Origin: Trileptium ribeirensis
Taxonomy: Eukaryota; Nematoda; Enoplea; Enoplida; Thoracostomopsidae
DNA length: 64,000 nucleotides
Direction of reading: 5' to 3'
Assembly: GCA_030248225.1 (NCBI GenBank)
Contig: JASANE010016002.1
Span: 1-64,000, forward strand
Positions 1 through 64,000 of this stretch are shown here, in pieces. Below the pieces are notes generated by a model. That model was not told where the DNA came from. It saw nothing but the letters and a program-made list of their open reading frames with translations, and searched no databases. A program made the position numbers and the translations under genes. Each line of letters starts with the position of its first letter. The first letter of the stretch is position 1.

Positions 1-115
1 GATCGTCAGTTACTTTTGAGGAAGAGGAATGCTATTGTGTACTTTGCATAAATGTTAAAGCTGTTTTAACTAAAATTGAGAAATGTGGAATGATGAAAAG
101 TCAGATCGTTTTACT
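1..115 (+). repeat. 115-bp leader repeat, copy 1
   Basis: Nearly identical to 5095-5209 (differences such as TTTTGAGG versus TTCTGAGG). It ends in ...CAGATCGTTTTACT directly before the 235-bp satellite. It may continue upstream of the window. Confidence 0.9.
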
Positions 116-3100
116 TTATTCGTATTCCCTTTAATAATTTTTTTATTAATTTTATGATTACGGGAGATCAAGAAACGATAAGTGCTTGTAGGAACATCTG
201 TCTTTTCCAAGAACCAGTCGAGCAACCTCTTTTTTCCAGACTAAGATTGGTTTTGGTTTTTGATGTTATCGTATGTAACTCGGCAGTGACTAGTGTGTAA
301 TGTTTTGGGTCAAAATTATGGCCAACTGAGATATACAAGACGTGGAGGCATACCGAATATTCCCTTTAATAATTTTTTTATAAATTTTATGATTACGGGA
401 GATCAAGGAACGATACATGCTTGTAAGAACATCTGTCTTTTCCAAGAACCAGTCGAGAAACCTCTTTTTTCCAGACTAAGATTGGTTTTGGATTTTGATG
501 TTATCGTATGTAACTCGGCAGTGACTAGTGTGTAATGTTTTGGGTCAAAATTATGGCCAACTGAGATATACATGGCGTGGAGGCATCCCGAATATTCCCT
601 TTAATAATTTTTTCATAAATTTTATGATTACGGGAGATCAAGGAACGATACATGCTTGGGAGAACATCTGTCTTTTCGAAGAACCAGTCGAGCAACCTCT
701 TTTTTCCAGACTAAGATTGGTTCTGGATTTTGATGTTATCGTATGTAACTCGGCAATGACTAGTGTGTAATGTTTTAGGTCAAAATTATGACCAACTGAG
801 ATATACATGGCGTGGAGGCATCCCGAATATTCCCTTTAATAATTTTTTATTAATGATTACGGGAGATCAAGAAACGATACGTGCTTGTAGGAGCATCTGT
901 CTTTTCCAAGAACCAGTCGAGCAACCTCTTTTTTCCACACTAAGATTAGTTTTTGATTTTGATGTTATCGTATGTAACTAGGCAGTAACTAGTGTGTATT
1001 GTTTTGGGTCAAAATTATGGCCAACTGAGATATACATGGCGTGGAGGCATCCCGAATATTCCCTTTAATATTTTTTATTAATTTTATGATTACGGGAGAT
1101 CAAGGAACGATACGTGCTTGTAGGAACATCTGTCTCTTCGAAGAACCAGTCGAGCAACCTCTTTTTTCCAGAATAAGTTTGGTTTTGGATTTTGATGTTA
1201 TCGTATGTAACTCGGCAGTGACTAATGTGTAATGTTTTGGGTCAAAATTATGGCCAACTGAGATATACAAGGCGTAGAGGCATACCGAATATTCCCTTTA
1301 ATAATTTTTTTATAAATTTTATGATTACGGGAGATCATGGAACGATACACGCTTGTAGGAACATTTGTCTTTTCCAAGAACCAGTCGAGCAACCTCTTTT
1401 TTCCAGACTAAGACTGCTTTTGGATTTTGATGTTATCGTATGTAACTCGGCAGTGACTAGTGTGTAATGTTTTGGGTCAAAATTATGACCAACTGAGATA
1501 TACATGGCGTGGGGGCATCCCGAATATTCCCTTTAATAAATTTTTTATTAATTTTATGATTACGGGAGATCAAGAAACGATACGTGCTTGTAGGAACATC
1601 TGTCTTTTCCAAGAACCAGTCGAGCAACCTCTTTTTTCCAGACTAAGATTGGTTTTGGTTTTTGATGTTATCGCAACGACGGAGAGAAAAGGGGGACGAG
1701 GAGAGGCAAGAACAAGATTTCCAACCCCTTTAATAAATTTTTTATTAATTTTATGATTACGGGAGATCAAGAAACGATACGTGCTTGTAGGAACATCTGT
1801 CTTTTCCAAGAACCAGTCGAGCAACCTCTTTTTTCCAGACTAAGATTAGTTTTGGATTTTGATGTTGTCGTATGTAACTCGGCAGTGATTAGTGTGTAAA
1901 GTTTTGGGTCAAAATTATGGCCAACTGAGATATACACGGCGTGGAGGCATCCCGAATATTCCCTTCAATATTTTTTTATTAATTTTATGATTACGGGAGA
2001 TCAAGGAACGATACGTGCTTGTAGGAACATCTGTCTTTTCCCAGAACCAGTCGAGCAACCTCTTTTTTTCCAGACTAAGACTGCTTTTGGATTTTGATGT
2101 TATCGTATGTAACTCGGCAGTGACTAGTGTGTAATGTTTTGGGTCAAAATTGTGACCAACTGAGATATACATGGCGTGGAGGCATCCCGAATATTCCCTT
2201 TAATATATAATTTTTTATAAATTTTATAATTATGGGAGATCAAGGAACGATACGTTCTTGTAAGAACATCTGTCTTTTCCAAGAACCAGTCGAGCCACCT
2301 CTTTTTTTCCAGGCTAAGATTGGTTTTGGATTTTGATGTTATCGTATGTAACTCGGCAGTGACTAGTGTGTAATGTTTTGGGTCAAAATTATGACCAACT
2401 GAGATATACATGGCGTGGAGGCATCCCGAATATTCCCTTTATTAATTTTATGATTACGGGAGATCAAGAAACGATACGTGCTTGTAGGAACATATGATTT
2501 TTCCAAGAACCAGTCGAGCAACCTCTATTTTCCAGACTAAGATTGGTTTTAGATTTTGATGTTATCGTATGTAACTCGGCAGTGACTAGTGTGTAATGTT
2601 TTGGGTCAAAATTATGACCAGCTGAGATATACATGGCATGGAGGCATCCCGAATATTCCCTTTAATAATTTTTTTATAAATTTTATTATGGGAGATCAAG
2701 GAACGATACGTGCTTGTAAGAACATCTGTCTTTTCGAAGAACCAGTCGAGCCACCTCTTTTTTCCAGACTGATTGGTTTTGGATTTTGATGTTATCGTAT
2801 GTAACTCGGCAGTGACTAGTGTGTAATGTTTTGGGTCAAAATTATGGCCAACTGAGATATACATGGCGTGGAGGCGTCCCGAATATTCCCTTCAATATTT
2901 TTTTATTAATTTTATGATTACGGGAGATCAAGGAACGATACTTGCTTGTAGGAACATCTGTCTTTTTGAAGAACCAGTCGAGCAACCTCTGTTTTCCAGA
3001 CTAAGATTGGATTTTGATGTTATCGTATGTAACTCGGCAGTGACTAGTGTGTAATGTTTTGGGTCAAAACTATTGCCAACTGAGATATACATGGCGTGGA

Positions 3101-3124
3101 GGTATCCTGAATATTCCCTTTTAA
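116..3124. repeat. 235-bp satellite, about 13 copies
   Basis: Units begin near 293, 528, 763, 998, 1225, 1460, 1893, 2130, 2368, 2590, 2820 and 3050, marked by TGTGTAATGTTTTGGGTCA. Copies diverge by a few percent with small indels in the A/T runs. The unit spanning 1670-1730 has a short unrelated GC-rich replacement (AACGACGGAGAGAAAAGGGG). Each monomer can be read as an ~80-codon open frame, but repeatedly with stops at the same point, so I treat these as non-coding. Preceded by the leader repeat at 1-115. Confidence 0.95.
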
Positions 3125-3950
3125 TACAGTTGTTTCAAAGCCACTTATTCTTGTTCAAATCATTCATATATATGTTGTGGTCGTGATTTGGGTTTGGTTT
3201 ATACGAATTTGATCGAATTTTTGGGCTGTACGTACCATTGAGATAGAAAGCATACTCAGCATAGATCAGCACAGCATGCTATATGTTAGTTAGTAACATC
3301 AGGAATGTGGCACTCTTAGGAATCGCCATGTCAACACGTCGGGCATGATCGATTCATTTGGCCTCAACTCCGCCCCGTCCTGTAGGTAAAGTAGACCACT
3401 ACTTTGATAGGGGGCAGTTTTAAGAATATAAAATTTTTCCCCAACCGCCCTTAGTTTTGGTTTCTGGGTTTAACGAATCCGCAAAACTGGGGGTAGCAAC
3501 AAATTTTTGTCAATTTTTCCAATGTCCCATAAAAAATGGGGCATTACACCCCTAGGGGTAAAATAATTTGCGTCATGACCGACGCGTTTACATGATCGCT
3601 GATTCACGGTGATAGTGAGCAGCATCATATGTGTCTCGAGAAGCCAACATGGCCTCTTGATATCACTGAGTCGTGTATATATTTCGATTCCGGATGAATG
3701 TCAATGAAAATGTTTCTGTTATCATCTGATTGTAAATAGTTTGGCGGACTTAGGTTAAATATTGACGGTATATTTGTCATGCGGTGGAATGCATGTTTTT
3801 TTGTAGGCTTCAGCTGTTATGACCGAATAAGCACTTGGAAACCGTATATTCATTTCCAAACCGCCAATATTTTGGTGTTAACACGTCGTAATGAAGCAAG
3901 TGATGTGTTATTGGTTTTTGTGTGTGACCACAAGTTGTCGGAACAAAGTG
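3125..3950. other. Intergenic, no gene seen
   Basis: AT-rich single-copy-looking DNA. The only structure noticed is a short C/G-run section around 3440-3570 (CACCCCTAGGGGTAAAA). Confidence 0.5.
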
Positions 3951-4430
3951 TAACGTAGTTGAGATTGTGTGTTGCAGGGGTCAAAGTTTTTAAATTTCGT
4001 CTTGTGTGTGTGATCGGCCATAACTCTGGAACGACTCAACCTATTTTCATGATCTTGGGCTCATTCGAACCGGCATATTCAATTTACCGTTTACACCCCC
4101 GAGCGTTTTTTGATTTGGGATCTGGTCAGAGGATAAAAATGTGGTGTTTTTACCCCATTTTAGTATCCTTCACGGAAGCAATGTTATTTTTATTTTAACT
4201 TTGGAATTTTTTCTCTGGTTGGTTTTATTTCATAGTAAAATGATAAATGCCGATGCACATTTTTGTTTTTCGATTAATGCTCTTTTTCTGGGGTTTGACA
4301 TATGTCACCCTCGTGGTTCCTCGATCCAAAATTCGAAAATTTGAAAAGTTTCTGGGCGGCTGAAAAGTGTCACTTGGTGGTTTTCGGGCATGGGAAAGTC
4401 ATTGCCGGTGTGGGTTAAACATTTCAACGA
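3951..4430. repeat. Dispersed ~1-kb repeat family H, truncated copy
   Basis: Matches the first half of the copies at 13840-14898 and 60664-61630: GTAGTTGAGATTGTGTGTTGC, CGGCCATAACTC, GATCTTGGGCTCATT, CACGGAAGC, AAATGATAAATGCCGATGC, GGGCGGCTGA. It lacks the 3' part with the TTACTAGT end. Confidence 0.85.
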
Positions 4431-5094
4431 TACAGCAGCAAAATGTTAATTTGCCAAATGCTCAATCTTTGCTTAAAAACACTTGGTTGTCGAACGCGCG
4501 CAAAGCTTTTCTTTTCTTAATTCTCAACTTAGAAAAATTAGCCCACAAATAGTCACGAGAGTGATACACCTTTATTAGACCTCTAATCATGTCGTTGCAA
4601 CGAGTTATGAACTTTTTTGTGGCCCGGCATCTGGGCTATAATCTGGTACAATTTTTGAGTCACATTCCGAAAGGATCTAACTAATATTTAGCATTGATTG
4701 ACTCAGATAGTCAGTGCAGGCTGAAGGGTGTATAAAATTATAGTTTTGCAGAGGATAATGTATTTTCTCAAAATTTTCGGAATCCAGGAAGTTCATAACC
4801 CAACCAATAACTGGAAAAGGTTTCGTAATAAATATATAGGTCTTTCAAAGCTCGTCAGCGAGCGTCGTCGAATCGTACCAAAGCAGCTTTGGTATCTTTA
4901 AAATTGACGGGTTTCGGGCTCTGCACTGCTAAAGAAAAGACCCATTTTTAAATTTTGCTTCACAATAAAAGTACATAGTAGTCTGTGTCTTATCTCTAAA
5001 CATATATAACTGAAGTTTCAGTCTGCAAAGAGGCGCCGAACATCGTTGCTGGTACGGATGGATAACCAAAACATGTTTCCGAAAATCAACTATC
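4431..5094. other. Intergenic, no gene seen
   Basis: AT-rich with no open frame beyond ~60 codons and no repeat recognised; it ends at the second leader copy. Confidence 0.5.
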
Positions 5095-5209
5095 GATCGT
5101 CAGTTACTTCTGAGGAAGAGGAATGCTATTGTGTACTTTGCATAAATGTTAAAGCTGTTTTAACTAAAATTGAGAAATGCGGAATGATGAAAAGTCAGAT
5201 CGTTTTACT
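5095..5209 (+). repeat. 115-bp leader repeat, copy 2
   Basis: Near-identical to 1-115; here it runs into the 89-bp satellite. The last bases (CAGATCGTTTTACT) resemble the satellite's own TAGATGGTTTTACT, so the array may have grown from the leader's edge. Confidence 0.9.
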
Positions 5210-7242
5210 CATAAGCTGATTTTATAAAACAATGTGTGTAGCTGGAATAAGACGTTCCCTTCGTGGTATACTGTTCCAGAGTGATAGATGGTTTTACTCA
5301 TAAGCTGATTTTATAAAACAATGTGTGTAGCTGGAATAAGACGCTCCCTTCGTGGTATACTGTTCCAGAGTGATAGATGGTTTTACTCATAAGCTGATTT
5401 TATAAAACAATGTGTGTAGCTGGAATAAGATGCTCCCTTCGTGGTATACTGTTCCAGAGTGATAGATGGTTTTACTCATAAGCTGATTTTATAAAACAGT
5501 GTGTGTAGCTGGAATAAGACGCTCCCTTCGTGGTATACTGTTCCAGAGTGATAGATGGTTTTACTCATAAGCTGATTTTATAAAACAATGTGTGTAGCTG
5601 GAATAAGACGCTCCCTTCGTGGTATACTGTTCCAGAGTGATAGATGGTTTTACTCATAAGCTGATTTTATAAAACAATGTGTGTAGCTGGAATAAGACGC
5701 TCCCTTCGTGGTATACTGTTCCAGAGTGATAGATGGTTTTACTCATAAGCTAATTTTATAAAACAATGTGTGTAGCTGGAATAAGACGCTCCCTTCGTGG
5801 TATACTGTTCCAGAGTGATAGATGGTTTTACTCATAAGCTGATTTTATAAAACAATGTGTGTAGCTGGAATAAGGCGCTCCCTTCGTGGTATACTGTTCC
5901 AGAGTGATAGATGGTTTTACTCATAAGCTGATTTTATAAAACAATGTGTGTAGCTGGAATAAGACGCTCCCTTCGTGGTATACTGTTCCAGAGTGATAGA
6001 TGGTTTTACTCATAAGCTGATTTTATAAAACAATGTGTGTAGCTGGAATAAGACGCTCCTTCGTGGTATACTGTTCCAGAGTGATAGATGGTTTTACTCA
6101 TAAGCTGATTTTATAAAACAATGTGTGTAGCTGGAATAAGACGCTCCCTTCGTGGTATACTGTTCCAGAGTGATAGATGGTTTTACTCATAAGCTGATTT
6201 TATAAAACAATGTGTGTAGCTGGAATAAGACGCTCCCTTCGTGGTATACTGTTCCAGAGTGATAGATGGTTTTACTCATAAGCTGATTTTATAAAACAAT
6301 GTGTGTAGCTGGAATAAGACGCTCCCTTCGTGGTATACTGTTCCAGAGTGATAGATGGTTTTACTCATAAGCTGATTTTATAAAACAATGTGTGTAGCTG
6401 CAATAAGACGCTCCCTTCGTGGTATACTGTTCCAGAGTGATAGACGGTTTTACTCATAAGCTGATTTTATAAAACAATGTGTGTAGCTGGAATAAGACGC
6501 TCCTTCGTGGTATACTGTTCCAGATTGATAGATGGTTTTACTCATAAGCTGATTTTATAAAACAATGTGTGTAGCTGGAATAAGACGCTCCCTTCGTGGT
6601 ATACTGTTCCAGAGTGATAGATGGTTTTACTCATAAGCTGATTTTATAAAACAATGTGTGTAGCTGGAATAAGACGCTCCCTTCGTGGTATACTGTTCCA
6701 GAGTGATAGATGGTTTTACTCATAAGCTGATTTTATAAAACAATGTGTGTAGCTGGAATAAGACGCTCCCTTCGTGGTATACTGTTCCAGAGTGATAGAT
6801 GGTTTTACTCATAAGCTGATTTTATAAAACAATGTGTGTAGCTGGAATAAGACGCTCCTTCGTGGTATACTGTTCCAGAGTGATAGATGGTTTTACTCAT
6901 AAGCTGATTTTATAAAACAATGTGTGTAGCTGGAATAAGACGCTCCCTTCGTGGTATACTGTTCCAGAGTGATAGATGGTTTTACTCATAAGCTGATTTT
7001 ATAAAACAATGTGTGTAGCTGGAATAAGGCGCTCCCTTCGTGGTATACTGTTCCAGAGTGATAGATGGTTTTACTCATAAGCTGATTTTATAAAACAATG
7101 TGTGTAGCTGGAATAAGACGCTCCCTTCGTGGTATACTGTTCCAGAGTGATAGATGGTTTTACTCATAAGCTGATTTTATAAAACAATTGTGTAGCTGGA
7201 ATAAGACGCTCCCTTCGTGGCATACTGTTCCACAGTGATATA
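5202..7242. repeat. 89-bp satellite, about 23 highly homogeneous copies
   Basis: Unit: GTTTTACTCATAAGCTGATT, ...GTGTGTAGCTGGAATAAGACG, ...CTTCGTGGTATACTGTTCC, ...AGAGTGATAGATG. Starts at 5202, 5291, 5380 and so on every 89 bp. Most monomers differ at 0-2 positions (one-base C deletions at about 6059, 6503 and 6858), which implies recent amplification or active homogenisation. The last unit has CACAGTGATA in place of CAGAGTGATA. Confidence 0.97.
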
Positions 7243-7725
7243 ATCACTTTGGTCGTACTGTATTTTTCAATACATTATCACTGTAAAGTGTCCTGTTTTG
7301 TTCGAAAATACTTTATACTCGCTCGTGATAAGTTGCAAAAATAAAAATGTCTTACTCGTCGGTTAGCACGGCAAGGATTGCCAAATTGAAATCCGAAATG
7401 TTTCGGCTTACAAAACGCTGATGTCAGGTGTTGTTCGTATTCTATCTGCTTTCGGCGTTTGAGAAAGTTTAACTAGGCAATTTTTATGTTCAAATATTGG
7501 GAGGTGCTGCTGGTGTTATAATTTTTAGTATTTTAGAATTTTGTTTTAGTATTTTCGATAGTGCATTTTGGGCTGTGCGTATATAGTTTTTTTATATGTG
7601 GTGTTTTATTAATAATATGTTGTGCAATTGTACGGATATGATTACTTTTATCCCTCTGTAGTTTGTTTTCGTCCCAGCATGATGACGGGATGTTAGTATT
7701 CATACAATGTGTGTGTTAGTAGTCT
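7243..7725. other. Intergenic, no gene seen
   Basis: AT-rich. A small hairpin-like pair lies at 7227-7285 (ATAATCACTTTGG / ATTATCACTGT), possibly the end of the element carrying the 89-bp array. Confidence 0.4.
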
Positions 7726-7975
7726 AAAGGCGTGTACACACGCTCAAACTTTTTGCTCAAATTTTCATCAAAATTTGACAGCAACTTTTTTGCATTTTTT
7801 GCAAGTTTGAACGTGTGACCATTGTTCAAACATTTCATGAATACTCCTGTAGCCAATCATGGACGAGATGTATCACCTAAAAAAGTTTGAGCTCAAGTTT
7901 TAAAATATGAATATTTTTATTTATAAATTACCGTCAAAATTTGAGCAAAAAGTTTGAGCGTGTGAACACGCCTTT
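7726..7975. mobile_element. Foldback/TIR MITE, ~250 bp
   Basis: Left end AAAGGCGTGTACACACGCTC, then AAACTTTTTGCTCAAATTTT; right end is its reverse complement (AAAATTTGAGCAAAAAGTTT, GAGCGTGTGAACACGCCTTT). AGTCT flanks both sides (7721-7725 and 7976-7980), a possible 5-bp target duplication, although TAA/TTA is also conceivable. No coding capacity. Confidence 0.85.
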
Positions 7976-8137
7976 AGTCTTTAGGATGACCAGCCAGCCT
8001 GCTAAGTAGTTGTTTTTTATTCTAACGACTAAGTTTGGAAGTTGCTGCTTCAAGATATGTAAAGCTTGCTTCAGTCTACACTGGCGCGGCAAAAGATTTC
8101 GCATGATCTTGTACAAAGGATTCCGGATAGTTGCCTA

Positions 8138-8308
8138 CAGTATCCGCCAAAAATGACTGTCGCTAGCTCGAGACTCGCTCACGAATCGCAGCAGACTCGC
8201 TCCAAATAAATTTGTTCTAAAAATAGAATTTAGTATTAAATTAAAGAGTTTCGAAATCTCGAGCGAGCCCCTCGCTGGAAATGCGACAGTCATTTCTGAC
8301 GCGTACCG
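8138..8308. mobile_element. Tc1-like MITE, family A (CGCTCG type)
   Basis: CAGTATCCGCCAAAAATGAC at the left, mirrored by GTCATTTCTGACGCGTACCG at the right, TA on both sides (8136-8137 and 8309-8310). The interior has ACTCGCTC words flanking a core TTTGTTCTAAAAATAGAATTT. Non-autonomous. Confidence 0.85.
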
Positions 8309-10004
8309 TAGCTACTGACGCTACCATATGCACTAGGCCTAGTATGCGGCGACCTGCCTCACTTCCAAGTTTGGTTCGACCCTCAAAGGGAAGAACCTCT
8401 TACCCTATGGACAACTGTGGTATATGTACATATGTATACCAAGATGTCATTTCTGTGCACAGCCTAATTCTTAGGATTAAATAAATATATATGATGTCTT
8501 CACTTACTGTATCAATTACTTGGCCAAAATACTACCAACAGAAGAAGAAAATTGCTTCACTGAACTTGTGTCGATGTGCATATTTAGGATTTAGAATCAG
8601 TCCCTTGCATTTTAGTTTACCGGTTTTTGTTCTTTATCGATTAGGCATTCCTTGGAACTCAAAGTTTTTGGAGCACATTCAAGTTTCCTCCATGTTCTGC
8701 TGGGCTAAACCCCAGTTTAAAAGTTGTTACATTTTTAGCAATGTTGAGATTCCAATGGGGTTCGTATGCATCCCCCAACCCCAATATTACCACTTGGGAA
8801 GTCATATTTCTATTCAACAGGGTTGGAAGATATATAGATATATGATTTTCGCCGGACATTTCTAGACGGTTTATTGAATTCTTAACTGCGGATCCTTTGG
8901 TTGTGCCGCTTTGTTAACTCCATTTTACATAGAGCTGCACCGCCCCGGTCATAGTCTGCAGGATTGTATTTTGTGCGAAGGACAGCTTCCGTCTCTTGCG
9001 AAGGGTCAACAGTCCAAAATTAAGACACTGTGCTTTTGCCGCAGGCGTCTTTGTTGAGAATTACGGATATCTAATCTATTTTTGGTTTTACCATAACGCA
9101 AAGAATACTTGTTGATCTTTGAACACGTGCACCAATTATTGTTGAATCCTGCGTTTATACATATATTATATGATATATAGAGTAACAAAAATAGTAGTAG
9201 TAATTGAGTAACAAATAATAAGGTTTACCTATGGTTAATTAGTGAATAGTTGGGGTTTGTACAAATGAAATATAGCCGATAGTAATGTGTTACATAGGTC
9301 CTTTGCTCAGATCAGCAACGATCTGGTCAGCGAGAGCATTAATTGTAGCTTCAGTTACCATTCATTGCTTCTACCGAGCCCTTGAGTAAAATTTCAAAAT
9401 CAATATCCACCGTTGACACGGCGATGTAAATTGAAAAAAACACTATGGCTTTTGGCCGTTCGTTACCAGTACGGTTGAAGAGGAACGGTGAAATCGAGTT
9501 GTCGTAGAAAACCATTATCGAATGTGTACAATAATTGTCATCGTTGTGGGAGTATTACATGATGGACCAAGCGGTGCTATGCTAATGAAAAACATTTCTT
9601 AACAAAAACATGTAATCGATTTTGTATTTTGGAAATTTGAACTCACATTTTATACATTAAGAGGAACAGCGTAAGAGGTGTGAACGATTATCAATAAACA
9701 TTGGTCTTCAACTTGGCATACTATATAAATATAATTATGCACTAACATTAACCATATCCGTTTATGCGTGGCTATCGAGCTAGAGGATAGCGTTGCACTG
9801 TTAGTCTTTCTGGTTACAGGAATGTTTTGCAAATTTTGCACTAAACCGTGGATTCTGTGCCTTATCCGGTTACGCAGAGCGTGTTCGGTTGACACAAATA
9901 CAGCCCCGATTCCTTTATAATCCAAACGCGCTCTCAAAGTTTTAGAAACATCAGTAGAATTGTTTCGTAGATCTATTATCTACAAAATGGCAAGTTTTAG
10001 AACT
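8309..10004. other. Intergenic, no gene recognised
   Basis: Holds a 124-codon open frame at 8491-8865 (+) with no recognisable motif and an overlapping minus frame; both look like chance. Nothing else supported. Confidence 0.4.
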
Positions 10005-12890
10005 ATTTGTTAAATATAGCTGTTAAAATTTTCGAAAGTGGCGAAGCGCCAGGTGCACTTCAGTTTAAACAGTGTTACCTCCTAACTGATTATAGACATT
10101 AGCCGACACTTGTTGGCGTTGAGTATGTTTACATGTCCCACGACACAGTGAGTTCATACGTAAATATATCTATATATCTATAGAATCCTTAACACGTGAC
10201 TATAAACTTGATGGAATTGGACTGATATTGAGTTTAGGCGAAGCGCCTGGTACAGTTCAGTTTAAACAGTGTTACCTCCTAACTGATTATAGACATTAGC
10301 CGACACTTGTTGGCGTTGAGTATGTTTACATGTCCCCTGACACAGTGAGTTGATACGTAAATATATCTATATATCTATAGAATCCTTAACACGTGTCTAT
10401 AAACTTGATGGAATTGGACTAATATTGAGTTTAGGCGAAGCGTCTGGTACAGTTCAGTTTAAACAGCATTACCTCCTAACTGATTATAGACACCAGTCGA
10501 CACCTGTTGGCGTTGAGTATGTTTACATGTCCCCGGATACAGCGAGTTAATACGTAAATATATCTATCTATAGAATCCTTAAGACGTGGCTATAAACTTG
10601 TTGAAATTGAACTAATATTCAGTTTAGGCGAAGCGCGTGGTACAGTTCAGTTTAAACAGTGTTACCTTCTAACTGATTATAGACACCAGCCGACACCTGT
10701 TGGCGTTGAGTATGTGTACATGTCCCCGGAGACAGCGAGTTGATTCGTATTCATATCTATAGAATCCTTGACACGTGGCTATAAACTTGATGGAATTGGA
10801 CTAATATTGAGTTTAGGCGAAGCGCCTGGTACAGTGCAGTTTAAACAGTGTTACCTCCTAACTGATTATAGACACCAGCCGACACCTGTTGGCGTTGAGT
10901 ATGTGTACATGTCCCCGAACACAGCGAGTTGATTCGTATTCATATCTATAGAATCCTTGACACGTGGCTATAAACTTGATGGAATTGGACTAATATTGAG
11001 TTTAGGCGAATCGCCTGGTCCAGTTCAGTTTAAACAGTATTACCTCCTAACTGATTATAGACACCAGCCGACACCTGTTGGCGTTGAGTATGTGTACATG
11101 TCCCCGAACACAGCGAGTTGATTCGTATTCATATCTATAGAATCCTTGACACGTGGCTATAAACTTGATGGAATTGGACTAATATTGAGTTTAGGCGCAG
11201 CGCCTGGTACAGTTCAGTTTAAACAGTATTACCTCCTAACTGATTATAGACACCAGCCGACACCTGTTGGCGTTGAGTATGTGTACATGTCCCCGAACAC
11301 AGCGAGTTGATTCGTATTCATATCTATAGAATCCTTGACACGTGGCTATAAACTTGATGTAATTGGACTAATATTGAGTTTAGGCGAAGCACCTGGTACA
11401 GTTCAGTTTAAACAGTATTACCTCCTAACTGATTATAAACACCAGCCGACACCTGTTGGCGTTGAGTATGTGTACATGTCCCCGGACACAGCGAGTTAAT
11501 ACGTATTCATATCTATAGAATCCTTGACACGTGGCTATAAACTTGATGGAATTGGACTAATATTGAGTTTAGGCGAAGCGCCTGGTACAGTTCAGTTTAA
11601 ACAGTGTTACCTCCTAACTGATTATAGACACCAGCCGAAACCTGTTGGCGTTGAGTATGTGTATATGTCCCCGGACACAGCGAGGTGATACGTATTCATA
11701 TCTATAGAATCCTTGACACTTGGCTATAAACTTGATGGAATTGGATTAATATTGAGTTTAGGCGAAGCGCCTGGTACAGTTCAGTTTAAACAGTGTTACC
11801 TCCTAACTGATTATAGACACCAGCCGACACCTGTTTGCGTTGAGTATGTGTACATGTCCCCGGACACAACGAGTTGATCCGTATTCATATCTATAGAATC
11901 CTTGACACGTGGCTATAAACTTGATGGAATTGGATTAATATTGAGTTTAGACGAAGCGCTTGGTACAGTTTAGTTTAAACAGTGTTACCTCCTAACTGAT
12001 TATAGACACCAGCCGACACCTGTTGGCGTTGAGTATGTGTACATGTTTCCGGACACAGCGAGTTGATTCGTATTCATATCTATAGAATCCTTGACACGTG
12101 GCTATAAACTTGATGGAATTGGACTAATATTGAGTTTAGGCGAAGCGCCTGGTACAGTGCAGTTTAAACAGTGTTACCTCCTAACTGATTATAGACACCA
12201 GCCGACACCTGTTGTTGAGTATGTGTACATGTCCCCGGACACAGCGAGTTGATTCGTATTCATATCTATAGAATCCTTGACACGTGGCTATAAACTTGAT
12301 GGAATTGGACTAATATTGAGTTTAGGCGAATCGCCTGGTCCAGTTCAGTTTAAACAGTATTACCTCCTAACTGATTATAGACACCAGCCGACACCTGTTG
12401 GCGTTGAGTATGTGTACATGTCCCCGAACACAGCGAGTTGATTCGTATTCATATCTATAGAATCCTTGACACGTGGCTATAAACTTGATGGAATTGGACT
12501 AATATTGAGTTTAGGCGAAGCGCCTGGTACAGTTCAGTTTAAGCAGTATTACCTCCTAACTGATTATAGACACCAGCCGACACCTGTTGGCGTTGAGTAT
12601 GTGTACATGTCCCCGGACACAGCGAGTTGATTCGTATTCATATCTATAGAATCCTTGACACGTGGCTATAAACTTGACGGAATTGGACTAATATTGAGTT
12701 TTGGCGAAGCGCCTGGTACAGTTCAGTTTAAACAGTGTTACCTCCTAACTGATTATAGACACCAGCCGACACCTGTTGGCGTTGAGTATGTTTACATTTT
12801 CCCTGACATAGTGAGTTCATACGTAAATATATCTATCTATAGAATCCTTAAGACGTGGCTATAAACTTGATGAAATTGGACTAATATTGA
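10005..12890. repeat. 189-bp satellite, about 15 copies
   Basis: Unit marks: GAATCCTTGACACGTGGCTA, GGAATTGGACTAATATTGAG, GGCGAAGCGCCTGGTACAG, CCTAACTGATTATAGACACC, TTGGCGTTGAGTATGTGTAC. Starts at 10951, 11140, 11329 and so on. Most units contain the perfect palindrome GGCGAAGCGCC. The period is 63 codons, and one + frame has a single TGA per unit, so 60-70-codon ORFs recur. Edge units (10005-10570, 12780-12890) are most diverged (CTTAACACG, ATACGTAAATATATC), as in arrays that homogenise from the centre. Confidence 0.96.
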
Positions 12891-13220
12891 TACATTTATA
12901 TATCATGGCTAGTGGCTTGCATTGAAAATTTACGATACGTAAATGTGTTATATTTTGTTTTTTGCACAACTTTTACAATATGTGTGTTTCATCAGCAAAT
13001 TGTTTGGGTAATTATAGTGATTACATATCTTTGAGGAGTGACAATTTTATCTGGTAAATCCGCTGCTGTATGATTCGGTCGTAGAGTAAATTGTATCTCC
13101 GATTGTCCTCACAGTTTATATTATTCGCAGTGAAAATGTAAATTCTATTGTAGTGACGAATGGATAATATTTTCCGGAGGTCTGCCGGCAGACGAAGGTA
13201 ACCACAGTGTGAGCGTAATT
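12891..13220. other. Intergenic, no gene seen
   Basis: AT-rich; no open frame of note on the + strand and no repeat recognised. Confidence 0.4.
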
Positions 13221-13535
13221 CGCGGAAAGTCGACGACTGTTTTAGAAATGGAAAATACGGTTCTTGCATTCGAAACGCTGTGTGATTCGCCGTATAGCTC
13301 GGGTATGTTTGTGTTTGACATTGTGCTACGTAGTTGACGGCAAACTGCGTTATGTTTGCGAAAATTATCTATGTTTTTGTTCGGAAACTCCACGACTGTT
13401 TTATAAATGGAAAATACGGTTCTTGCATTCGAAACGCTGTGTGCTTCACCGTATAGCTCGGGTATGTTTGTTTTTGACATTTGGCTACGTAGTCGACGGC
13501 AAACTGGGTTATGTATGCGAAAATTTTCCATGTCT
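13221..13535. repeat. 157-bp tandem duplication (two copies)
   Basis: GGAAAATACGGTTCTTGCAT recurs at 13248 and 13405, followed in each copy by TCGAAACGCTGTGTG, GTATAGCTCGGGTATGTTTG and GACGGCAAACTG. About 90% identical. Confidence 0.9.
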
Positions 13536-13839
13536 CGTTGAACACTAATTATAGTAAAATGTTTATACATATCTTCTTTGGGGGTTATTGAAACATTGCG
13601 AACAAAACATTTTGGAATTACACTTCTAATTGCGGTTAACCGTACAAATTTTTTATGTGGACATGATCCCTCAGGGCCGAATGGATGGCCATCCGATAAT
13701 CTTTTTATTATTATTATTTATTATATAATTATTATATTTTTATATTTATTTTTAATATTTAATTTTTTTTGCGTATTGAACAAGTCGTTTTGCCTGGCCA
13801 AAAATATCGAGTGACTTCATCGTTTGCTTTTTGATAAGA
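13536..13839. other. Intergenic, very AT-rich
   Basis: Includes a TTATTATTATTTATTATATAA tract around 13700-13765; no gene seen. Confidence 0.5.
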
Positions 13840-14898
13840 ACGTAGTGGACATTGTGTGCTGCAGGGGTGAAATGTTTTAAATTCCGTGTGCGTAATCGGC
13901 CATAACTCGGGAACGACTTAACCGATCTTCATGATCTTGGGCTCATTGGAACCGGCATAGTTGATTTACCGGGTGCATCCCCGAGCGTTTTTCATTTGGG
14001 GTCTGGTTCCGAGGTCAGGGGTCAAAATGTGGTTTTTTGCCCCATTTTACCCCATTTTAGTACCCTTCACGTAAGCAAGGTTAGTTTTATCTTAACTTTC
14101 GAATTTTTTCTCTGGGTGGTTTTATTTGATAGTAAAATGATAAATGCCGATGCCTCTTTTTTGTTTTCCGGTTTTGGATGTAAGGGGTTTGAAGTACGGG
14201 GTATGGAACCCCGATGGTTCCTCAACCTAAAATTTGAAAATTTGTTCTGAGGTCTTGGGCGGCTGACAAGTTTCACTTGGAGTTTTCGGGCATGGGAAAC
14301 TCATGGCCGGTGCTGGTTTTGCTCTGTGACCCATGGTTCTATGGGTACGGGGGTATGGCGCCCCAATGTTCGGGGTCAGAGAGCAAAATAAAGGTTTTTT
14401 TCACACCATTTTAGTACCCTTCACGGAAGCAAGGTTATTTTTGTCTTAGCTTTCGGTTATTTTTTCTGGTTAGTTTTTTCATAGTGAAATGACAAATGCC
14501 GATGCCTCTATTTTGTTTTTCGATTAAGACTCCGATTCATGGTGTTTGAGGTATGGCACCCTATTTTCGGGCATGTGAAACTCATTGTCGGTATTGATTT
14601 TGCTCTGCAACCCATGGGGCCATGGGTACAGGGGGTATGGCGCCCCCATGGTTCATCGACCCAAAATTCCCAATTGTATTGTGACGTCCTGGGAGGCTGA
14701 CAGCTTGCACTGGGTGGTGTTCGAGCATGGGAAACTTATTTCCGGTGTTAGTTTTGTTTTATATGTGCGTGCGGTATTGCGTGATATCCACATATAGCAT
14801 ATCGACGTATGCTATCGAGAGCTGATTGGCTGTGCACGCAAAAGGCTTACCTGTACCTATGCTTCACTACGTTCTGCAATCTCGATAGAGTTACTAGT
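13840..14898. repeat. Dispersed ~1.05-kb repeat family H, full-looking copy
   Basis: Starts ACGTAGTGGACATTGTGTGC and ends CGATAGAGTTACTAGT, matching 60664-61630 along its length. The interior contains internally repeated pieces (GCATGGGAAACTCAT, TACGGGGGTATGGCGCCCC, TAGTACCCTTCACG). The 3' section TATGCTATCGAGAGCTGATT ... CTATGCTTCACTACGTTCTG gives a weak inverted match (AACGTAGTG) to the 5' end. Non-coding. Confidence 0.85.
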
Positions 14899-15409
14899 CA
14901 TAAAGGGCTGTCTCTACATTTTAGGTTATAACTCTTGTCAAAGGCATCAAACAAAGGCATCAAATCGTGAAATGGACACCACTATACCGAATCATCTCAT
15001 TTTGTTGTTAGTTTTTTGTCAAAACAGCCGTTTCCAAACTTTGGGTCAAAGTTTAAAAACACCTCAAAAGCTGAAAATGTGCCAGAATTTGTCTTGTGCC
15101 AGAATTAAACCACTTTAAACTTGAGATTTATGTATGTATCGCCTCTTACCATTCGACAAAATGACGATAATGAGCGCTGAGTGTTTACCGCTCGAAGAGC
15201 AGCTAACATATTAATAATATGCACAATGTGAAACCATTGAATATACGTTCGGGCTATTTGACGCCATTTTTCAGTACTATGATTTGGTTTTTAGAAGCTC
15301 AAAACCCTTTTGCTGTTGCTGTGCTACTCAAAAATGATCTTGTAATTGTCGATTTGGCAAGTTCCGGGTGAGTCTAGGTTTGCATTTGTTTTTGTATCGT
15401 TGCTTGGTA
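14899..15409. other. Intergenic, no gene seen
   Basis: AT-rich; contains TTTGTTAGTT / GGCATCAAACAAAGGCATCA microduplication at about 14941-14965. Confidence 0.4.
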
Positions 15410-15659
15410 CAGTACTCGCCAGAAATGAGTGTTGTTCGCTCGAAGTTCGTTCGATGTTCGTTCGATAAATTCAAAATTTTGTTCGAAATGTGTTCGAATT
15501 TTGTTCGAGACGTGTTCGAAATTTTGGCGCACTTTTTTAAATTTGTTCGAAAGCTGTTCGAACTTTGTTCGAAAAGTGTTCGAGAATAAATAAATTTTGT
15601 TCGATTTCTGTTCGATGTTCGTTCGTTCGAAATGTGACACTCATTTCTGGCGAGTACTG
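15410..15659. mobile_element. Tc1-like MITE (GTTCGTTCGA type)
   Basis: TIR CAGTACTCGCCAGAAATGAG is perfectly mirrored at the right (CTCATTTCTGGCGAGTACTG), with TA duplications at 15408-15409 and 15660-15661. The interior is a string of GTTCGAA/GTTCGAT words. Well preserved, so probably recent. Confidence 0.93.
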
Positions 15660-15794
15660 TATCTGAGTATCTAGTAGCAGTCAGTCGTGGTTATGTATAG
15701 CTAGAGTATTACGATACAGTGAAAGCTCTTTTCGTCAAAATTGACGCGCGCCACCAGGAATTTTGTGAAAACCAACAATTTTTAGTTTGAGCAT

Positions 15795-16032
15795 GCATTG
15801 CGCGCCAGAAATGGGAGCTGTTCGCTCCAAGTTTGTTCTATGTCATTCTTCGGGAAATTTCAAATTTTATTGGAAATGTTTTCGAATTTTGTTCGATACC
15901 TACTCGAAATTTATCCGCCCCGCTTTTCAAAATATTTTGTTCGTGAGCTGTTCGAACTTTATTTGTGAGTAAAATAAATTCTGTGCGATTTCTGTTTGTT
16001 CGTTCAAAAGGCCACAGTAATTTCGTACTCTA
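15795..16032. mobile_element. Degenerate Tc1-like MITE of the same type
   Basis: GCGCGCCAGAAATGGGAGCTG, then GTTCG words, then CGTTCAAAAGGCCACAGTAA and TTCGTACTCTA at the right. Ends eroded; boundaries approximate. Confidence 0.6.
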
Positions 16033-16331
16033 TATTATAGTTTGGCAAAGTAAGCAAATCACACATTCAATAAAATCTAATGTCCTGCCCTATCATGTTA
16101 GCTTCAAAAGTGCATGAAGTACTCGCCACAATTACTTACCGCATGTTTTTCTCGTAATAAAATTATTTCCCAAATTGTATAGTCCGATCTTTCGCTCATT
16201 GCTTGCTCGGTTGTAACCCGACAGTCAATTTGTGACGAGCACTATGTAGTGTAAGCTAATCAACAAACATAATGGTCTGCGTTATTTCTGTTGCGTTGTC
16301 TACAATTCAGCTCAGAAACAAAAGTCATATA

Positions 16332-16668
16332 CAGTTACAATCAGAATTGTAAGTGCTTATAAAATCGAACGCAGGCGAAATCGAAAGAAAACGCAATCGA
16401 TCGATGCTCGTTTAAACGAAATTTGTTAAATTAAACACAATCCAACGTTTTTTATTAAAATATGTATTTGTTATTTTAACACAATCGAAATTCATTAAAT
16501 TAAACTCGAACTTAACATTTTTATTCAACTATTTTTTATTTTGACGCAATCGAAATTCGTTAAATTAATCGACTTCCGTTTAAACGATCGATTTTCGTTT
16601 AAACGCGAACGATCGTAATCGAACGAAACTTCGATCGATTTTTGAGCACTTAATTCTGATTGTAACTG
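16332..16668. mobile_element. Tc1-like MITE, family C (ATCGAACG type), copy 1
   Basis: Left CAGTTACAATCAGAATTGTA, AGTGCTTATAAAATCGAACG; right TTTTTGAGCACTTAATTCTG, ATTGTAACTG. Interior: GTTTAAACGAAATT and AACACAATCGAAATTCGTTAA words repeated. TA at the left; the right TA is mutated. Confidence 0.88.
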
Positions 16669-17145
16669 TTATTGCGTGTGAAATTCAGTTGATCAGCAGC
16701 GGTGTGAACTGTTCGCGAAATTTTTCACACTCGTTGTTATTAATAATTCTTGATAATTCTTCCACTACCGTTGGGTCATTAGTTCAGTAAATTCGAGGAA
16801 AATAAACAATTTTTGTACCGAATGCACAACTTTATAGAAAAGGAAGCATAACGCATTGTACTATTTTGCCGCAAAATAGTCATCTACATAGTTGTGCTTT
16901 GTACTGTACTTTCGGTCGGGCCAAAGGAATTTGGCTTGTGCTTCCTACTACAGACGGGCCAAAGGAATTTCTGCTCGTTTTTGCATTATAATTTTATGGC
17001 GATTATTACTTCGATAGGCCTCAGGATTATGTTTTTGGTTTTGCTTGATGTTTTTCTTTTTGTTTCGTTTTTTTCCAATTATTAAAGTCTAACAATTTTT
17101 GCGGTAGCTGGGAATTCGTCGACCTAGGCGCTTAGTATGTTAAGT
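16669..17145. other. Upstream of the first tomosyn exon seen; no gene recognised
   Basis: A 63-codon frame at 16894 is Phe/Leu-rich without motifs. GGGCCAAAGGAATTT occurs twice (16918 and 16955). Confidence 0.4.
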
Positions 17146-17384
17146 TACTGTAATCACAAAAAATGAGTGCTTTTCGTTCGATGTTGCTCAAACTTGTTCG
17201 ATGTTCGTTCGCTAAATAGAAAATTTTGTTCGCAATGTGTTTGGATTTTGTTCGAGACGCGTTCGAAATATTAGCGCGATTTTTTAACTTTGTTCGAAAA
17301 GCGTTCGATAATAAATAAACATTTTTCGATTTCTGTTCGATGTTGATTCGTTCGATAGGTGACACTCATTTCTGGAGAGTACTG
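17146..17384. mobile_element. Tc1-like MITE (GTTCGAT type) just upstream of an exon
   Basis: Left end eroded (AAAAAATGAGTGCTTTTCG), right end GACACTCATTTCTGGAGAGT then ACTG and TA at 17385. The interior has GTTCGATGTTCGTTCG words. It ends only 34 bp before the exon at 17419, so it lies next to the acceptor's branch-point region. Confidence 0.8.
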
Positions 17385-17418
17385 TACCTCGTGCAGAAAA
17401 TTTTGTTGTTTTGTTTAG

Positions 17419-17566
17419 ATATCCCTGCTTCGAAAATCCTTATCCAATGGATATTCATGAATCTCGGGTCACTTATTGTACATATATTTCTGATATTCCC
17501 GGTGAGCTTATATCTGCCCTGTATTCCGTCGGGTTCAAGCAAAAACGACAAGGATTTTCAGAACAA
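17419..17566 (+). CDS. STXBP5: Tomosyn exon, first WD40 propeller (ENPYPMDIHES to QKRQGFSEQ)
   Basis: Acceptor TTGTTTAG ends at 17418 and donor GTAAGT begins at 17567. The first base completes a codon (consistent with the Gly of the family's G-Y-P), followed by 49 full codons. The peptide contains FENPYPMDIHES, then ISALYSVGFKQKRQGFS; vertebrate tomosyns have near-identical blocks (ENPYP, SIHESPV, ALYSVG, QKRQGYS) at this point of the N-terminal propeller. The exon ends in phase 0 exactly where the family continues with a conserved E-W-P-I block, so the next exon should start in phase 0. Position and motif order make the assignment strong; Lgl proteins lack the YSVG..QKRQG string. No preceding exon (which should end in GG, phase 2) was recognised upstream. 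Confidence 0.9.
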
Positions 17567-18372
17567 GTAAGTGTTCGACTGTTTAAATTCTAAATCGATC
17601 TCAGTTGCAGCCCGTGTCTTCGATATTCTGGCGCTAGTATCAATTTCTGAGGAGCCTCTGCGCGTGCTTTGGCTTCACAGGTAACAGAGATCATTTGCGA
17701 TCAATCAACATGGAGGCACCCTGTAACCGTAGTGCCAGGTAAATCTCAAATCGAAGGGTGACAGTATCGCAAAACCGGTTGTTTTGTATTCGCCATTTTA
17801 GAAAGAGACTATTAGACCTGGGCTAAAATATAGATGCAATCTGAACCGAAGCTAATCCGGATCATAGAGAGTATACGTAGCATAGAACGGGACAAATTAA
17901 TATTAATAGTACAATGCCATTACTGTGAAAATTTTTATTAAAACGGAACGCTTTTGCTGCGAAGATTTATGGTTTTCATCGTGAAAATTCGTCGTTAATC
18001 GCGGATCTGCGTAGAGATGTTCTTAAGCGGCATGCTAAATTTGCGTTGTTGTAACGTGATAATGCGTGTACAATGATTTATATTAGCATCTTTAATTCCT
18101 ACGAATATGAAACGATGTAATAATACTAGCAAATTCTGTGAACTTGGGTCAGACTTGTAAATGATGTTTTATTGTTTTTATCAGAACAATGTTTTCTTCA
18201 AAATATATTTCATTTTGGATTAGTGGTAAATGTCGTCCAATAGTTTCGGTTTGTTGTTGATTGGAAGTTTCATTTGAAAAGTTTCAAGTTTTTTTCGATA
18301 GGTGTTCTTGTCAATATCCGTATAATTTTCTAATTTTTCTCGATGAATGTTTGAGACTTGTGTTGAGATAAG
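17567..18372. other. Tomosyn intron; expected missing exon not identified
   Basis: The E-W-P-I segment of tomosyn should be encoded between 17567 and 24331. A small splice-flanked open segment at about 17683-17749 does not read as tomosyn. Otherwise AT-rich and featureless. Confidence 0.4.
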
Positions 18373-18604
18373 CAGTGACGTACAAAAATAAGTGCACAAA
18401 AACGAACGCGAAACACGAACGCAAATGAACGTTAGAACGTTTGTTTATAGACGAACGTAGACGTTAACAAAATTTTTATCGCATATTAGAACGAAATTAT
18501 TTGCTGTCATCTATGAAGGAGCGTAAACGCAAACGAACGTGGTAACGTTTGTTTGGAAAGGAACGTTGTTCCGATCGTTTTTTGTGCACTTATTTTTATC
18601 GCTG
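18373..18604. mobile_element. Tc1-like MITE, family B (GAACG type)
   Basis: Left CAGTGACGTACAAAAATAAG, TGCACAAAAACGAACG; right GTTTTTTGTGCACTTATTTTT then ATCGCTG. Interior repeats of AACGCAAACGAACGT and GTTTGTTTATAGACG. Confidence 0.8.
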
Positions 18605-19232
18605 TTGTAGATTTGTTCGATTTTGTTCTTTCGCTCAAATGTCGGCCGTAATTTCGACCCTAAAGCTGTTGGAGCGGCGCTACACAAACAAAATAATAAG
18701 CATAGTTCATAAGTGTCCATGGAGCGGGTTACCCTTCTTAGGGTCGTCGAACCCACGCAGCCGTCATAATAACCACTCCCCCGCGCTGAAAGCTTTATAG
18801 ACATAACAAAATTATGAGGAAATTGCAAGTAACAAGGCCATAACCACTATCAAAATAGCAAAGTAATAGACTGTTGCGCTATAGCTTACACAAATACATA
18901 TTTGTACAACATGCAGAATTTTTCTAACTAAAACAATGTTGAACATAATTATTTTTTGCTCAAAATCAATCGCTCTTTTTACACTAAGGCAACGAATTGT
19001 GAAATTATGAGTGACCCATGGTGGAAAATTATTAGTTACCCTCTGCAGCACCCCCAGTTCTCTCTGCTACACTCTCCGCCCAGAGAAACACACGTCGTGA
19101 GTCTACCACGACATAAAACACTTACGCGCCGTAGGCTGATTACCCCACATACTGTATTAATATTCTGTACTGCATTCTGGTTCTGGAAATCATTTAAAAC
19201 TTCACGGGCTGATTTTTCAGCTGCAATATGCA
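18605..19232. other. Tomosyn intron, no exon seen
   Basis: Two overlapping open frames of about 100 codons, one per strand, without motifs; judged chance. Confidence 0.4.
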
Positions 19233-19533
19233 CAGTCCTGGCCAGAAATAAGTGCAATCGAAAACGATCGAAATTGAAATCGATCGAAATCGCAATCGAT
19301 CGAAAATTCGTTTAATCGAAATCGATCGAAATTTCGTTTAATCGAAAAATATCGAAATTTTAAAATTTTGAAATTTATCTAATTGCGCAAAAATCGAAAA
19401 CGATCGAAATCGAACGAAATCGAAATCGATCGAAATTTCGTTTAATCGAAATCGAAATCGATCGAAATTTCGTTTAATCGAAATCGATCGAAATTTCGAT
19501 CGATTATTTTGCACTTATTTCTGGCCGTGACTG
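19233..19533. mobile_element. Tc1-like MITE, family B (ATCGATCGAAAT type)
   Basis: Left CAGTCCTGGCCAGAAATAAG, TGCAATCG; right TTTTGCACTTATTTCTGGCC, GTGACTG followed by TA. The interior is an array of ATCGATCGAAATTTCGTTTA words. Confidence 0.9.
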
Positions 19534-20754
19534 TAGCTGAGCTGTTTGCTGTAGTGAATAGGCTATTTAATTGTGTTTGCAAAGCACTACGATGAAGTCA
19601 AGTTAGCCGATAAAGCTTCTTGTAAAGCAGGCTTGCATCAAGATGTTAATGATAGAATACCTGTCTACCAGCGGTTTCAATTCCTGATTGTAAAATTTAG
19701 AAGTGGCCGATTGTCGGTGGCAGCGAAGGAGACGGGTGCTGTAGCTATCAGGAACTGATCATTACGGGGTATGATTGTTTATCGTCTCTATTGAATGTGG
19801 ATTGAAACAGGGTTTTTATTGCGGAAGGAAGTATTTTTAAACTATTTCATTTTGGAATTTACGTATTGTTGCTAAGTAAAACCGTGCACAGTTCTGTAAC
19901 AGTTGGTTCGAATTGTGACCCCAAAAACTTTAAAGTTGAATTTGATGTTAGTGGTGAGAAGTTGGGCTCGAAGCGAGATCGCTTCATCTTTCCTAAGCCG
20001 AGCCTAAGCATTTCACCCTGAGCCGACCCAGCCGAGTTGAACTTCGTGAAAGCAACTCGTATACAGCACGATGTATATTTGGGGGTTTTTTACCAGTACA
20101 CCAACCGCAATGACGAACACTGCTACTGCGGAAAAACCAAGTCTATGCATCCATCGTAAAGGTATCGATGACCACAGAAAACTTAACTTGTTTCAATAAA
20201 TCCCTTGCATTTTGGCACAAAGTGAATCTCTATTTTTCTGAAAACAGCTTAACACTGGTTTCTGTGTATTCATATGCCGTGCGAGGGTAAAAGTACTATG
20301 AACGTACCCGAAGCGATAGAAAGCGATTTTCAAAAACAAAAGATATCAGTATTATTGTTACTTGTTTCATGTTTAGCGCAGACGCACTGTTGCATTGCAT
20401 AGGCAGAAATTTTTGGTATTTTACGCTTCCTGGATAACAACAGGCAGACTCGAAACTTCGTCCGAGTTAGCGTTGTAGCGGCAGACGCATGTACCATGGC
20501 GCTGTATGCTGTCGCTGCTCTAATTTTGCAGGGAACGCCACACCATAAGGCAGTGATATCGCAGCGTGGTGAAGGCTCAGGTTCTCTGTGCTCATTACTT
20601 GACAAAGTAACGGAGGTTGATAGTGTCGCACAGGTTGCACCAATCTATGGATCTTGTCCTACCAGCTGCACCGATTTGTAGATTTCTCATTCCAGCTACA
20701 ACTACTTGTAGAACGTGCTGTGACGATTGTACCAATAGCCGGTTCTGTTTTGGC
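19534..20754. other. Tomosyn intron, no exon recognised
   Basis: Open frames up to ~90 codons without motifs. 19960-20040 is rich in GCCGAGCC/GCCGACCC words. Confidence 0.4.
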
Positions 20755-21297
20755 TGAAGAGCACGACACTCTTCAGCTTATATGCATTTTTAGTTTATAG
20801 GGATGTAGCGATGCGTTTCGCGCTGCCCCCTGTATTTCATGAGGAGGACAGTTCGTCGTCTCGTGATAAGGGTGAACCATTTTACCTATATATTTAAAAC
20901 TAATCTGTCTTACGACGGTCTAATCCCAGATCACCTTCCATATATTGGTGGGTCAATTTTCCAATGCTTAGTGAATTCTGCTTCACAATGATAGGAACAA
21001 GGGATCAAAAAGCAACGTGCGTCAAAGAGCAACTTCGGCAAGCTTCCTCGCTCGCCTGTATTGCGAGGGCGAATTAATCCCCCTGTTGTTATAGGTCGGG
21101 CAATTTGTCCCTCCTTGATTTCGTCGGGGTGGGGACACCCCGTGGAAATCGGGGGGGGGGGGGACAAAATTCCCCCCTCGAAATACGTGGGGGGAGATGA
21201 ACTGCTCCCCCATGAAATACAGGGGGACAGCGCGATTCGCTCCGCGATATGGTTTAGACTACATAATGCTTAAGCTGAAGAGCGTCATACTCTTCAG
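20755..21297. mobile_element. Hairpin-flanked TIR element
   Basis: A hairpin CTGAAGAG...CTCTTCAG lies at each side (about 20755-20777 and 21274-21297). Between them, GCGTTTCGCGCTGCCCCCTG, TATTTCATGAGG (about 20814-20847) is mirrored by CCCCATGAAATACAGGGGGA, CAGCGCGATTCGC (about 21208-21240). The centre has long G and C runs. Non-coding; family unknown. Confidence 0.7.
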
Positions 21298-22079
21298 GGA
21301 AGTATCAGCCACTCTTGGTTGTAGCAATTTGTAGATAGTCGTATAACTGTATCAGCCATCATCGAGTAGCTGTTATTCCAACATCAGAAATTTGGCTCCC
21401 TGGAGTACTACAGCTTCCAAAGTGGAGGTAGTCGATGGTAGGTAGTGAATAATTATTGTCAATCCTGCGTTAGACTGGTACTGTGCTGCATTTCTTTACT
21501 GTGCATTTGGCACCATTATACATTAAGTAAAGCTAAGACCGTTGAGGTAATTGTTATGTACCTTAATTCTATTATAACAAACACTACTTAAATTTGACAT
21601 CGCTCTGTACTGGTTCACACAAAAAACCGGAATTTTGAGTGGAGTCTTAGCTTTGGTGGTGTATAACATGGACGTAGTCTGGTTTTTGTGTTCCAGAGCA
21701 TTATCGAGTCTAACTCAGTTGCACTAAAACATTGATCAGGTACATATGTTTATGATATCGGCCTCGACGTATCGCGGTCATTAACTCAGCAAACCTGAAG
21801 ATTGTCATGCTTCAGTGAATCTAATATTATAGCTCTTTGGATGCAATTATCTGCCTTTGTTATGCAACCGTAACATTTGCCGTAAGCCTTAGTGTTGCTC
21901 ACCATTTTGTAGGTTTGGTTCCCCTTGATTTAATCTTTTCTTGCAACATCAAATTCCTCAAAGAGCGAACTTCAGCTTTCTCGTACATAGGAAGGGGTGG
22001 ACTATTTTTCGGCTTTGCCTTCATCTATTTTATGTCTATTATCCTCGCTATTTTGCGCTGCCCTTGCAAAAAATGAGCG
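21298..22079. other. Tomosyn intron, no exon recognised
   Basis: Contains a 79-codon hydrophobic + frame (21837-22076; two candidate membrane segments, GRGGLFFGFAFIYF) that I cannot tie to a family or to splice sites. Confidence 0.35.
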
Positions 22080-22505
22080 CGCGCTCCCTCGGTTGGGGCA
22101 CCTGGCAAAATTTTGCCCCCCCCGCAAATTTTTTGGCATCAACCGTAAAAAAATTTCCAGATGACACAAAAATTAACAAATTTTTTACAAAAATCTCTTT
22201 ACGAAGTTATAAATTGAACTCAAAAATTTGAACATAAAATCACACCCATTGACAATTTCAGCAAAAAAATGGGTTGAAAAGCGTCTTTAACATCGATATA
22301 GATGTTTTTTGCACTGTTTATGACCTATTTATTAACAATTTTAGCGTTTTTCACTGAAAACTATTAAATTTTGAAAAATTTTCAATTTCGACCTCCAGTT
22401 TAAGCTAGGGGTCTCCAGTTCAAGCCCCTGGCAAAATTTTTCGCCTCTAGCTCCGAACCAGGCCCCCACTGGTTCATGCCCCGTGGCAATATTTTCGGCG
22501 AATAC
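22080..22505. mobile_element. TIR-element relic, family G (GGCAAAATTTT type)
   Basis: CACCTGGCAAAATTTTGCCC near the start and CCCCTGGCAAAATTTTTCGCC, CGTGGCAATATTTTCGGCGA near the end, the same blocks as in the elements at 35579, 39424 and 46711. Edges are approximate. Confidence 0.55.
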
Positions 22506-22884
22506 AGAAGCCAGAACTTGATGATCACTTGTGTTAGATTACATCCATACATCCATGTTAGGAAGCTCCAATATTCATCCTCAGCCTTTTCGAGTCAAGT
22601 TGGGGCAAACTGGAAATCTTCGAATGTATCGAACCGAACCGACTTCCTATTAAATTAGCCCCAGCCGACGCAGGTGAAATTGGAGTCTAGCCCAGCCTGA
22701 AAAATTTGGTTCATTCTCACATCTGTGCACATGACGTGTATTTCCCCAGCTGAAATTGAACACCAAATTGTTCTGCGTTTTGCTAACCTAGTTTTTTTAA
22801 TGCAAACAGTACACGAATATTACGCCTAATCGAATGTCAACGTTCTGGATTACAGACACGAACCAAAGAGATTTAGTTAAATAG
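22506..22884. other. Tomosyn intron, nothing seen
   Basis: AT-rich; no exon or repeat recognised. Confidence 0.4.
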
Positions 22885-23190
22885 CTGGCCTGTTCACAGC
22901 CCTCCGAAAAGTGGAGAGAACTTGAGGGGACATGTTCATTATCGTGAAAAATTTCAAAGTGAAAGGGTAAATTTTGCTCAAAAATGCTTAATATTTCTGT
23001 ATTTTCGTATAGTGTTACTGTCGTGCTAATATTTTCAAGCTACAAAGCGACGTTTTAGCATTTGAAATTGTGGTAATGAATGTTTTAAAAAACTTTTTGC
23101 TTACAAAAAACAAATTTGGAGACATAAAAAATTTGGACTTAGTTGAACATGGGTACTCCGGCCGACTTGGGGGTGGATAGGGGATGCACT
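22885..23190 (+). mobile_element. TIR element family F, 3' end eroded
   Basis: Starts CTGGCCTGTTCACAGCCCTC, CGAAAAGTGG as in 26614-26984; continues GAACATGGGTACTCCGGCCGA and fades near 23190. Confidence 0.75.
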
Positions 23191-23772
23191 TATTTTATCA
23201 GTGCCTTTGCTTTCCTATGCTATTAAAAATGAGCTAGAGAAAGTCACTGGATGAGGTCTGGTGGATAGTGGATAGCACTGTCGAGCTCTGTACCAAATAC
23301 GTCTGCGACCGCAGGCCGGACGCTCTATGCTTTTCAAGTTTTGTACACTTTTGGACAGTACTTTGTTTAACAGTATAGCAGTGGTAACGTCAGAGGAATT
23401 CCGTAGGTATTTTGAGATCGCTCAGTGAGAAAGTTTGAATTACAGCTAACTCTTTGGGTCTACGTACTGTTTTTTTGCTATTCGATCATCCTATCCTGTT
23501 TTGCTCATATGACTTTTGGATATCCGTGTTTATATATCACGCCTGAAAGAATTTTTTCAATGGTTGTTAGCACGAATTATTGTGATTACCACGGTTCATC
23601 AGAATAATAATTGTACGCCGTACTGGAATGCGGCCTAGTACGGGTGCTAATGGTTTATGCTATGACGGCACAAATTTGATCACCGGATTATCTTGACTGT
23701 GTTTCAGCTAGATTCAGAAGGTTGTGTTTACTGAATCTCCACTGTGAGTCTTAGCTCGCTGACTCTCCTCTT
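23191..23772. other. Tomosyn intron, nothing seen
   Basis: AT-rich; one 60-codon frame (23425) without motif. Confidence 0.4.
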
Positions 23773-24115
23773 CTGGCCTGCCCACTTTCCAAATCCCCAT
23801 GTTCGTGAAATTTCCCCCATGTCCGTCCCCCCACTCGGCCGAAATTTCCATGTTCAACTAATTCCAAATTTTTTTGTCTGAAAATTTATGTTTTTTGTTT
23901 GCAAATTGTTCAAAATATCGTTTTTAGCTTGAAAATACATTCATGGTAGTAAAAATGCATGAAAATATGGAAATATTTAGTATTTTTAAGAAAACCACCT
24001 CCCTTTTAATTTAATTTATCCACCCCCCTTTTAATTTTCCCCCGAGAATGAACATGGGGACCGTCGAAGTCCCTCCCACTTTTCGGAGGGCTGTGGACAG
24101 GCCAGCTCTTGCTGA
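23773..24115 (-). mobile_element. TIR element family F, inverted copy
   Basis: Reads CTGGCCTGCCCACTTTCCAA ... CTTTTCGGAGGGCTGTGGAC, AGGCCAG, the reverse complement of the family. Internal landmarks: CCCCATGTTCGTGAAATTTC and GAGAATGAACATGGGGACCG. About 340 bp, non-coding. Confidence 0.85.
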
Positions 24116-24122
24116 CATTGTT

Positions 24123-24227
24123 CAGTCCTTTAAGTGTAGATGAAATAGCGATTGGATATTTCGGTCGATTTGAAATCGTTCGAAGTGTCGATCGACTATT
24201 TTGCGCTCTGGCTTTCGGCCTTGACTG
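24123..24227. mobile_element. Short degenerate Tc1-like MITE (~105 bp)
   Basis: CAGTCCTTTAAGTGTAGATG at the left and TTTCGGCCTTGACTG at the right; interior TCGATTTGAAATCGTTCGAA. It ends about 100 bp upstream of the exon at 24332. Confidence 0.6.
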
Positions 24228-24331
24228 TTTAGGGTTCCGCTGCTGACATTTTGTATCACCGTATCATTTATAATCAAGTGAAGCTGCTATAGTTATGTTG
24301 TTTTTCGGTACAATTAACTTAATAATTTCAG

Positions 24332-24498
24332 CCACATGGATGGGTCAGTTAAATTTTGGGATGCGACCGGGGCAACACTAACCGTTTTGTACAAATTGAA
24401 AACTACCAAATTTTTTGAACGCTCGTCGATTACTCGTGGACATAGTAGCAGTGACGACAAGCCGTCTGCTGGATCAAAACAAAGTTCCACGAGCATAG
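24332..24498 (+). CDS. STXBP5: Tomosyn exon, WD40 blade (GHMDGSVKFWDATG, LYKLKTTKFFE)
   Basis: Acceptor AATTTCAG ends at 24331 and donor GTATGC begins at 24499. The first C finishes a Gly codon, giving G-H-M-D-G-S-V-K-F-W-D, a classic WD40 strand that matches the tomosyn GHADGSVKFWDAS block. LYKLKTTKFFERS follows, matching the family's YKLKTSKVFE. The last third (GHSSSDDKPSAGSKQSST) is Ser-rich and diverged, as expected for the loop that varies between tomosyn isoforms. The exon ends in phase 1. Between this exon and the one ending at 17566 the family's EWPI...PEIIITG segment is absent, so one exon of phase 0 to 2 must lie in 17567-24331, or has been lost. Codon use is AT-rich like the surroundings. 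Confidence 0.93.
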
Positions 24499-24710
24499 GT
24501 ATGCCTGGCTATGTCCAATTATTGTGTAGATGCAGTTGCGGGCCGAAATAAAATCCACTCTTTCCCGTATTATATTATTCACGAATAGTTGGACAAAAAT
24601 AACGTCAAACAGTTCGATGAAAATTTTGTGCGAACTATTTGTTTTTATTTCTGTCCGTTGTCTGCTGTTGTACTGCATGTATTTATTATGATATATTTTG
24701 ATATAATGAA

Positions 24711-24868
24711 GTACGAGTCAAAATGACTCTCGCTTGCTCGAGACTCGCTGGAAATAAATTTGTTCTAAAATAGAATTTACTATTATTATTTTAATTAGTT
24801 TCTAAATCTCAAGAGATCGACTCGCTCTCTCAAAATGCGACAACAATTTCTGGCACCTACAGTAGTAT
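24711..24868. mobile_element. Tc1-like MITE, family A
   Basis: GTACGAGTCAAAATGACTCT, CTCGCTTGCTCGAGACTCGC, core TTTGTTCTAAAATAGAATTT, right CAACAATTTCTGGCACCTAC. Ends eroded. Confidence 0.75.
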
Positions 24869-25066
24869 TTACTTTATTGTTTTTCGACTCCGTGGACTAA
24901 CATTTGTGCGCTATTAGCCAAAAGTATTTTGGTTGGCGTGATGGATATTCGTAGCCTTTAAGTAGACCGATACGACGGGCAGAGTTTTGCTCAATCTGTG
25001 AGTTTTGTTGGATTTCTGAATTGCCCTGTTCATGGTGCATAGGTATGTAAGTACATATGCATAATA

Positions 25067-25180
25067 CAGTACGCACAAAAATGACCGTCGGATTTCGAGC
25101 GAACGAATTCGAAACTATTTTAAAGTACTAATAAATTATATTTTTAGAACAAAATTATTTCGAGCGAGTTGCGAGCCAGC
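25067..25180. mobile_element. Tc1-like MITE, family A, cut by another element
   Basis: CAGTACGCACAAAAATGACC, GTCGGATTTCGAGCGA, then GAACAAAATTATTTCGAGCG before breaking into the G-run element at 25181. TA precedes it. Confidence 0.75.
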
Positions 25181-26206
25181 TTCAGGCAGATCCTTAGGCC
25201 TTGTAAAAATTGGCACCCGATATGTGTTAAGTCGGGGGGGGAAGGCGTGAAACTTTAACTACTTCTAGAGATTCTAGATTTGGTTTTACGGCTTTATAAG
25301 ATTCGGCGAACATCTTAGCTCGTTTGGTAAGCGTTTCGACTTTACATACCAAGGACAATGCGCGCAATAGATGTGCGGGCAGGCATAAGGGTTCCCAAGC
25401 TGCCCAGTTAATTATCATGTTGCAATCATGATGAACTTATATAATTAATAATGGTTCTTGTGACCTTCGGTTTCGTTTATTATACCTGCGGTCGGGGGTG
25501 GGGCTACATGTTCATTAAAAAATTTTAATACATGGGTCGATTCTAGTGGGGCGTTATTATGTTTCTATTCGCCTAATGTAACACTGTATTCAAAATTTGG
25601 CTTTTTTAAACTTAATTTTCGTACGTGTGGGGTAATCTACATTTTTCATGCCCCATTTTTGGCACTTTATGACCTCAACCTCATAATCAAACAACACATG
25701 GACAGACGCTGACATATTTTTTCAATAACACCTGTACTGATTATGATTATCGTTATATAGCATTTTTGGCGCTAGAGCACTTTGACGTTATTTAGCAGCG
25801 CATGCAAGCTGCCAGATTTGACCTAGGTCGGGGGCTACATGTGACGAAAAAACTTTCGGAAGCTTAACGTCAGCTTCACAGTATATGATTACTATCAAGT
25901 TTTTGCGGAAAAATTAGCAATACCAAAGGATCACAGTGAGATGAATAACACACATATGTATCACGTGCTAGCGATACGGCGAACATTTATAGTGGGACAT
26001 GCGTTTTTGGCTTTATTTGGTCAATCCGGTTTGTGGGCCTCTAGCTCCTGCTATGTTGTGGGTCCACCATACCTCATGATGACCGTCTTACAGCCTATTA
26101 CTACACCTCACAGCGACATTAAATTCCCTTCCAAAAGACTGGTGGTACGGGCCAAAAAGTGGCGATATAGCCCCCAACGAAATTACATGGTTTCGTGAAA
26201 TGACCC
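25181..26206 (+). mobile_element. G-run TIR element, 5'-truncated copy
   Basis: Colinear with about 29379-30444 (shared GGCAGATCCTTAGGCCTTGT, ATAGATGTGCGGGCAGGC, AAATTAGCAA, AAAAGACTGGTGGTA). Ends ATTACATGGTTTCGTGAAATGACCC. The first ~460 bp are missing. Several GGTCGGGGG(n)CTACAT motifs are present. Confidence 0.9.
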
Positions 26207-26238
26207 TTATATATTTAATTTATTTTGGTAGAGGAATA

Positions 26239-26446
26239 CACTACTCGCCAAAAATGACCGTCGCATTTCGAGCGAGTTGCGAGCGAGCGACAGTCATTTT
26301 TGGCGGGTACCAGTACTCGCCAAAAATGACTGTCGCTCGCTCGCGACTCGCTCGACATTCACTCGAGACTCGCTCGCGACTCGCTCGAAATAAATTTTTG
26401 TTCTAAAAATAGAATTTTGTTCTATAGTCATTTGTGGCTGATACTG
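26239..26446. mobile_element. Two abutting Tc1-like MITEs, family A
   Basis: A very short palindromic copy (26239-26310: CACTACTCGCCAAAAATGAC ... GTCATTTTTGGCGGGTAC) directly followed by a second (26311: CAGTACTCGCCAAAAATGAC) that ends ATACTG at 26446 before TA and lacks most of its right half. Confidence 0.8.
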
Positions 26447-26613
26447 TATGTGTTTCAACTGATTTCTCTCTAATAGGAACTACATTATTAATATGAAGAC
26501 ATTCGGATTCGAGAATAATTATAACCAGATATTGTCTAAATCATAACCTTTTATCGTCATTTACATTGACATCGCTGGAGCTACACTCAATTTTCTGAAA
26601 CATACGCATAATA

Positions 26614-26984
26614 CTGGCCTCTCCACAGTCCTCCGAAAAGTGGGGGGAGGGAACTTCGGGGGTCCCCCATGTTCATTCTCGGGGGAAAATTAAAAGTGGG
26701 GGGGATAAATTTTGCTTAAAAATACTAAATTCCTTATTTTCGTGCATTTTTACAACCGTGAATGTATTTTCAAGCTAAAAACGACATTTTAGCATTATAG
26801 ATAGTGGTAATTAATGTTTAAAAAACAATACAAACAAAAACATAAATTTTTAGACATAAAAATTTTTGGAATTAGTTGAACATGGGGGTTTTGGCCGAGT
26901 GGGGGGGCGGACATGGGGAGAAATCTCACGAACATGGGGGATTTGGAAAGTGGGTGTCCCCAACCCCCACTGTGGACAGACCAG
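26614..26984 (+). mobile_element. TIR element family F, complete copy
   Basis: CTGGCCTCTCCACAGTCCTC at the left and CCCACTGTGGACAGACCAG at the right. TAATA flanks both ends (26609-26613, 26985-26989), a possible 5-bp target duplication. Interior: CATGTTCATTCTCGGGGG and its partner CTCACGAACATGGGGG. Non-coding, 371 bp. Confidence 0.85.
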
Positions 26985-27038
26985 TAATATACTAAGGATA
27001 GGTGACAAATTATGGAAAATGTGTCGACGGGCGTGACT

Positions 27039-27900
27039 TAACCGCTATTTTTATTTTATTTTAGACGATGATCGTTTTTATTTTATTTGATACGATGATT
27101 GTTTTTATTTGATTTTAGACAATGGTCATTTTTATTTTATTTGAGATGATGACCATATTTATTTGATATCAGACGATGACCATTTTGATTTTATTTGATA
27201 CGATGATAGTTTTTATATGATTTTAGACGATAATAATTTTTATTTGATTTCAGACGATGATCATTTTTATTTTATTTTAGCCGATGATCGTTATTATTTG
27301 ATTTTAGACGATGATCATTTTTATTTTGTTTGAGACGATGATCATTTTTATTTAGTTTTAGACGATGATCAATTTAATTTTATTCAGGCGATGATCGTTT
27401 TTATTTGATTTTAGACGATGATCATTTTTATTTTGTATGAGACGATAATCATTTTTATTTGATTTTAGACGATGATCATTTTCATTTTATTTTAAACGAT
27501 GATCGTTTTTATTTTATTTTAGACGATGACCATTATGTTGTTTGAGACAATCATTACTTTTATTTAATTTTAGAGGATGATCATTTTTATTTTATTTGAA
27601 ACGATGATCGTTTTTATTTGATTTTAGACGATGATGATTTTTATTTGATTTCAGACTGTGATAATTTTTATTTGATTTTAGACGATGATCGTTATTATTT
27701 GATTTTAGACGATCATCATTTTTATTTTGTTTGAGCGATGATCATTTTTATTTTAGACAATGATCATTTCAATTTTATTTTAGGCGATGATCGTTTTTAT
27801 TTGATTCTAGACGATGATCATTTTTATTTTATTTGAGACGATGATCATTTTTATTTTATTTGAGCCGATGATCATTTTTATTTTATTTTAGACGATGATG
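27039..27900 (+). repeat. ~27-bp minisatellite of 3' splice sites abutting a tomosyn exon
   Basis: About 32 units of the form TTTTTATTTTATTTTAG then ACGATGATCA, alternating loosely with TTTGAGACG variants. The last unit's TTTTAG at 27886-27891 is the acceptor of the exon at 27892, whose first bases are ACGATGATGA. Roughly half the units carry TTAG, CTAG or TCAG in the right place to act as acceptors. Confidence 0.95.
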
Positions 27901-28022
27901 AACTGTTCGGCGTGCAACGAATCGAATTTTGTGCTGAGTCGCGTCTCGTGGCAATGTCGGGTGCAGCTGGTCATGTTCTGTTGTGCCGCTTTTCGAAGAT
28001 TGAAACCAGCGATAGCATATCG
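27892..28022 (+). CDS. STXBP5: Tomosyn exon, WD40 blade (VQRIEFCAESRLVAMSG)
   Basis: Acceptor ATTTTAG ends at 27891, donor GTACTA begins at 28023, length 131 nt (phase 1 to 0). With the G carried from 24498 it reads D-D-D-E-L-F-G-V-Q-R-I, then CAESRLVAMSGAAGHVLLCRFSK. Tomosyns have DP.AIQ..SWCPESR, a G-x-S/A-AHV hydrophobic strand and YRFSK at this position, so the fold strand order is conserved. The acceptor region is remarkable: the T-rich tract plus TTTTAG plus ACGATGAT is the last unit of a ~32-copy minisatellite occupying the preceding 0.85 kb. Only the last copy keeps the frame; any upstream copy tested runs into TGA within about nine codons. Both phases fit the neighbours. Confidence 0.9.
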
Positions 28023-28139
28023 GTACTAGTTACAAATTTTTTTAAAACTACTGTTTCTTGATAGTATTATTAGTGACGGAATGTATTAATGAAGTAACCT
28101 TTTAGGGTATATTATCTCCGCCTGCTTGGGAGCTGGGGT

Positions 28140-28790
28140 GAAATAACACTATGTTTTAGGCTAAATTTTGACAATTTTTGGTGTTATCGTTTGTATAGTG
28201 TATGTAAGTAATGCACCAGTAAACTTAACTTGCGCCCATCGACTATCCTATTTTATAATAGCCGATAGCGAATCGCAAACTTCTGTTGCGAAACAAATGC
28301 GAAAATTTCATCAGTTTTCGATAACAGAAAGTAGGCGAAATAAGAAACAAGCACCAAAAATTACACCTTGTGTTCTAACAGATTTTGACGATTTTGAATT
28401 TGCAGTGAAAATTGTTATCTAATGCCTTTCAGCTTTTTATTTGTATTTGTCACTGTTCGTTAACAAATTTAACGTAATAGTGACGTCACAAATTAATCGG
28501 TCCCTTGGTTTAGCTTGCAGTGTTCGCGAACAAAGCCAGCGAATCCAAATCCGATAGATTTTCGTTCGCAAAAAATCGGTAATTTTCATTGAATTTTCCA
28601 CACAAATAAACCGGATTACTATCGCAGAGCTGTGTGTTCGCGAACAGTTTTGCGCCGGATTAGGGTTTATCAGAAAACGTTCGGTAACAGAATTTTAACC
28701 GAAATAGCAAAATAATATTGTTGATAGGCGTGGGTTAAGTTTACTGTCGCATAAACCGATTTAGCCTAAATTTTCACTGTAGATTATGAC
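28140..28790. mobile_element. Foldback element, ~0.65 kb
   Basis: TTTTAGGCTAAATTTTGACA at 28154 is mirrored by GATTTAGCCTAAATTTTCAC at 28769, and further in AGTAAACTTAACTTGCGCC (28216) is mirrored by GGCGTGGGTTAAGTTTACTG (28727). The interior has CGTTCGCAAAAAATCGG-type words. An 84-codon frame inside is not convincing. Confidence 0.7.
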
Positions 28791-28815
28791 CTTAGTTGGC
28801 TTACATTTGGAATCA

Positions 28816-30540
28816 CAGTACCAGCCAAAAATGACTGTCGCTCGATCGCGACTCGCTTGACACTCGCTCGCGACTCGCTCGAAATAAATTTTTTCTAAAA
28901 ACACTATTTACTATTAGGGTCATTTCACAAAACCATGTACTTTTGAAACACCACTTTTTGAAGCCAAAATGAAACGTTTTCCAATGTACAGTGTCTAGTC
29001 CCCTTACGATGTTAAAACCCTGAATTTTTCGAATATCGATGTCTCTATGCAAAACGAGCTACCTGCTACAGGGGTTGGAAAGGGCCTCCCTGTGGGTCAA
29101 ATTTTAATCCGAATTAAGTCATTATTCTGTAGGTTGACGGAGTGACACGCGAACCATAGTCTGTTTTTTATGCTAGTCGGACCAAAATGGTCCTCGTCAA
29201 GCCATTTGGAGCACTTGCGACCTATTGATGCTGTTAGGGCATTGTTGGGGTAAAAAATCGACCAATTTAGAACAAGCCTGTCGCAGAAGTTTTTCTAGCG
29301 CAACGGAGACAGCACCTACAGATACCATATTATGCTCACAAACCAACCATGAGCGGAGGACATCCGAGAAAAAATTTCAGGCAGATCCTTAGGCCTTGTA
29401 AAAATTGGCACCCCGGTAGGTGTTGAGTCGGGGGGGGTACACCTCAGGTCGGGGGGGGGGCTAGAGCTTCCTACAACATGCAACGCGCCAAACTTTAGCT
29501 ACTTCTATACATTCTAGATGAAAGCTGGTGTAAAACAAATACAATTGATCCATGACTAGCTTACATTTAAGTGCTTATACCGGGGACAATGCGTGTAATA
29601 GATGTGCGGGCAGGCAGAAGGGTTCCCTAGCTGCCCAGTTAACAGCACGGCCCCATATCATAGTGCAGTGATGATGAACTTATACACTAATATGATTCTT
29701 GCGACCTTCGATTACTTTTATTATACATGTGGTCGGGGGGGGCTACATTTTCATTAAAAATTTTTAATAGATGGGTCGATTCTAGTGGGGCTTTACTATG
29801 TTTATATCCGGCCTATTGTAAGACTGTATGCTAAATTTGGCTTTTTTAAATTTAAGTTTGGTCAGGTCGGGGGGGGGGCTACATTTTGCATACCCCATTT
29901 TTGGCATTTTATGACCTTCGACCTCATAATGAAATAACACATGGACACACGCTGATATTCTTTTTTCAGTGACACCTGTACTGATTACGATTACCGTTAT
30001 ATAGCATTTTTGGCGCTAGTGCACTTTGACGTTATTTACCAGCGTCTGAAAGCTGCCAGATTTGACCTTGGTCGGGGGGTCTGCATGTCACGAAAAAAAT
30101 TTTCGGAAGCTTGACGTCAGCTTCAGTGTCGATGCTTACTCCCAAGTTTTTCCGGAAAAATTAGCAAATACCAATGGATCACAGTGAAGTGAAAAACACA
30201 CATATGTATCACCGATACGACGAACGTTTATATTGGGACATGTGTTTTTGGCTTCATTTGGCCAACTCGGGTTGAGGGCCTCTGGCTCCTCCTATGTTTG
30301 GGGTACAGAGGTCCACCATGCCGCATTATGATCGTCGGACATGCTATTACTACACCTCACAGCGACATTAAATTTCCTTCGAAAAGACTGGTGGTATGGG
30401 CCAAAAAGTGCCGACTAAAATGACATGGTTTCGTGAAATGATCCATTAATTAAAATTGTTTCGAAATCTCGAGCTTGCCACTCGCTCGCGGCTCGCTCGA
30501 GACTCACACGAAATGCGACGGTCATTTCTGGCCAGTACTG
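28816..30540. mobile_element. Tc1-like MITE, family A, split by a nested insertion
   Basis: Left half 28816-28916 (CAGTACCAGCCAAAAATGAC ... TTTACTATTA), right half 30445-30540 (ATTAATTAAAATTG ... GTCATTTCTGGCCAGTACTG) followed by TA. Removing the insert and one ATTA restores the family's core. Confidence 0.9.
28917..30444 (+). mobile_element. G-run TIR element, complete 1,528-bp copy
   Basis: Left GGGTCATTTCACAAAACC and right GGTTTCGTGAAATGATCC are 18-of-22-type imperfect TIRs (extended with ATGT/ACAT). ATTA is present on both sides (28913-28916, 30445-30448), a 4-bp target duplication. No long ORF; internal GGTCGGGGGGG runs recur five times. Non-autonomous; superfamily not assignable. Confidence 0.88.
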
Positions 30541-31030
30541 TAATGTCACTGATAAACGCTTATACAAGGAAAGAAACCTGGGAGCTTAAAATATCAGTGT
30601 CAAATCTAAGCAAAATTTGTTGCGTCTTTTCGGGTATAGCACCGAGTCGCAACTGATCGTAGTATATGCATAGTTTTATATACCATTGGAACCGCATAAA
30701 CGAGTTATGTCGAATTGCATCAAAACTAACCTAATAAGGAGTTTGCCCGTGTTAGTGAATATCTAAGCCTTAGGTCACGCCGTTAACTCATGAATCCTAC
30801 AAATTTTGGCACAGTCCTAGTCAGCTTCATAATGCGATTCGAATGGTATCTAACATTCAGTAGACAATTTTCGACGCCAAGAATAACCATAAAAATCCTA
30901 AAATATTTTGCCATATATGGCTGTAATGGAGTGTTTTTAAATAAGTCTCACCTGTCTAATAACTCTACTGGGCGTGGAGCAAAATTTACGACTTTTTTTC
31001 GTAATGATAATTTTCGGGCTGGAGGTGTAT
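30541..31030. other. Tomosyn intron, nothing seen
   Basis: AT-rich; short frames only. Confidence 0.4.
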
Positions 31031-31039
31031 AAATAAACT

Positions 31040-31232
31040 ACAACAGTTTTTAGTGTTACAACATGTTAAACCATGATCGGATTTGGCACATGTTCACACG
31101 GGGAGAGTAATATGCCTTATAGGGGAAAGACCTCGCGGAGGAATATCAATCGACACCGGAGCCAGGGATCGAATCTAGAGTTGAACGGGTGAACGTGACG
31201 CAAGCAAGCCACTGAGCTATTTAGGAATTGTT
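31040..31232 (-). repeat. tRNA-derived SINE-like sequence
   Basis: On the minus strand a perfect RNA polymerase III A box TAGCTCAGTGG (31219-31209) is followed 33 nt later by a B box GATTCGATCCC (31175-31165), the spacing of a tRNA. No acceptor stem can be paired around them, and a non-tRNA body (CTCCGCGAGGTCTTTCCCC, GGCATATTACTCTCCCCGTG) follows, as in SINEs. The 3' end is uncertain. Confidence 0.6.
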
Positions 31233-31489
31233 GCAGGGTTCCTTTAGGAATCTCGCAAAGTCAGTGAATAACAACGAACGTGCAGACATTATGCGACAAC
31301 TCGGTTAACACAACAGTTCACTGTGTGAACGTTACCTGTTTATGGACAGTGAGCGTTAATGGGTTAAAGTAATTTATATAAGCAAAATTAAATTAATGCT
31401 ACAAACCCTACGGTCTCAGCGCACGATCTAGTATCGAGATAATGAGTAAAAATATTACTTTGGTTTATCTTATACTTTAATATCTTTAG

Positions 31490-31708
31490 AGCGTCTATTG
31501 TCCAATTGAGTCGTGCTTTTGCGAAGAAGGGAGTGTTGTGGGAAGCGCCAGCAGTACTAAAAATGTCGCAAGCTGTGGCGGTGCGGCAAGCGGTGCTTCG
31601 TCGTTTGATTCTGCAGCCGGTGCCGGGACTAGTTCTTCGAAACAATGCCCACTACAACGACAAACATCCATCGGAAGCAATGATAGCATTGTTGATGCTA
31701 AGTATCGA
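31490..31708 (+). CDS. STXBP5: Tomosyn exon, Ser/Gly-rich loop
   Basis: Acceptor ATCTTTAG ends at 31489 and donor GTAAGC begins at 31709. It has 73 whole codons, phase 0 to 0, no stop. The product starts SVYCPIESCFCEEGSVVG, continues as a Ser/Ala/Gly-rich stretch (SASS, AASGASSFDSAAGAGTSSS) and ends LQRQTSIGSNDSIVDAKYR. Between the blade on the previous exon and the GYQ.EL block on the next, tomosyns carry a poorly conserved, Ser-rich segment, so composition and place fit although sequence similarity is not informative. Phases match the exons on both sides exactly (28022 ends phase 0, 34045 starts phase 0), and this is the main support. RQTS is a possible basophilic-kinase site (inference). 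The exon is GC-richer than its flanks. Confidence 0.8.
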
Positions 31709-31871
31709 GTAAGCTAAGCTTGAGTTTTTACAAGGTTATAACGTTGTATATAAACGTAGTTATCTTAAGTGTTTTCGCTGGTTTTAAGATTAATATCGTG
31801 GAAAAGTACAGTCGTGGACAAAATTAACTGCAGCACAGGCCCTCGTAGTCGAGGGCACATGCGCTCAAATA

Positions 31872-33834
31872 CAGTACTCGTGACGACAAGTCACCGTTGC
31901 TTCAATGTTCGCTCGCTCCTCGCTCAATGTTCGCTCGCTCCTCGCTCAATGTTCGTTCGCTCCTCGCTCAATGTTCGTTCGCTCCTCGCTCAATGTTCGT
32001 TCGCTCCTCGCTCAATGTTCGTTCGCTCCTCGCTCAATGTTCGTTCGCTCCTCGCTCGATGTTCGCTGCTCGCTCGATGTTCGCTCGCTGCTTGCTCGTT
32101 GCGCTCTCGATGTTCGCTCGCTCCTCGCTCAATGTTCGCTCGCTCGATGTTCGCTCGCTACTCGCTCAATGTTCGCTCGCTACTCGCTCAATGTTCGCTC
32201 GCTACTCGCTCAATATTCGATCGCTGCTTGCTCAATGTGCGCTCGATGTTCGCTCGCTGCGCGCTTGATGTTCGCTCGCTGCGCGCTCGATGTTCGCTCG
32301 CTGCGCGCTTGATGTTCGCTCGCTGCGCGCTCGATGTTCGCTCGCTGCGCGCTCGATGTTCGCTCGCTGCGCGCTCGATGTTCGCTCGCTGCGCGCTCGA
32401 TGTTCGCTCGCTGCGCGCTCGATGTTCGCTCGCTGCGCGCTCGATGTTCGCTCGCTGCGCGCTCGATGTTCGCTCGCTGCGCGCTCGATGTTCGCTCGCT
32501 GCGCGCTCAATGTTCGCTCGCTGCGCGCTCGATGTTCGCTCGCTGCGCGCTCAATGTTCGCTCGCTGCGCGCTCGATGTTCGCTCGCTGCGCGCTCGATG
32601 TTCGCTCGCTGCGCGCTCGATGTTCGCTCGCTGCGCGCTCGATGTTGGGTCGTTGCGCGCTCGATGTTCGCTCGTTGCGCGCTCGATGTTCGCTCGTTGC
32701 GCGCTCGATGTTCGCTCGTTGCGCGCTCGATGTTCGCTCGTTGTGCGCTCGATGTTCGCTCGTTGTGCGCTCGATGTTCGCTCGTTGTGCGCTCGATGTT
32801 CGCTCGTTGTGCGCTCGATGTTCGCTCGTTGTGCGCTCGATGTTCGCTCGTTGCGCGCTCGATTCTCGCTCGATGTTCGCTCCCTAGATGTTCGCTCCCT
32901 GGATGTTCGCTCGATGTTCGCTCCCTGGATGTTCGCTCGTTGCTCGCTCGATGTTCGCTCGTTGCTCGCTCGATGTTCGCTCGATGTTCGCTCGTTGCGC
33001 GCTCGATGTTCGCTCGTTGCGCGCTCGATGTTCGCTCGTTGCGCGCTCGATGTTCGCTCGTTGCGCGCTCGATGTTCGCTCGTTGCGCGCTCGATGTTCG
33101 CTCGTTGCGCGCTCGATGTTCGCTCGTTGCGCGCTCGATGTTCGCTCGCTGATCGGTCGTTGCTCGCTCGATGTTCGCGCCCTAGATGTTCGCTCCCTGG
33201 ATGTTCGCTCCCAGGATGTTCGCTCCCTGGATGTTCGCTCCCAGGATGTTCGCTCCCTGGATGTTCGCTCGATGTTTGCTCGTTGCTCGCTCGATGTTCG
33301 CTCGATGTTTGCTCGTTGTTCGCTCGATGCTCGCTCGATGTTCGCTCGTTGCTCGCTCGATGTTCGCTCGTTGCTCGCTCGATGTTCGCTCGTTGCTCGC
33401 TCGATGTTCGCTCGTTGCTCGCTCGATGTTCGCTCATTGCTCGCTCGATGATCGCTCGTTGCTCGCTCGATGTTCGCTCGTTGCTCGCTCGATGTTCGCT
33501 CGTTGCTCGCTCCATGTTCGCTCGATATTCGCTCGCTGCTCGGTCGTTGCGAGCTCGATGTTCGCTCGATGTTCGCTCGCTGCTCGCTCGCTGCTCGCTC
33601 GATGTTCGCTTTATGTGCGCTTGCTGCTTGCTCGATGTTCGCTCGCTGCTTGTTCGATGTGCGCTCGATCTTCGCTTGCTGCTTGAAACGATGCATGACA
33701 CTGCGCACTCGCTGCTCGAAACGTTTTATAACAATGCTCACTCGATATTAGCTCGATACTCGTTCGCTGTTCGAAACGTTTTATACCACTGTTCGCTTGC
33801 TCGAAAGGCAACGGTTATTTCTGTGCGCGTATTG
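31872..33834. mobile_element. Giant Tc1-like MITE with a 22-bp satellite interior
   Basis: Left CAGTACTCGTGACGACAAGT, right GGCAACGGTTATTTCTGTGC, GCGTATTG, with TA on both sides (31870-31871, 33835-33836). The interior (31905-33780) holds roughly 75-80 copies of a 22-bp unit combining TGTTCGCTCGC and TGCGCGCTCGA, with block-wise variants (CTCCTCGCTCA, GTTGCGCGC, GTTGTGCGC, CCCTGGATGTTCG). Because the unit lacks stops in any frame, ORFs of 372, 547 and 489 codons appear on both strands; these are artefacts. It lies in the tomosyn intron 31709-34044. Confidence 0.9.
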
Positions 33835-34044
33835 TATGTACTTTTTTGCACAAACGCACAAATTGTGCGTAAAAAAGGTAAATATTATTTTATTAAACGC
33901 TTTAGTTTGTGGATGTCACGGTTTTGTCTATGACTGTATTTGCAGTGTCAATTTGTTGATATTTTTTGTCTTGTGGGTTTGTTCCATTTTTTTAACCTGA
34001 GCCTCAGCCGAGTTTAATATTGTGAATCTTTTGTCCTGTTTTAG

Positions 34045-34193
34045 AGCCATCATTTGTATCCGGTGAAAGCCAAAAGCGGGTCTCACAAAAAGCTTGCCGG
34101 TTATCAAGCTGAGCTTGCTTGCTTCTTGCCATGGTTGAACAAAGACATGCCCGATGCTGTCAGTTCGCTTATGCTGAACAGCACATACGGCTT
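34045..34193 (+). CDS. STXBP5: Tomosyn exon, second propeller start (AGYQAEL, LPWLN, LNSTYGL)
   Basis: Acceptor CTGTTTTAG ends at 34044 and donor GTAAGA begins at 34194; length 149 nt, phase 0 to 2. The product reads SHHLYPVKAKSG, then KLAGYQAELACFLPWLNKD and SSLMLNSTYGL. Vertebrate tomosyns have P-GYQ-EL--QL-WV-GE-P--ITSLAVNSSYGL here, so the GYQ.EL, W, and LNSTYGL elements are clearly conserved. This is the first strand pair of the second beta-propeller. The last two bases TT begin the final Leu codon, completed by A from the next exon at 38257. The exon follows the 2-kb GC-rich satellite of the preceding intron by only about 210 bp. A small perfect hairpin lies 50 bp downstream of the donor. 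Confidence 0.93.
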
Positions 34194-34536
34194 GTAAGAA
34201 TGAGTGTTTAACTGGTTTTATTTTGTTGACGGAGGCAAGACGAGCCACCGAAGGTGGCGAGTCGCAGCCGGAGGCGTACATTTAACTTTATATATATCAA
34301 TATACTAGACGCAAAATTTCAATTTTCTCTGTGACTTTTTTTTTGTTTGTCACAGACAGGTCTGCAGGTTGAACGCCTGGGCCGATTTTAGAAATTTTTT
34401 TTCTTCGTGTTGCATATTCTCTTGCGGAGTGCCCTTTCATTGAGCACTTTTTTCTACGAAAATTGCTTTGTACTCAAAATTAAGCAAATGTTGCTCAAAC
34501 TTAGGGATTTTTGCCATTTTTTCAGCTTTTTCACCG
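34194..34536. other. Tomosyn intron start with small perfect hairpin
   Basis: GCCACC-GAA-GGTGGC at 34244-34258 in a locally GC-rich spot; the rest is AT-rich without exons. Confidence 0.5.
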
Positions 34537-34860
34537 CATCTCGACAACCGTTCGTGCTATTTCGGCGATTTTTTTACATAAAATGTATTTTCACGTTTTC
34601 TAAACAGCTGTATATAGCTGATTGACGTATTTCAACTCTTTCCTTAAAAATTAAGCAAATTCTCTTAAAATTGACTTAGGGAAACCTAAGTTCATCATAT
34701 CTCGACAACCGTTCGTGCTATCTCGATCATTTTTTGACATAACATGTACCTTCACGTTTTCTAAAAGACTGTATACGAGTGATCTACTTACCTTTATAAA
34801 TTCTCTTAAAATTAAGCAAAGTCTCTTAAAAATGAGTGAAAAATTATTAAGTGTGTTATA
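34537..34860. repeat. 159-bp tandem duplication (two copies)
   Basis: CATCTCGACAACCGTTCGTG at 34537 and ATATCTCGACAACCGTTCGT at 34696, each followed by TTTTCACGTTTTCTAAA and TCTTAAAATTAAGCAAA-type words. Confidence 0.85.
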
Positions 34861-35578
34861 ACTTTTGAATGACTCGGCCGATTTGGACTAAATTTCATTG
34901 ATGGGTACAACTTGATAGATGTATTATCATTCTACTGTATAAATAACTAGACGTTTTCATGTCTTCCTCTTATTATTGTTACCAAAAATGTTAGAAATTC
35001 CACAAGCTGTATGCACTATTCACGCCGTTGTTAACCACCATGCCTCCGTCACCCACGTTTACGTGTTACTAGTTAGTTCACATTCTGTGTTTGGTTAATC
35101 ATCACCTAACGGATTATATTAATGTTAATAATAAAGTTTTGCAACAGAAACCATTATTTATTAGATTGATGTTTTGGAGGCGGCTTAGCCATGAGTATAA
35201 ATTTATTCAATAATGTTACATTATGTTGAAAAAATGACGCCCAATTTGACACACTCATCTGTGTCCATAACAACATTGCTCGACTTTTGACGTATAACGC
35301 CTCTCTAATCAGGAGATACTTTTTCGTCCATTGCACTGATTGGCAAAACATCCTTGTTTGAGCAAAAATGCACTGAAAGTGACTGTGATTCAGAATTATT
35401 TATGTAAGGGTTACATTACGTTCTTTGTACTTGGTAGCGAGCGATTTGTAATGATTTTGTAGGTGAGCATACGTTTTTTTCTAGAAGGTAGCGAACGATC
35501 TGTGATTCTTTTGTAAGTGAAAAATTAGTTTGCTTATGAGCAAATTATTGCAAAATTTTTCATTACATTTGTCATATA
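34861..35578. other. Tomosyn intron, nothing seen
   Basis: AT-rich; GTAGCGAGCGATTTGTAAT / GTAGCGAACGATCTGTGAT at 35434 and 35488 is a small local duplication. Confidence 0.4.
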
Positions 35579-36009
35579 CTGGGTTTTCCATTCGCTGAAA
35601 ACCCAGTATATGACATTTTGCCGGGGGGGGGGGGGAATGAACTAGGCGCGCCTCCTGGTCCCGAACCGGGCGGGGGGGCGCGCGAATTTTGCCATGAGAC
35701 ATTTTGCCAAGAGAAAACTGGCTAAAAATCGTGTCATAAATACTGTTAATACGTGTTTGCTGGATAGAAAAAGCGATTTTGAAGCAAATTTAGACAAAAT
35801 TTGCTAAATATTTGGCTTCGGAACGTAGTTTTAGTACAAATTTCGATCAAATTTTATATATGTACTTTGGACCGATTGGAAACAAAATTTTCCAAGAGGC
35901 GGTGAGCAGGGGGAGCCCGAAATTTTGCCAGCGGGCATGATCCGGGCGCACCTGTTCTGAACCAGGGGGAACCGAAAAATGTCAGGCCCCCAATTTGGAG
36001 AGCCCAGAT
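35579..36009. mobile_element. TIR-element family G
   Basis: Left end ACTGGGTTTTCCATTCGCTG, which itself folds with AAAACCCAGT; right end CCCCCAATTTGGAGAGCCCAG. Interior: ATTTTGCCAGCGGGCATGAT, ACCGAAAAATGTCAGGCCCC. Long G run at about 35624. Confidence 0.75.
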
Positions 36010-36954
36010 ATATATCGTTGTCATTAAGCTGTTTTTTTACCTATTATGAAACTTATTGGAACGGAGCGAGCGGAGTTTCCACTGTGAGCGCTAGCGAAAA
36101 GATCGTGAAAATGTATTTTTGTCTGTGTCGCTCACCTCATTTTCGCATGGTTTGATTTTTTGTTGGATTGCAAAAGTGATTACGAAGTGCCCTTTAGTTG
36201 AGCGCCAATATCCCCGACTCTATCTTTCGGGTGAAAATGGCAAACATCAGGTTTTTAAAGGTTGTTTTGTCTAATTCGGCCATACATTTACCAGTGATTC
36301 GCACCCCATATCTCTCGTAAAGCAGACTTCGCATGGAAAAAACGGATGCCACAATCAGCTCATAGAAATATTTCAGATGTTGTCAGTGGGTTTAGTGTCG
36401 ATGAACACGGTTTTCAAAATGTAGTCTGTCTTCATTTGTTTGGTCATATATTGCTTGTAGGTCATCAAAAATGGTTTGTTTATAGTTTTTGTGAACGCTG
36501 AATACGATTGTATGTTTATCTAGAGTCCACTGCGTATTTCATGCCTTTTTCACCGTCTCTCAGGGTCGACGAACCCGATCCTGAATAATATGTTTAGTAT
36601 TTAGTTTTTTTGCTTATATATTGCTTTCAACGCAACTGAACGGTTTTTCGCTACGTTGAATACTATTATATTATGGTCAGCTAGAATCCAAAATGACTGT
36701 ACCATATTTGTATAGAGTGTAAAACGGTTTAAGCCCTACCGTCGGTGGACCTGATTTACTGAAAGAATTTCGTCTATTCTGACTTATATGGCTATTAGTT
36801 GTTTTCAGCTTCTCGGTGGAGCTATTGTAGCTTTTCTGTCATGCATAATTTAGGTTGTGTTCCATAACTTCTATCACACCAACATTATTATAAAGACTTC
36901 AGGAGCTCCAGATGTTTTAGGGTGGTATGGTTATGAAACACTAAGCCTGTTGTA
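36010..36954. repeat. Tomosyn intron with a diverged dispersed repeat
   Basis: 36055-36262 resembles 56533-56743: GGAACGGAGCGAGCGG, ATCGTGAAAATGTATTTTTG, GATTGCAAAAGTGATTACG, CCCTTTAGTTGAGCGCCAAT and CAGGTTTTTAAAGG. No exon recognised in the rest. Confidence 0.55.
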
Positions 36955-37273
36955 CAGTTGCACTCAGAATTAAGTGCTTATAAAATCGAACGCAGGCGAA
37001 ATCGAACGAAACCGCAATCGATCGATCTTATTTTAAACGAAATTCGTTAAATTAAACGCAAATTAACATTTTTTATAAAAATATTTTTTATTTCAACACA
37101 ATCGAAATTCGTTAAATGCGAACTAACATGTTTTATTAAATTTTTATTTTGACGCAATCGAAACTCGTTAAATCAATCGAATTTCGTTTAACCCATCGAT
37201 TTTCGTTTAAACGATCGAAATCGAACGAAAAGATTCGTTCATATTTTTGAGCACTTAATCCTGATTGTAACTG
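36955..37273. mobile_element. Tc1-like MITE, family C, copy 2
   Basis: CAGTTGCACTCAGAATTAAG, TGCTTATAAAATCGAACG at the left; TTTGAGCACTTAATCCTGAT, TGTAACTG at the right; TA on both sides. Confidence 0.9.
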
Positions 37274-38256
37274 TAGGTAATGACATATGAAACCACTCTT
37301 GCCCCGTTTCACCCTTGCTTGCCAGATATATACTAGTGTACATAGGTTTTAGGGGTTGCTAAAACAATGGTACTAGCTTTTGCTTGTAGTCGTTCGCGTG
37401 GACTTGGAAACCGTATTCGTGAAAAATTGATTCCAAACACTAGTGTTTTTGAAAGTACAGATACTCTCACTTTATTTTAGTCGCTGGAGAAAGAAAAACT
37501 TGTATTGAAATGTGCAAATCTGAAGTATTCGCATAAGCATCAAAAGTTTATTTTTTAACTATGACTTCGTCAATCATTAATACAATTTTTGGGGACTTGT
37601 CAGTAGCGTAATAAGTCTTCCACTACCCACATTTGTCTTATAGCGAAATGCAAGCGTCGCGATGTTCACAGCATGCAGTCGGTGTTCGCAAGGGCGAACC
37701 AGAAATTTTGAAAGTGGAGGGGTGTCAAGGCCCACAGTGGGTGCCTTAAAGGATGGCCGCGCTCAGAAATGTGTAAATGGGGACAAGGAAGGCATGTCAT
37801 TCAGTTATGCACATTTCTACGAGCTAACCTTGCGTTTTCGGCCCCATGGGCCGATCAATTATCAATGCGATATACTGTCCCGCAAGCATGTACCGTTAAA
37901 AAAGCTCGTGTTAAGCATATATGTTAAGTTAAACTCTTCGAAAACTAGGGCCAGAAAAACTCGAAAACTTATGAAATTTGGTCAAAAATACGTTTGAAAG
38001 CTACATAGTTTTAGGACAAAGTCCGACATGATTTTCAGCCGGAATCAGCCAAAAAAATTTTGTTTGGGGTTGAACCAAAAGGGAGGAAGGTCGCGACCCC
38101 CGCGACCCCAACCACTGCTACGCCCTTGGGTGTTCGTTTCCTTTCGCTGCTCCGCTATAAAATTATTATACATAGTAGTACTATTTTACTCTAGCCGTCG
38201 GTTTCAAGTTTGTTGGTGGATTTTCGCTAATAATGTAATGTATTAACTCATTTCAG
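37274..38256. other. Tomosyn intron; possible GC-rich TIR relic
   Basis: GCAAGGGCGAACCAGAAATT (37690) and CAACCACTGCTACGCCCTTG (38108) may be ends of a ~430-bp element containing CGCGACCCCCGCGACCCCAA. A 111-codon frame spans it without motifs. Confidence 0.4.
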
Positions 38257-38345
38257 ATTGAGCTTCGGAACCGAACAAGGATTTGTTGTTATTGACATTG
38301 TCCACCAGATATGTGTCTTTTCAATGACTATTTCTGATATTTACA
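38257..38345 (+). CDS. STXBP5: Tomosyn exon, second propeller strand (LSFGTEQGFVVIDIVHQ)
   Basis: Acceptor CTCATTTCAG ends at 38256 and donor GTAAGT begins at 38346; length 89 nt, phase 2 to 1. Its first base completes the Leu codon from 34193, giving L-S-F-G-T-E-Q-G-F-V-V-I-D-I-V, then CVFSMTISDIY. Tomosyns read GL(V/L)(V/A)(F/Y)GN..G(I/L)..(V/I)D....(V/K)..LN.GT.(E/D)LY, the WD40 strand just before the long linker, and every hydrophobic position agrees. The exon ends with A as the first base of the next codon. The candidate exon at 42580 starts in phase 2, so a small intervening exon of phase 1 to 2 is required and was not identified with confidence. Confidence 0.9.
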
Positions 38346-39021
38346 GTAAGTTTTTGTAGTATATATACATTGGAACGTTTACGTCGCGATGTTCCTGAGC
38401 GTAGTGATCAATGCGTGAGTATTGCATAAAAATTAGTAGTTGAAGAATATGTCCTGCTGTCAGTATTAGTTTACGTCTTTTATAAAGCGATTTATTAACT
38501 ATTTTTAGCGCGTTGTGTTGTAAAAACCTGAATTTTGACTTCTTGGTTCTCCCAGTTCTTTTCACACTCACGCTCAGAAAGAAAAGCAAATATGTCGCGA
38601 ATCTTTCGTGTTGACAAAAAAACGGAAAGTAAAACTGGATGTAATTGGTTTCAATATGACTATATCCAGTTACTTACGAACGGATCTGTATAGTATCCCC
38701 CTTTGTGAAACTATTATGTGGTTTGCACACGAAAATACATGATCTAAGCGAACTGTATTAGACTTATAATTCCGGTTTATTCAACAATAACAACGAAAAC
38801 GACTGAAATAAGAAGTTTAACGTCTGTATTTAGAAAACTACGTATCTGTCTTTCATAACAGAACAAAGTCCGTTCAAAAGCCATCAACCAAACCGCATGA
38901 AATACAACGCACACGCCCACAGTCAAAATCCATAAAAGTAACAATCAAATCTTTAATGTGGCATTCGGAAACACATTATGCAAAACATCTCTGTAACTAT
39001 GTTGAGTTTCCGACACGTGTA
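38346..39021. other. Tomosyn intron; expected small exon not identified
   Basis: A phase 1-to-2 exon should lie between 38346 and 42579. Nothing in this part reads as tomosyn. Confidence 0.4.
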
Positions 39022-39124
39022 CAGTTCGGAAAAACTACCCGCTGTTCAATTGTTATTCGCGAATTATTCACGAATTTTAGCGAGGTATTCGCGAAAAATT
39101 TGCGTTTATTTCTGACCGTGACTG
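39022..39124. mobile_element. Short Tc1-like MITE (ATTCGCGAA type), 103 bp
   Basis: CAGTTCGGAAAAACTACCCG at the left, TTATTTCTGACCGTGACTG at the right, TA on both sides; interior TATTCGCGAATTATTCACGA. Confidence 0.8.
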
Positions 39125-39250
39125 TACCTAGCAAAAATTCGGTGCCACTTATACGCTTTTCTCCTCAATCATTAAATTCTTTTAACTTACTACTTGTATA
39201 TAAGAGGGACGTCAGTAAAATTGTGAATGCATAATTCTAAAGGTATTTTC

Positions 39251-40131
39251 CCACTCGGGCACCATAGTCATTGCAGTCGGGCACTCAACGGTATCACCGG
39301 AGAATGCTTTGAATAGGTCACTAATGAGTTGCAGCCGGACACTATGGTAGTCGTGTGTAATTTCGAATTTTATTAAAGAAGCAACTTTCTTTGTGTACTC
39401 TTGGTGTTTTGCCACTAGTCGTTGCTCTCCATTCGCTGAAAATTTTGAAAGGTGAATAAAGCGCCCCCGGTTTTGAACCGGTGGGTGTAAAAATTCGTGC
39501 CAGAAACACTACCAAAATGGAGATAAAAAGCGATTTTGAAATAAATTATGATAAAATGCAAAATTTTTGGCTTCAGGACCGAATTTTACTAACAATAATT
39601 GTGATCGAATTTTATGTACTTTGGTGGTATTTTTGCCTTTTTACCGAGTGGAAACAAAAAAATATGTCAGGAGGCGATGAACCGGGGAGCCCAAACTTTT
39701 GCCAGGTTGCGCGAACCGATGGCACTCGTTTTTTAACAGGGGAAGTTGAAAATGCCAGCCCCCTCCCCCATTTTAGAGATCCCAGTCTTTTAGCGATCGC
39801 AACAGGACAGCCCCCGTCACACCTGCATGAGGACATGTCGGTTTTAATTATTGCCTTTTTCGGTTATAATTATTTATGTGTAGCAAAATGCGTTTATAAT
39901 AATTAAACAAATAAAATACATAAACAGCAAATAATGCAAACACTCACACTATAAAATATACATAGTGTCCGAGTGCAATTCAGTCTCCGGTACTCAAGTG
40001 AGTCGCGTTGGTATCCTAGTGGGACTCTGCGATCTCGAATGAGTCTCGTTAGTGCCGGAGTGCAACTGTCTGGTGCTCGAGTGACTCTCGTTTAGTGCCC
40101 GAGTGAGTCACGGGAGTGCCCGAGTCTGAGT
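39251..40131. mobile_element. Possible composite element with CCCGAGTG ends
   Basis: CCACTCGGGCACCATAGTCA at 39250 is mirrored by GAGTGCCCGAGTCTGAGTGG near 40131. The right part is a run of GTGCCCGAGTGAGTC-like words (39968-40131). A family G element (39424-39785) lies inside. Confidence 0.5.
39424..39785. mobile_element. TIR-element family G, nested
   Basis: CTCTCCATTCGCTGAAAATT at the left; CCCCATTTTAGAGATCCCAG at the right; GAACCGGGGAGCCCAAACTT inside. The 141-codon ORF across it is incidental. Confidence 0.65.
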
Positions 40132-41356
40132 GGTAATTCGATGTTTGGTTACTTGGTTTCGGTGCCCGGTCCCCCACCTGTGCTCGAAAATGGTTAATGT
40201 TGCTTTCTCCGAGTATAAGTAAAAGTTCTTACCTTCCAAATTTTTGGCTGTTATTGAAATGACAAGATTTGTAATAAAAATATTTCGTATGAAGCACTCG
40301 AGTTTTAGGTAATATTATTAATGACATCGTAAAAATATGTGGAAATAATAACATCGAAAGTCATAAAGTCATATCTAGACAATGGCGCCATCCAGGGTTT
40401 TTTTGTTTTTTATGCATAGCCAATTGGCTAAAACCACCAACATTTTTAGCCAAATTCCCAGAACTCGCGCGTGGCATATCAGGGTAATTTGCAATGAAAA
40501 AATTCGCACGGTTGTTAGTGCCAAGTGACAGAAAAGGTATATACACTATATAAATGTATAATCAGTGGTTCATTTTCATTTTTTCATGTTCATTAAACAG
40601 GAACTCAGTATACTTAGTATTACGCTAGCATACGAGTAAGATAATTCATGTTTTATTTGTATCATGGAAATTTTTGAAAAGTAATTGGTGGATGCTAACA
40701 ACTTTGATTATCAATTTTTTAGGTTTTGATAAAAAGACGACTCGTAGCGCAAAATAAATTTTAGCCAATTTGGCTAAAGGGCCTAAATATTTTTTAGCCA
40801 GTACACAATTTTTTAGCCATGGATAAAGAATTGGCTAAAAATACACTGCCGCCACCCCATAGCGATTCCGATGCTCCTCTTACCCAATTTAGTATAGCGT
40901 TTGAAACGGCGCACGATATATGGCCAAAAATCTTCTAATGGTCTTAACATCCGAATTCTCTCCAGGAAAGCATCAACGCTGCCCATACAAAACTGTACGT
41001 ACCAAATCTTTGGTGTTTTAACTTCTAAATTGCTTCGTGTGGAGAGTGAAGCACATAACAATATAGCTTATCGGTTAGAGCATGATATTACGCCTGGGAT
41101 AAATTATTCTCAAGTGAGGTCCAGAGTTCAATAAGCTTGAGGCGATGTAAGCGATCCTGTTTCTTGTAGCAAATGGACTGCGTCACAGTAATGTACGCTG
41201 TCACACACGTGTAACTGTATGCGGGAAAGGGTTAATTGAGCCGTAGACTTGACTTTATTCCATTAAGGCGTAGTATTAATTTTAATCGTTTCCTGCTATG
41301 TGATCTGTATAATGTTGAGCAAACTTTCTGCGCCGGCGGCGTACTGAAGCTACATA
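40132..41356. other. Tomosyn intron, no exon recognised
   Basis: Section 40385-40840 repeats TTGGCTAAA / TTTAGCCA words in both orientations (40425, 40770, 40795, 40812, 40830), perhaps a decayed inverted-repeat element. A 22-nt splice-flanked segment at 41118-41139 would have the missing phase (1 to 2) but is too short to trust. Confidence 0.4.
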
Positions 41357-41577
41357 CAGTTACAATCAGAATTAACTGCTTATAAAATCGAACGCAGACG
41401 AAATCGCAATCGATCGATGTTCGTTTAAACGAAATTCGTTAATTTAAACGCAGACTAACATTTTGCATTAATTTATTTTTTTATCTTATTCGAAAATTAA
41501 TCGACTTTCGTTTAATCGATCGAAATCGAACGAAAAGATTCGTTCAATTTTTGAGCACTTAATTCTGATTTTAACTG
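41357..41577. mobile_element. Tc1-like MITE, family C, copy 3
   Basis: CAGTTACAATCAGAATTAAC, TGCTTATAAAATCGAACG; right TTTGAGCACTTAATTCTGAT, TTTAACTG; TA on both sides. Confidence 0.92.
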
Positions 41578-42579
41578 TAGATCGTTTTGGTGAGAACCTT
41601 GTGCAATGATACCTTAGCCACTACTCTATTGATGAGATGTTGCTCTATTTCATAAGGAATGTAAAACACAAACGAGCGATAAACAACGAGTGTGCAAATG
41701 CTCCGTACACGACAAACTCAATTACTGCATCGTGTCTAAACGTACGGTGGTCAACACGTGTGGCTCTATGCGAAAAAGTGAATGTTGTTGATACGTCAAA
41801 CAATGTATTAACTGAGATTTCAAAATATGAAACACAAAAATTTTTTATTGAATGTGTGATTAAAATTCAGAAAAGGGCAGTTTACCGGTGAACTTTGCCA
41901 GATAAAGGTGTTTTTGAAGGTTGGTATTCGCTGGGTAATATCAATACTTTTACACATGACTTTATCAAAATGGACACTGGGTCAGATTAGACATTTCTTG
42001 TTCTGGAGCAGGAAACATGGGTGTATGAATACATAAATTATAACGATAATAAACGGTCGTTTACTTATAAACTTATATCATGTACATCAGGAGCGAAACC
42101 CCAGCACACCGAAGGCGCTCGGAAAAATATGAACAAAGCAACAAAAGTTGTGAACAAAGCAACAAAATTAAGCAAAAATTAGCTTGGGTCTGGTTGGAAA
42201 ATAACTTGGTGTGCTTCGAAAATTTTGAGTTTGGGAACATACATACTTGTGGACCCAAAAAAACCTAGTAGCCTGTGTAGCCTTTGCAGTCAATAGTAAT
42301 ATATCATAAACAAATTGCTTCCCGTGTTGGCAGTTAAAAGCATACTACGAAAATCATTGCCTAAGATTCATTTTTACCGTAACCTATCCTAACGAAACAC
42401 AGGCGGTCTCTGTGTATTTGCCTGTGTGTAAAGTTATTTGGAAATTATTGTTGAAATTTGTCCTCTCATCTTAGCAAAATGCCGTCATATAATACAGAAA
42501 ATTTGCAATTGCATTTGAATCTGGTGCTCTGGTGCATAGGGTTTACACCGCGTTGAATTTTTTTGCCATTTCCATCCAG
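41578..42579. other. Tomosyn intron, no exon recognised
   Basis: 84-codon + frame at 41637-41891 without motifs; GAACAAAGCAACAAAA is tandemly repeated at about 42131-42165. Confidence 0.4.
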
Positions 42580-42754
42580 TTCCTACCGGTGTTATGCTGA
42601 CAGAAAATATGAGTCGGACTTTGAAAACAAATATTTTTTAGCTTCTTTCGACATCGGTCGCCTGAGTAGCAAATCTCTTGTTAGCAACCAGCATCCTGCG
42701 AAATCTGTCGAAAAGAACATCTCCACAGAAAATGATGCTAGTGCTGCTTGTGAG
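42580..42754 (+). CDS. STXBP5: Predicted tomosyn linker exon (RKYESDFENKYFLASFD...)
   Basis: Acceptor TTCCATCCAG ends at 42579 and donor GTATGA begins at 42755. One base plus 58 codons are open (phase 2 to 0). The product includes RKYESDFENKYFLASFD, IGRLSSKSLVSNQ and ISTENDASAACE. There is no recognisable family similarity, but the variable linker between the LY strand and the second half of the second propeller is expected here. The phase fits the next predicted exon (44535, phase 0). It does not fit the previous one (38345, phase 1), so another exon must intervene if this call is right. The 3' third of the exon with its donor is tandemly duplicated immediately downstream (see 42822). Confidence 0.5.
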
Positions 42755-42821
42755 GTATGATTATTTTATAATTTCTTCTTAGTAGTCTCAAATTTAGTCG
42801 ATTAACAACCGGCCTACCAAG

Positions 42822-42872
42822 TCGCTTCAAAAGAACATCTCCGCAGAAAACGATGCTAGTGCTGCTTGTGAG
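42822..42872 (+). CDS. Possible duplicated mini-exon (second copy of the 42.6-kb exon's end)
   Basis: This 51-nt segment reads SLQKNISAENDASAACE, a near copy of SVEKNISTENDASAACE at the end of the preceding candidate exon, and is followed by its own donor GTACAT. AG precedes it at 42820-42821, but the polypyrimidine tract is poor. It is phase 0 to 0, so inclusion would insert 17 residues without a frameshift. The flanking intron is also duplicated (AATTTAGTCGA appears in both copies), so this is a local tandem duplication of exon end plus donor plus intron. It may be an alternative exon, a competing donor or a dead copy. Confidence 0.35.
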
Positions 42873-43587
42873 GTACATAATATTAATAATTATTATTCTA
42901 TAATCCTTGTTAGTAATCTCGAATTTAGTCGAAATTTGACTGAATCGTGCAACTTTTTGCTAAATCATGGCTTTGTTTTGTTACCAAAATCCTGCAGGGT
43001 TAAGATGAAAAATTCCTACTGAAATTATTTGTTTAACTTCCGTTTCACACGGCAATTTACGCTTATGTTATATGTTTGGACCACAGATGAAACAAAAATG
43101 GAAAAAATTTCAAACAAAATTTTTAAACCGGGATTCCGTTTTTGTCTCTTGCCGGAACCGCAACTGGAACACAATTTTCGCCGGAACCGGAACTGGAATT
43201 CCGATTACTACCAGGTATGGAGAAATCATCCTTAACATTTTAATTCTTAGTTTTTGGCGAAGAGATCATACTTGACATTTAGTTTTTACTTTTGGCGAAA
43301 CTGGCAAAAATTGTGGGGTTGGGAAAAATAAGAAAAAATTTAAGGCCCAGATAATTTCGAAACTATCTCCATGGGACGTAGCCTGATATCCATGAGATTC
43401 CGCACCTCCCTTCGCTCCCGTACCGGAAAAAAATAAGCAAAAATCGGTGTAAAATAAACAAACATTGGGGAAAATTGGCAAAACTTGTAGAGAGAATCGG
43501 CAAAAATCGGGGGAAATTGGCAAAAACTTGATCGTTCATTCAACCAGTTAAAAAATTTGTCCCCCTAATGACCCCCCGCTCCACGAA
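42873..43587. other. Tomosyn intron upstream of the LINE relic
   Basis: 43150-43215 has GCCGGAACCG / ACTGGAA words; 43430-43530 has repeated GGGGAAAATTGGCAAAA words. No exon seen. Confidence 0.45.
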
Positions 43588-44169
43588 CGCTTCAAGTACC
43601 CCAGCTCCACCCTCTCGGCCGACGGCGACCTGCGACACGAAGTCAACTCACGAGTCAACGCTGCCTGGATGCAGTGGCCGTCGACTACCGGCGTCCTCTG
43701 TGACAAGAAGATCAAGGACAAACTCAAGTCCAAAATTTAGCGTTCCGTTGTTCGCCCCGTCGCCCTCTACGGCTCCTATTGCTGGCCCACAACCAAGGAC
43801 ACAGAACGCCGCCTCGCCGTCATGGAATCCTAGATGCTGCGATGGACCTGCGGCGTCACTCGCTTCGACCACGTCCGCAACGACGACATCCGCGGCCGCT
43901 ACGGCGTTGCACCAATCGTCGACAAGATGCGCGAGCAGCGACTCGGCTGGTACGGACATGTCCTGCGCGCCGACGACAACTCGCTCGCTAAGACCGGTCT
44001 CCATCTCGAGATTACCGGCAAACGCCCGAAGGGTCGCCCGAAACAACGCTGGTCCGACACGCTTCACGCTGACATGAAGATACCCAAAGCCCACCCGAAC
44101 GACGCCTAGAACCGCTCAAACTGGAAAAAGAAGACCCAAATGGCCGACCCTGCATCGAAGCGGGAATAG
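43588..44169 (+). pseudogene. RTE-type non-LTR retrotransposon, C-terminal fragment, decayed
   Basis: One frame reads through the end of a LINE reverse transcriptase and its C-terminal domain: STLSADGDLRHEVNSRVNAA, KLKSKI, RPVALYG, MLRWTCGVTR, VAPIVDKMREQRLGWYGHVL, RPKGRPKQRW, ADMKIPKAHPN and a final NRSNWKKKTQMADPASKRE. These blocks are characteristic of RTE-clade LINEs, especially copies widespread in nematodes (established knowledge). In-frame stops at 43738, 43831 and 44107 show it is dead; another TAG at 44167 is probably the natural stop. It is 5'-truncated, as usual for LINEs, and ends in a short GAAGAAGAAGAA run like RTE tails. It is much GC-richer than its surroundings, which suggests fairly recent arrival. 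It sits in a tomosyn intron in sense orientation. Confidence 0.88.
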
Positions 44170-44534
44170 CGTCCTGAAGAAGAAGAATGACCCCCGCCAG
44201 CCAAATGATTACTCCTAAGGATTAAGATTTTTTGTCGTCAGTAGAAAGGGCTGAGCCATGTTGCTAGTCACTACTCGTGACAGACCTGGCTGAAGATGGC
44301 CACCCTCCTAAACGTATCGTTTTGCTGGTGGGATTGCTTCCACAATTTTATTCATTGTTGACGTAACTGCTTGACTGTAACTACTCGCTTCTTTTCTACT
44401 TTTTATCCTCAGTGCACGAGTTGGTATATATATTATGTTAAAGTGGCAAAGTGTGGACAAACAAACATTGCGGCGGCTTGTGTCGTTATGTTGTGTTTCT
44501 TTATGACTTATATAACAATCATTCTTATTTTTAG
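44170..44534. other. Tomosyn intron, nothing seen
   Basis: Ends in the strong acceptor of the 44.5-kb exon. Confidence 0.4.
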
Positions 44535-44694
44535 AACACTGCAGCTGCTGCAACAACGTCGACTAACACGTCCACAACGGATCATGCTTCGACTACGTCA
44601 GCGTCGAGTACCGCAGGGCATGATGGCGGTTCGGTTGCAACGATTAGCAAACAGCCGAGTAAATCGAAACTGTCTGATCGGGTCAAATCACAAG
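44535..44694 (+). CDS. STXBP5: Predicted tomosyn linker exon, Thr/Ser-rich (TISKQPSKSKLSDRVKSQ)
   Basis: Acceptor ATTTTTAG ends at 44534 and donor GTAAGA begins at 44695. There are 53 codons plus one base (phase 0 to 1), no stop. The product starts NTAAAATTSTNTSTTDHAST, continues SASSTAGHDGGSVATISKQ and ends PSKSKLSDRVKSQ. The low-complexity Thr/Ala/Ser stretch followed by a basic, Ser-containing tail is typical of the phosphorylatable tomosyn linker (family knowledge; no direct alignment possible here). It is notably GC-richer than the surrounding intron and has strong splice sites, which favours a genuine exon. The upstream intron carries the RTE LINE relic. Confidence 0.65.
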
Positions 44695-45249
44695 GTAAGA
44701 AGTTGGCTAAATAATGTTGTGTGAGCACAGTTGTAGGTCTCAGGGTTTTGATGTCATGTTTACGTTATAAATAATTATTGTTTATGTCTGATTTAAATTT
44801 TTTACTGTAAGTTTCTAGGCTAGTTATCTAGTTGTTAGCCTACACCATCGATGTAATATAGCTATAATAGTTTTGTATGGTCTAAAACGATGGTCGTATA
44901 CCATATTTTAAATATTAAGTAAACTATAATACTTATGAGACAAATCTATCGTAGTAAATAGTATATAGATATAGAATAGCCAGTTTTTTTATGAAACGCT
45001 AAACACGCAGTATCTGCGTGAACTGTTTACACCCTTGATAGTTTTTGGTAATGAATGTAACTAGTTCCAGTTTTTAGGAATTATATACATGTTTACTTGT
45101 GGCATTAAAATTTATGAATTAAAACATATTATAGCATTACTTAATATGAGTGGAAAACACATTGTTATCTATTAAGATGTAGATGTAAAGTTTGAATTTA
45201 CACAATATAGTAAAAGTCCGTGTCTTTTAGACGATTTTGTGTAGTATGG
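44695..45249. other. Tomosyn intron, very AT-rich
   Basis: No exon or repeat recognised before the ~120-bp array. Confidence 0.4.
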
Positions 45250-46310
45250 AAAAAATACTAGCGGTATTACTCAATTAGCAGCGGTCTTTTTGAAGACAGC
45301 GTGTGTGAACTTCAATTGAGGAGTTTTGATACATTTAGTGTAGTGTAACACCTATCTATGTAAATATTGGCCGTTCGTAACAGCGGCGTACCTCGATTAG
45401 GAGTAGACTTTTTGGACACTCAGTGGGTGTGATTTTCAATTGAGGAGGCTTAAATCATTCAGAGCAGTGTAACATTTTTTTAAATATTGGTTTTTTCGTA
45501 ACAGCGGTATGCCTCAATTAGGAGTAGACTATTTGGAGACTCAGTGTTTGCGAGCTTCAATTGAGCAGTTTTGACGCATTCAGTGCAGTGTAATACCTTA
45601 TTTAAATATTGGCTGTTCGTAATACCGGTATACCTCTATTAGGAATAGACTATTTGGAGACTCAGTGTTTACGAGCTTCAATTGAGCAGTTTTGACGCAT
45701 TCAGTGCAGTGTAACACCTTATTTAAATATTGGCTGTTCGTAATACCGGTATACCTCTATTAGGAATAGACTATTTGGAGACTCAGTGTTTACGAGCTTC
45801 AATTGAGGAGTTTTGACGCATTCAGTGCAGTGTAACATCTTATTTAAATATTGCCGTTCGTAACAGTGGCATACCTCGGTTAGGAGTAGACTTTTTGGAG
45901 ACTCAGTGTGCGTGATCTTCGATTGAGGAGGCTAGAATCATTCAGAGCAGTGTAACACTTTATTTAAATATTGGCTGTTCGTAACAGCGGTATACCTCAA
46001 TTAGGAGTAGACTATTTGGAGACTCAGTGTGTGCGTGCTTCTGAGAAGCTTTGTCGCATTCAGTGCAGTGTAACATCTTATTTAAATATTGCCGTTCGTA
46101 AGAGCGACATTACTCGATTAGGAGTAGAATTTTTGGAGACTCAGTGTGCGTGATCTTCAATTGAGGAGGATAGAATCATTCAGAGCAGTGTAACACTTTA
46201 TTTAAATATTGGCTGTTCGTAATACCGGTATAGCTCAATTAGGAGTAGACTATTTGGAGACTCAGTGTTTGCGAGCTTCAAGAGGAGTTTTTACGCATTC
46301 GGTGCAGTGG
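45250..46310. repeat. ~120-bp satellite, about 9 copies
   Basis: Unit marks: CAGTGTAACACCTTATTTAA, ATATTGGCTGTTCGTAATAC, ATTAGGAATAGACTATTTGG, AGACTCAGTGTTTACGAGC. Copies near 45463, 45585, 45706, 45826, 45947, 46065 and 46186; neighbours 45585/45706 are nearly identical. The last unit is truncated about 60 bp before the predicted exon at 46371. Confidence 0.93.
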
Positions 46311-46370
46311 CCGTTGGTAATATCGGGCTTTTAATGATGATTGTGATAATATTACTAACGTGTGAAACAG

Positions 46371-46541
46371 GTTGCCTGAGCTGCGCGAATGCTCTAGCAT
46401 CTAGCAGTGCGCTAAGACAGTCTGCGTCGTCGACAAATATCGTTAACCGGCAGCTATTTCACTCACTTCATTGTGTTACGCTTTTGGGATTTGATTTAGC
46501 TGCAACATCAGCGGCAACAGCTACGTCAGCAACACCAGACG
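46371..46541 (+). CDS. STXBP5: Predicted tomosyn linker exon (ALASSSALRQSASSTNIVNR)
   Basis: Acceptor GTGAAACAG ends at 46370, with a strong branch-point-like ATTACTAACG about 20 bases upstream, and donor GTACTA begins at 46542. Length 171 nt, phase 1 to 1; with the G from 44694 it reads GCLSCANALASSSALRQSAS, STNIVNRQLFHS and ends AATSAATATSATPD. The Ser-rich RQSASS block and the Thr/Ala-rich end resemble the 44.5-kb exon in composition. No family similarity can be claimed. The last truncated unit of the ~120-bp satellite lies about 60 bp upstream. The polypyrimidine tract is weak, so this could be an alternative exon or a false call. Confidence 0.45.
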
Positions 46542-46710
46542 GTACTACTACTACTAATACTGCGCGTAGTTTGTTTTGGTGACCCAGTTTGCAGTCCCCG
46601 TATTTTGTCGCGTATGCAGCAGTTTAGTAGTCGTGTTTGTGTGCCGTATATAGATATACATACCACCAACATTATGTATGATTGTGATCCGAGATTATTA
46701 CAATAGTGTG

Positions 46711-47130
46711 ACTGGGCTCTCCAAATTGGGGGTGGGGTTATTTTCAAGTGTCCCCTGGCAAAACCGAGAGCCTCCAATTCATGGCCCCTACCAAAAACTG
46801 AGTGCCCCCTGGGTCAAAAAATTTCGGGCTCCTTCGGTTCATCGACCTTTTAGAAATTTTTTGTTCCCATTTAGTAGAAACATCCCAAAGTACATAAGAT
46901 TTCATCAAAATTTGAAGTAAAATTCCATCCAGAAGCCAAAAATTTCGCAAATTTTGTCAAAGTTTGCTTGAACATAGCTTTTTTCCATCAAAAGCGTTTT
47001 GGCAGGGTTTATGACACGATTTTTAACTGTCTTTGTCTTGGTGAATAATGTAGAATATACACGTCATAAAAAATTCATTCTGGCAAAGTCGGCGCCCCTG
47101 GCAAAATTTTCAGCGAAGGGATAGCCCAGG
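46711..47130. mobile_element. TIR-element family G, best-preserved ends
   Basis: ACTGGGCTCTCCAAATTGGG at the left, GCGAAGGGATAGCCCAGG at the right; interior CCCCTGGCAAAACCGAGAGC and CCCCTGGCAAAATTTTCAGC. Confidence 0.75.
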
Positions 47131-47780
47131 TGTGAATGCATTATATTATACAAAATATTACTGCAAGCGATCTTATTTGGGACCGGCTTCACCTGTTATG
47201 TCAGTGCTGAAAGAGGTGTGAGTGTGTGAACGACTTACCATACGGATGAAACGGCTAGTCTGGTAATTTGTTGTTAACCACTTGCTTGAACTCGTGAAAA
47301 CGCTTCGATATTGACTTAGCTGAGTCTGCATCGGTACGGGGTTTGCTTCTGAGAAACATCGCTCGCATTCGAGTGGGAGTATTTCATTATTAAATAGCTG
47401 AAAAAAATTTTCGCTTGGCCATTTTTCGGAAAACGCAGATACCGGGAAACGAGCTATTTGTTTTCAGAATATACTTGCGCTCGGCGTGGTTAGGTTGGAT
47501 TAAACTGCAGTGTCTCACGTGTACAACAGCTGATAGTTTCCTTTCGATCCCTTATATATTATCCGGTTGGAAGGGACAGTTTTTGTCCCAGAGCAGTTTT
47601 TCTCGCAGAACAATTCTCAGCCTCAAAAGAACTCCGACGTATACTATACTCACTTCCGGACAGGACCAAGACGCGCGAAAAATTTTATCAATTACAAAAA
47701 TTTTAGGGGAAAGTCAGGAAAACTATGATGAAAACAGTGGAGGCTGACAAAAATTTTAGGCAACCTCCATTTCCGCTGAA
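47131..47780. other. Tomosyn intron, nothing seen
   Basis: A 110-codon frame (47415-47747) without motifs. Confidence 0.4.
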
Positions 47781-50700
47781 GACTATTGTATCAGATCGAC
47801 ATGACGCTGCTGCATTACGCACTCCCACAAACGTAATGCCCATACGACCACGGCTATCGTAACCTCGAGGGCGAACCTAATGGTTTCAGCTTTCTTAATT
47901 CGGGTCAGTCCCAGGAAACTACGGAGCTTAGCAAGCCGCAGGAGCGCTTAACAGGATGTGTTCTGATCCTGCCGGACGGGTTGCGCACTTAGCCTAAGCG
48001 GTACTACCTTTGATGTCCATAGGGAGGTTGGTTCCGTCACTTGTTCTCAGGCCAAAGAGACCAAACCGCTATTCCCTATCATCGTTCAACCGGGAAGTGT
48101 GTTTGGAGTAAAGTTTTCTTTTCTATTTTCCTAGTACAATTTATTTAATTTAGCCAGTGAGCCCCGCTAGGGCCCGTCAAATCCCTAGACGTTTAACGTC
48201 GGATTCGCGTGTGGTTTCCTATTCTGGGCGTTCAGCGAAAGTTTTAATTTTGGAGTAAATTTTCTTTACTAGTCGCACTAGTCGTGCTCACACAGTAATA
48301 CAATTGAATTGGAATCGGCGAGTCGCGATAAGGTTTGCTTCTTCAATGCGTGTGTCAAACCTGAACGTGGGTCGTCGATAGGGGTGACGGATTTCATACC
48401 CCTTGTTGATACATAGACACATTGGATTGGATTGAGTATTTATTGATGAGACAAAATCACTTACTGACACGAACATATTGTACGGACTAATACGATAGGT
48501 ATAATGTCGCTAGTATGGTACGCTATCAGGAAAATGAGCAGGGTAGCAAACGGGGTATGTTGCGGAGTCGTCGCCCTTTTTATAGAACTCTCACTAGCTG
48601 CGCTTACCTTACTCATTAAAAGTGGGTGAGATCAAAAGCAAACACAGGTGAGTAACGCGAAGCGTAAAGCGGTTTGGTATCGAGAGGCGCCATTCAACTA
48701 TCTACTCGCCCGGTACTATAATTACTATTCGAGGGTACTCCGACAAATCAATAGGTTCACGTAAGCGAAAGGCGGTAAAAATAGGGACACAAATGAGGCT
48801 AACGGGACGAAGCGTACACATTGGGATCGCGGGGCGTGATCTTGCTCATCTTAATCATGGCTATAGTACATGATAAGTGAATATTTGTAACTGAAGTAAA
48901 GTATCGATTGAATTAGCATACGACAAAATATCATAACAACAGAGTAATGGTACATATCGATACAGAAGTAAGTTGGTGAGGTGACCAACGGTACGACTCC
49001 TAAATTTTCTCCGGTGAGACAACGGTACAACAGTACTTTTCCTGCTCGCATACATACATATGGACGGTAACCGTGGGTAGAAGATAAAATTTTCCTCAAA
49101 TTACAAAGGTACGACTGGTTAATTTTGGTTCCAATTTCCGATGAAACCATCCTTCAAACACGGTAACAAAAATATAAAATTCGGTCTTAAATCTATACTC
49201 ATCTGTGACCTAAATAACTACAAAAACGGTCTTTCTTTTCCTGTCCATAAACATGAGCCAAAATAGTGCTAAAATAGGCCGGGTAAACTTATCCGACGAG
49301 TGGCTTATGGGTCCCGGTAGAGTGAGCTGGGGACCAAAATTTGTTAACTTTTCAGCTTTTCGTAACACAAAATTTATTACTAAATTTTATACTGTGTTGT
49401 GTACATTAATCATACTTTACCAACACTAGGCATTTTGATATTATATTTTCACTGCCAATTTACACAATTTTAGACTACGCTGGATGGAGCCGGATTTAGG
49501 GAAAAGCGATAAATCATCAATTTTAAGTGTGAATCGGGGTTCACTCAGAACCTTTGTTCACGCCTAACTCGGCGGAACAATACTCTTTATTCTTGCCAAA
49601 ATGTACGGCGATACCGCTAGCGGTAAAGAAAACAATCCCTAAAATATAAACTCGTAAGTGCAAATTAGGGTATTTCACGTCCTAATACGAGACGGTTGGG
49701 TAATGTCAGATTCGGGTAATTCATAAACCTAGCTCAGCCTGTTGGGGAGCTCCAAATGGACTCTTATTAGTCTCGCAAGAAGGTAGAAGGCGTTGCTTTG
49801 GCCCTTAGCGTCCACTACTGAAGCGTTAACTCGGTGTTCGGCGGCAATTCAATAAATAGGTAAAGGCCCAAAACTAGATGTAGGTCTAATAGCTTGTGCA
49901 AGAGCATTGTATACAGATTGTATTATGCAGTTTGGACCAAAGGATTGTACTAAATTGACGGTTTAAGGCTCAATGTGTGTCTATGAGGGTCAACAAACGT
50001 TTGACAATTTTATTTGTTCGTCCTATGACAGGTTTCATAAGTTTAAGAATTAACTGCTTGCTCAATCTTTGATCAATGACAAAAACATTACGCTAAAGCT
50101 ATCAAGTAGGCCACTGCGGAAGCAATAAGCTGCTTTGGGGCATGTCCAGTTTCTACTGGTTCAAGCGGGCTGACAAACTTGACCTGTTTAATTGATTTTC
50201 TTAACTAATTACATATCTTAACTCAATTCCTTAATGCAGAAATTGTTCTAAAAAGATCGGATCGCCCAGTATCGCTACAACGTAACGGCAATAACGTGGG
50301 CAAGTAACGAGCTAGGGCGAGTCCCTAGGTCACGGCACAACCAATAAATTCTCTGAGTCCGATTATTTGTTGCCAATTGAGTGGCTATACACTATCATTG
50401 TGCAAACTTCATGCCAATTTCAGGGCATGGGGGCAAGGGTTTAACTTGTATGCAGATACCTACAAATTTGTCCGATGCTAGAACTATAAGGGGCGATGCC
50501 ACGTCGGTCATCAACGTTATGCTAAAATTACTAAAGCTTATGCTATTTCTACTTGAAAATGGCTCTCGGAAAGAGCTCTATTTGGTACTAACATTGAATT
50601 AGTGCTCCTAGCCTTTCCTACTTGACAAAACGAGTCAGTAAGTGGTAGACCCGATTGTCGGTACAACCGTAACAAATTTATTAGCTTTGCTGTGCTCGAT

Positions 50701-53640
50701 AGCTCAAATGGAAGGCCTAACGGCCTCTATTTGTACGACAAAAATCATCAAAATTCCTGGAAGGAATTTTGAGTTATTAACATTTGAAATTTTGGGTGGG
50801 GGTGAACCCCTGTCGGGCCGTCGGATTTGTGATTCCGACATGAAATCGATAGGTTTTAAAGCTGCATTCGTTAACAGGCATTACTACGAAAAGCGGCCAG
50901 TTTCAACAAAATACCAAGAGGGAATCGTAAAATATTTCCAAATTTATGTTTTCGGTGGGGGCAAGCCCCTTCAAGGTCGTCGGGCTTGCGATTCCGACGT
51001 TATATTCGAAGGTTTTGAGTACTAAATCAATAGTTCGGATCCTTACGCAGATCCGAGTAAAATTTTAGCCACTTTCCTGCGGTAATTCTTGAGGAATATA
51101 AAATTTTTACTCAAAGTGAGCCGTCTCGCTCACAAGACTCTAGCTTCAACGTCCGGTTCTTCAACGTCCATCGCTCGTCCATCCATTCGCAAAACCAAGA
51201 AGAATTAAGCCATAAATCATCAAAATGTGAAGTAAAACCTCAGGAAAACTTGAAGAACTGCAGAGCCGGTCTTCAAACCAACCGCACTCTGCATCATGAA
51301 GTCAAACTGAACGCTGGAGAGCTTGTGCAGCTTTGCTAAAATAGTGCCATTTTCGAAATTTTGAATTTGATTTATGGGGTTGTAAAAGTGCTAGGTCAGC
51401 ACTTTTGGGACGATTTGACCCCAAAGTTTGATCCTTTAATCAAACTTTCTTGTCAGTCAGAATTTTGATGAATTTCGGACCATTTTAGTGGCCAATTTAT
51501 AAGATTTACTGCCCTTTTAATGTAAATCTCTTATACACTAAACCGTATAAACTTCTACAAATCAATACTAAACTTTCCATAAAACTGGTGTTTGAACAAA
51601 TACAGCCGTTACTACTCTGTAATTTGAAATTTCAAACCAAATGTACGCGTAAAGTTCGCCAACTTTTATGTTAACTAAATTTAGCTTGTATCGGCTTAAT
51701 ATCAAATTCATACCAAGCTTGAATGTTCAAGCTTGTTTGCTTAAGAGCGAAATACTGGTGTGCCCTGACAAATAAAGCGGCAACTTTAATATTAGATTCA
51801 CATCGAACTGATAAAGAGTTTCTAGAAACTACTGACATTGACTTAATATTAACTTCAAATAAAGTTAATATAAACTTGGAAAGATGGTTGCTTACTAACT
51901 ACATCCACCTACATTAAGCCATCATTTATGGTGAATTATTTACTCAAGAAGATGCCAGCTTAGATGGACCGTTATACTTCCAAGAAACATCAGCAATCTA
52001 CACACAGGTAGACTACCAAGCTAGGCTAATATAATTTTAATTTGAGATCTATTATTTACTTAACGGCATATAAATTTAATATCAACTAGTTTAAATAAAT
52101 TCCATCTTAAACTATATGTGCACTCAGAAATAGCTTTAAGAAAAGGGACGCGGCTTAAGTAAACAACCGAGGCAAGGAGTGCGAAAAGAGAGTCCCATTC
52201 CCTCGATGATGGCCGGAGTGCCAAACGGATCTCGGATTCGGACTCAACGTGTCCGTCCGAGTATTCTGATATGTAACAGGTCCATTTTTGGACGAGAAAA
52301 GGGGAAGGTGGGCTCTCGGGCGAGCCCATCGCAAATTCTATAGGAGATTAGAGTGTTTAGATGGCTCCCGCGGGTTCGGGTAATCCTTTTTGTGGGGTGA
52401 AGGGTATATATTTGTGTTGGATTCAACGAGAGCAATCCAATGATGGGTTACACGCCTGTCGGGGCGTAATTTCTACGATTTTCACGGGGAAGGGTACCTA
52501 AACGCGGGCCAGCGGGACCGGTCCGGGCTCAAAAGAAAGCCGGCTCTGAGGATTACAACGATGTCTTATACTCATATCTGTGTCGAATGCTGGTTAAGTT
52601 ATTTAATTAAAACGATTTATTTACTATTTACGCAGTTATTTTCCTATAAGTCCGTGGATCCTAATCGAATTACACTAGACCGGTCTCATTAGAAAGACCG
52701 CAAAATTCTCTATTAAAAATGTTGAGTCCTTAAATCCCGAATTCTCAACGGTTCCGGGATTATGGACCGAGCCGCTACTTTTGGTTCCTATATATATATA
52801 TATATATATAATTCAAGTACTCCAATAAAGCCTTTATGGCCAACAACAATATGGTTACTACAGCGGTAATAATATAGAGGCTACATAAACCAATAGGTGC
52901 CTTTATGGCACGACAATCGATATATATATATGCGGTAGCGATATTTTGACGATTATCCATTCCTGAAATGTTAATAACGATACCCATTCTGAACGCAATT
53001 CTGTCGGCGGTGCAGGCCGAAATATAACGAAAATCATTATTCCTAGCGAGGATAACGTGCGTCACGATTCATGATTTGTGGCACCTATATATTGTCTATA
53101 ACCAGGGTGACTACAGGGTCTTACGGTCAGTTTGTACGTATGGGGGAACTCGGCTTAAGTATTCACTTGCGCCAAGAGATCATAAATTGGTTCTAATTCC
53201 ATATACGTATGTGGTTCGAAGCGGGGTTGGTTTCATATCCTTCTAGGTCATCTCCGTTCTAAGTTGGGGAGACATCCGTAACTAAATTCAAAAATGTTGG
53301 CCCATACACGGTGGCCAGGATTAATCCACGGTGGCCAGGATTAATCTATCACGCAACGATCCAGTAGTATATGTATCTGTTATACTATCAATCCCACTAA
53401 ACCGACGCGCATTGGGCTTGTCTGGGTTATACGAAACGAATCTATACTTTCAAATTGGGCATTTTTCGGCAATTTGAACAATCGATCCGATCTATAGGAT
53501 TGACTTGGGGCGTATCCGTCAGTTGCACTAGACTGATGGGTCAATTATGATTTATTACTTTAATTGTTGTGAAGGAATTTCGACTACGTTTTCGTTCGGA
53601 GCCTTATTTTACTTCCACGTTATTAGGGGGTCATTACTAT
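47781..53640. other. Palindrome-rich block of unknown origin
   Basis: Almost 6 kb without the MITEs or satellites that fill the rest of the window. It is dotted with short perfect GC hairpins: GACGT-TTA-ACGTC (~48189), GTCGG...CCGAC (50820-50839 and ~50980-51000), CGGATC...GATCCG (51036-51055), GGGCTC...GAGCCC (52310-52327), ACGCC...GGCGT (52452-52467), CGGTCT...AGACCG (52681-52700), GTGCC-TTTAT-GGCAC (~52898). (TA)n at 52789-52810 and ATATATATAT at 52920. A direct duplication CACGGTGGCCAGGATTAATC lies at 53308-53347. One odd ORF is listed separately. Confidence 0.55.
50642..51025 (+). CDS. Hypothetical ORF with two copies of a GGG-PL-GRR-CDSD motif
   Basis: 127 codons, starting at a non-ATG codon in the open frame, so the true start is unclear. 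It has two copies of one peptide pattern: ILGGGEPLSGRRICDSD and VFGGGKPLQGRRACDSD, about 60 residues apart, each followed by a hydrophobic-aromatic turn (IGF, EGF). At DNA level each copy is a double hairpin (GGGG..CCCC then GTCGG...CCGAC), so the peptide repeat may be a by-product of a repeated hairpin. I recognise no family. Neighbouring sequence has no splice sites that obviously join it to tomosyn. It could be a small real gene, a fragment of a mobile or organellar sequence, or chance. Confidence 0.25.
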   Translation: MVDPIVGTTVTNLLALLCSIAQMEGLTASICTTKIIKIPGRNFELLTFEILGGGEPLSGRRICDSDMKSIGFKAAFVNRHYYEKRPVSTKYQEGIVKYFQIYVFGGGKPLQGRRACDSDVIFEGFEY

Positions 53641-53741
53641 GGCTGGATTCCCATTTTCTGTCGTGTTATTTTGTTTGCGGGAGTTTTCTGGTCAATTACT
53701 CAATGAAATTGTAGTTGTCTTTTTTTCATTTGAAATATATA

Positions 53742-53822
53742 CAGTACTCTCAAGAAATGCCCGTCGCGTTTTGAATGAGAGAGTCGCGAGCCAGCGAGCG
53801 AAGTCATTTTTGGCAGGTAGTG
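53742..53822. mobile_element. 81-bp Tc1-like mini-MITE, family A
   Basis: CAGTACTCTCAAGAAATGCC and GTCATTTTTGGCAGGTAGTG face each other with TA on both sides; interior GAGAGTCGCGAGCCAGCGAG. It retains little beyond the ends. Confidence 0.85.
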
Positions 53823-53984
53823 TATCTGTTTGATTCATATTATTATTAATGTTGTTGATATGATAATTTCGGATAACGATTCGTGTGTTAAAAGCCACGT
53901 TTGCACTAACCTACAAAATGATACTCAGCGTTTGACCGAAAGTGGTAGCAACAGATTTCGAATTTGGCCCATTTAGATTACTGA

Positions 53985-54232
53985 GACCGTTTCAAGGAGA
54001 CAGTAATACATACAGCAGGACTACCTTACTGCTATTTTCACGCACAGATCAAATTTATGTGACCCTTTATTTCTTCTTCTAACGACCAAAAAACTAAGGA
54101 TTTTTTCCAAGAAGACAATAGTACGTCAGGACTACGTTATATAGGTATCGTTACGGCCATTTTCACACAGATCAAATTTATACGCGACCCTTTATTTATT
54201 TCTCTAACAACCGGAACTAAGGAATTTTTCGT
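53985..54232. repeat. ~120-bp tandem duplication (two copies)
   Basis: CAGATCAAATTTATGTGACC (54046) and CAGATCAAATTTATACGCGA (54169), each preceded by AGGACTAC..TA and followed by CCTTTATTT, CTAAGGA and TTTTTC. Confidence 0.8.
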
Positions 54233-55044
54233 ATGAATAACTACTTTCAAAAATAATGTATAATTTCAAACGTAACACTTTTCATATTGCGGGATCTTAG
54301 CGGTACCCGTATCGAGTTCATACCATGCAAATATCATGTCATACCATAAATCTTTCATCATGTTGAGTAACTATGAAGACCTGTTTTTTTGAACAGTCTG
54401 GCCCTTCAAGTAAATGGAGAAAACGCCAAATTAATAGTCCTGCAAAATGTAAGTAGGACAAAGACTTGCCGTAAGACTTTGCTATAGAATTTGTTCATCA
54501 TTGCCTTCTGTCAACAAAATAACATGAGGTAGATGTTTGTAGCAGTTTGAGGAATCTATTCAAACAAATGTTTTCAAATAGAATGTGTTCCGTCTCATAA
54601 TTGGTAGAAGCACTTAATCCGGGACTTTAGAACACTTCCGAATATAAAGATTATACTGCAAATTAAGCAATACTGAGTATTGTACATTGCTCCAAACTTA
54701 TCTACCATATGTAACTACCGCGCTATGTATATTGTGTAAATTAGTATACACTGAATCACGATCTCAACGTAAGCTGTAACTACATTCCTGGTAGCGAAGT
54801 GTATTTATTGTTAAAGTGCTCAGAGTACCACTACGGCGTGTCTCAATAATTCTAACACAATTGTTCAGAAAGTAGAACCGTGAGAATAATTTTCTTGCAC
54901 TCCGTTTCAGTCCATTAACAACCATTGCGCAATCCAGTGCAGATCTTTCTAAAGTTCGTTAAATTGAAAAGGGTTGGCTGAATAGGTTTACCTAATTGAT
55001 TGCCTAAAGACGATTGCCTGAAATTTTTTGAAAATTCCCATAAT
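54233..55044. other. No gene seen
   Basis: AT-rich; no repeat or exon recognised. Confidence 0.4.
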
Positions 55045-55760
55045 CGCTCGTCACCGGTTCTGTCTGGTTGTTTTCAATGAAGGGATGGATGTCCTCGTTT
55101 TGCTGTCTCTGGCGCTGTCATTTGAATAAAGAATGGACAGCGGGATCAGGTTTTAGGAAAACAGTTTTTTTTGCCTGAAACTTCTTATTATCTCTCGTGA
55201 AACGTTCTCTCTGGTTGTTTTCAATTAAAGACCGTTGTCTTCTTTTTCCTATCTCCGGCGCTGTCATTTGAATAAAGAATCGGCAGCGGGATCAGGTTTT
55301 AGGGAAACAGTTTTTTTTGCCTGAAACTTCCTATTATCTCTCGTGAAACGTTCTCTCTGGTTGTTTTCAATTAAAGAGCGTTGTCTTCTTATTCCTGTCT
55401 TCGGCGCTGTCATTCGAATAAAGACTCGGCAGCGGGATCAGGTTTTAGGAAAACAGTTTTTTTTGCCTGAAACTTCCTATTATCTCTCGTGAAACGTTCT
55501 CTCTGGTTGTTTTCAATTAAAGAGCGTTGTCTTCTTTTTCCTGTCTTCGGCGCTGTCATTCGAATAAAGACTCGGCAGCGGGATCAGGTTTTAGGAAAAC
55601 AGTTTTTTTTGCCTGAAACTTCCTATTATCTCTCGTGAAACGTTCTCTCTGGTTGTTTTCAATTAAAGAGCGTTGTCTTCTTTTTCCTGTCTTCGGCGCT
55701 GTCATTCGAATAAAGACTCGGCAGCGGGATCAGGTTTTAAGAAAACGCTTTTTATTCATG
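55045..55760. repeat. ~146-bp satellite, about 5 copies
   Basis: TTCTCTCTGGTTGTTTTCAA at 55205, 55351, 55498 and 55643; other marks CGGCGCTGTCATTCGAATAA and GGCAGCGGGATCAGGTTTTA. The first unit (55046-55190) is most diverged. Confidence 0.93.
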
Positions 55761-57124
55761 GCCGATGAGCTATGTAAATAGTGATTGTTGTAATGTCTGT
55801 GCGGGTGTTCTAGATAGATATTAGCTATATATACCTATGCATGAAAATATTTGTCTCGAATTGTAATTATTCTGATAGGAAATTGTTTGTATTTTTAAAT
55901 TATACCGTCTCGCAGGTGGGTTGCGTTGCAAAGTCAACTAAGTCGATTCGATGCTTTGAAGCGAGCGTTTATCTTGGAAAAATTATTTATTTCTACGTCC
56001 GGTTGTCGTAACTCTTCACCGGACTGATGGATTTTCGTAATTTTTTTTGATTAGACGCGTAACGAAATGTAGTTATGCACATAGATTTGTATTTGCTCTG
56101 CTCTCAGGATTTCCTACCTAAATTTTCATAAAATCGACTCCAATTCGAGACTTTTTGATTTTGACCATTGGGGTCACCAACAGTTTTAGGTTACAACTCT
56201 GGCCAGGTGCATCAGCATCACAGAATTCTCTAATCGAGAGCTATAACTTTGGTGTCTTACAGTTTTGTCAAAGCAAGCGTTTATGAGCCAAAGTTCAAAA
56301 ATTGCCCCCATAAAGGTGAAATTTTCAAACTTACAAAAGGATGTTTTTTGTTTGTTGGACGATGCAAATTGCTGGCGAAAGCAAATCGGTGAGGATCGGG
56401 GAAAACAGATGCGGGATCTGATTTGTTTCGTTCCGTGCCGTTTTTATGTTCAAGCGGTTAAAATGACTTTGTTTTATCTTGTTTTTCAGTTTCATTGAAA
56501 TGTGTTACGCGTTCGCTTGCTCTTATAGTGATAGAAACGGAGCGGGGGACTGTCCACCTAAGGGAACATCGTGAAAATTTGTTTTTGTCTGTTTCTGTCA
56601 CGTATAACTACTCATCTTCGAGATGGATTTCGATAAATTTTTTATTTGATAGCAAAAGTGATGAGAGGCGTCCTTTAGTGGAAAGCGAACAGGTCCGATA
56701 CCACATTCGGGATCAAAATTGCAAAAACAGGTTTTTAAGGATTATATGCGAAATCTAGCTATAGTTTTAGTTTGGTATAGCATGGTTTTAGTGAAACAAA
56801 CATGTGCCATAAAAAGAAAAACTTAAAAGAACGTAACTGTCTGTAGTCGCTAAATAATCATTCATTTATTAAAATTGTTTTAAGTTACAGGTGGACCGAT
56901 CCGGATCCCAGAAATTGCGGTCCGGGCGGCTTGCACCGGTCCGACGATATCCATAGCTTACATCGTTTATGATTTGAGAAGGAACTAGTGACCTATATGA
57001 AAAGTGTTAGTTTGTATGATGTGAAAATTTTTTGGTTTAAAAAAACTCCAACTGTCAAAACGGACGTCATGACACTTGCAGTTTAGACGAGAAACAGCGA
57101 GGACCAGGAAACAAAATCGTATTT
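55761..57124. other. No gene recognised; contains a diverged dispersed repeat
   Basis: 56533-56743 matches 36055-36262 in scattered blocks. 55990-56170 has GACGCGTAACGAAATGTAG resembling 59600-59640 weakly. Short + frames at 56265 and 56495 lack motifs. Confidence 0.45.
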
Positions 57125-58390
57125 TGTTTTATTCGAATGTGGTAACCACATTCAACTACATTCGAGAGCTTTAGCGATGCCCAGGAAACTGTTGTCACCC
57201 GTAGTTCAATTGTCGCCCACGAAGCGGCAGTGACCTTCGAATGTGGTAACCAAATCTAACTACATTCGAGAGCTTTAGCGATGCCCAGGATAACTGTTGC
57301 CACCCGTTCAATTGTCGCCACGAAGCGGCAGTGACCTTCGAATGTGGTAACCACGTCCAACTACATTCGAGAGCTTTAGCGATGCCCAGGATAACTGTTG
57401 CCGCCCGTAGTTCGATTGTCGCCCACGAAGCGGCAGTGAAATTCGAATGTGGTAACAACATCCAACTACATTCGAGAGCTTTAGCGATGCCCAGGATAAC
57501 TGTTGCCACCCGTAGTTCAATTGTCGCCCACGAAGCGGCAGTGACCTTCGAATGTGGTAACCACATAAAACTACATTCGAGAGCTTTAGCGATGCCCAGG
57601 ATATCTGTTGCCACCCGTAGTTCAATTGTCGCCCACGAAGCGGCAGTGACCTTCGAATGTGGTAATCACATCCAACTATATTCGAGAGCAATAGCGATGC
57701 TCGGGATAACTTTTGCCACCCGTAGTTCAATTTTCGCCCACGAAGCAGCAGTGACCTTCGAATGTGGTAACCACATCCAACTACATTCGAAAGCATTAGC
57801 GATGACCAGGATAACTGTTGCCACCAGTAGTTCAATTGTCGCCCACGAAGCGGTAGCGACCTTCGAATGTGGTAACCACATCCAACTACATTCGAAAGCA
57901 TTAGCTATGACCAGGATAATTGTTGCCACCCGTAGTTCAATTGTCACCCACGAAGCGGCGGCGACCTTCGAATGTGGTAACCACATCCAACTACATTCGA
58001 AAGCATTAGCGATGACCAGGATAACTGTTGCCACCAGTAGTTCAATTGTCGCCCACGAAGCGGTAGCGACCTTCGAATGTGGTAACCACATCCAACTACA
58101 TTCGAAAGCATTAGCTATGACCAGGATAATTGTTGCCACCCGTAGTTCAATTGTCACCCACGAAGCGGCGGCGACCTTCGAATGTGGTAACCACATCCAA
58201 CTACATTCGAAAGCATTAGCGATGACCAGGATAACTGTTGCCACCCGTAAATCAATTGTCGCCCACGAAGCGGCAGCGACCTTCGAATGTGGTAACCACA
58301 TCCAACTACATTCCAAAGCATTAGCGATGACCAGGATAACTGTTGCCATCCGTAGTTCAATTGTCGCCCACGAAGCAGCAATGACCGTCA
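57125..58390. repeat. 105-bp satellite, about 12 copies
   Basis: Unit marks: TTCGAATGTGGTAACCACAT, CCAACTACATTCGAGAGC, GATGACCAGGATAACTGTTG, CAATTGTCGCCCACGAAGCG. Starts near 57132, 57236, 57339, 57441, 57547, 57652, 57757 and every 105 bp to 58282. The period is 35 codons, so one + frame stays open for 380 codons (57331-58473) and minus frames stay open too. The second copy has small deletions. 57757-57966 and 57967-58176 form a repeated 210-bp dimer. Confidence 0.95.
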
Positions 58391-59059
58391 GGTTTTTCCA
58401 TTCTCTGTCACCCGACCCAAATTTAACGTGGCTCACATCGATTCCATTCAGAAGAGACCAGAACTTGTGTTAACAAGGTGGCGATGTGATATAGTTACCA
58501 CGATTTCAGTTGTTGTGTGCTTTTGCAGATATGAACGAGCATTTAATATCAGTTTCGTATTGGTTGTACACAAACCTCTTACTATGTTTGCCTACATTTA
58601 TGTGCCAGTGCAAAGGGCATGCATCTTGATTTTGGAACGTTTGGTGCAGTGCGTATGTGTATACAATGCATATATGATTATTCCGTCATCTTTGGTACTC
58701 TTAGTATTGATATCATTGCCTGTAATTGGAATGAGGAAGGGCTTATAATTTGCCATAGTATCTACGATCGCTGTTAAAATGGGAGTTGCATAGGACGTAT
58801 CTGCCTTTGTAAAGTGAGTTCAGACGTCACCACAAAATTTATCATGTTTTGCGCGTCATGGCTGTGTCAGCTCTATGGCTTGTTCATCTTGTAATATTAT
58901 AAAAGAAGCATTCTTTCATCAGCAAATTTAAATTTTTGTTTCTTCAGCAACACCGCATCAGTTAAACGAAAAGTCGATGATGGTCGACTCCACACTCTTC
59001 AGCTTTCCCATATTAACTACCACCGTACGGCGTGGTCCTTTTTGCCCTTACCCCTCCTG
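58391..59059. other. No exon supported
   Basis: A good acceptor TTTCTTCAG ends at 58945, and the frame after it (NTASVKRKVDDGRLHTL) is open for ~25 codons, but no donor of matching phase was found. Confidence 0.35.
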
Positions 59060-59350
59060 GTCATAAACGTGACTATGTTCTTGGACCAGCAAGTTTACAC
59101 CCCACCCATGTTCTTGGACTACTAAGTTTACGCACAACCCATGTTCTTGGACCATCACATCCAGACCGTCCTGGTTCCTGGACCATTAAATTAGATAAAA
59201 ACAATAATTTTCCATTTTTTTATCTAATTTAGTAGTCCAGGAAGCGTGAGGAGGTCTGAAATAGTGGTTCATGAACATGGGTGGTGTGCGAATTAGTTGT
59301 CCATGAACACGAGGGGGAATAAATTTTGTGGTTCATGAACATGGGTGAGG
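59060..59350. mobile_element. Foldback element with CCATGTTCTTGGACC words
   Basis: Centre at about 59205: TTAAATTAGATAAAAA faces TTTTTTTATCTAATTTAG. Arms contain repeated CCATGTTCTTGGAC on the left and GTTCATGAACATGGGTG on the right. Confidence 0.7.
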
Positions 59351-59729
59351 TACGGATATGGTGGAAACCGGAATAAGCAGGAACCAAAACAGTAGCCCGA
59401 ATTTTGTTGTACCGGAATTGCGGTTACTCTCTGGTATACATATTCATTTCAGTACGTGGCCTATGTCAATGTGGGCGAGCCGAGATTATTAATCAGAGCG
59501 AGCGTGGTGACCATTTAGCTTAAGTATAGACCAACCTTCAGAAAATTATTTATATAAGTCGTCTGTAGCACGAATAATTGTGTTTTTGATAGTTTTTATT
59601 ACTCGACACATAACAAATTACATTTGAGCACGTGGTTTTGTGTTTGCGCTGCTGTAAATGATTTCCACGCCCAAATTTGACAAAACCAACTCGTATACTT
59701 CCAAAGCTTTGGCTATTTTTCTTTAATTT
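59351..59729. other. No gene seen
   Basis: AT-rich single-copy-looking DNA before the ~90-bp array. Confidence 0.4.
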
Positions 59730-60410
59730 TCCTTGATTTTACACGGCTTCGCCAATATATCCCAATTTCCTGTCAGGCGTGTTCTGGAATTTTTCCTTAA
59801 TTTGGAAATTTTCCTTGATTTTCACACGGCTTCGCGATTAACTCCCAATTTGCCCTCAGGCGTGTTCTAGAAATTTTCCTTAATTTGGAAATTTTCTTTG
59901 ATTTTCACACGGCTTCGCGATTAACTCCCAATTTGCCCTCAGGCGTGTTCTAGAATTTTTCCTTAATTTGGAAATTTTCTTTGATTTTCCTTGATTTTCA
60001 CACGCTTCGCGATTAACTCCCAATTTGCCCTCAGGCGTGTTCTAGAATTTTTCCTTAGTTTGGAAATTTTCTTTGATTTTCACACGGCTTCGCGAGTAAC
60101 TCCCAATTTGCCCTCAGGCGTGTTCTAGAATTTTTCCTTAATTTGGAAATTTTCTTTGATTTTCCTTGATTTTCACACGCTTCGCGATTAACTCCCAATT
60201 TGCCCTCAGGCGTGTTCTAGAATTTTTCCTTAGTTTGGAAATTTTCTTTGATTTTCACACGGCTTCGCGAGTAACTCCCAATTTGCCCTCAGGCGTGTTC
60301 TAGAATGTTTCCTTAATTTGGAAATTTTCTTTGATTTTCCTTCAGTTCCACGCGGCTTCGCGATTAACTCCCTATTTGCCCTCAGGCGTGTTCTAGAAAT
60401 TTTCCTCCGT
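59730..60410. repeat. ~85-95-bp satellite, about 8 copies
   Basis: Unit marks: CACACGGCTTCGCGATTAAC, TCCCAATTTGCCCTCAGGCG, TGTTCTAGAATTTTTCCTTA, ATTTGGAAATTTTCTTTGAT. Long units with an extra TTTCCTTGATTTTC alternate with short ones, giving a ~174-bp dimer repeated at 60003-60290. Confidence 0.92.
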
Positions 60411-60663
60411 TGTTGCACTGAAACATTGTATATTTGAATATATATTAATAATATATATTTGAATGTTACGTATAATTATGTTTACATTATTTATATATTT
60501 TACAACTGAAAAACGGGTAAACATTTATGGTGCTATATACCAAAACCAAACAGGTTTGTTTGTGGTAGAAAAACTAAATGTAAGTACTGCCCACGAATAT
60601 ATATATATATACATGCGTATATATGTATTTATATATAATGAAATATTATCAGAACGCGGTGAA

Positions 60664-61630
60664 ACGTAGTGGAGATTGTGTGTTGCATGGGTGAAATCTT
60701 TTAAATTCCGTCTGTCATCGGTCATAACTCGAGAACGCCTGAACCGATTTTCATGACCTTAGGCTCATTCAAACCAGCATAGCCGATTTACCGTGTACAT
60801 CCCAGAGCATTTTTTTGATTTGGGGCCTGGTTCAGGGGTTAGGGGTCAAAATGTGGGTTTTTGGCCATATTTTACCCCGTTTTAGTACCCTTCACGGAAG
60901 CAAGGATATTTTTATCTCAACTATCGAATTTTTTTCTCTAGATGGTTTTATTTTTATAGTAAAATGATAAATGCCGATGTCTATTTTTTCGATTAAGGCT
61001 CCGGCTCTGGATTTATGGGGTTTGAGGTACGGGGGTATGGCGCCCCAATCGTTCCTCAACCCAAAATTTGAAAATTTGTTCTGACGTCTTGGGCGACTGA
61101 TAATTTTATCTGTGGGTTTTCGGGAATGGGAAACTCATTGCCGGGGCCGGTTTTGCTCTGTGACTCATGGTTCCATGGGTATGGGGTATGACGCCCCATG
61201 GGTCGGGGTCAGAGGCCAAAATGAGGATTTTTTACTACCCTTCACGGAAGTAAACTTACTTTTATCTTAACATTAGAATTTTTTTCTCTAGATGGTAAAA
61301 TGATAAATACCGATGCCTCTTTTTCGTTTTTCGATTAAGGCTCTGGTTCTAGAGTTATGGGGTTTGAGGCATGGTGCCCCTATGGTTCCCCGACCCAAAA
61401 TTCAAAAATTTGTTCTGACGTCCTGGGCGGCTGATATGTTGCGCCTGGGTGTTTTGGGGCATGGGAAACTCATTGCCGGTGTTAGTTCTGTTGTAACTTG
61501 TGCGGGTATTGTGTGATGTCCACATATAGCGTATCAACGAATGCTATCGAGAGCTGATTTGATGTGCACGCAAAAGGCGTAGGTGTACCTATGCTTCACT
61601 ACGTTTTGCAATCTCGATAGAGTTACTAGT
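60664..61630. repeat. Dispersed ~1-kb repeat family H, full-looking copy
   Basis: ACGTAGTGGAGATTGTGTGT at the start and CGATAGAGTTACTAGT at the end, colinear with 13840-14898. Landmarks CGGTCATAACTCGAGAACG, TAGTACCCTTCACGGAAGC, GCATGGGAAACTCATTGCCG. Confidence 0.88.
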
Positions 61631-62025
61631 ATATAATTATAATATATGTATTGCCCTGACGCTTACGGGTATTTGTCGCAAACGTGCTGATAGAAGTTTT
61701 GCGATGCTGTATTGTGACAAAAAGATGTATATGCAGGATGTGGATTGTAGAGATTTGTCATTTTCAGAATCTTCATTTTCTGCACATATACGTTTTTTTG
61801 TTTCATGTTAAATAGCAAATTGTTCACCAGAAATGCACATACAATTTTCGGTCACAACGTGAAGAGACCATGTTGGTTATATATAGTGAAAATTGCAAAA
61901 AAATGGCGCTTACAATTTTTTGTCACTGATACATCGATATGTATATATCATAGTATGCATATAATATACATATATATTGATAATATGTTTATATATATTA
62001 TGAAATGCTTTGTGTACTCTCTCAG
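61631..62025. other. Tomosyn intron, AT microsatellite-like
   Basis: ATATATATAATATACATATATA tracts at 61935-62000 just upstream of the predicted exon's CTCTCTCAG. Confidence 0.45.
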
Positions 62026-62112
62026 ATGCTCTTGGCGTTGAACCTCGTGGCAAAGACGCTCCGATGCGATCGCCGAATTTGTCGCCGGCAACTAAAACCA
62101 AATTTTATATTA
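62026..62112 (+). CDS. STXBP5: Predicted tomosyn linker exon (RSPNLSPATKTKF)
   Basis: Acceptor ACTCTCTCAG ends at 62025 and donor GTATGT begins at 62113; 87 nt, phase 1 to 1. With a carried G it reads D-A-L-G-V-E-P-R-G-K, then DAPMRSPNLSPATKTKFYI. Two S-P sites suit a proline-directed phosphorylation linker. Phase agrees with both 44694 and 46541. It is far (15.5 kb) from the previous exon, and the short length gives little statistical support, so it may be coincidence or belong to another gene. Further exons towards the C-terminal propeller half and SNARE motif would lie beyond the window. Confidence 0.4.
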
Positions 62113-63160
62113 GTATGTTTCGGTGTTGTCAATATCATAAAAGTGTTGCGTGATTTCTAAAGCTGTCGTATTTCACAACGTCACAATTATTTATCTCTCT
62201 CTAATGTATGTGTGTGTGAATCGCAAAGTTTTACTATTGGCTTCTATAACTTGCCAACATTATTTTATAAAAAGAAAACTGGAACTAATACCTCAGTCCG
62301 AAAGGTTTATGTCAGAAACCGCCAAATCCATAATAACTGACTGTAGTTAGATAATTTAGTAAGAGATTATTTAAGTATTTTTAGCTTTCGCAGGGGAAAA
62401 TATAGGTGGTTTTTTAGCCAAAATATGAATAATTAACCTATTTGTAACCACACAATAAAATTTCGTTAAATTTTTATATGTGCAAAAAAATTCCGTGCGG
62501 AGATCTTGAGGCATGAACTGGGTTATGCCAAAAAAAGTTCCTAGAAAGGCGTGAGCAGGCAGCCCTTGTGGGGCGCATGTCTCAGGCATAAAACGTGGAT
62601 GAATAGTTTTAACGTAGTGCCCTCAAACTCGTCGACATTGACATGTGTGACACACGTAAATTATGTCTAATTTCAATCATGGCTGAGCACAGTTACCAGC
62701 TTAGCTAACGGCGGATCTTAAATGCTGTAAGAACGGCTCTGGGCGTGAGATGGCGAACCTGGGGAGGTCGAAATACTTGGGCAGCCTTCTTTATTTGGAG
62801 AAGTCAGGACTACATATTGGTAAAACTATGCTACAACCTATATGTTGTGGTGGCTTTGAAACTAAATTGTGTGTAAAGTTGTTCCATGTTTCAACATCGA
62901 ATGAGATAGGAGTTTGCCTCTCTATCTTAATTGTGTATTCTTAGGTATATTTGTTTGAAAACTTGTTTAGAGCCGAAAAGTAAAAATTTGGTACTATGAG
63001 TCCTTTCGTGGCATCAAGAGATAGGGGAACGCTGTTTGAAAAGTGAATAAGTAGAAATTTCTTTGGAATCGAGTGTTCGTCTAAACATTAACTTACTGAT
63101 TTAATTCATCAAACGCGTCTCACATACACAATTTTTGTGCAATGTTTAACGCATTTTAAT
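62113..63160. other. No further exon recognised
   Basis: Several 60-70-codon frames without motifs; no repeat recognised. Confidence 0.4.
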
Positions 63161-63470
63161 CGACTTACGAAGTTGCCTATTGATATTGCCAAATCTTGAC
63201 CTAGGCTTGGCCGTAGCATGTCGGCTTACAAAGTTGCCTATTTATGTTGCCAAATCTTGACCTAGGCTTGGGAGTAGCGTATCAGCTTACGAAGTTGCCT
63301 ATTGATGTTGCCAAATCTTGACCTGGGCTTGGCCGTAGCATATCGGCTTACAAAGTTGCCTATTTATGTTGCCAAATCTTGACCTAGGCTTGGGAGTAGC
63401 ATATCAGCTTACGAAGTTGCCTATTGATGTTGCCAAATCTTGACCTGGGCTTGGCCTTAGCATATCGGCT
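63161..63470. repeat. 60-bp satellite, five copies in strict A-B alternation
   Basis: A units: CTTACGAAGTTGCCTATTGA with CTTGGCCGTAGCAT. B units: CTTACAAAGTTGCCTATTTA with CTTGGGAGTAGC. Order A-B-A-B-A, so the real amplification unit is 120 bp. Confidence 0.95.
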
Positions 63471-64000
63471 TTAGCTCGCATTACTTTGATTCCGCGAAGG
63501 TTCAATATTTTATCAGCAGTTGCCTTAAAATGGCTTTGGTACACCTTGGTTTTGTCTCAGAAACAGGAGATTAACTAACGACATGGCATTAATATTTTAT
63601 TCTACAGCTGATATACACAAAGTCCACAAATTTGCAATAAAATTTCGTATATACTGTGAAACTATATTTGATTAATGCCTGAAAACCACGCTACGTTTGG
63701 AAATCGCGTAGAATTATTTCAGGAGGATAAATAATAGAATTGGTGACCCAAAATGATAAATTTTTGATACCATAAAACCAGGTGATTACAGTTTTAGGAT
63801 GTGAAACATGGCCATATTCATCTAAATCTGATATTTGACACAACATGTCTTATATTTCAGCCCAAACCACCAATGTACCAAGAATTTACGCTGGACTACG
63901 TTTCTAGTTGCACTATTTTCATCTGTTTGTGCACAATGCACTTGGACTATTTCCTGCTAAACATATTTTGCGTTATCATATTTACTGTTTACCATAGGTG
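63471..64000. other. Window end; unsupported acceptor
   Basis: TTATATTTCAG ends at 63859, and one + frame stays open to the window end (PKPPMYQEFTLDY...), but neither phase nor similarity supports it as tomosyn. Confidence 0.3.

Follow-up and report, generated by a model that had tools for sequence, protein, structure and literature searches.

Immediately ahead of one of its predicted exons, the gene for the synaptic regulator tomosyn in the 64-kb window (the whole stretch of DNA analysed, 64,000 nucleotides) carries a minisatellite whose 27-bp unit reproduces the 3' splice site of that very exon about 32 times, and we consider that this array is probably a mirage-type minisatellite with decoy acceptors that splicing would tolerate. 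A previous sequence-only reading had offered three roles for it—a splicing buffer, a means of tuning the tomosyn output through nonsense decay, or a purely structural expansion tolerated by splicing—of which options the last fits best with the results described below.

The exon adjoining the array matches tomosyn/STXBP5, with the matches to LLGL1/2 being weaker. By tblastn, two fish tomosyns gave collinear matches along the + strand; the same places were hit by 127 homologues of more than 880 residues, 70–127 of which were represented at each exon. Among the matches listed in the protein searches, one listing of which contained the best 120 of 1572, there was no close homologue, the top identity being 61% (over 17% of the query); and in a 28-row tree the protein of the window grouped weakly with those of the nematodes (support 83/43). 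Three pieces, together with the three + strand frames of 20000–29992, gave no match above the cut-off when scanned against Pfam. The resulting eight-exon tomosyn model (13155–38347) has all of its seven junctions in phase and reads 325 residues without a stop, donors and acceptors having been set by hand under the guidance of GT/AG and homology, which procedure makes the agreement in phase weaker than an independent test. The fish protein is longer in the interval 28022–34045, from which the model may lack exons; where the eighth exon ends is provisional. The features surrounding the array are the following (the slash marking the predicted exon–intron junction):

24332–24498, + strand: tomosyn exon upstream of the array, donor G/GTATGCC, phase 1
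24499–27891, + strand: intron carrying the array, 3393 bp, delimited by predicted junctions
27047–27891, + strand: 27-bp minisatellite of about 32 copies, each with a T-tract, a triplet (YAG, GAG, or none) and a copy of the exon head; the array terminates with the authentic acceptor
27047–27064, + strand: first (partial) copy, 18 intronic bases that with the next 8 bases equal the authentic site from -18 to +8
27890–27891, + strand: AG of the predicted authentic acceptor, phase 1, completing GAC with the G of the upstream exon
27892–28022, + strand: tomosyn exon DDELFGVQRIEFCAESRLVAMSGAAGHVLLCRFSKIETSDSIS, from whose head ACGATGAT the repeat putatively derives; the 3' boundary, with the donor GTACTAG, is less certain

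The predicted junction 24498/27892 joins G/GTATGCC to TTTTAG/AC and yields GAC GAT GAT GAA, and TTTTAG is an ordinary acceptor in the tomosyn gene, since the seven other modelled acceptors comprise five TAGs and two CAGs. The 3' end of the exon, for its part, is less sure because its donor, GTACTAG at 28023, is weak and an alternative GT at 28029 also keeps phase 0.

That some 32 tandem copies of the exon's own acceptor run directly into the acceptor of the exon at 27892, as had been claimed before any search was made, was borne out by two procedures. TRF returned a single array at 27047–27899 (period 27, 32.0 copies, 79% matches, score 1034), while a wrap-around alignment resolved a partial first copy (from 27048) and 31 complete units, of which 28 measure exactly 27 bp and the other three 26, 24, and 21 bp; the last unit leads into ACGATGATGA, the ten bases with which the tomosyn exon opens. 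The array occupies the last quarter of the intron. Its unit consensus, ACGATGATCATTTTTATTTTATTTTAG, joins a copied exon head to a T-rich tract and TAG, so that each unit combines 18 intronic with 8–9 exonic bases, the ninth exonic base, a G in the gene, being C in 25 of the 31 units. Elsewhere in the 64-kb window, on both strands, the best ungapped match to that consensus extended to only 18/27 positions, and a dispersed-repeat origin was rejected upon there being no further copy within the window. A coding use of the array was likewise rejected, stops not being avoided in the units. A donor-like GTATGAG is located within the array at 27435; paired with an AG upstream of it, this motif could delimit a microexon some 20 nt long.

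The copied exonic part encodes acidic residues, and the conservation of those codons in homologues indicates that the array was derived from the exon. With 161 of the 170 homologues retained, and in rows that include many isoforms from single species, D/E is found at the second residue in 82 of the 110 rows without a gap there and at the third in 105 of 112; LLGL1/2, moreover, have DD at the copied position. The first residue, encoded by the split codon, may speak against the exon as the source, being D/E in only 39 of 82 ungapped rows (all 170 homologues) despite the good conservation of the third. Taken as a whole, the conservation points to an array that arose from the edge of the exon: a 27-bp segment consisting of the last 18 intronic and approximately the first nine exonic bases would have been tandemly duplicated, expanded, and diversified.

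The history of the array seems to have included a later step in which a block duplication of about 400 bp roughly doubled its length. Units 15 apart share an identity of 0.881, a value not reached in any of 3000 shuffles; the mean identity of units at lags 1–10 ranges from 0.81 to 0.85; and the two halves of the array align at 0.886 over 395 positions. These two results—the identity at lag 15 and the alignment of the halves—imply that the array about doubled and then diverged, so that an old block duplication appears to have shaped it. Of the 20 lags considered, lag 4 (0.005 of the shuffles) stood out along with lag 15, the alignment having been made for lag 15 only. Higher-order dimers were tried as a further model and rejected, adjacent units being no more similar than shuffled ones (lags 1–3). 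The array thus looks old, unlike the very uniform array of 89 bp × 23 at 5197–7240 (98% matches), and the arrays of the window range from such uniform examples to old ones. The differences among the units also bear on the supposition that the length or copy number is an artefact of the assembly: tandem arrays are often mis-sized in assemblies, yet here the units differ from one another to the extent just given, and neither stutter nor collapse would create an old block duplication, in view of which evidence we assign that explanation a very slight probability.

The stretch 27040–27894 contains 31 AGs, 23 of them YAGs (the authentic site included). The 32 unit ends consist of 21 YAGs (again with the authentic one), seven GAGs, and four triplets without an AG; the earlier estimate that about half of the units keep a YAG was therefore too low. 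The YAGs of the array are mostly spaced by 27 or 54 nt, and upstream from the authentic acceptor the closest AG is 27 nt and the closest YAG 81 nt away. Between -15 and +6, two upstream sites (the AGs at 27064 and 27522) differ from the authentic one at no base. The second of these, and one further upstream AG of relevance to the reading frame, are as follows:

27521–27522, + strand: AG of a decoy TAG, identical in sequence to the authentic site from -15 to +6
27863–27864, + strand: AG of a GAG, the one upstream AG from which the frame stays open as far as the exon; its use would add nine residues

The sequence-only reading had held that only the last acceptor keeps the frame and that the others meet TGA in about nine codons, the former of which claims is wrong. 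A unit of 27 bp leaves 17 of the 30 upstream AGs (12 of the 22 upstream YAGs) at a distance from the exon divisible by three, hence in frame with it; the other 13 are out of frame. When joined in silico to the upstream exon, however, 29 of the 30 reach a stop after 1–35 codons, so that the anticipated premature termination was upheld and these 29 sites share with poison splice sites linked to nonsense-mediated decay (NMD) the feature that their use would introduce a premature stop. All 29 first stops are indeed TGA, but exactly eight codons were read in only nine of the 29 instances; at 24 of the 29 AGs the first TGA is due not to a lost frame but to a G in unit column 25 (TTTTAG to TTTGAG), with the other five arising elsewhere in the unit.

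Such an abundance of stops would be expected if the array were a poison-acceptor regulator, diverting a set share of the pre-mRNA into transcripts that end in TGA and are sensitive to NMD, with the copy number acting as a dial for the tomosyn output. The 22 upstream YAGs, including the two sites indistinguishable from the authentic one between -15 and +6, and the near-universal early TGA are in line with that proposal, but the variation among the units is not. The rates of non-modal bases were 0 at A26 and 0.13 at G27, values encompassed by those of the other columns, which span 0 to 0.45. A TGA in the exon frame is created by G25, present in 10 of 31 units, and not by G20, which is about as frequent (12 of 31). 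In the column variation of the 31 units, then, no excess constraint on the AG or on the stops was found. G20 and G25 never occur together (0 of 31 units; Fisher P 0.004), a mutual exclusion that is best read as a reflection of unit lineages because the units are not independent. Since, in addition, the available parts of the literature on mirages suggest that they leave regular splicing undisturbed, we regard a poison-acceptor regulator as rather unlikely, and the array as most likely tolerated and not selected. A splicing rheostat, in which more than 20 near-identical acceptors compete, most of them reaching TGA, and the copy number sets the share of productive tomosyn mRNA, strikes us as distinctly improbable; were it real, differences between individuals in the length of the minisatellite would adjust their neurotransmitter release.

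The GAG at 27864 could, for its part, provide an alternative isoform with nine additional residues. It alone among the upstream AGs is open into the exon, and homologues vary in length immediately before that point; but GAG is generally a poor acceptor and is used at none of the seven other modelled acceptors of the gene, considerations that leave such an isoform very unlikely.

If, as we favour, the array is a tolerated expansion, most of its copies would be small acceptor modules, of which the normal mRNA would probably use the exon-proximal AG. The identity of two upstream sites with the authentic one from -15 to +6 means that the choice among the acceptors must depend on position or context. 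That choice might be made through a branch point inside the last unit, through definition across the downstream exon, or through both; and the occasional use of an upstream YAG would give rise to transcripts with an early TGA, which products we would expect to be removed by NMD. In mammals, as stated in the portion of the source available, the first AG downstream of the branch point is preferred; if that preference is valid here, the productive branch point would have to lie in or near the last unit. Two considerations weigh against a tolerated array: the 22 upstream YAGs should entail some cost unless the choice of the branch point protects the last site, and the weak GTACTAG donor of the exon looks to be of no help to exon definition.

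A different means of protecting the last site would be a self-masking RNA, wherein ATGATCAT, a perfect palindrome in the unit consensus that is present in many units, would fold the upstream acceptors away while leaving the last one free. The folding of the array plus its exon surpassed that of all 20 shuffles (z -5.65), although good folding is to be expected of any repeat that bears a palindrome. The accessibility of the authentic site, at 0.082 against a decoy mean of 0.060 (0.223 against 0.113 in a shorter folding window), likewise favours masking, but that site ranked only fourth of 21 for the 12 nt in both folding windows, and ninth and third of 21 for the last 3 nt. In local folds, furthermore, seven of the 20 decoy YAGs had an equal or weaker hairpin and 14 of the 20 an AG at least as open. 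The accessibility of the authentic site is accordingly not exceptional among the 21 sites, self-masking was not supported, and we hold it to be extremely improbable.

With respect to known systems, NAGNAG and other tandem acceptors are competing 3' splice sites, usually two in number and a few nucleotides apart; the tomosyn acceptors would resemble them in that competition but exceed 20 and lie about 27 nt apart. A closer parallel is found in the mirages, tandem repeats across exon–intron boundaries that the available parts of PMC3087553 and PMC3902484 describe in amphioxus (Adh3, the globins BflGb6 and BflGb9, troponin C, and PGBD5). According to the accessible text of PMC3087553, the Adh3 mirage units measure 10–72 bp, a range that includes the 27 bp of the tomosyn unit; the splice signals are retained in many repeats, though not in all; and BflGb6 has an acceptor-side array with 6 or 3 copies of 150–160 bp, whose units are 81–100% identical. 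The tomosyn array is comparable in that its unit spans an exon–intron boundary, in that it abuts the predicted acceptor at 27891 of a real gene (all seven hand-placed junctions being in phase), in that many but not all of its units carry splice signals, and, as with BflGb6, in its position on the acceptor side; it differs from BflGb6 in having about 32 copies of a much shorter unit. The anatomy deduced from the sequence is consequently that of a mirage minisatellite, though the mirages are backed by RT-PCR whereas the tomosyn array is known from DNA sequence alone. In the same available parts of PMC3087553 and PMC3902484, the mirage data suggest that regular splicing is unaffected, while the authors of the globin paper (PMC3087553, as far as accessible) allow that mirage repeats might still serve as cryptic sites. 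This kind of array, of which the sequence-only reading knew no case so long, is already described, the acceptor-side example with 3 or 6 copies among them, and the tomosyn array is a long and probably tolerated representative; in the literature searched, a partial coverage mostly without subscription journals, we recognised no acceptor array as long as about 32 copies.

Two other settings offer looser analogies. Human segmental duplications contain internal tandem repeats, some of them at exon–intron boundaries, with units averaging about 30 bp and about four copies on average (PMC2812944, in the part available); they are similar to the tomosyn array as minisatellites of such unit length that alter the exon–intron structure, but, in that part of the source, lengthen exons or form introns, whereas the tomosyn array constitutes a row of copied acceptors. 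Models of intron gain by tandem duplication, as cited in the accessible parts of PMC3087553 and PMC2809761, likewise involve a duplication that copies splice signals, yet the tomosyn array lies inside an existing intron and no new intron was seen.

The tomosyn gene contains a second duplication across an exon boundary:

13223–13540, + strand: tandem duplication of 159 bp × 2, covering the 3' end and the donor of exon 13155–13302

The second copy of that duplication keeps GGGTATGTTTG but has an in-frame TAA, and if the second donor were used, reading through would meet a TGA first. Together the two arrays suggest that minisatellites spanning exon boundaries, known from amphioxus and human segmental duplications in the available parts of the cited papers, extend to a further animal, where a single gene has one at a donor and one at an acceptor.

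We see the chief value of the array in the natural experiment that it provides on the choice of 3' splice sites. The choice of an acceptor is usually studied with few competing AGs, whereas here 23 YAGs within one gene, with two upstream twins of the authentic site among them, constitute a natural test, in which counts of the junctions along the array would separate scanning from the branch point, exon-proximal choice, and random choice.

Minisatellites are abundant in the window, where 13 arrays selected from the TRF output amount to 23.7% of the 64 kb, for which reason an array spanning a boundary is in itself unsurprising. An enrichment of arrays at splice sites was considered and rejected, two of the 15 modelled boundaries being in arrays, which is no excess over the 13.0% of the modelled gene span that arrays cover. 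Between the exon that adjoins the acceptor array and the next modelled exon there is a CTCG-rich array (31905–33683; periods 22, 44, and 66) in which several frames of either strand stay open, for up to 554 aa, probably as a result of the composition of the repeat. Finally, an open reading frame is present at 43834–44109, which seems to resemble the C-terminal part of a LINE-type reverse transcriptase.
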